Positions 1-33,503 of a stretch of DNA of 33,503 bases are shown here, piece after piece; position 1 is the first letter of the stretch, and each line of letters opens with the position of its first letter. Source of the DNA: Candidatus Nomurabacteria bacterium RIFCSPLOWO2_01_FULL_33_17 (lineage in GTDB: Bacteria; Patescibacteriota; Minisyncoccia; Phycocordibacterales; UBA9973). The stretch covers positions 1-33,503 of the forward strand of contig MFUO01000031.1 in the NCBI GenBank assembly GCA_001786995.1. Reading direction: 5' to 3'. A model generated the notes under the pieces. That model saw only the letters and a list, made by a program, of their open reading frames with translations. It did no database searches and was not told the origin of the DNA. The translations under genes and the position numbers were made by a program.

Positions 1-115
1 CACTAAGAGTCAAAAGAACCCCCATTTCATCAACGGTTCGAATAATTTCTACATCACTGGGACTGTCTACTAACGCCTTGATTATATAATCAAGAAAGGC
101 TTGATCGTTCTGCAT
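1..115 (-). CDS. khpA: KH-domain RNA-binding protein KhpA (N-terminal part, truncated by window edge)
   Basis: Reverse-strand translation MQNDQAFLDYIIKALVDSPSDVEIIRTVDEMGVLLTL matches the KhpA/YlqC N-terminus; next to rpsP as commonly seen. Confidence 0.8.
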   Translation of the reverse strand, partial: MQNDQAFLDYIIKALVDSPSDVEIIRTVDEMGVLLTLS

Positions 116-186
116 ATTTAATTATTTATTAACACTTATTTCTACTAAAACTCATTATTAAGAGTGTACACGAATTATATCATGTA

Positions 187-492
187 TTAACTTTTTTTGG
201 CATCTTTACGCTTACCAGTCTTTGATTTCTTTGGTAAAGCATTCTTTTTTGAACCTTGGATTATTTCCTGTTTAACTAAAAAGTTGTGAACAGTGTCGGA
301 AACACCAGCACCTTCTGCAATGCGTTTTACAACTTCTTCTTTATCTACAGTAAAAAGATTTTGTTTCAAATCATAATTTCCAAGAATTTTAATGAATTTA
401 CCACTTTTAGTGGAATTTTTAGAATCAGTCAAAACCACGCGAAAAGCGGGATTATTCTTGCGACCGAATCTTTGTAATCGAATTTTTAACAT
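187..492 (-). CDS. rpsP: 30S ribosomal protein S16
   Basis: MLKIRLQRFGRKNNPAFRVVLTDS...ILGNYD motif of bS16. Confidence 0.97.
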   Translation of the reverse strand: MLKIRLQRFGRKNNPAFRVVLTDSKNSTKSGKFIKILGNYDLKQNLFTVDKEEVVKRIAEGAGVSDTVHNFLVKQEIIQGSKKNALPKKSKTGKRKDAKKS

Positions 493-560
493 AGTGGCAT
501 AGTATCAATAATTTAATCCCTAGTCAAGCGTCGTTAAATAAGGTAGGATGGAATATATAT

Positions 561-2531
561 ATGAAGAAACATCCACCCCGGCTTACAGCCACCCCTCAAG
601 AGGGGAATAAAAACAAAATAAATAAAAACAAGCAACAAAAAAATAAAAGCCAAAAGCTAAAACCTAACAGCCAACAACTAAAAACCACAACCGGCAAAAT
701 CAGAATGAGTAAATCCGGTAATGGTTTTATTGACCTGCCAGACAATAGCTCGATAATCATACCCAAAGGCATGACAGCCGATGCAATTGACCGCGATACT
801 GTAAAAATAGAAATGCTTCCACCGCGGTTTGGTAAAAAAGGTCTAGCCGGAAAAGTAACAGAAATAATAAAACGCGGTACAACTGTTATTGCCGGTGTTA
901 TTGATTGTGAAGGTAAAACATTTTTCTTGAAACCAATTAAAAAGCAATTCCCTTTTTTAGTTTATTTAAAGCCAGGGCATTTAGGAATATCTACATGTGG
1001 TACGGCAGCATTGGCTAAAATAACTTCATGGTCAAGTGTTATACCTGGAAATATAGAAGGTGAAATTGTACATACATATGGAACCAGGGGTGAACACGAA
1101 ACCGATATGGCATTAATATTGTCGGAAAGTTTAGAAAATCCAACTTTCGAAAAAGCTTTGATAGACACTGTACACAAACTACCAACACTGAATGAAGATT
1201 TAGCAATCCGTGATGGACGACGAGATTTTCGAGATATTACAACATGTACAATTGACCCGGATACGGCTCAAGACTTTGATGATGCATTATCTCTCAAAGA
1301 ACTACCAAATAATGAATATGAAATAGGTATACACATTGCTGATGTCTCACACTATGTCACGGTTGGCGACGCAATTGATTTGGAGGCATATCGTCGCGGA
1401 ACTTCAATATATTTAGTTGATAGATGTATCCCAATGCTTCCGGAAAAATTATCAAATGATTTGTGTAGTCTCAAAGAAGCTGTCCCCCGTTTGACTATGA
1501 GTACTGTTGTAACTTTAAGACACGATGGTAGTATAAAAGACACTTGGATTGGACCTGGAATAATTAATTCCAACAAAAGATTTACCTATAATGAAGTTGA
1601 CGAAATTTTAAAAAATAAAAAAGGTTTACTATATAAAGAACTAAGAATATTAATGGATCTTGCAATTATTATGGAAAAATCTCGTGTTGCCAGGGGCGCA
1701 TTAGTATTTAACCGTGACGAAGTGCGTTTTGTATTAGATAAAAATGGTAAGCCAATAGACATAATTCGTGAGAAATCAAGCCCATCGCATATGCTAATAG
1801 AAAGCTTTATGCTACTGGCTAACACAATTACAGCTAACCATATTGCCGGACGCAACAATGGTGTAGGTAAAAAAGAAGGTATGTATCGTGTTCATGGTGA
1901 CCCAAATGAAATCGCAGTTATGGAATTAGTTTTATTTGCACGCGGTCTTGGAATCAAAACTCCTGCGCATTTTAAAAAATCAGCTGACATTTTAAAACAT
2001 ATCCAAAAAAGTGTAATCAATTTACCCATTGCCCCAATTATCGATGATATGATTATTCGTTGTCAGGCCAAAGCTCATTATAGTGAAATAAACAGTGGGC
2101 ACTTTGGGCTTGCTTTAAAATCCTATACTCATTTTACATCTCCCATTCGCCGATACCCCGACCTTGTCGCACATAGAATTGTCCGTAATATGCTATTGAA
2201 TAAAAATACTCCATATACTGCCAAAGAACTGCATGCAACAGCCGAACATGCCAGCGAACGCGAAGAAAGAGCGACCGAAGCCGAACGAACCAGTATTCGC
2301 TACAAACAAATTGAATTTTTAGAAAATGCTATCAACACAAATCGCACAGGTATGCTTGTGGGTATGACCGATATGGTTATTAAAATCATTGATACGGAAA
2401 CTGGTGGTATGGTAATTTGCTCTCCCAACAAAATCCGTGTATCTCTTGGCGACTCCATCACATACACTCTCCTTGTCGCCGACCGCTTGCAGGATATTTT
2501 AAGTGGGGAGATTAAAGAGAAGAATATTTAA
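561..2531 (+). CDS. rnr: Ribonuclease R (RNB family), with a repeat-derived N-terminal extension
   Basis: RNB motifs TIDPDTAQDFDDALSL, GIHIADVSHYV, HFTSPIRRYPDLVAHR; the core appears to begin near KIRMSKSGNGFIDL (~nt 700). Confidence 0.95.
   Translation: MKKHPPRLTATPQEGNKNKINKNKQQKNKSQKLKPNSQQLKTTTGKIRMSKSGNGFIDLPDNSSIIIPKGMTADAIDRDTVKIEMLPPRFGKKGLAGKVTEIIKRGTTVIAGVIDCEGKTFFLKPIKKQFPFLVYLKPGHLGISTCGTAALAKITSWSSVIPGNIEGEIVHTYGTRGEHETDMALILSESLENPTFEKALIDTVHKLPTLNEDLAIRDGRRDFRDITTCTIDPDTAQDFDDALSLKELPNNEYEIGIHIADVSHYVTVGDAIDLEAYRRGTSIYLVDRCIPMLPEKLSNDLCSLKEAVPRLTMSTVVTLRHDGSIKDTWIGPGIINSNKRFTYNEVDEILKNKKGLLYKELRILMDLAIIMEKSRVARGALVFNRDEVRFVLDKNGKPIDIIREKSSPSHMLIESFMLLANTITANHIAGRNNGVGKKEGMYRVHGDPNEIAVMELVLFARGLGIKTPAHFKKSADILKHIQKSVINLPIAPIIDDMIIRCQAKAHYSEINSGHFGLALKSYTHFTSPIRRYPDLVAHRIVRNMLLNKNTPYTAKELHATAEHASEREERATEAERTSIRYKQIEFLENAINTNRTGMLVGMTDMVIKIIDTETGGMVICSPNKIRVSLGDSITYTLLVADRLQDILSGEIKEKNI
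574..608 (+). repeat. REP-like palindromic element inside the rnr 5' coding region
   Basis: CACCCCGGCTTACAGCCACCCCTCAAGAGGGGAAT; its last 22 nt are identical to the reverse complement of part of 32567-32603. Confidence 0.8.
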
Positions 2532-2541
2532 AAAATAAAAA

Positions 2542-2868
2542 TTATATTTGAACACCAGTATTTTTTATTTCTTCAATCAAAGAACTGCCCCCTAAAAAGT
2601 CTTTTGATGAAAAACCAATTGGCTCAAGCCCTGAAATGACTTCAGCTTTATTCCTATTTTTTAATAAAAACTGAATTGCTTTAATTCTATCATTAAAAAA
2701 AGGAGAAACAATACAAACATCTATATCACTTTTTTCATTATTTTTCCCTGTTGCAGTTGAACCAAAAATAAATACCTTGTCAATAAAAATAGCCTCTTCT
2801 TTTGAAAGTCTTTGTGTATAACCTAAAACCATATTAATTATTTTTTTTGAGATTCTTTTTTTAGCCAT
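2542..2868 (-). CDS. MNT-type minimal nucleotidyltransferase
   Basis: Pol-beta NTase signature FGSTATGKNNEKSDIDVCIV; overlaps the upstream HEPN gene. Confidence 0.85.
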   Translation of the reverse strand: MAKKRISKKIINMVLGYTQRLSKEEAIFIDKVFIFGSTATGKNNEKSDIDVCIVSPFFNDRIKAIQFLLKNRNKAEVISGLEPIGFSSKDFLGGSSLIEEIKNTGVQI

Positions 2869-3236
2869 AAAATTAATTCTTTTGTAAGATTTAGATATTT
2901 TTCAACAATATCTTTCTTATTAAACTTTTTATAAAATTCAAACTTTTCATCACCATATCTTCCAGCAATATTAAAAGAAGAAATTTCATTTAATATATTA
3001 AAATATTTTTTACTGATTTCAAATCCAGTCAAGATAGCAAGTTTTTCCAAATCATGACTGAATGGAGGATTTTCTTTTGTATGTTTTACAATTAAACCTT
3101 TTAGTAATTTTTCGAGACTCAGATGACAAAAGAAAAGAGCTTGGGGAAAATGTTTTAATTTGAAAAGCCCATTTGCAACTTCAAAGTCTTTTTTACTACT
3201 TTCCATCCAAAAATCAATAACTTTACTTTTTGTCAT
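2838..3236 (-). CDS. HEPN domain protein
   Basis: FWMESSKKDFEVANGLFKLKHFPQALFFCHLSLEKLLKGLIV...AGRYGD; likely start is the internal MTKSK rather than the ORF start at 3266. Confidence 0.8.
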   Translation of the reverse strand: MTKSKVIDFWMESSKKDFEVANGLFKLKHFPQALFFCHLSLEKLLKGLIVKHTKENPPFSHDLEKLAILTGFEISKKYFNILNEISSFNIAGRYGDEKFEFYKKFNKKDIVEKYLNLTKELILWLKKESQKK

Positions 3237-3270
3237 ATTTAATATAATAACACAAAATAAATACAAGTAC

Positions 3271-3333
3271 TACACCCTGCTTGTCGCTGACCGTTTGCAG
3301 GATATTTTAACTTGGGAAATTAAAGAGAAGAAT
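3271..3333 (+). pseudogene. Duplicated, diverged 3' end of rnr
   Basis: 63 nt aligned without gaps to 2463-2525 with 7 mismatches, 5 of them synonymous in the rnr frame; encodes YTLLVADRLQDILTWEIKEKN*. Confidence 0.88.
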
Positions 3334-3337
3334 TAAA

Positions 3338-3365
3338 AAAGGCCTCCTTTGTGGGGTAGGCCTTT
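3338..3365 (+). terminator. Probable intrinsic terminator after the rnr 3'-end copy
   Basis: AAAGGCCT...AGGCCTTT perfect stem with 12-nt loop. Confidence 0.6.
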
Positions 3366-3427
3366 GACTTATTCAGTATATTTTTTTCTCCCTGAATGGA
3401 GTCTAGTTTAAAAACTAGCAAAATTCT

Positions 3428-4297
3428 TTAGTGACCGCCACCGTGATTAGGAGGAGTAGTGTAAAGTCTATTCAATCGTTGATTTTCCTCATAAAGGAAA
3501 TCATTCCTTTCGGATTGAAAATCGTCAGCCCGACGAATTCTTCTACGATTGTGTCTCAACACATTATCTTCCACATCCCAGCTATCTTCAAGTTGGGCAA
3601 TGAAATCTCTGGCTGGCCGTGGGCGTAAAAAATAAATTAATAACGCAATGAGTGCTAGAGACCCAAGAATTATCAATAATATTGCCCACCATGGAAGTCC
3701 TGCTGAGCCGTTGGTCGCTCCTGCATTCACCGCGGCACTACCGCTAATTAAAACTTGGATTGTGTCCATATGTATCTTATTGTTTAAATTTTGATTATTA
3801 TTAAGTGAGCTTGACCCGTCACCTTTCGGGGTTCCACCTGTATTCCCCCAAGTGGTGGAGATAAAGTTTCCTGAATTGAACTTTTTTAAGAGCTCAACCA
3901 GTTTAGTTTCATTCCTAGAGTCTGCAACTAAGTTGCAACACTCTTCTTTAAACAAGGGATATTCCCATCCCATTGCGGGCCCCGAAGGTGTCCTGTCATA
4001 GAATGGATAAAGCATCCGTTTGTTCGCCGCAGTATTTTCATGCGGTTCAGTAAGAATGAAAGTTTTATTCCCGGTGTCGGACATTGCATGTCCATTGATT
4101 TTACACCATTCAACTATCAGGTTTACAATTTGTTCGCCTGTGTTACCAGCATCATTTACAACAGTGTTGTCATAATTACCGGTAGCTAATAGTGAATACG
4201 GAACATTACTAACCTTATGGGCACTTTGTGCACTCGCGTAGAGCGCTGAGAAAGTAATAGCAAGTGCTGCTAATACTCCTATCATGTTTTTTTTCAA
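3428..4297 (-). CDS. Secreted/membrane-anchored hypothetical protein (signal peptide, C-terminal TM, Arg-rich cytosolic tail)
   Basis: MKKNMIGVLAALAITFSALYASA signal peptide; WWAILLIILGSLALIALLIYFLRPRPA TM. Confidence 0.7.
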   Translation of the reverse strand: MKKNMIGVLAALAITFSALYASAQSAHKVSNVPYSLLATGNYDNTVVNDAGNTGEQIVNLIVEWCKINGHAMSDTGNKTFILTEPHENTAANKRMLYPFYDRTPSGPAMGWEYPLFKEECCNLVADSRNETKLVELLKKFNSGNFISTTWGNTGGTPKGDGSSSLNNNQNLNNKIHMDTIQVLISGSAAVNAGATNGSAGLPWWAILLIILGSLALIALLIYFLRPRPARDFIAQLEDSWDVEDNVLRHNRRRIRRADDFQSERNDFLYEENQRLNRLYTTPPNHGGGH

Positions 4298-4349
4298 TTT
4301 TTAATTTTCTTGTCTTAGGTATATAATAGCATATTGGAAGATAAAAGTC

Positions 4350-4383
4350 AATACCCCTCTTGACGACAGTCAAAAGGGGTATT
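4350..4383 (-). terminator. Intrinsic terminator-like hairpin between two minus-strand genes
   Basis: AATACCCC...GGGGTATT stem with inner TTGAC/GTCAA. Confidence 0.65.
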
Positions 4384-4425
4384 TTAATGCTATTTTATAA
4401 GGCTTTTTAGAAATTACCCTAAAAA

Positions 4426-4791
4426 TTACATTTCTTGTATTTTAGACTGTAAAGATTCTATATTTGCTTGGTCAACAATGCCATCAACTTCCTTAACCAT
4501 CTCTTCAAGACTGTTCAATTCGGCTTCTACAAACTGCATATCCCCTGCTAAATCATTCTCAACGGCAGATAATTCAGTTTCCATTTGCACATTTGAAGCA
4601 GCAATATCAGCTTTATCAGCATCGGACATGCTAGTATTATCACTATCAATATCTTCTTGGATAATATCTTTTATTTCTTCTTTTATATCAAAAGTTAATT
4701 CGCCGGAAGACAATAAAGCTAATATTTTATTTTTTCTATCTGCACTCAATGGACTATTTGTAATTTTATCTATAAATTCTTGTTTATTCAT
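4426..4791 (-). CDS. Hypothetical acidic helical protein
   Basis: Complete ORF, co-directional with the next gene; no recognised family. Confidence 0.65.
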   Translation of the reverse strand: MNKQEFIDKITNSPLSADRKNKILALLSSGELTFDIKEEIKDIIQEDIDSDNTSMSDADKADIAASNVQMETELSAVENDLAGDMQFVEAELNSLEEMVKEVDGIVDQANIESLQSKIQEM

Positions 4792-4806
4792 ATATATTTT
4801 ATTTAA

Positions 4807-5679
4807 TTAAGCAACCATTGATAAGTTTTCCATAAGAGAAATTTTAGCAGCCAAAGCTTCTTTTCTTTGCTTCATTTGTTCAGCCATATTTTTTGCATCC
4901 ATTTCAGCTTGTTCTGCATTTTGTAAATCAGCTACAGTTTGTGCAAGTTCAGCATCATAATCGGCTTTTGCTTTTTCTAATCTTTTTCGATTTTGCTCAT
5001 CACGATATTTTTGCTTTATTTCGGCAACTTTCATTTTTGCGGACATATAAGCATTTTCTCCATAAGCTTTAACTTTGTCATATCTATCAGCAACACCATC
5101 TTTGACTTTTACTAATTTTTCTACAGTTTTATCTTTTGCATAAGAAGCAACAGCTAATACAAGCTCTTTCTTTTCAGTAGCAAATTCATTCAATTGGTCA
5201 GTCTTTTTATCAGCCCAAGCTCCTACAGCATCACGGCCTTCATTCATTTTATTACCAAATGCAGTTACTTTATCTTTTGACCATTCATAACCGGCTTCTA
5301 CTCCTTGTTCCATTTTATCAAATTTATCATCTACCCATTCTGTGGCGGCAACAGCTTTTTCACCAATAGCTACGCCTAACTCATGAGCTTTTTCATCTGT
5401 ATATTTATCGGCCTGTTTAGCGAGTTCTGGAGCGGAAAGTGTTGCAGCTACTGCTTCACCTCCAAAATGTTTTGTTTTATTCCAAAATCGAGATATTGAA
5501 CTACCAGCTTTAGTAAACCAAGAGGAAACTTTCTCCTTTACACTGTTTAATTTTGTACTAATAGCGGCCATTCTTTCGCGACCCGTGGCAAAAGGATCCT
5601 CTTGCCCACCAACACCTGCTGGAATTTCTGTTCCATCTATTTTTTTCTCACCTGTATCTTCTGTTTTACCTTCATGCAT
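4807..5679 (-). CDS. Hypothetical coiled-coil / apolipoprotein-LEA-like protein
   Basis: Repetitive Lys/Ala/Glu helical heptads (WVDDKFDKMEQGVEAGYEWSKDKVTAFGNKMNEG...). Confidence 0.65.
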   Translation of the reverse strand: MHEGKTEDTGEKKIDGTEIPAGVGGQEDPFATGRERMAAISTKLNSVKEKVSSWFTKAGSSISRFWNKTKHFGGEAVAATLSAPELAKQADKYTDEKAHELGVAIGEKAVAATEWVDDKFDKMEQGVEAGYEWSKDKVTAFGNKMNEGRDAVGAWADKKTDQLNEFATEKKELVLAVASYAKDKTVEKLVKVKDGVADRYDKVKAYGENAYMSAKMKVAEIKQKYRDEQNRKRLEKAKADYDAELAQTVADLQNAEQAEMDAKNMAEQMKQRKEALAAKISLMENLSMVA

Positions 5680-5765
5680 AAATTAAAATATATACTAAAT
5701 TACGAGTAATAGTCCTATTATACTAATTGTCTATATCTTATGTCAATGATTGGCGCTTAAATTCG

Positions 5766-5800
5766 CCCCCTGCCAAGGGGGAGATGTCTGAAAGACAGAT
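5766..5800. repeat. Intergenic palindromic element
   Basis: CCCCCTGCCAAGGGGG followed by GATGTCTGAAAGACAGATGG. Confidence 0.55.
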
Positions 5801-5863
5801 GGAGTGTTTAAAATTGGAAATAACACAATAAAAAAAGGCCTCTCCTTGCTCTGTTTTGCTCTA

Positions 5864-8164
5864 TTATTTCGCTATTTTGGTGGCGTCTGCGAATTCGATA
5901 GACAGGAGCTTGGAGACAGAGTCGGAGTTCATAGTTACGCCGTAGATAGTGCCAGCGCGCGACATTGTCTCGCGATTGTGAGTTACAACGATCAGTTGGG
6001 TGTGGGACGAGAGCTTTTCAAGCATGTCGCCGTAGCGGCGCGAGTTTGCTTCATCGAGCGCCGCGTCGGTTTCGTCAAGAACCAAGAATGGTGGCGGGTT
6101 GACTTGTGAAATTGCAAACAACAATGCAATTGACACAAGAGATCTCTCGCCTCCGGAAAGCATTGTTAATTCTTTAACTTTTTTATTGGGCAAATCAACA
6201 TGAATATTTACTCCCCTTTCAAACTTGGGTAACAATGATTCTTCTTCATCATCATCTAAAGATTCATCATCCAACGAATCTATTTCTAATTTTATATCTT
6301 TTTTAAGTTCAGAAACTAATGACAAAAATGCATTTCCCCCACCAAACATGAGTTTGAAGAATTCAGCAAAAAATACATTTATCTTATCAATACCTTTACT
6401 AAATTCAAGTCGTACAGTTTCTCGCAAATCACTAATTAATTTCAGTAATGATTCTATACTATTATTTAAATCTGCTAACTCTTTGCTCAAATATTCATCC
6501 CTTTCTTTTGTTGTTTCAAATTCAGCAATTATGTCTCCCCCAGATCCACCTCCTATGTCTTCTAATTTCAAGCGTAGCCTCTCAAGAGCCCTTCTTTCTA
6601 TCACTAAGGCCTCTTTACCCAATGGCGCATCAGTTTCTGCATGGTCAAGCGAATTAATCAAAAATGGTTCAAACAATTTCTTTTCTTCGTCCATTAGCAT
6701 CTTGTCTTGCAAAATTCGTTCTAAATCCGATTCTACTTTTGACTTCTCCCCCAACAGTCTTGTTTTCTCAACACGAGCTTTATATTTTTCGGCTTCGCTT
6801 GATCTTATTTGTATTTCTTTATCTTGCAATGTTTTTAATTGTAATTTTTCGTCTACATCCAACAACCTAACCGATTCTATATTTTTTTCTATTTCTTTTT
6901 TTAAACTATCTTCCAATTGTAATGCTTGATTTAATTCTTCATTATTATCACTTAAACTATTTATAGGTTTTTCTATTTTATCTTGTGTATTACCAGAAAC
7001 GCCTTTGTAGTTATCTAAAAAGCTTTTTACTTTTTTACCTAATTCTCGCAAACTTGTAGAAATAAGATGAAAATCTGTTGTTGGATTATTTATAACATTT
7101 TCAAGTTCATTGTTTATCTCTTCACAAAATCTTATAAATTTTTCCCTTGATATAACAACATCCTGATCAACAGAATTGTTTGAAACATGGGGTTTACGAA
7201 AAGCTTCGATCAAACCTTCGGTACGCCCCAATTGCCTTTCTAGTGATTCTCGAGTGCGCAACAATACAGACTTTTCAGCATTAATTCTTTCAATGCTTTC
7301 TTTGATACTAGATATTTCATTATTCTCTAACGCGGGTTCAGGAGATTCATCAGTATTTTTATATAAAGTAAGCTCAGTCTCAATATTGAATAATTCTTTA
7401 TTTAATAAATCATGACGAGTAGAAACTATCGACCTTGTACTTTTTTCATAATGAAAATACCGGCGCGACAATTCTCTGCGAGCCTCTTCGGCTTCATTTA
7501 ATTTTTCTACTTGTTTTCGCAAGAAATTCAAATGTGGAGCCAATTCTCTCCTCGCGGACATTATCTCGGATATATTTATTTTAGATTTTTCTAATTTGCG
7601 CATTGAATCTCGAATACGGATTTCATAAATTCGTAAACCCAGTGCATCATCTATCATTGCGCGTCTTTCTTTTGCACTGGCAGTCAATAGTCTGTCGGCT
7701 TGACCCTGAGAAATTATATGATGCCCGGATGACCCAATATGAACAGATGCTAATAAATCCGTAACATCTTTTAATCTTACTTCGCTACCTTGAATACTAT
7801 ATACACTATGCCCATCAGCATAAAATTCACGAGCAATGCTAACAGTATCAAAATCAAGTGAAATATTTTTACCAATATCGTTCGATAATGAAAGCTTTCT
7901 TTTTTTATTATCAAAAAATATTTCAACTTTAAGTTTGTTAACAGCATTACTTAATTTTGAACCTTTGAATAATAAATCACTAGTGCCTTTACCACGCAAA
8001 GACTTCATGGATTGTTCACCAAGTACAAATCGCATTGCTTCAACAACATTTGATTTACCAGACCCATTCGGCCCAACAATTGCAGTAATTGGTGCATCTA
8101 CAGATATAGAAGACTTTTTACCAAAAGACTTGAAACCATTTATCTCCAAAGTTCGTAAAGTCAT
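5864..8164 (-). CDS. smc: Short SMC-family chromosome segregation ATPase
   Basis: Walker A GPNGSGKSNVVEAMRFVLGE; signature LSGGERSLVSIALLFAI; Walker B PFLVLDETDAALDEANSRRY; 766 aa. Confidence 0.93.
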   Translation of the reverse strand: MTLRTLEINGFKSFGKKSSISVDAPITAIVGPNGSGKSNVVEAMRFVLGEQSMKSLRGKGTSDLLFKGSKLSNAVNKLKVEIFFDNKKRKLSLSNDIGKNISLDFDTVSIAREFYADGHSVYSIQGSEVRLKDVTDLLASVHIGSSGHHIISQGQADRLLTASAKERRAMIDDALGLRIYEIRIRDSMRKLEKSKINISEIMSARRELAPHLNFLRKQVEKLNEAEEARRELSRRYFHYEKSTRSIVSTRHDLLNKELFNIETELTLYKNTDESPEPALENNEISSIKESIERINAEKSVLLRTRESLERQLGRTEGLIEAFRKPHVSNNSVDQDVVISREKFIRFCEEINNELENVINNPTTDFHLISTSLRELGKKVKSFLDNYKGVSGNTQDKIEKPINSLSDNNEELNQALQLEDSLKKEIEKNIESVRLLDVDEKLQLKTLQDKEIQIRSSEAEKYKARVEKTRLLGEKSKVESDLERILQDKMLMDEEKKLFEPFLINSLDHAETDAPLGKEALVIERRALERLRLKLEDIGGGSGGDIIAEFETTKERDEYLSKELADLNNSIESLLKLISDLRETVRLEFSKGIDKINVFFAEFFKLMFGGGNAFLSLVSELKKDIKLEIDSLDDESLDDDEEESLLPKFERGVNIHVDLPNKKVKELTMLSGGERSLVSIALLFAISQVNPPPFLVLDETDAALDEANSRRYGDMLEKLSSHTQLIVVTHNRETMSRAGTIYGVTMNSDSVSKLLSIEFADATKIAK

Positions 8165-8188
8165 AAAGTTGAAAGTTATAAAGTTTTA
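8165..8188. repeat. Left inverted repeat flanking the four-helix-bundle gene
   Basis: AAAGTTGAAAGTTATAAAGTTTTA; near-complementary to 8546-8570. Confidence 0.7.
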
Positions 8189-8520
8189 ATAAAACCCGAA
8201 AGCATTTTAGATATCTCTATCGACCTTTCACTAAGAATTTCTTTTTCTTTTAAAGAAATATAATTTAGATCAACAGCCAAAGAAAGCATAGATCTAACCT
8301 CTCCACATGAACCTTTGGCAATAAAAAGAAAATTCCTTAATTCTTTATTTGTTTGTCTTTCAAAACCCTCAGCAATGTTATTCATTATTGAAACTGAAGC
8401 TCTTTGAATTTGGTCTCTAAAAGAATAATCTTTTATATTAGAAAAATGTTTATAGACTAAAACAACAAATTCCTTTGCTTTACTCCAAACCATAATGTCT
8501 TCAAAAGATTTTATTATCAT
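8176..8520 (-). CDS. Four-helix bundle protein (23S rRNA intervening-sequence / S23 protein family)
   Basis: FEDIMVWSKAKEFVVLVYKHF...FRDQIQRASVSIMNNIAEGFERQTNKELRNFLFIAKGSCGEVRSML. Confidence 0.92.
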   Translation of the reverse strand: MIIKSFEDIMVWSKAKEFVVLVYKHFSNIKDYSFRDQIQRASVSIMNNIAEGFERQTNKELRNFLFIAKGSCGEVRSMLSLAVDLNYISLKEKEILSERSIEISKMLSGFIKTL

Positions 8521-8545
8521 AGTGTGATTTTCTTTATAATTGCTT

Positions 8546-8570
8546 TATAACTTTATAAACTTTCTACTTT
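8546..8570. repeat. Right inverted repeat flanking the four-helix-bundle gene
   Basis: TATAACTTTATAAACTTTCTACTTT versus reverse complement of the left arm TAAAACTTTATAACTTTCAACTTT. Confidence 0.7.
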
Positions 8571-8581
8571 ATAACTTCTTC

Positions 8582-9277
8582 TTAATCAAGCCAATTCTTT
8601 TTTTCTAATGCACCTCGTGCAGCATTTTGCTCGGCTTCTTGTTTTGAATGGCCTTTGCCCTCGGCGACTCTCTCATTCCCCAAGAATATGCCAACAGTAA
8701 AATGTTTATCGTGATCAGGGCCTGTTTCACTAATGACTTTGTAAACTGGTGTAAAAGACATATGTTCTTGTGATTTTTCTTGAATCAAACTTTTTGCATC
8801 CCGCCATAATTTGTTTTTTACAATTTCATTTATATGGATACACAAATTCTTTTCCACAAAAACTTTCGCATTTTCATAGCCTTGGTCTTCATAAATTGCA
8901 CCAACAACTGCTTCAAAAGTATTTGCTAATATATAAGTTCGGGCTTTACCAATATCACGAGTTTCACCTTTGGATAATAACAAATATTCATTCATTTTAA
9001 GATTTGTGGCAACTTCTCCAATTATATTGGCATTAACAAGTGCGCTACGGTACGCAGTTAATTCGCCTTCGGCACAATCCGGATATGTTTTGTATAAAAA
9101 GTCTGTAACGATTAGCTCTATCACTGCATCGCCTAAAAATTCAAGTCTTTCATTGTGACCAATGCCCAGTTTTGTATTTTCATTCAAATAAGAACGATGT
9201 ACATATGCTTGGGTTAGAAGATCTTTATTTTTAAAACTAACACCAATTGATTTTTCAAATTTTGTAAAATCCACCAT
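8582..9277 (-). CDS. rnc: Ribonuclease III
   Basis: HNERLEFLGDAVIELIVTDFLY signature, YILANTFEAVVGAIYEDQGY, C-terminal dsRBD. Confidence 0.97.
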   Translation of the reverse strand: MVDFTKFEKSIGVSFKNKDLLTQAYVHRSYLNENTKLGIGHNERLEFLGDAVIELIVTDFLYKTYPDCAEGELTAYRSALVNANIIGEVATNLKMNEYLLLSKGETRDIGKARTYILANTFEAVVGAIYEDQGYENAKVFVEKNLCIHINEIVKNKLWRDAKSLIQEKSQEHMSFTPVYKVISETGPDHDKHFTVGIFLGNERVAEGKGHSKQEAEQNAARGALEKKNWLD

Positions 9278-9278
9278 A

Positions 9279-10205
9279 CTATTTTTTTGTATTTGTTATT
9301 ATTTCTGTAGCCTGCGCCAAAAGAGGAATAATGTTTTCGTATAAATTTAAACTTGGAATATTCGAAAGTGGAAACCATTGTGCCCCATCAAGCCCCCCAG
9401 ACTTTTCTAAATGTAAATCAGCAAATTCTGCATATCCGAGAAAATATACTACTTGTTTTTTAACTTTACCCTTTATTGGGTGTGATGCAATATATTCATT
9501 CCGTCCTAATTCTTGTTGGATTGTTATATCTATACCAAGTTCTTCTTTAATTTCGCGAATTGCACCCTGCTGTTCATCATCAATATCGTCTACCCCACCC
9601 TTTGATAATGTCCAAAAACCAAAAATATCATGCACAAGTGCAAAATAAACCATATCATTATAAATTGAATATACTACTGCTCCGGCCTTTTTCTCTATTG
9701 GTAATGTATCAGGGTCAACAACAATTGGTGTTTTGTTTCGCTCTTGTATTCTGTGTGCATTTTTACCATGATCCATTTTACCAGGCTCGCCCATTTCTTT
9801 ATAAACTGCACCCAAGACTCCATTAACAAATTTAGGTGACATATCAGACCCAAAAGATTTTGCAAGTTCAATTGATTCATTAATTGCAACTTTGGGTGGT
9901 ACATTGTCACGATCACCAAATAGTAATTCAGTTAAACCAATACGCAAAATATTACGATCAATAATTCCTATTTTTTCTATTGGCCATTCGGGAGCGGCTT
10001 TGACAATAACATCATCCAATATAGATCTTTTGGATAAAATAAGTTTTGATAAAGTCCGCGCAAAATCCGCATCCGGATGCCCAGGTGCAAATTCAACAAT
10101 ATTACGATTTACAATAGATGGAACTTCTTCAATTATAAGACCACGAAAATCCCACTCGAAAAGTGATTGTAGCACGATAGATCTTGATAAATGCCTGTTT
10201 GCCAT
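9279..10205 (-). CDS. nusB: NusB antitermination factor fused to a C-terminal NUDIX domain
   Basis: N-term SRSIVLQSLFEWDF...IDRNILRIGLTELLF...VAINESIELAKSFGSDMSPKFVNGVLGAV (NusB); C-term GGVDDIDDEQQGAIREIKEELGI (Nudix box). Confidence 0.9.
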   Translation of the reverse strand: MANRHLSRSIVLQSLFEWDFRGLIIEEVPSIVNRNIVEFAPGHPDADFARTLSKLILSKRSILDDVIVKAAPEWPIEKIGIIDRNILRIGLTELLFGDRDNVPPKVAINESIELAKSFGSDMSPKFVNGVLGAVYKEMGEPGKMDHGKNAHRIQERNKTPIVVDPDTLPIEKKAGAVVYSIYNDMVYFALVHDIFGFWTLSKGGVDDIDDEQQGAIREIKEELGIDITIQQELGRNEYIASHPIKGKVKKQVVYFLGYAEFADLHLEKSGGLDGAQWFPLSNIPSLNLYENIIPLLAQATEIITNTKK

Positions 10206-10245
10206 AATTTATTACAATGAACTAATAGAAAAAGAACGCAAAAAA

Positions 10246-10446
10246 TTACTTTTTGCGCTTTTTCATTATCTTTTTCTCCACCTTTTTTAAAACATCAATG
10301 ACCTTTTTTCCTTTGTAAATACCGGTTTTCATATCAACACGGTGGCGCAAATGAACAGATCCTGTTTCTTTATCAGTTACAGTTTTAATGTCTTTCAAAG
10401 CATGGTGCGAACGACGGTTCCCCGTGTGCGCTTTTGTGTGCCTCAT
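10246..10446 (-). CDS. rpmF: 50S ribosomal protein L32
   Basis: MRHTKAHTGNRRSHHALK; the ORF track extends 4 aa upstream (MVIR). Confidence 0.88.
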   Translation of the reverse strand: MRHTKAHTGNRRSHHALKDIKTVTDKETGSVHLRHRVDMKTGIYKGKKVIDVLKKVEKKIMKKRKK

Positions 10447-10513
10447 TCGTATAACCATATATTACTTATACCAAAAATAAGCTTTTTTTGCAACCCTAGA
10501 TTTTTTCGTCACA

Positions 10514-10552
10514 CACCTCATCCCCGACCCTTCTCCTTATCAAGAGAAGGGA
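10514..10552. repeat. REP-like palindrome (left member of an inverted pair)
   Basis: CACCTCATCCCCGACCCTTCTCCTTATCAAGAGAAGGG. Confidence 0.75.
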
Positions 10553-10623
10553 GTGTACTTACATAGAAATGTATAAAGTAATAGATAATATATTTAATAT
10601 AAACTTATAGTATAAAGCTACAA

Positions 10624-10676
10624 CATTCCCCTCTCTTGTAAAGGAGAGGGACGGAAGGGTGAGGTGGGATGAGGTG
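10624..10676. repeat. REP-like palindrome (right, inverted member)
   Basis: ATTCCCCTCTCTTGTAAAGGAGAGGGACGGAAGGGTGAGGTGGGATGAGGTG. Confidence 0.75.
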
Positions 10677-10724
10677 CGACTAAAAAAGATGGTGGTGGTG
10701 GAAAAATAAGATATTTATGCTAGA

Positions 10725-12482
10725 ATGTTTAAATATATGAATGAAAACAATCTTTCCCACATTCGACATTCTTTAGCCCACTTGTTAGGTGCTGCTATTT
10801 TAGAGCTTTATCCAGAAAGTTTTTTAACACTTGGCCCTGCTATAGACAATGGATTTTATTATGGTGCTGAAATCCGAGATAAAGTTAGTGAAGATGATTT
10901 GGAAAAAATTGAAAACAAAATGCGCGAGCTTGCAAAAAACTGGACTGTCTTTGAAAAAGAAATTGTAGATAAAGATAAAGCACGCGAAATTTTTAAAAAT
11001 AATGTTTATAAAAATGAAATAATAGATGGCATTGTAAAAGAAGACCAAGAAATATCTTTATATACTTCTGGGTCTTTTACTGATTTATGTCGTGGTGGTC
11101 ATGTCGAGAATTTTAAAGATATCGATATGTCTGGCTGGAAACTTGACCGCATTGCTGGGGCATATTGGCGGGGGGACGAAAAAAATAAAATGCTAACTCG
11201 TATTTATGGACTTGCATTTGAGAGTAAGGCTAATTTAGAAAATTATTTAGACATGCGCGAAGAAGCAGAAAAAAGAGATCATAAAAAACTTGGAAAACAA
11301 CTTGATCTTTTTACTTTTTCAGATTTGATTGGGGCAGGATTACCACTGTTTACCCCAAAAGGCACACTAATACGCAACTTGCTTGATGAATATGTTTGGG
11401 AATTAAGAAAAAAGGTTGGGTATGAACAAGTAGACATTCCTCATATTACAAAAAAAGATTTATATGAAAAATCAGGTCATTGGTCAAAATTTAAGGATGA
11501 CCTATTTCGTATAGTTTCGCGTGAAGGCCATGAATTTGCAATGAAGCCAATGAATTGCCCTCATCATACACAAATATATGCACGAAAATCTTGGAGCTAT
11601 AAAGAGCTTCCTCAAAGATATGCTTCAACTACAAAAGTATATCGTGACGAACAATCTGGTGAATTATCAGGACTTTCTCGAGTGCGTTCAATTACACAAG
11701 ATGATGCTCATGTATTTTGTAGAATGCAAGATGCTAAAGTTGAAATGGAAAAAATTTATAATATTGTAAAAACATTTTATCAAACTTTTGGTTTTACTCT
11801 TACACCACGACTTTCATTACATGATCCAAACAATATGAATGCTTATTTGGGTAGTAGTGAGATTTGGGAAAAAGCTGAAAATGAATTAAGAAATCTAATA
11901 AAAGAAAAAGCTGATACTGCAATTGAAGCAATTGGTGAAGCCGCATTTTATGGACCTAAAATAGACTTTATGGCCAAAGATGCCATTGGACGCGAATGGC
12001 AAGTTGCAACGATTCAACTTGATATGAATATGCCAGAAAGTTTTGACTTATCATGTACAAACGAAAATGGTGAAAAAGAACGAATTATAATGATTCATGC
12101 TGCAATTATGGGATCTCTTGAAAGATTTATATCTACTTTAATAGAGCATGTAGCCGGAATATTCCCTGTATGGCTATCCCCTGTGCAAGTTACAATTGTG
12201 CCAGTCAGGATCGAGCAACATGGAGAATATGCAAACAAAATACTAGCCCAATTAAGAGAGAAAAATATTAGAGTTGAAATTAGTAATAATGATGATTCAT
12301 TAGGTAAAAGAATTAACAGTGCCAAAGCTCATAAAGTTCCTTATGTTATTGTTATTGGTGACAAAGAAATGGAGTCCGGCAACCTAACAATCGAAACTCG
12401 TACAGAAAAAATAGAGGGGATCATTATTGATGATTTTATAAAAAAATTAGAAAATGAAATAAAAAATAGAACTCTAGGTTAG
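10725..12482 (+). CDS. thrS: Threonyl-tRNA synthetase lacking the TGS domain
   Basis: Editing domain HIRHSLAHLLGAAI...LCRGGHV; class II motifs MKPMNCPHHTQIY, YRDEQSGELSGLSRVRSITQDDAHVFC. Confidence 0.96.
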   Translation: MFKYMNENNLSHIRHSLAHLLGAAILELYPESFLTLGPAIDNGFYYGAEIRDKVSEDDLEKIENKMRELAKNWTVFEKEIVDKDKAREIFKNNVYKNEIIDGIVKEDQEISLYTSGSFTDLCRGGHVENFKDIDMSGWKLDRIAGAYWRGDEKNKMLTRIYGLAFESKANLENYLDMREEAEKRDHKKLGKQLDLFTFSDLIGAGLPLFTPKGTLIRNLLDEYVWELRKKVGYEQVDIPHITKKDLYEKSGHWSKFKDDLFRIVSREGHEFAMKPMNCPHHTQIYARKSWSYKELPQRYASTTKVYRDEQSGELSGLSRVRSITQDDAHVFCRMQDAKVEMEKIYNIVKTFYQTFGFTLTPRLSLHDPNNMNAYLGSSEIWEKAENELRNLIKEKADTAIEAIGEAAFYGPKIDFMAKDAIGREWQVATIQLDMNMPESFDLSCTNENGEKERIIMIHAAIMGSLERFISTLIEHVAGIFPVWLSPVQVTIVPVRIEQHGEYANKILAQLREKNIRVEISNNDDSLGKRINSAKAHKVPYVIVIGDKEMESGNLTIETRTEKIEGIIIDDFIKKLENEIKNRTLG

Positions 12483-12538
12483 TACAAAATAAGGAATTAG
12501 TAAATTCTTATACTTATACTTTTTCCTTATAATTACTA

Positions 12539-14635
12539 TTAGATGTCTATATTCGCGTATCGGGCATTGGTTTGAATAAATGATTTGCGAGGTGGAACTT
12601 CGGAACCCATAAGCATATCAAATATGCGATCAGCTTCTTCGGCATCGTCGACACAAACTTGTTTTAAGATTCTATTTGCAGGATCCATTGTTGTTTCCCA
12701 TAATTCTTCGGAATTCATTTCACCCAAACCCTTATATCTTTGAACATGAATTCTATTAGGTCTTAGGTTCAAGGTCTTAGATTCAAGGTTGTTTTCTTCA
12801 TTTTCTGTTTCCTGTTCATCATCAAGAACAACTATTGCTGATGCATCGTTGCCGGTTAATTTATCTCTTTCTTCATCCGAATATGCATAATGAACTTCTT
12901 TGCCCTGCTTTATTTTAAACAATGGTGGTTGAGCAATATAAATGAATCCCCCATCAATTAGTGGACGGAAATATCTGTAAAACAAAGTTAATATCAGTGT
13001 ACGAATATGGGCTCCGTCCACATCCGCATCAGTTGCAATTATGACTTTATGATAACGAAGTTTTGAAATATCAAAAGTATCTCCTATAGCTGTCCCCATT
13101 GCAACAACAAGATTTTTAATTTGCTCACTACCCAGCATTCGATCAAGTCGTGCTCGTTCGATATTTAAAATTTTTCCTCGTAATGGCAAAATAGCTTGAG
13201 TTCGACGATCACGCCCCATTTTAGCTGTACCACCCGCAGAATCTCCCTCTACAATAAATAATTCGGATTCTTCAGCACTTTTTGTAGAGCAGTCAGCCAA
13301 TTTTCCAGGCAATGTCATGCCTTCAAGTGCGCCTTTTCGTAAAACAGAATCTTTCGCAGCTTTTGCGGCTTTGCGAGATCGCATAGCAAGATTTGCTTTA
13401 TTTATTATGGCTTTAGCTTCATCAGGATTCTCTTCAAAAAATGCTGATAATGCATCACCAAAAACTGTATTAACAGCGCCTTGAGCTTCAGTAGATCCTA
13501 ATTTACCTTTTGTTTGACCTTCAAATTGAATCTCACGCAATTTTACAGAAACAACTGCAACTAAACCTTCTAAAACATCATCTCCTGTAAAACCACCATC
13601 GGCTTCTTTAGCCATCCCAGCTTTTTTAGCATAAGAATTAATAACGCGAGTTAAAGCCATTTTAAATCCAGTAATATGTGTCCCATATTCTGGGTTTGCA
13701 ATATTGTTTGCAAAAGCAACTATTCTTGTAGTTACATCATCAATATAACGGAAAACTACTTCTACTTCTACATTTTCATGTTCTTTTTCTACATGAAAAA
13801 TTGTTGAATGAATTGGTTTTTGAAATTCTGTATAATGTTCAACTAAAGATACTAATCCGCCTTCGAAATAAAAAGTTTGACTAGGTAATTCTAATTCTAA
13901 TTCTTTAAAATAAAAAACATCATCTAGATTAGTTTTTTTCTTTGTTAAAACTGAATCACCCCTGCCTACCGGCCAGGCAGGCATTTCTCGCGCATCAATA
14001 GTAGTAATACGAAGACCTTTGACTAAATAAGCTTGTTGTCTAAAATGATGAATAATAGTATTTAGATTAAATTCACGGTCTTTAAAAATTTCTTCATCTG
14101 GCTCAAAAGTAATAATTGTTCCATGTAATTTAGAAGATCCAATTTTTTTAACAGATGCTTTCTTTTTACCTTGCGAATATTCTTGTTCATATTTACCTCC
14201 ATCACGATGAACAATAGCTTGAGTATAAATAGATAATGCATTAACAACTGAAGCTCCGACACCGTGTAATCCTCCTGTCGCTTTAATATACCCACTTTCA
14301 TCTCCACCAAATTTACCTCCGGCATGAAGAGTTGTCATAACAGTTTCTAAAGCCGAAACTTTTGTTTTGGAATGAATATCAACTGGAATACCACGGCCAT
14401 TATCAGCTACACGAATATGATTACCAGGAAGAAGTACAATTTCAATATCATTACATTCGGAAGCCATAGCTTCATCACGAGAGTTATCAAAAATCTCCCA
14501 TACCAAATGATGCAAGCCCTCTAAACCAGTAGAACCAATGTACATCCCCGGGCGGCGACGAACAGGTTCAAGCCCCTCTAAAACACTGATTTCATCAGCA
14601 CCATATTTGCCATTTTTTGTTGTGTCTTTTGCCAT
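12539..14635 (-). CDS. gyrB: DNA gyrase subunit B
   Basis: EGLEPVRRRPGMYIGSTG, HEIFDNSRDEA region, EGDSAGG, IIATDADVDGAHIRTLILTLFYRY, QRYKGLGEMN. Confidence 0.96.
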   Translation of the reverse strand: MAKDTTKNGKYGADEISVLEGLEPVRRRPGMYIGSTGLEGLHHLVWEIFDNSRDEAMASECNDIEIVLLPGNHIRVADNGRGIPVDIHSKTKVSALETVMTTLHAGGKFGGDESGYIKATGGLHGVGASVVNALSIYTQAIVHRDGGKYEQEYSQGKKKASVKKIGSSKLHGTIITFEPDEEIFKDREFNLNTIIHHFRQQAYLVKGLRITTIDAREMPAWPVGRGDSVLTKKKTNLDDVFYFKELELELPSQTFYFEGGLVSLVEHYTEFQKPIHSTIFHVEKEHENVEVEVVFRYIDDVTTRIVAFANNIANPEYGTHITGFKMALTRVINSYAKKAGMAKEADGGFTGDDVLEGLVAVVSVKLREIQFEGQTKGKLGSTEAQGAVNTVFGDALSAFFEENPDEAKAIINKANLAMRSRKAAKAAKDSVLRKGALEGMTLPGKLADCSTKSAEESELFIVEGDSAGGTAKMGRDRRTQAILPLRGKILNIERARLDRMLGSEQIKNLVVAMGTAIGDTFDISKLRYHKVIIATDADVDGAHIRTLILTLFYRYFRPLIDGGFIYIAQPPLFKIKQGKEVHYAYSDEERDKLTGNDASAIVVLDDEQETENEENNLESKTLNLRPNRIHVQRYKGLGEMNSEELWETTMDPANRILKQVCVDDAEEADRIFDMLMGSEVPPRKSFIQTNARYANIDI
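12759..12788. repeat. Two-copy 14-nt tandem repeat inside gyrB
   Basis: GGTCTTAGGTTCAA + GGTCTTAGATTCAA + GG; encodes NLESKTLNLRP. Confidence 0.7.
13961..13981. repeat. GC-rich palindrome inside gyrB (encodes MPAWPVGRG)
   Basis: CCTGCCT-ACCGGCC-AGGCAGG perfect 7-bp arms in an AT-rich gene. Confidence 0.85.
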
Positions 14636-14702
14636 ATATATCTATATTATAGCAAAAATAGGTATAATTACCAAGCTTTTTTAAAAAAATTTTAATGTAT
14701 AA

Positions 14703-15833
14703 TTAGCGAATCATTACACTAAAAATTTCTCGTGTTTTTTCTTCAAGTTCTTTATGTAGGGTATTTACCTCTTCATCAGTTAAGGTTTTTTCAAGAGAAC
14801 GGTAAGTTATACGATAAGCATAACTCTTTTTGTCAGCACCAAATTTTACATCATTTTCATATTCGTCTAGTAGTGATACCTCTTCAGCTAAATAGCCAAC
14901 TACATCACGAACTAAATCAAAATAATCATTTGGTGAGAAAGTTTTATCAACTACAAAAGAGATATCACGGATTATTGCAGGATATTTACTGACATCGCGA
15001 TAAACATTTCCCAATACAAGTTGTTTTTTAACTCGTTCGTCTTGCGACCAAAGTAATCTAATATCTGGCAAATTCATACTAATAATTGCAAGTCTTTCAA
15101 GACCAAATCCAAATGCCCAGCCATTATAATTCTCTAATCCAAAATTTTTCAAAACATCTTTTCTTGGCATTCCACCACCCATAATCTCAACCCACTTTCC
15201 ATCAAGTTCCACCTCTATTTGTAAAGACGGGTCAGTATAAGGAAATGTATCGTCTAAAAATCTATATTTTACTTCTTTGCCAAAAAGTCCTTCAACAATT
15301 TCTACAAGGGCTTGTTTTAAATCATCAAGATTTAAAACTTTTTTACTATCAGGCACAAGATAAAGACCACCCATTTGATGAAATATATTCATATGGCGAC
15401 GGTCAATTTCGTCTTTTCGATAAACTTTACCATAACAAATTACACCCAGTTTTTCGTTATTTTTTATCTTCTTTTTTATGTCTTTATTATTTAAATAGTA
15501 ATACCACATCACAGTATCATGTGGGCGAAGAATATTTTTTTCATCAAGGTAATAAGTGTCTGACTTACTACGAGCTGGATGATTCGAAGCAAAATTAAAT
15601 AAATCAAAAGAAAGATCAACAGGTACAATTTCAGGAATAATAATATTGTCAAAATCTTTTAAAATATGAATGTTTCTAGTATTTTTAACGATTTGAAAAA
15701 GTGGGCTAGTTTCTAATCGTGACAAATCAGGCATATCTAAATGCCTTTTAATACGCAAACTTTCAGCATCATTTTTATTTGAAAGTGTAACCAAAATCTG
15801 CTCTTGTTCTGTTGTGTCTACTTTAATTTCCAT
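14703..15833 (-). CDS. Single-chain phenylalanyl-tRNA synthetase (PheS catalytic core + FDX-ACB anticodon-binding domain)
   Basis: Class II core ARSKSDTYYL, GKVYRKDEIDRRHMNIFHQMGGLYLV, GWAFGFGLERLAII; C-term SKYPAIIRDISFVVD...AYRITYRSLEKTLTDEEVN (FDX-ACB). Confidence 0.88.
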   Translation of the reverse strand: MEIKVDTTEQEQILVTLSNKNDAESLRIKRHLDMPDLSRLETSPLFQIVKNTRNIHILKDFDNIIIPEIVPVDLSFDLFNFASNHPARSKSDTYYLDEKNILRPHDTVMWYYYLNNKDIKKKIKNNEKLGVICYGKVYRKDEIDRRHMNIFHQMGGLYLVPDSKKVLNLDDLKQALVEIVEGLFGKEVKYRFLDDTFPYTDPSLQIEVELDGKWVEIMGGGMPRKDVLKNFGLENYNGWAFGFGLERLAIISMNLPDIRLLWSQDERVKKQLVLGNVYRDVSKYPAIIRDISFVVDKTFSPNDYFDLVRDVVGYLAEEVSLLDEYENDVKFGADKKSYAYRITYRSLEKTLTDEEVNTLHKELEEKTREIFSVMIR

Positions 15834-15838
15834 ATATC

Positions 15839-15865
15839 AAATATACCCTTTTTAAGGGTATATTT
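15839..15865. terminator. Perfect hairpin between the PG-binding gene and the PheRS gene
   Basis: AAATATACCCTT-TTT-AAGGGTATATTT. Confidence 0.55.
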
Positions 15866-15877
15866 CAATAGATCCAA

Positions 15878-15923
15878 CACCTCACCCTTACCTCCCTCTC
15901 CTGAAAAGATAGGAGAGGGAAAT
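15878..15923. repeat. REP-like palindrome
   Basis: CACCTCACCCTTACCTCCCTCTCCTGAAAAGATAGGAGAGGGAAAT. Confidence 0.75.
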
Positions 15924-15941
15924 CACAATTTAAACACATAT

Positions 15942-16526
15942 CTACTCTGCCAAAAGCTCATTAATTATCTTCATTGTATTACCACCAACTACTCCATCAG
16001 CAGTTATTTTATATTCTGTTTGGAATTTCTTAACGGCTGTTTCAGTCATTGGACCAAAACTACCATCAACTTTACCAGTTAGATAATCATTATCAACTAA
16101 AAATTGTTGAAGTATTTTGACTTCACTACCGTTACTACCTTTTTTCAAAATTTTTGTAATTAGAACAATAGGAGTTTTTATTTCTTCGGGTTCATTTATA
16201 ATTGGTTTAACAGGTTCCACAACTACAATATCTTGTTCTTTTTTATCATCATTTTTAACTGGAACAATAATATTATTATCAACAATTACTTCATTATTAA
16301 CAATTGGAACAACAGGAACAGTATCAACTATAAATGGTGTAGTATTTTCATTAATAGGAGCATCTTTTAATGCTACATTTTCATCTACCACTTCTGCTAC
16401 TTTAGCACCAAAGATTTTTTGAGATAATGCAATTTCTGGATGAATTTTTAGATAAAAAGCCCCAAAAGTTGCGCCACATAATAGCAATAGAATGATTATA
16501 AGAAATGTTAAACCTTTATTTGACAT
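15942..16526 (-). CDS. Membrane-anchored peptidoglycan-binding domain protein
   Basis: N-terminal TM; LKKGSNGSEVKILQQFLVDNDYLTGKVDGSFGPMTETAVKKFQTEYKITADGVVGGNTMKII (PG_binding_1). Confidence 0.9.
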   Translation of the reverse strand: MSNKGLTFLIIILLLLCGATFGAFYLKIHPEIALSQKIFGAKVAEVVDENVALKDAPINENTTPFIVDTVPVVPIVNNEVIVDNNIIVPVKNDDKKEQDIVVVEPVKPIINEPEEIKTPIVLITKILKKGSNGSEVKILQQFLVDNDYLTGKVDGSFGPMTETAVKKFQTEYKITADGVVGGNTMKIINELLAE

Positions 16527-16582
16527 ATGTTATTCTAAATTAATTGAATATACATATAGTATAACATATATTATATAATAAA

Positions 16583-19500
16583 CTAGTTATCCACAAAAAT
16601 CTTATTAGCTATTTTACAATATTCACATTCTGTATTAGAAGTTCCATATGGTTTAAAATGACAGGGTCTTGATACCCAACTACCTATTATTAATTCATTC
16701 TCATAGTCTTTTATATCACGAATTAGTAAATCTATAACTTCACTGTCTATATGAGTTTTGTATAAATAATTTTTCTCTTTTGGATTTTCTTCAAGAAAAA
16801 GTAATCTTGACTCAGCCACAATTTTTCCACCTTCTACTCCTTGTACAAGATAAGAATACATTGCAAGTTGTCGCATATATGAGGACAATCTATTTTCTTC
16901 ATCTTTTTTTTCTATCATACCAACAGTTTTACTACTTCCTGTTTTAAAGTCGGTAATTATAATGTCACCATTGGATAATCTTTCTGTTAAATCAATTTTT
17001 CCATAGATATTTAAATTTGGAAAATTTTTATCCCTAAAAGAGATATTCCTTTCAGATTCATGATCTTTAGCTAATTTTTCATAATAATTTATCAGCCAAT
17101 TTTTAATTGAATCATATGCATCTTTTGTTAACTTTTTTAATTCTATAATATCATCTATCCCCTCTTTTTTAAGTTCAAAAACTATTTTAACTTTAATAGC
17201 TTCATCACTTGGTTTTGAATTTTCTTTTAAAATAAACTCAATAACACTATGCACAGCCGAGCCCAAAACCAGACTTTTTGATTTAACCTCTGGCAATTTT
17301 AAAAAATTTCTAAAATACCAACGCCATGAACATATAAAAAAATTATTAAGCATCGAGACTGTTATGTTTGTCTCTGTGTATTTTTGTTTTACAAAATCCA
17401 TAACACTCTTTAAAGTATCATTTTCAATGTCTAAACTTGATTTTAATGCAAAATGTTTTATATCCTTTTTAATTATTTCATCTTCTGTTTGTATATTATT
17501 TTTTATAATAAAATGATCTTTATTTAAATCTTCAATTATATGAGCCAATGTTAAATCTTTACCTTCAAAATCTGATTTAGAATAAGAAATAGATAAAATA
17601 TCTTTTGCTCTTGTAATAGCAACATATAGTTCTCTTTTTGCACTCTCAATATCTTTTTTGTCTAAAAGATCTTTAACCTTCTCGGGTAATGTAAAAGCAT
17701 TTCTTTTACTACTCATTAAAATCTCTTCATTCATATGAGCTATAAATACATACTTATACTCAAGACCTTTTGATTTATGTAATGTCATTACATGAACACC
17801 ATTATTTAAACCAATAGATGCAATATTTATATGTGTATTATATTCTCTTAAGCGAGAAAAATACTGTAAAAAATCATTAAGTTTTGCTTTAGTATGCCCG
17901 TCTGCAGAAGCTATGCGACTAGCATTGCGGGTGGGGTTTTCTTCATATGAAATTGCAAGATGAATCAAACTTCGTACTATTTCTACATTTTTCAAAAGCT
18001 CTTCATGATTTTGACTTTTCTCTATTAAAAGTTCATTACCAACAATGCTAACAATCTTAGATATTCTTTCCCCATTTGTACTATTTATCCAGTTATTAAG
18101 CTGACCCCTCCAAATCGATACTGGATTCGTATCAGAAAATAAAGTCTTATCAGTATTTTCTGTAAAATCCCAAAAGTCTTTACGATTTAGAGTATAACCA
18201 TTTTGGCTAGAAAAACTTTTAATAAATTTATGCGCAAGAAATGTATCAATACCGCTCGTCTGATCTAAGATAGATTCACAAAGTAATACATTATCATTTG
18301 GATTATTTATTATTTGTAACACTCTTATTAGACTATCAACTTCATTTATATCAAAAATTGAAACATTTTTCTCAGAAACTATGGGTATACCCATATCCGA
18401 AAGTATATTACAAGCCTGCCTTACATTCTTATTCTTTGGAAGCAATATTGCAAATTGATTTAGATTTTCTCCCTTTTCAACCATTTCTTTAATCATTAAT
18501 CCGATATGTAAAATCTCATCGCGCGGAAAATTATATTGATATAAGTTTATCTTTACATTTTCTTTTTTATTACTTTTTAATTTTTCTTTTGTAATTGAAC
18601 TTATTAATAATTCATCCGCTAAACCTAAGATATTTTCAGTTGAGCGATAATTTTCAACCAAAATTATTAATTTTGCTTTACCAAAATAATGCGAAAATTC
18701 TTCAAAATAACTAATATTGGCCCCAGAAAATCCATATATAAGCTGACGGTCATCCCCAACTACAAATATATTTGGCATTTCAACATCTCCCCACACGGCT
18801 TTCAAAAAATTGTTTTGAACAAATGACGAATCTTGATGTTCATCTATAAGTATATATTGATATTCTTCTTTTATATCCGAGCGCGCATCGTCGGAATCTT
18901 CGACAATTTTTACAGCATATTCAAGCACATCGTCATAATCCATCATTCCTCTTTCTTTTTTCAAATTTTCATAAACTTCATAAAATTTTACCACTTCTAT
19001 TGTTCGTTCTAATGACTCTATTTTTTTAATAATATCTTTTTTAAATTCTCCTTTTGACTCTCCACGCGAAGAAATACTTTCTGGGTCTTTTTGCAAACTT
19101 TCAATATCTATCTTTATTAAATCCAAAAATTTTTCTGGCTCCAACCTTTCTTTTTTTAAAAGTGAAATCAAACCTTTTAAATCATTAAAATATTGAGACG
19201 GATTTGTGCGAGTCTTTATGTATTCCCAATCATTTGTATGCAATATCTCATCAATTAAAAATACAGATTCACTATCATCCATCAATTTTGGCGGATATGA
19301 AAAATCTAATACTTCATAATATTTACCCACTATACTAGAAGCAAAAGAATGGAATGTATTTATCGTTACACCGCGAGATAGAGATCCAATATATTTCTCT
19401 AATCGATCTTTCATTGCACCCACTCCAGAACGAGTAAAAGTAAGACAAAGTATACTATTTGCTCCAGTATCTGTATTTTGAAGTATATTTGCAATTCTTA

Positions 19501-19627
19501 ATGCTAAAATCTGAGTCTTGCCTGTACCAGGCCCCGCAACAACCATTACTGGCCCATCTATGGTGTCTACAGCCTCTTTTTGAGCAATATTTAACTTATT
19601 ATAAGCTTGTTTAAAATCTTCATCCAT
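16583..19627 (-). CDS. UvrD/PcrA-type superfamily 1 helicase with C-terminal PD-(D/E)XK nuclease and likely Fe-S cysteines
   Basis: VVAGPGTGKTQILALRI, ILIDEHQDSS, VMTLHKSKGLEYKYVFI, ELYVAITRAKD; nuclease DLTERLSNGDIIITDFKTGSSK; Cys in FFICSWRW and CHFKPYGTSNTECEYC. Confidence 0.92.
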   Translation of the reverse strand: MDEDFKQAYNKLNIAQKEAVDTIDGPVMVVAGPGTGKTQILALRIANILQNTDTGANSILCLTFTRSGVGAMKDRLEKYIGSLSRGVTINTFHSFASSIVGKYYEVLDFSYPPKLMDDSESVFLIDEILHTNDWEYIKTRTNPSQYFNDLKGLISLLKKERLEPEKFLDLIKIDIESLQKDPESISSRGESKGEFKKDIIKKIESLERTIEVVKFYEVYENLKKERGMMDYDDVLEYAVKIVEDSDDARSDIKEEYQYILIDEHQDSSFVQNNFLKAVWGDVEMPNIFVVGDDRQLIYGFSGANISYFEEFSHYFGKAKLIILVENYRSTENILGLADELLISSITKEKLKSNKKENVKINLYQYNFPRDEILHIGLMIKEMVEKGENLNQFAILLPKNKNVRQACNILSDMGIPIVSEKNVSIFDINEVDSLIRVLQIINNPNDNVLLCESILDQTSGIDTFLAHKFIKSFSSQNGYTLNRKDFWDFTENTDKTLFSDTNPVSIWRGQLNNWINSTNGERISKIVSIVGNELLIEKSQNHEELLKNVEIVRSLIHLAISYEENPTRNASRIASADGHTKAKLNDFLQYFSRLREYNTHINIASIGLNNGVHVMTLHKSKGLEYKYVFIAHMNEEILMSSKRNAFTLPEKVKDLLDKKDIESAKRELYVAITRAKDILSISYSKSDFEGKDLTLAHIIEDLNKDHFIIKNNIQTEDEIIKKDIKHFALKSSLDIENDTLKSVMDFVKQKYTETNITVSMLNNFFICSWRWYFRNFLKLPEVKSKSLVLGSAVHSVIEFILKENSKPSDEAIKVKIVFELKKEGIDDIIELKKLTKDAYDSIKNWLINYYEKLAKDHESERNISFRDKNFPNLNIYGKIDLTERLSNGDIIITDFKTGSSKTVGMIEKKDEENRLSSYMRQLAMYSYLVQGVEGGKIVAESRLLFLEENPKEKNYLYKTHIDSEVIDLLIRDIKDYENELIIGSWVSRPCHFKPYGTSNTECEYCKIANKIFVDN

Positions 19628-19634
19628 TTCTCTA

Positions 19635-20258
19635 TTATAGCAGAAATAAATGTATTAAAATAAACACTCCAGAAAATGTAATAATAACCCCAGAAATATG
19701 ATTTATAAGCTTGATGTGAAATTTATTAAAACTAGACCGGATTTTTGAGACAAAAAAAGCAAGTATTGTCCACATAGTTAAAGCACTTAATAAAAGTCCA
19801 AAAACAAAAGATACTGGAAATTCAGAAAAACCATTAAACACTGATAACGACCCCAAAATAGCTGTAAATGTAATTATTTGAAATGGATTAAGCATAGTAA
19901 CAATAAATGCTGAAAAAAATTGACCAAAATAATTTTCTACTTCTAAATCATTTCTTTTATGTTTTGTATATAATTTTTCTGAGAAAAAAGTTGCTATACC
20001 TAAGATAATTAATGAAGTCCCACCTATAATATGTATTGGTATGGTATAGTTTATAAAAAATTCGGATGAAGAATTAAGACTAAAGATTATAATAATACTA
20101 TAAATAAAATCAGATGTGATTACCCCAACTCCAGTAATAAAACCAGACATAAATCCATCATTAATTGTTCTTTTAATACTTAAAAAACCAACAGGACCAG
20201 TTGGTAAAGATATTAACATTCCCATAAACAGACCTTTTAAAAATGAAATCAAAAACAT
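19635..20258 (-). CDS. LysE family translocator/exporter
   Basis: LISLPTGPVGFLSIKRTINDGFMSGFITGVGVITSDFIYS; multiple TM segments; MLNPFQIITFTAILG. Confidence 0.85.
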   Translation of the reverse strand: MFLISFLKGLFMGMLISLPTGPVGFLSIKRTINDGFMSGFITGVGVITSDFIYSIIIIFSLNSSSEFFINYTIPIHIIGGTSLIILGIATFFSEKLYTKHKRNDLEVENYFGQFFSAFIVTMLNPFQIITFTAILGSLSVFNGFSEFPVSFVFGLLLSALTMWTILAFFVSKIRSSFNKFHIKLINHISGVIITFSGVFILIHLFLL

Positions 20259-20353
20259 AAACAGAGTATAACATAGTAAAAAAATATTTCACCTATTAAT
20301 ATCTTTCCTATATAATTTTTATGTGTTAAAAATAAAGAAATAATAAATAAATC

Positions 20354-20382
20354 TTGTTATATAAAGAAATATATACTATACT
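20354..20382 (+). promoter_or_regulatory. Predicted sigma70-type promoter
   Basis: TTGTTA - 17 nt - TATACT. Confidence 0.6.
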
Positions 20383-20388
20383 AACTTA

Positions 20389-20480
20389 CGAAGTGCTCAT
20401 TCGAAGCACTGTTATTTTGTTTTTAATTAAATAACAGTTTTCAAAAGGCAAATCCCGTCTCGCAAGAGACGGGATTTGCT
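20389..20480 (+). ncRNA. Candidate structured non-coding RNA or leader with a strong 14-bp terminal hairpin
   Basis: AGTGCT/AGCACT, ACTGTTATTT/AAATAACAGT (overlapping), and GCAAATCCCGTCTC-GCAA-GAGACGGGATTTGC. Confidence 0.45.
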
Positions 20481-20535
20481 GTATACGCTTAAAAATGTTA
20501 GAAATAAAGGAGTTTATAATAATATTTATAAATTT

Positions 20536-20620
20536 GGAGGTGTCGGATAGCGGTTTATTCCACTACCTTGGAAAGGTAGCATATCGAAAGGTATCGAGAG
20601 TTCGAATCTCTCCACCTCCG
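20536..20620 (+). tRNA. tRNA-Ser(GGA)
   Basis: Acceptor GGAGGTG/CACCTCC, discriminator G, anticodon arm CTACC-TTGGAAA-GGTAG, long variable arm ATATC-GAAA-GGTAT, T-arm GAGAG-TTCGAAT-CTCTC; CCA not encoded. Confidence 0.96.
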
Positions 20621-20774
20621 CGAGGAACTTCGTGACGAGCAGAGGTGAGAAAGACATCTACATGTCTTTCATGGGAGATTCGAAAAGTTTTTCGATGTGT
20701 ATGAGAAATTTTATTTCGAATACACCGAAAAGGTGTACTGCTCCTGTAAGGAGAGAATCCCCCCACCTCCTCCA
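20621..20774 (+). other. Highly structured tRNA-adjacent tail ending in a second tRNA 3'-end-like sequence
   Basis: Closing stem GAGCAG (20637-20642)/CTGCTC (20738-20743); hairpins at 649-670, 680-695, 697-725, 721-737, 741-753 (+20000); 20755-20770 GAATCCCCCCACCTCC matches 20604-20619 at 14/16, followed by TCCA. Confidence 0.6.
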
Positions 20775-20880
20775 AAATTCGTTTACAAATAAAACTAGAA
20801 TCCTAGTTTTCAACGGAAAATAAGTACAAAACTCGTAAATTTTAAATAATATAAAGAAAAGTATTATTCCATAAAAATAT

Positions 20881-21756
20881 TTACGATTTTTTATTAGTAC
20901 TTAAAAATGAAATTTCATTTTTAAGTACTTTAACCAAATAAGGATCTGTAAGCTCCTCAATTGAAATGATATCTAAAGAACCTGTTACTTTTTTGGAATC
21001 ATCTAGTTTTTTATATAACTCCCAACATAATTTGGGAAGTTCTCCTTCTTTATACTCTATTAATTTGTTTTTTATATAACTCGCAATTTTTTTTAAATCT
21101 CTGAATATTTGTGTTGGTTGTCCATGAGTAACAATAACTAATTCCGTATTTTTCCCTAATTTATTAACTTTTTCACTAGTTTTAATTACCAGAGAGTACA
21201 ATCTTAATAAAACATCTCTATATGATTCACCATATTTTGTAAAAAATTGATTCAAATCAGGATACTTGTATTGACCATTTGCAAGTAATACAGGATCACC
21301 ATATCTATAATCATAATTATCATTTTTTTCTCCATAATCTGAAGCGTGGGTTTCCTTAAGAAAAATTTTATCTGCAATATACAAACCTTCATATTGTTCG
21401 CCTTTAACATAATCTGTTGGTAAAACAAATTTACCCTGATCAATTTCTCTCAGGTCATTTTCTTGAACTGATAAACATCTTAAAGTCGAATCTTTTTTTA
21501 GAAGTGCATCAATTACCATTTGTGTACTTTGTTTTGCTCTAATTCTAGGAGATGTGACAAATAAAACAGCTTTTTTATTGTACTCTTTTAGTTCTTTGTA
21601 TAACTGACCTGCAATCTCCTCAGCCCTATCTTCCTGTCCGTGAATTAAAACACCATCCCTTCCATATTTCTCAAGATCGTCAACTTCATCTAAATGTCTT
21701 ATGACACTAACCTTTTTCTCTTTTCCTAAATTATTAAAATTTTCAATATGTTCCAT
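20881..21756 (-). CDS. Histidine phosphatase family protein
   Basis: VSVIRHLDEVDD...AVLFVTSPRIRAKQSTQMVIDAL...ELVIVTHGQPTQIFRDL; likely ATG at 21756 rather than GTG at 21762. Confidence 0.8.
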   Translation of the reverse strand: MEHIENFNNLGKEKKVSVIRHLDEVDDLEKYGRDGVLIHGQEDRAEEIAGQLYKELKEYNKKAVLFVTSPRIRAKQSTQMVIDALLKKDSTLRCLSVQENDLREIDQGKFVLPTDYVKGEQYEGLYIADKIFLKETHASDYGEKNDNYDYRYGDPVLLANGQYKYPDLNQFFTKYGESYRDVLLRLYSLVIKTSEKVNKLGKNTELVIVTHGQPTQIFRDLKKIASYIKNKLIEYKEGELPKLCWELYKKLDDSKKVTGSLDIISIEELTDPYLVKVLKNEISFLSTNKKS

Positions 21757-21889
21757 AACCACGATATTATAAAGAAAAAATCATGTTTTTGCAATTAAAA
21801 TTAATGGAAAATATAATTTAATTCCAGTTTGGCATTGTGTAAAACATTAGTGATATATTATAAATATATGTTATAATATAATCATAAAA

Positions 21890-22831
21890 ATGAATAATCA
21901 ATTTAAAAAAAATTCTATAATCACCAGAAGCTACAATGATATTGTATTTGAGGCTGACAAGGTTATTAAGGGAGTTACACGGGATAGATATTTAAAGGAA
22001 ATAAAATGGTTTTTAGAAGCAGAAAAAATAATACCAAACAATACTCCATTAATTTTTACTTCAATTAAAAAACCAATTATCCGTAAAAACAATAAAAACC
22101 TTATATATTACGAAATGCAAGCAATTGATGGTAATAATTTATATCAATGGTCAATGGATAATAGAGATGAAGCAGAAAAAATTTTCGATCAGGTAATATC
22201 TTTAATTATGTTAATGCACCAAGAATCTAAAATGGCAAATGATGATGATATTATAATGATGTATTACTCAAAACCTAAAAAGGCAATTGAAAATTTTATT
22301 AAGGAAAAAATGCTTGACCCAGATGCATTAAGAATAAATGGGTTTCTCGTTCAGAATCCTGTTGTAACACTTGACAAAGTCTTTAAAGAATTTCGTGAGA
22401 GATTATTTAACACAAAATATTCTTTTATTCACGGAGACTTAACCATGAGCAACATTGTGATAGATCAAAACAGAAAAGTATATCTAATTGATCCGCGAGG
22501 CGCTTTTGGAAAGACAAAGATGTATGGTGATGTGCGGTATGATGTTGCAAAGTTGTTTTATAGTATAGTTGGAAATTTTGATTCTTTAAATAGTGGTCAA
22601 TTTAAGTATGAATATAATCTTGAAACAAATGATCATATTTTCTCAATTGTTGATAATGGATTTAGTTCTTATTCTGACAAGATACTTAGTTTATTTAAAG
22701 AAGATTTAGAGATTATTAAATTTATCCATACTACTATTTGGTTGAGTTTAATACCACATACATCAAATGACAAAAAACAACAGCTTTGCACTTTTTGTAA
22801 CGGGGTTTTATTATTAGATTTATTTAAATAA
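21890..22831 (+). CDS. Aminoglycoside phosphotransferase/choline kinase-like small-molecule kinase
   Basis: FIHGDLTMSNIVID...VYLIDPRGAFGKTKMYGDVRYDVAKLFYSIVGNFD. Confidence 0.82.
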   Translation: MNNQFKKNSIITRSYNDIVFEADKVIKGVTRDRYLKEIKWFLEAEKIIPNNTPLIFTSIKKPIIRKNNKNLIYYEMQAIDGNNLYQWSMDNRDEAEKIFDQVISLIMLMHQESKMANDDDIIMMYYSKPKKAIENFIKEKMLDPDALRINGFLVQNPVVTLDKVFKEFRERLFNTKYSFIHGDLTMSNIVIDQNRKVYLIDPRGAFGKTKMYGDVRYDVAKLFYSIVGNFDSLNSGQFKYEYNLETNDHIFSIVDNGFSSYSDKILSLFKEDLEIIKFIHTTIWLSLIPHTSNDKKQQLCTFCNGVLLLDLFK

Positions 22832-22833
22832 TT

Positions 22834-23544
22834 ATGCAAATACACACAAAAAAAACGAAATTATTTCTAGACTCAGTAATATATGATGAGATAAAGAAAT
22901 ACTCATGGATTATTTCCGGGGTAACTACCACTCCAACTTTTTTTAATCGCGATAAGGTTAATTTTGATGAATTTGCTACACAACTTAGATCTGATTATCC
23001 TGATTTAGAGTTACACGTCGAAGCCTTAGGTAATAATTCAATGGAGACAGAAAAAGAATTAAAGACCATTTTAAACAAACCTTGGTTTAGCATAAACAAA
23101 GTAGTTATAAAAATACCCGTTAGCTTTGATAATCTAAAAATTGTTTCAAAATACTCAAAAAATGGTGTTAAATTCAACACGCATTTAGTCTTTACTCCTT
23201 GTCAGGCATATTTGGCTGTACTTGCTGGATCTACTTATGTCTGTCCCCTTATTGGAAGATATGCAGACAATGTGTCTAAATTCTTTGGTAGAAATCTTCA
23301 TGGTGGTGAGGATGATATTACCAATAAAGTACTAGTTGATATACTTAATGTCGTTGATAACGGGCAGGACAAACGGGTTGGTGTTATGGCTTCATCAATA
23401 AGGACTGTTGGTGACTTTTGTAATGCAGTTATGGCTGGCTCTGATATAGTAACAGTCCCAACAAATGTCCTTGAGGACTCTATTAAAAATGAATACACAG
23501 ATCAAGGAATTTTAACTTTATTAGAAAGTGTAAATGTAAAATAG
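22834..23544 (+). CDS. Transaldolase / fructose-6-phosphate aldolase-like protein
   Basis: KVVIKIPVSFDNLKIV...VKFNTHLVFTPCQAYLAVLAGSTYVCPLIGRYAD...VGVMASSIRTVGDFCNAVMAGSDIVTVP. Confidence 0.85.
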   Translation: MQIHTKKTKLFLDSVIYDEIKKYSWIISGVTTTPTFFNRDKVNFDEFATQLRSDYPDLELHVEALGNNSMETEKELKTILNKPWFSINKVVIKIPVSFDNLKIVSKYSKNGVKFNTHLVFTPCQAYLAVLAGSTYVCPLIGRYADNVSKFFGRNLHGGEDDITNKVLVDILNVVDNGQDKRVGVMASSIRTVGDFCNAVMAGSDIVTVPTNVLEDSIKNEYTDQGILTLLESVNVK

Positions 23545-23545
23545 T

Positions 23546-24391
23546 ATGGACAAAATAGTTCTAAGTAATAATATGTCTATCATTGAGGAAGTAATAAAAA
23601 TATTGTCCAATGAGACTCGAGTGTTAAATCCGAAAGAGATTTTGTGGTTAGTGTTTGGAAGTTATGTAATAAATACAAATACAACAGAAAGTGATATAGA
23701 CATCATCGGAATACATAAAAGTTTTATAAATAAAAAGAGATATGTTTTTAATCATAAAAATATACCAATTCATTTTAATGCGATTAATATGGATGATCTT
23801 AAAGATGATGGAGAAAGTAGGTTGTATGGGGGGTATTTTACAGGTAAGATTATAAATCCTCATATTTTTTTATATGGTAATAGTAAGGAAATTAATGATT
23901 CTATTTATAATGCAGGGAAATTTATCGGCCCACTGGCTGGTTATATAAGTAAAATTTCTACAGACACTTCATTTTCACAATCACAAATAACAGCTTTTGT
24001 GTTTATTGCTTATCTTAGTACTGATCCAAGTTTTGATTCATATTTTTTAAATTATTTTATCTCACAAGAATTTGAAAAAATATGGGAATGTTTGCAAAAA
24101 AATACAGTCAAGATGCTTATTATCTCTGGAAGTATTCAGCGTGTTGATAATAAATATATTTTTACAGATAGTTTTTTTAGTTACAAGGATTTTCACTTTG
24201 AAAGAATGAAGATTTCAGCAAGACACTGGAGTTACGGTGTTATTTGTCATGACAATGATATAAAATTTCCAGATACAATGTTCACTAAGGCAAATATTAA
24301 ATTAAAAATTATTGATCCAGAGGGTAAAAAATATGCAAACATGGTGTATTTTCTTAAAGAACAGTCAGGCTTAAGTGAAATTTTTATTTAA
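23546..24391 (+). CDS. Pol-beta superfamily nucleotidyltransferase-like protein
   Basis: LWLVFGSYVINTNTTESDIDIIGIH. Confidence 0.75.
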   Translation: MDKIVLSNNMSIIEEVIKILSNETRVLNPKEILWLVFGSYVINTNTTESDIDIIGIHKSFINKKRYVFNHKNIPIHFNAINMDDLKDDGESRLYGGYFTGKIINPHIFLYGNSKEINDSIYNAGKFIGPLAGYISKISTDTSFSQSQITAFVFIAYLSTDPSFDSYFLNYFISQEFEKIWECLQKNTVKMLIISGSIQRVDNKYIFTDSFFSYKDFHFERMKISARHWSYGVICHDNDIKFPDTMFTKANIKLKIIDPEGKKYANMVYFLKEQSGLSEIFI

Positions 24392-24395
24392 TACA

Positions 24396-24869
24396 ATGCA
24401 AATAAATAAACTATATAGACAAGGAGTAAATGCTATTATTGTTGATAAAGATAGCAATTTTCTCTTAGTACAAAAGAATACATGGCAGGATAATATCTTA
24501 ACTATTCCTGGCGGCGGAAAAGAGAATGATGAAACACCAGAAGAGAATTTATTTAGAGAGTTAGCGGAAGAAATCGGGGCAGAAAAAAAAGATTTAATTA
24601 TTTTAGGTATAAGTTCTCACAACATAGAATATGATTATTCCATAGAGTTATCATCAAAAATCAACGGAGGGGAATACAGGGGTCAGTCATACAAACAATT
24701 TGTTGTAAGATTTATCGGAGATAAAGATAAATTAATATTTACTCCTAAAGAGTTTAGAAATCACAAGTGGGTAAAAGCTCAAGAATTGCATAAATATCTT
24801 GTTCTACCTAATCAATATAAAACTCACAAACAGGCAATCAATGAAATATTGCCGGGCATAATACAATGA
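24396..24869 (+). CDS. NUDIX hydrolase
   Basis: TIPGGGKENDETPEENLFRELAEEIGA Nudix box; start MQINKLYRQGVNAIIV just after the upstream stop. Confidence 0.92.
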   Translation: MQINKLYRQGVNAIIVDKDSNFLLVQKNTWQDNILTIPGGGKENDETPEENLFRELAEEIGAEKKDLIILGISSHNIEYDYSIELSSKINGGEYRGQSYKQFVVRFIGDKDKLIFTPKEFRNHKWVKAQELHKYLVLPNQYKTHKQAINEILPGIIQ

Positions 24870-25759
24870 AATTAATTACAATTGGAATTCCAACAAAAGA
24901 AGGGATACATTACAAAGAACTTCTTTGTTCGTTGTGTAAATCAATACTATTTTTGTCTGATGAAAGATGGAAATTTGAAATTATTTTTTGCATCAATGGT
25001 CTTCGTACAGACGAAACTCAGTATAAAATTAAATTAATTATTAACGAATTTCCAGAACTCAATATAAGAATCATCGTGCAAGAACCAAATTGTTTAGGAA
25101 AACCACTTGCAATGAAAAGAATTTCTGATGAATCTAGTGGGGAATTCCTTCTGTTTCTTGATGATGATATAGTAATTTGTCATAACACTATTAAAGATTC
25201 CATAAATGTTTTTGAAATTCATCCTAATATAAAATTAGTCAGTGCTACCCCTAAAATTGTATACCCAACCCCAATTTCATTCTGTAGGAGAATAATTTTT
25301 GATATATTAAATGTTCAACACATTTTCGATTTATTTATTTTTCCAGATCCATTTATTATTGGGCGTTTTATGATGTTAAGAAAAATAGATATGCCAATTA
25401 TTCCTGCAGATATTATAAAAGATGATATGTATTTACAGATATTATTTTATCCCAATGTATTTAAAATTAAATCACACATTAAATACCAAGGTGTAATTTA
25501 TTTAAAGGATTATTATACAAGGCTATTTCGTTTAATCGAAGGTGAAAAACAAGATTTAAAAAATATTAATAAAGATAAACTAAGACAATATTTTGATGAC
25601 CCACTCATGAAAAGAAGACTAGATTTTAATAAAATTATTCATTTGAGGTTGTATTTTTTATTTTGTTTTATTTGTTATAGATTGATTAAGTTATTTGCTT
25701 TTTTACTACAACCACTGTTTTTCAACAAGAAACAAATAGGTTGGAAGCGTACAAATTAA
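24866..25759 (+). CDS. Family 2-like glycosyltransferase
   Basis: ITIGIPTKEGIHYKELLCSL...CLGKPLAMKRISDESSGEFLLFLDDDIVI; ATGA overlap with upstream gene. Confidence 0.82.
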   Translation: MKLITIGIPTKEGIHYKELLCSLCKSILFLSDERWKFEIIFCINGLRTDETQYKIKLIINEFPELNIRIIVQEPNCLGKPLAMKRISDESSGEFLLFLDDDIVICHNTIKDSINVFEIHPNIKLVSATPKIVYPTPISFCRRIIFDILNVQHIFDLFIFPDPFIIGRFMMLRKIDMPIIPADIIKDDMYLQILFYPNVFKIKSHIKYQGVIYLKDYYTRLFRLIEGEKQDLKNINKDKLRQYFDDPLMKRRLDFNKIIHLRLYFLFCFICYRLIKLFAFLLQPLFFNKKQIGWKRTN

Positions 25760-25779
25760 TATATCCAAAATCTATGAAT

Positions 25780-26604
25780 CTAAAAACGAGGATTGATTTT
25801 TTTGAATTCTTTTAACCACATTCTTATAGATTCCAACTCAATTTTTCTGTCAGGATTTTTTTCAATAGTCTGGATTTCTTTTTTTGTAATATTCCAAGGT
25901 TTTAAATAACTAGCATAATGAATTATGTAAATGGGCTTTTTTCTTGATTTTAAAGAATAGCCAAAAAGTTTATTATATTCATCTAAATAGTAATGAATCA
26001 TATTATATTTATGATCTAAGTGTAGCTTTTTATTTTGTTTCCATTTTGAGTAATATGAATTCAAAAAATCTTGATCACTGCCAGATTTTGGTGTAAACAG
26101 TGTTCCACCAGATTCTAGTGTTTCTATTTTACCAATTTTGTTAATCATATCTTTGAATGTTTTTGATGAAGGTTTTATAACCATCAAGCCACTATTAAAA
26201 TGTGTCCATGATTTTTTTCTTTGCAACATACCTCCCGCATTTGTAGCAGACATGTGATCATATTTAAAGAGATCATCTATGTTCCGAAGTATTAACATAT
26301 CTGCATCAAAATATACGATTTTAGAATATTTTGTTTGATTAAATATATTTAATTTTGAGTATGTTTTGAACCATCTATGTTTTGTGCTAACATCTGTTGG
26401 GTTATCTATATCTTTAAATAGTACTTCATATGAAATACGAAGTTTTTTTAAAATAAGTTTAGTTCTCTTTGAAATATTTGGTGTAAGTAATACTAAAAAT
26501 GGATATTTACTTTTTGTTTTTTTATATGAAAAAAATAAAACGAGTAAGCCTTTGAGATAGTTATCTGTTGAGAGTACTGAAATATATGAATAATTATTTT
26601 GCAT
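25780..26604 (-). CDS. Family 8-like (glycogenin-type) glycosyltransferase
   Basis: SYISVLSTDNYLKGLLVLFFSYK...YSKIVYFDADMLILRNIDDLFKYD...HFNSGLMVIKPS. Confidence 0.85.
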   Translation of the reverse strand: MQNNYSYISVLSTDNYLKGLLVLFFSYKKTKSKYPFLVLLTPNISKRTKLILKKLRISYEVLFKDIDNPTDVSTKHRWFKTYSKLNIFNQTKYSKIVYFDADMLILRNIDDLFKYDHMSATNAGGMLQRKKSWTHFNSGLMVIKPSSKTFKDMINKIGKIETLESGGTLFTPKSGSDQDFLNSYYSKWKQNKKLHLDHKYNMIHYYLDEYNKLFGYSLKSRKKPIYIIHYASYLKPWNITKKEIQTIEKNPDRKIELESIRMWLKEFKKINPRF

Positions 26605-26663
26605 AGTTATATTATATAATTTTTTAATGAAATTAGCTGAATTTAATTTTGTTCTTTATATTA

Positions 26664-27557
26664 TTATTGTTTTAAAAACTTACTGATTCTTTTTCGAAAG
26701 AAAATTACCAAAAGTATAATTACAAGTAAAAGTAAAATAAAAAAATAATTATTTGTTTTTACAACATCTTGTACAACATTTATAGGTCTTAGGACTTCTA
26801 TTCTGGTATTACCAACTTTATCAATTGCTTTGATATATATAGATTGGTTAATATCTTGATTTTTTAATAAATATGGACTTTCAGTATTTTTATATGTACC
26901 CAATTCCCCTTCGCGTACTTCATAATGATCTATCCCCGAAATTTTATCTTGTGTTGTAAAAATCAAAACATTTTGACCATTATAAATATCGGGATTTTTT
27001 GTAATTTTTGGATTAAAACTTTCCGGCAATTCTTTGTCATCTATTACATCATCAAAAGAGAAAAAGTTAAAAATTTCATTATTAATTTTAGTATTTATTA
27101 ATATAGATATTGGAATAGTTGTATTAACAACAGCACTACCTAAACCATCATTTTTAAGAACTCTGACACCACTAGCATTTATTTCTTTTAAACCTGCAGT
27201 TTTAGAGAAAAGTGTTATTTTAAATAAAAAATTATTATTACTATTAAAACCCCCAGGGGTTAATCCTGCAAAATGAATAGTATTTTGATTTGTTACACTT
27301 GGATTTTCAATCCAAAAATTTATAACTGAACCTCCAGAATTAATAGATTTAACATTTAAACCATTCAACAATATTATGTCCCCTTCTATCGCATTTATGT
27401 TTTCATTTTGTGTGTCAAGTCTTACTTCAACTACAAATTCTTCGTTTCGTGAAAATTGATTATTATTAGCATAGAAAAACAAATTACTAGCATTTGCAAA
27501 ATATGGCATTATGCTAAAAAATGTAAAGAAAATGGTTATTTTTAAAAATTTTTTCAT
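26664..27557 (-). CDS. Cohesin-domain-like membrane-anchored surface protein
   Basis: Signal peptide; FSRNEEFVVEVRLDTQNENINAIEGDIILLNGLNVKSINSGGSVINFW...HFAGLTPGGFNSNNNFLFKITLFSKTAGLKEINASGVRVLKNDG; C-terminal TM and RKRISKFLKQ. Confidence 0.78.
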   Translation of the reverse strand: MKKFLKITIFFTFFSIMPYFANASNLFFYANNNQFSRNEEFVVEVRLDTQNENINAIEGDIILLNGLNVKSINSGGSVINFWIENPSVTNQNTIHFAGLTPGGFNSNNNFLFKITLFSKTAGLKEINASGVRVLKNDGLGSAVVNTTIPISILINTKINNEIFNFFSFDDVIDDKELPESFNPKITKNPDIYNGQNVLIFTTQDKISGIDHYEVREGELGTYKNTESPYLLKNQDINQSIYIKAIDKVGNTRIEVLRPINVVQDVVKTNNYFFILLLLVIILLVIFFRKRISKFLKQ

Positions 27558-27569
27558 AAAAAATATAAA

Positions 27570-28325
27570 TTAACCTGTCCAGTAATAACCCATTATACTA
27601 AAATCAACTAAGTCTACTTTATTGTCATTATTTAATTCTACATATGCTGGCGGTGCATATTTTTTATACCAAATACGCATAATAGAAAAATCCAAAAAGT
27701 TAACCCGCCTGTCGTGATTTATGTCAGGTCTTAAATATGAAAAACCATACGAATCTAATATAAAAGAATCTTTATTTATAACTATATTATCGATAGTGGT
27801 ATTGGAACTATTTGTTAAATGCACAGGAAAACTTAATAAACTTGACCGCATTTTTTGCTTGTTCTCACCATATACTGAAAAAGTATATGGTCCTGTTGAA
27901 ATACCATTGATTTGTGTATTAAAATTCCCATTCTCGTCTGCGACAATTGTAGATATTAATTGCCCATCTTTTAAGATATAAACTTTACCAAGTGGTATAG
28001 TATTTCCTGAAAAAATTACACCAGTTGTTGTAGGCAGTATTACCCCACCACCGGATGATGTTGGGGCTGGTGTTGAAGATGCTATACAACTACTAGTATT
28101 AAATGCACATAAAGATGTACAAGTAAGAGTTCCAGATGCAAAACCCTGCGACACACATGATGCCCCACCAAGATCGGCCCCGTCACATGATTCGCCAACA
28201 CCAATAGTATCATCGCCACAACCCAAAACAGTTGCAGAAATATCTACATTTTCAGTTACAGCTAAAACAAAATTAGTAGTTCCAAAAATTAATATTATTA
28301 AGATGATTATAATTTTTATTCTCAT
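27570..28325 (-). CDS. Secreted dockerin type I protein with Cys-rich N-terminal repeat
   Basis: RPDINHDRRVNFLDFSIMRIWY...VELNNDNKVDLVDFSIMGYYWTG duplicated Ca-binding loops; CGDDTIGVGESCDGADLGGASC. Confidence 0.88.
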   Translation of the reverse strand: MRIKIIIILIILIFGTTNFVLAVTENVDISATVLGCGDDTIGVGESCDGADLGGASCVSQGFASGTLTCTSLCAFNTSSCIASSTPAPTSSGGGVILPTTTGVIFSGNTIPLGKVYILKDGQLISTIVADENGNFNTQINGISTGPYTFSVYGENKQKMRSSLLSFPVHLTNSSNTTIDNIVINKDSFILDSYGFSYLRPDINHDRRVNFLDFSIMRIWYKKYAPPAYVELNNDNKVDLVDFSIMGYYWTG

Positions 28326-28354
28326 TTAAAATAACCATATCAAATAACTAAGGT

Positions 28355-29515
28355 TTATATTCTTCGTCTTACAGGCTTTTTAACAGCTTCTGTATTATTT
28401 TGATTTTGTGTTTCAGTTTGAATTTGAGAATTGTTTTGAGAGTTTAAACTATTTTGCATTTCATTTGTATTTTGTTCGACAGCTATTTTACCATAATCAC
28501 CATGCATTATTTTAGAAATCAACCAGTGTTTATAGCGACGGAAAATAAATCGCACAATTATAAAAACTAAAAATAAATCAATAATTATAAATATCAACAA
28601 ATGCCATGGTAATACCCAAAATACGAAAGAGCTAAGAGCTGTCTCTTTTTGTGTACCATAAGTCAGTAACATTTTTGCTTTATAGCGACCAAATGCAAAA
28701 TTACGCCACTCGTATTTGGCTTTAGTTAGAAAATTTTTGTTATCAAGATCTGTCGGACCAGCGGTACCACCGCGACCTTGCCAATTTGCTTCAATTTTAC
28801 GAATACTGTTTGGCAAAATGTTACCCTCTACTGGGTTCGCAGAGATTTTTTCAGCAGTCATACCAAAAATGTTTTTCATTGCAATATCCCCTTCAGGCTT
28901 TATTCTGTCACCACCCGAGTTTTGGAAGCGATAATAAAATGATACAGGCAGGTGGGTAAAAAATGTTTGCTTGTCTTTGGTTGCAAATTCTAATATCCCC
29001 CCATTTTCATCAACATCACCATTTACACGCAATAGTACCAGCATGCCCACCTTGGCACCAATAGCCAAACTACCCGAATCAGTAGTAGGTGGTTGTGTGC
29101 CCCAAAAGACTACAGCAAAATGACCACCCGGGTCAGCATTTGCAGGAATTTTAATTTTAACTTGTACAATTTTAGACGAATTGGCGGGTAAATCAATAGA
29201 TTCTACTGTTTCCATCCATGTGCCCAAACCCTCGGTAGCATTTACAAATGATGGGCTACCTGTTTCGCCTGAAGCTTCAAAATTGGCGTACGATGCATAA
29301 TATTTTTCATCAGTATCGCGTTCGTTTATCAAAGTCATTTCTTGACTTAAAACTTGCCCTGGGTCACCGGCTATTTCCATACGAATTGGGGTCAAAGTCA
29401 AAGCCTGTGCATTGTAAAATGGCAAAAACAAAAAAATAAAAGCAGAAATAAAGATGGAAACAAAAAATACCCCACCTAGTTCAAATTTTTTTATGTTAAG
29501 TATTTTACTTGTCAT
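28355..29515 (-). CDS. DUF916/WxIP-like extracellular protein with C-terminal TM
   Basis: ALTLTPIRMEIAGDPGQVLSQEMTLINERDTDEKYYASYANFEASGE...LPANSSKIVQVKIKIPANADPGGHFAVVFWG; late TM WHLLIFIIIDLFLVFIIVRFIF. Confidence 0.7.
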   Translation of the reverse strand: MTSKILNIKKFELGGVFFVSIFISAFIFLFLPFYNAQALTLTPIRMEIAGDPGQVLSQEMTLINERDTDEKYYASYANFEASGETGSPSFVNATEGLGTWMETVESIDLPANSSKIVQVKIKIPANADPGGHFAVVFWGTQPPTTDSGSLAIGAKVGMLVLLRVNGDVDENGGILEFATKDKQTFFTHLPVSFYYRFQNSGGDRIKPEGDIAMKNIFGMTAEKISANPVEGNILPNSIRKIEANWQGRGGTAGPTDLDNKNFLTKAKYEWRNFAFGRYKAKMLLTYGTQKETALSSFVFWVLPWHLLIFIIIDLFLVFIIVRFIFRRYKHWLISKIMHGDYGKIAVEQNTNEMQNSLNSQNNSQIQTETQNQNNTEAVKKPVRRRI

Positions 29516-29521
29516 AGTTTT

Positions 29522-30655
29522 TTAAAAGTTACCAGTTGCAATATATGTTAGAGTTGTTGTATACGCACCTGCTTCTGTTGTTGCGGTAATATTTGCAAGA
29601 TAAGATACTGAAACTGTTTCAGTAGCAGTTGGTCCTGCTTGCGTAACTAATGTAGTTGCCGCACCTGCAACAAATTTCCAAGAAGCAGTTGAATCACGCT
29701 CATACCCAGATTCAATAGTTGCTGTACCATCAGTAGATGCAGAGATTCCAAATTGTTCAGTATTACCAACATCACCATCAGAATCATTTACGGTACCACC
29801 CATAGCAGAAATAGTATCTGATCCAGATGTTAATGTTGCACCATTATAAGAAATAGTATACCCACCCGTACCATTAGTTGCTGTAGCTAATGTATGTGCA
29901 GCTGTAGGAGTTGTTGCAGATGCATCACCCCCAGTTGTACCAGTAGCCCAACGACCAGTTGAAGTTGAAAGAGCTCCAAAACCAATAGTTACATCACTAA
30001 TTGCAAAAGAAATGGTTGGAGTAACAGTTGCGGTAATTACAACTTGCTCATCAGCAATAATTGGTACAGTGACTGAACCTGAATCTGATGTAGTTGTAAT
30101 TGTAATATTTGGTGTTGATGCTGTTGGATTTTGCATGTGAGCTGCGGCAATAGTGACAATAACTTTATGACCTGCAGCAATTGTATTTGTGAATGAAGTT
30201 GACGGAGCAGTAAAAGTAACAGTTGTTGTACCAGAAATTACAGCTCCCCAAACCGTTGCAGTACTAGGAGATGCTGCTATAGTTTCACTAGTGGAAGTAC
30301 AAGCAGTACCACCAGTCACAACCGCAGTACCATTCTCAAGACCAGTAGTTGCTCCATGACAAATTTGTAAATCAGTAATTACAAGACCTGTTGTTGTAAA
30401 TCCACTTGGAAATGTTATTGCAATCGTACCACCAACACCAATCGCTGATGTAGAAGTAAAAGCAATTTTATGTACAGAAAGTTGACTTGCTGCTTGACGG
30501 GACATTGTGTCAGATATTGCAGTTAGACCAGCCGCAGTTGCCGTATTTGGCAAAATAAATGATGTAGCAAAGACCAAAGCCAGCATCATAAAAATGCTAA
30601 GGGATTTTTTGCCAAAGAGCTTTAATTTTTTAGGTTTTAAAAATTTGCGAATCAT
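29522..30655 (-). CDS. Secreted Thr/Ser/Ala-rich surface protein
   Basis: Signal peptide MMLALVFATSFILPNTATAA; low-complexity beta-rich body; C-term VSVSYLANITATTEAGAYTTTLTYIATGNF. Confidence 0.8.
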   Translation of the reverse strand: MIRKFLKPKKLKLFGKKSLSIFMMLALVFATSFILPNTATAAGLTAISDTMSRQAASQLSVHKIAFTSTSAIGVGGTIAITFPSGFTTTGLVITDLQICHGATTGLENGTAVVTGGTACTSTSETIAASPSTATVWGAVISGTTTVTFTAPSTSFTNTIAAGHKVIVTIAAAHMQNPTASTPNITITTTSDSGSVTVPIIADEQVVITATVTPTISFAISDVTIGFGALSTSTGRWATGTTGGDASATTPTAAHTLATATNGTGGYTISYNGATLTSGSDTISAMGGTVNDSDGDVGNTEQFGISASTDGTATIESGYERDSTASWKFVAGAATTLVTQAGPTATETVSVSYLANITATTEAGAYTTTLTYIATGNF

Positions 30656-30715
30656 GAGATGAATTTAAATAAAAATAATAATACTCTTTTTATTATATCA
30701 CAATAGTTTAAAAAC

Positions 30716-30735
30716 TAAATAGTTATCCACATATT
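30716..30735. repeat. 20-bp direct repeat containing a DnaA-box sequence (copy 1)
   Basis: TAAATAGTTATCCACATATT, identical to 32045-32064. Confidence 0.9.
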
Positions 30736-30743
30736 AACCTTAT

Positions 30744-31964
30744 TTAATCTGTTTTTAAATTACCAATAAAAAAGAGTGGTAGTTGGTTTTGTGTGTTAGT
30801 TTTACTGATTTTATCATTCAAATACAAAAAACTTATAAATGGCTCAAAATTTTTATATTCATTTACAAAGCTTTCTAGGCTTGGCACAATATTTTCCTCT
30901 TTTTTTAGTTTAACTTCACAAGCAATATGACTTTCATTTAAAACGGCAACAATATCAACCTCTAGGCCATTTTTTGTCCTCCAGTAATTGACACTATAAC
31001 CAGACTTTACGAATTCTGAAACATTAACCATTTCAAAAATACCACCCCCGTCTGGTCGATCACATGGTGCCCTAAAATCAGAAAGTAATGTATTGCACAA
31101 ACCGCTATCTAAAAAATAAACTTTAGGGGCTTTTACAATTTCTTTTAATTTGTTTTTAAAAAATGGTTTGGCACTATATGTAATATAAGTTTGTTCAAAA
31201 AATGAAAGATACTTTTTTAATTTCAAATGATCATAATTTGAAACATCTGTAAGTTTTTTGTACGGCACCAAACTACCCAAAGAAAGTGCAATGGTTTTTA
31301 ATAAATCACGCAATGGCGAACTTTCAACCAAACCAAGACCTTCTTTAATATCTCGAAGAAAATAAGTATTTACAATATTTTTTAAAACTTCCTTTTTTAA
31401 AACTTCAGTTTCTGATAAAACAACTTTTGGATAACCACCATATTTTATAAATTCTTCCATATAAGGCGTAATAGTGGAAATTACTGTGTTAGATATATTT
31501 TTATTTGATTTTAAATAATTAGCCAAATCAACATTTCTAAAATAAATAAACTCATCAAATGAAAGTGGAAATAGTTCAAAAATAAAAACTCGTCCAACCA
31601 AATATTTTAAAGCTCTAACACTTATGTCAGCATGTGATGACCCTGTAATAAACATTTTTTTATTAGGCACTGTATCATAAATAAATTTTAAATTTTTTCC
31701 ACCTTCTCTGGAATATTGAAACTCATCAATAAATATATTTTTATAAGGCTTTATATGTATTTCTATAAAAGCTTTTATATCACGATCAAATAGGTCAAGA
31801 GCGTCTTGATCCTCGAATGTCAGCCAATTAACGGATTTTAAATTGTTTGAAATATGTTTAAGTAGTGTCGTTTTACCAGCTTGCCGTGAACCAACTACAG
31901 CAATTATTTCAGCTGTCTCTATTAAACCCATTATTTTAGTTTCTAAATTACGCTTGATATACAT
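30744..31964 (-). CDS. ATP-binding protein, AAA_14/DUF4143 type
   Basis: IIAVVGSRQAGKTTLLKHI; NIFIDEFQYSREGGKNLKFIYD; MFITGSSHADIS; RVFIFELFPLSFDEF; VNYWRTKNGLEVDIVAVLNE. Confidence 0.93.
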   Translation of the reverse strand: MYIKRNLETKIMGLIETAEIIAVVGSRQAGKTTLLKHISNNLKSVNWLTFEDQDALDLFDRDIKAFIEIHIKPYKNIFIDEFQYSREGGKNLKFIYDTVPNKKMFITGSSHADISVRALKYLVGRVFIFELFPLSFDEFIYFRNVDLANYLKSNKNISNTVISTITPYMEEFIKYGGYPKVVLSETEVLKKEVLKNIVNTYFLRDIKEGLGLVESSPLRDLLKTIALSLGSLVPYKKLTDVSNYDHLKLKKYLSFFEQTYITYSAKPFFKNKLKEIVKAPKVYFLDSGLCNTLLSDFRAPCDRPDGGGIFEMVNVSEFVKSGYSVNYWRTKNGLEVDIVAVLNESHIACEVKLKKEENIVPSLESFVNEYKNFEPFISFLYLNDKISKTNTQNQLPLFFIGNLKTD

Positions 31965-32044
31965 AGTTATTATTAAATTTATGCTAAAATTAAAACTAAT
32001 TCAAGTTTAGCATAAATACAATATATGCGCAAGCTATTTTAGGG

Positions 32045-32064
32045 TAAATAGTTATCCACATATT
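32045..32064. repeat. 20-bp direct repeat containing a DnaA-box sequence (copy 2)
   Basis: TAAATAGTTATCCACATATT. Confidence 0.9.
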
Positions 32065-32087
32065 TAATTTAATGTTATAATAGCTTT

Positions 32088-32567
32088 ATGAATAAGAATT
32101 TTATGGGGATTGGCACTGCTTTAGTTTTAATAATAGCCGGCTATTTTATCTACCAAAAACAAAACATGACTGAAGCTGAATTACTAGCTGAAAAAGCCAT
32201 ACCTGAAACGAAAGACTGGCAACGCTTTGATGCCAACCAATTTGGTTTTAACTTTATGAACCCTGATAATTTAGAGGTTAAAGTTCGGAGTGATACTATG
32301 ACTGTGGGTGATATTACAGTAAGTATCGACAGACTATCTTGTAAAGATAAAAAACCAAATAAAGAATTAATAAATCCAATTACAATTTATGGCTATCCGA
32401 CAATGATCAACGAAGCTGAAAATTTTGCGTACATTTGCAACAAAACCGGCACCGCGTGCCTGGACATTAGTTCAAACAATAAAAACAAAACCACCGAAGG
32501 CTATTTCCATGCTTTTGTTTCAACCCTAAATATCAATGAGGGCTTTGATAGAATTGAGTGTAGCTAA
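32088..32567 (+). CDS. Small N-terminally membrane-anchored hypothetical protein
   Basis: MGIGTALVLIIAGYFIYQKQNMTE; TATAAT -10 at 32076-32081. Confidence 0.75.
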   Translation: MNKNFMGIGTALVLIIAGYFIYQKQNMTEAELLAEKAIPETKDWQRFDANQFGFNFMNPDNLEVKVRSDTMTVGDITVSIDRLSCKDKKPNKELINPITIYGYPTMINEAENFAYICNKTGTACLDISSNNKNKTTEGYFHAFVSTLNINEGFDRIECS

Positions 32568-32656
32568 TTCCCCTCTTGAGGGGTGGCTCGTAGAGACGGG
32601 GTGAACTGCATTTTAAATACATCCACCTCCACTTCGTGTGCTCCTGCCGAGGAGAA
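32567..32656. repeat. Inverted pair of REP-like palindromes
   Basis: ATTCCCCTCTTGAGGGGTGGCTCGTAGAGACGGGGTG ... CCACCTCCACTTCGTGTGCTCCTGCCGAGGAGAATTT. Confidence 0.75.
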
Positions 32657-32668
32657 TTTAAAAAATGC

Positions 32669-32696
32669 TTGACAAAAAAACTGGTTTTGCTATACT
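32669..32696 (+). promoter_or_regulatory. Predicted sigma70-type promoter
   Basis: TTGACA - 16 nt - TATACT. Confidence 0.7.
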
Positions 32697-32702
32697 AGAA
32701 TC

Positions 32703-32757
32703 ATAAATAAGAAAAGAACCCTTGATATGTCCAGGCATATCCGGGGGTCTTTTTATT
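32703..32757 (+). ncRNA. Candidate short sRNA ending in an intrinsic terminator
   Basis: GATATG-TCCAGG-CATATC hairpin with outer CCC/GGG and GA/TC pairing, followed by TCTTTTTATTTT; no ORF between promoter and terminator. Confidence 0.45.
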
Positions 32758-33238
32758 TTAACCTTAACTTATCAATAAACCCATCAAGTATTACAATCGG
32801 TACATTTGTGCGCTTTAACAAAAGTGATAAATACTTATTATTTGGAGAAACTATTGTTATTGGAATATTTTTTTCTTTTAAAAACTCAACGATACAATGA
32901 TAATCACCATCCCCTGCGACCAGCAACGCTTTTTCTAATCTCTTTTCGTAAAAATCTTTTGCTATTGCTAGAATAAGCTCTCCATCTACATTACCTTTCG
33001 TTTTTCCCTCCTTATTTGTAATTGTCGGCCTAAAACAAATATCATAGCCGATGCTTTGTAAGTAATTATAAAGTTCAAAATTCTCGGGTATAAGACCCAT
33101 AAAAAGTATAGCCTTACGAACTCCAAACTTATCACGCATCCAAGACATAAAAGACTTGTAATCAAGCTTCCACCCACTTTGACTAACCCCAAATTTTAAA
33201 TTTGAAGCATCTATGTATGCGGTCCCATTTTTATTCAT
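32753..33238 (-). CDS. NYN-domain (LabA/DUF88-like) putative RNase
   Basis: AYIDASNLKFGV...KGNVDGELILAIAKDFYEKRLEKALLVAGDGDYHCIVEFLKEKNIPITIVSP; likely start MNKNGT at 33238. Confidence 0.88.
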   Translation of the reverse strand: MNKNGTAYIDASNLKFGVSQSGWKLDYKSFMSWMRDKFGVRKAILFMGLIPENFELYNYLQSIGYDICFRPTITNKEGKTKGNVDGELILAIAKDFYEKRLEKALLVAGDGDYHCIVEFLKEKNIPITIVSPNNKYLSLLLKRTNVPIVILDGFIDKLRLK

Positions 33239-33258
33239 TGTCATATTATAACACAAAT

Positions 33259-33321
33259 ACCTCACCCCTATTGCCTTGTTGGCAAACTTTCCCCTCTCCT
33301 GATTAGTAGAGGGGAGAAAAT
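33259..33321. repeat. REP-like palindromic element
   Basis: TACCTCACCCCTATTGCCTTGTTGGCAAACTTTCCCCTCTCCTGATTAGTAGAGGGGAG. Confidence 0.7.
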
Positions 33322-33322
33322 T

Positions 33323-33503
33323 CTAAAAAGTGCCTGTCATAATATATGTAATGTCAGTAGAATACGAACCCGATGGCGTCACGGTAGAAATGTTGCCGAC
33401 ATACGAAGTGGTGTATACACAATCTGCGGCAGCTGAAATACTTGTAATTAAAGTTGTAGTATTTGAAACGAAGCTATAACTATTAACAGTGCCATAACCA
33501 CTG
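33323..33503 (-). CDS. C-terminus of a second secreted surface protein (truncated by window edge)
   Basis: Translation SGYGTVNSYSFVSNTTTLITSISAAADCVYTTSYVGNISTVTPSGSYSTDITYIMTGTF*, same ending pattern as the 29522-30655 protein. Confidence 0.75.
   Translation of the reverse strand, partial: SGYGTVNSYSFVSNTTTLITSISAAADCVYTTSYVGNISTVTPSGSYSTDITYIMTGTF

Follow-up and report, generated by a model that had tools for sequence, protein, structure and literature searches.

The feature studied here spans positions 20881–26604 of the window, by which we mean the whole analyzed stretch of contig MFUO01000031.1 (33,503 nt). It contains seven open reading frames (Table 1): a five-gene plus-strand operon flanked by a histidine phosphatase and a GT8 glycosyltransferase. 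A sequence-only reading of this DNA had named these frames, their enzyme classes and a tight operon, and both the frame coordinates and the Pfam searches, which returned a match for every class call (7/7), bear this out. Successive operon genes are spaced by +2, +1, −17 and −4 nt, the last being an ATGA overlap; the third value becomes +4 if the NUDIX gene starts at ATG 24396, a choice as good as GTG 24375. The phosphatase is divergent, with 127 bp between it and the operon start, while the convergent GT8 gene lies 20 bp from the GT2 stop, and adjacency is the basis on which we infer that these two genes belong with the operon.

Table 1 Features of the locus and of the block that surrounds it.
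Feature	Position	Strand	Evidence and remarks
Low-GC block	19635..26604	.	LysE-type transporter, tRNA-Ser, phosphatase, operon and GT8; without counterpart on the nearest sister contig
tRNA-Ser	20536..20621	+	~260 bp ahead of the phosphatase stop
Histidine phosphatase (branch 1)	20881..21762	-	His_Phos_1 1e-5; RH, SPRxRAxQ and THG motifs; candidate sugar-phosphate phosphatase
APH-fold small-molecule kinase	21890..22831	+	APH 8e-8; phrog_21938, phrog_4098
TAL/FSA-family aldolase, altered active site	22834..23544	+	TAL_FSA 6e-22
Pol-beta fold NTase	23546..24391	+	NTP_transf_2 1.7e-5; GS...DxD motif
NUDIX hydrolase	24375..24869	+	NUDIX 6e-14; complete Nudix box
GT2 glycosyltransferase	24866..25759	+	Glycos_transf_2 1.6e-6; ATGA overlap with NUDIX
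GT8 glycosyltransferase	25780..26604	-	Glyco_transf_8 5e-16; convergent, in the apparently inserted block

The low-GC block appears to be an insertion relative to the nearest sister genome (G794, contig L183), in which homologs of the genes at 26664–27557 and 16583–19627 (UvrD-like) lie ~670 bp apart; GC content is 0.278 across 16583–27557 versus 0.341 elsewhere. Integration at the tRNA-Ser gene was considered and set aside, as a search for an att-like direct repeat matching its 3' end found nothing. As a partial check on the idea of a biosynthesis-poor genome, we counted genes of two classes in the assembly, which is 82% complete: TAL/FSA enzymes are represented once, and so are PF00483 nucleotidyltransferases, the latter on a different contig (C16).

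The kinase family and its neighborhoods

The window kinase retains intact catalytic motifs and matches profiles phrog_21938 (4e-30) and phrog_4098 (2e-28). It shares the motifs HGDxxxSN and IDPRGxFG with nucleotidyltransferase-linked kinase domains, and the family carrying both motifs occurs in phages and capsule loci, where a GT-A sugar nucleotidyltransferase is fused or adjacent, a phosphatase is usually near and a maker of sugar phosphate (SIS isomerase or aldolase) is often present. We surveyed 33 clusters of the family (112 loci) within a reach of 5 kb: a GT-A nucleotidyltransferase was found in 28/33 clusters, a small HAD or KdsC-like phosphatase in 22/33 and an SIS isomerase in 15/33. 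Aldolases were less frequent (KbaZ/FBA-like, 3/33; TAL/FSA, 4/33), and the raw TAL/FSA count includes one locus (L109) that we do not take as support, its aldolase being a transaldolase of the usual cyanophage type at a distance of 3.7 kb. From this context, the window kinase is a candidate anomeric (C1) sugar kinase.

Our literature search found no published activity for any member of the family, and work on the RB69 and Thanatos homologs left their activity in vitro unsettled (PMC6024577, PMC12838424). Since the family is widespread among phage, capsule and Patescibacteria glycan loci, the small standalone kinase found here offers a simple test of what these enzymes phosphorylate.

Recurrence of the gene set and its other enzymes

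The kinase-NTase-NUDIX order recurs in a genome from a different class (G161), with identities of 50% (kinase), 56% (NTase) and 58% (NUDIX), and recurrence at this level in another class argues for more than chance. The co-conservation that the sequence-only reading called for is thus present, though very rare: the window and G161 hold the two full copies among several hundred sampled Patescibacteria genomes, with no others in 48 genomes of the class of G161 or 387 of the class of the window. Glycosyltransferases neighbor the set in both cases. The G161 copy has neither an aldolase nor a phosphatase close by; a histidine phosphatase adjoins the operon in the window only. Among loci of the kinase family, a Pol-beta NTase is likewise confined to these two, placed directly after the kinase in G161 and after the kinase-aldolase pair in the window, and a search at E 0.01 turned up no GT-A nucleotidyltransferase in either the window or the 20 kb of sequence that surrounds the G161 copy.

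The aldolase retains its Schiff-base lysine together with Asp, Glu, Ser and Arg, but three sites invariant in 24 relatives are changed (N28 to T, T107 to H and F129 to L). Residues typical of TAL/FSA enzymes are thereby replaced, with Thr in place of Asn28 and Leu in place of the Phe/Tyr at the F178/Y131 position; these substitutions could reflect either changed specificity or loss of activity. A first scan of genome contigs recovered no close relatives, and the other Patescibacteria TAL/FSA loci examined did not have the remaining operon genes within their 1.5 kb flanks. Pairing of such an aldolase with the kinase family also occurs in phage S-SKS1 and 11 marine contigs; in two loci (L168 and L169) the aldolase is 38% identical and the gene order differs. 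The aldolase of the window is no more than a distant relative of the phage enzymes, so the pairing arose independently.

The GS...DxD motif is present in all members of the NTase family (5/5), and at each of the five loci an APH-type kinase gene lies immediately or one gene upstream, making the NTase a candidate nucleotidylyltransferase for the kinase product. Searches of plasmid and phage collections returned no relatives of the NTase. Its structural model resembles ANT(4') and the Pol-beta-fold cytidylyltransferase Tam41, which acts on a phosphomonoester (PMC11646218) and ranks near the top of the fold matches (TM 0.44). If our proposal holds, the window enzyme would also place an NMP on a phosphomonoester. 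Homology to Tam41, suggested by the fold and a motif, was rejected: the sequence relation is not significant, with an hhalign P of 0.23 that is no better than column shuffles. PF09139 did not match the NTase, though it gave no match to controls either. We therefore draw on the likeness of fold alone; Tam41 reportedly retains just one of the three acidic residues (PMC11646218), whereas the window NTase keeps the DxD pair.

A putative route to an activated sugar

Taken together, these observations make it on balance probable that the operon was acquired and serves to produce an activated sugar and link it to a glycan. The aldolase would form a phosphorylated sugar by aldol addition, for which an aldopentose-5-phosphate is a candidate: E. 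coli FsaA converts glycolaldehyde and glyceraldehyde-3-phosphate to arabinose-5-phosphate (PMC9947464), the very compound that related phage clusters would obtain from a KdsD-like SIS isomerase. The histidine phosphatase may then strip the phosphate from the aldol product, after which the APH-fold kinase would phosphorylate the free sugar; the family context points to C1 as the likeliest position. The Pol-beta NTase would move an NMP from an NTP onto the sugar-1-phosphate, a step supported by the mutual replacement of this enzyme and the GT-A type. Finally, GT2 and/or GT8, judged by adjacency, may transfer the sugar, while the NUDIX hydrolase might conceivably remove surplus nucleotide sugar or a nucleotide by-product.

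The closest known parallel is the anabolic MurNAc recycling of Pseudomonas. AmgK, its kinase, is also APH-fold. In that route, the phosphatase MupP, the anomeric kinase AmgK and the nucleotidyltransferase MurU act in turn (PMC5371407), the same order of chemistry toward an NDP-sugar that we propose. However, MurU is GlmU-like (GT-A) and MupP is a HAD enzyme, while the window encodes a Pol-beta NTase, a histidine phosphatase and, in addition, an aldolase and a NUDIX hydrolase; it has the nucleotidyltransferase-linked APH-fold kinase of an AmgK/MurU-type cluster but lacks its GT-A enzyme. The sequence-only reading had instead drawn its parallel with GmhA/HldE/GmhB heptose and LmbR/P/K/O lincosamide octose synthesis (LmbR is transaldolase-like). 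The general logic of skeleton building, kinase, phosphatase and nucleotidyl transfer holds, but those routes use other kinase and nucleotidyltransferase classes, and the window has no isomerase.

Phage systems share the kinase family. Nucleotidyltransferase-APH fusions (RB69 ORF53_52c, Thanatos TH1_060, phrog_4098) are accompanied by an SIS isomerase and a small HAD, and an activated pentose, destined for DNA modification or for glycans, has been proposed as the product of the RB69 and Thanatos proteins (PMC6024577, PMC12838424). These phage systems differ from the window in that the kinase is fused to a GT-A domain, the isomerase gives the sugar phosphate, and neither a Pol-beta NTase nor a NUDIX hydrolase is present. 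The S-SKS1-type cyanophage cassette (DHBP synthase, nucleotidyltransferase, APH kinase, HAD, TAL/FSA, GT) comes nearer, combining the same kinase family with a TAL/FSA aldolase, phosphatase, nucleotidyltransferase and glycosyltransferase, though its nucleotidyltransferase is a conventional GT-A enzyme, its phosphatase a HAD and its aldolase distant, and it includes a DHBP synthase.

To our knowledge, sugar-1-phosphates are activated by GT-A-fold enzymes or a few other kinds. The likeliest role for the Pol-beta NTase, judged from gene content, is to stand in for the usual sugar-1-phosphate nucleotidyltransferase of an NDP-sugar pathway. The full proposal, in which it is a true sugar-1-phosphate nucleotidylyltransferase replacing the GT-A enzyme and works alongside an aldolase whose specificity has changed, the two contributing to an undescribed nucleotide sugar, is more tentative, and we regard it as possible rather than probable. 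If true, the Pol-beta fold would be added to those that activate sugar-1-phosphates, and the annotation of Pol-beta NTases, which are commonly labeled as resistance or antitoxin genes, would change. An activated-sugar pathway built from unusual enzyme classes, as the sequence-only reading had it, is partly supported, being favored by the glycan contexts of the kinase family and the G161 triplet, and weakened by the rarity of that triplet and its lack of an aldolase.

Alternative explanations

Pol-beta-fold enzymes have many roles, and the NDP-sugar could be completed in trans by the PF00483 protein encoded elsewhere in the genome, leaving the Pol-beta NTase to transfer phospho-groups to a glycan or regulate an enzyme. 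We consider this unlikely: at every one of the five NTase-family loci the kinase and NTase genes are neighbors, and in G161 they are conserved together with the NUDIX gene, which fits consecutive steps. It is also rather unlikely that the two enzymes phosphorylate and adenylylate a small molecule or its hydroxyls, in the style of aminoglycoside or lincosamide inactivation, with the aldolase and glycosyltransferases as bystanders on the island. The kinase model does match APH(2'') and APH(3'), the NTase model resembles ANT(4'), and the other clade of the NTase family adjoins a TrpRS-like gene instead of glycan genes; but by sequence the kinase belongs with nucleotidyltransferase-linked rather than resistance enzymes, NCBIfam APH resistance models score only ~10–23 bits against cut-offs of 205–525, ANT models give no match, and glycosyltransferases flank the set in both genomes.

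A chance gathering of mobile metabolic genes with no single pathway would suit the low GC, the insertion relative to the sister genome and the missing aldolase in G161. This seems improbable given the tight spacing and overlaps of the operon, the intact motifs, the gene order kept across classes and the parallel aldolase-kinase-phosphatase sets in phages. A defense or toxin-antitoxin function was rejected: the MntA antitoxin model scores 16 bits against a cut-off of 60, and PADLOC matches are weak for the kinase and NTase and generic for the NUDIX hydrolase. Together with the resistance scores, this speaks against the toxin or resistance membership that would have undercut the sequence-only reading. 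The phosphatase has a weak match to alpha-ribazole phosphatase besides that to His_Phos_1.

Gene content and a probable nucleotidyltransferase exchange

All seven ORFs from which an activated-sugar pathway had been proposed, and their enzyme classes, were confirmed in the window (contig C31 of a 558-kb assembly, 82% complete). The operon is tight, with spacings of +2, +1, a 17-nt overlap (+4 if the NUDIX start codon is the ATG at 24396) and an ATGA overlap, and the catalytic motifs of the phosphatase, kinase, Pol-beta nucleotidyltransferase (NTase) and NUDIX hydrolase are all intact.

The closest described families of the kinase are phage proteins with the kinase as C-terminal half and a sugar nucleotidyltransferase as N-terminal half; the phages RB69 and Thanatos, which encode such fusions, have been proposed to produce an activated pentose (PMC6024577, PMC12838424). 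The closest families also include proteins labelled 'capsular biosynthesis' in E. coli, Citrobacter, Aeromonas and Planktothrix plasmids. Clustering 112 kinase loci at 60% identity gave 33 groups, whose counts are descriptive and not a random sample, since many loci were fetched by kinase motif and some seeded search models. Within 5 kb of the kinase lay a GT-A nucleotidyltransferase in 28/33 groups, a small HAD or KdsC-like phosphatase in 22, an SIS isomerase in 15, a TAL/FSA aldolase in four and a KbaZ/FBA-like aldolase in three; the nucleotidyltransferase was also present in the non-seed loci L039-L043, L062 and L063. This pattern of sugar-phosphate maker, phosphatase, kinase and nucleotidyltransferase resembles MupP-AmgK-MurU (PMC5371407).

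Among kinase loci, the Pol-beta NTase was found only in the window and in G161, a genome of another class. Both lack the GT-A enzyme, which is otherwise missing only at L069, L074, L092, L096, L150 and L172, loci that are either truncated or doubtful. The window also differs from its kinase relatives in having a histidine-type phosphatase instead of HAD and, compared with many of them, an aldolase in place of the SIS isomerase. We read the cluster as the relatives' pathway with several parts exchanged. The analysis shows the genes and their operon arrangement, the motifs, the conservation in G161, the context of the kinase family, the replacement pattern and a probable insertion; each reaction, the step order, the sugar and the roles of the phosphatase, NUDIX hydrolase and glycosyltransferases are what we infer.

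Other Patescibacteria glycan clusters (L089-L091, L093-L095) hold a nucleotidyltransferase-APH fusion and a KdsC-like phosphatase, with an SIS isomerase (plus ribulose-phosphate epimerase in L091) or KbaZ/FBA-like aldolase as sugar-phosphate maker; some include a shikimate-dehydrogenase-like protein.

Coordinates of features in the window and in compared loci
Feature	Locus	Coordinates	Strand
Low-GC stretch	window	16583-27557	
UvrD-like helicase	window	16583-19627	
Histidine phosphatase	window	20881-21762	-
Five-gene operon	window	21890-25759	+
GT8	window	25780-26604	-
Flanking gene a	window	26664-27557	
Flanking gene b	window	27570-28325	
Flanking gene c	window	28355-29515	
GT4 beside G161 triplet	L036	9151-10725	
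TrpRS/kinase/NTase module	L037	8791-12782	
TrpRS/kinase/NTase module	L044	3561-10301	
TrpRS/kinase/NTase module	L045	141-3730	
Marine viral cassette (S-SKS1)	L064	3562-8047	
Marine viral cassette	L065-L075		
Marine viral cassette	L168	7388-12086	
Marine viral cassette	L169		

Partners and fold of the NTase

The transaldolase, APH kinase and Pol-beta NTase neighbourhood singled out by the sequence-only reading recurs in part: G161 keeps the kinase, NTase and NUDIX hydrolase (50%, 56% and 58% identical) in the same order, but not the aldolase, and the window's remaining island genes have no match at that locus. The triplet is bordered on one side by a GT4 gene and on the other by a DegT-type aminotransferase; the GT4 carries an extra C-terminal stretch of ~130 residues, NUDIX-like but degenerate by eye. 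Three further loci have a distant NTase (25-30% identity), there next to a TrpRS-like gene and an APH-type kinase of another kind, so that the NTase goes with a kinase in 5/5 cases. These three modules comprise TrpRS, kinase, NTase and a second TrpRS-like protein (the L045 contig begins at the kinase). Two of them contain a HAD, and L044 has both an aminotransferase and an oxidoreductase; they are not obviously a sugar pathway.

A structure model of the NTase (pLDDT 76, three-sequence alignment) matched ANT(4') adenylyltransferases and the cytidylyltransferase Tam41 with similar E-values; the TM-scores (Tam41 0.44, ANT(4') ~0.33) are low and support the predicted Pol-beta fold, not a function. 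Tam41 is a Pol-beta-fold enzyme able to nucleotidylate a phosphomonoester (PMC11646218). A sequence relation between the NTase and Tam41 was tested and none was found.

The aldolase and the candidate sugar

The window aldolase keeps the TAL/FSA lysine and most active-site residues, with substitutions at three sites invariant in 24 relatives: Thr replaces Asn28, His replaces Thr107, and Leu replaces the Phe at the F178/Y131 position. At this last position the phage S-SKS1 aldolase has Ile, arisen independently. Its cassette contains a kinase of the window's family, HAD, nucleotidyltransferase, DHBP synthase and GT. In fetched marine contigs with S-SKS1-type aldolases, kinase, HAD and aldolase adjoin in 11/11, with a nucleotidyltransferase in ten (one contig begins inside the kinase gene); L168 and L169 hold a rearranged aldolase-kinase version (aldolase identity 38%). 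Given these cassettes and the window set, TAL/FSA aldolases and this kinase family have been united at least twice.

E. coli FsaA converts glycolaldehyde and glyceraldehyde-3-phosphate to arabinose-5-phosphate (PMC9947464), which is also what a KdsD-like isomerase would yield in SIS-containing clusters; an aldopentose is therefore our first guess for the window's sugar, loosely held. The marine viral cassette joins DHBP synthase (RibB) and a divergent TAL/FSA aldolase with sugar nucleotidyltransferase, APH kinase and HAD phosphatase, and the next gene encodes a GT or a methyltransferase-like protein. This gene set hints at an uncharacterised sugar, for which a four-carbon ketone phosphate may be the starting material.

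The low-GC block

No aldolase of the window's kind was found among 40 near relatives, and a search of 387 genomes from the window's class turned up no other full NTase copy. The cluster sits on a probable acquired block, inserted relative to the sister. GC is 0.278 over 16583-27557 versus 0.341 in the remainder of the window. In G794, the nearest sister found (83% identity at flanking protein c), contig L183 carries homologs of c, b and a, then ~670 bp, then a UvrD-like homolog; this spacing means that 19.6-26.6 kb of the window is absent there. The UvrD-like helicase (1014 aa) lies within the operon's low-GC stretch, and its sister homolog (41% identity), after which that contig stops, borders the empty site.
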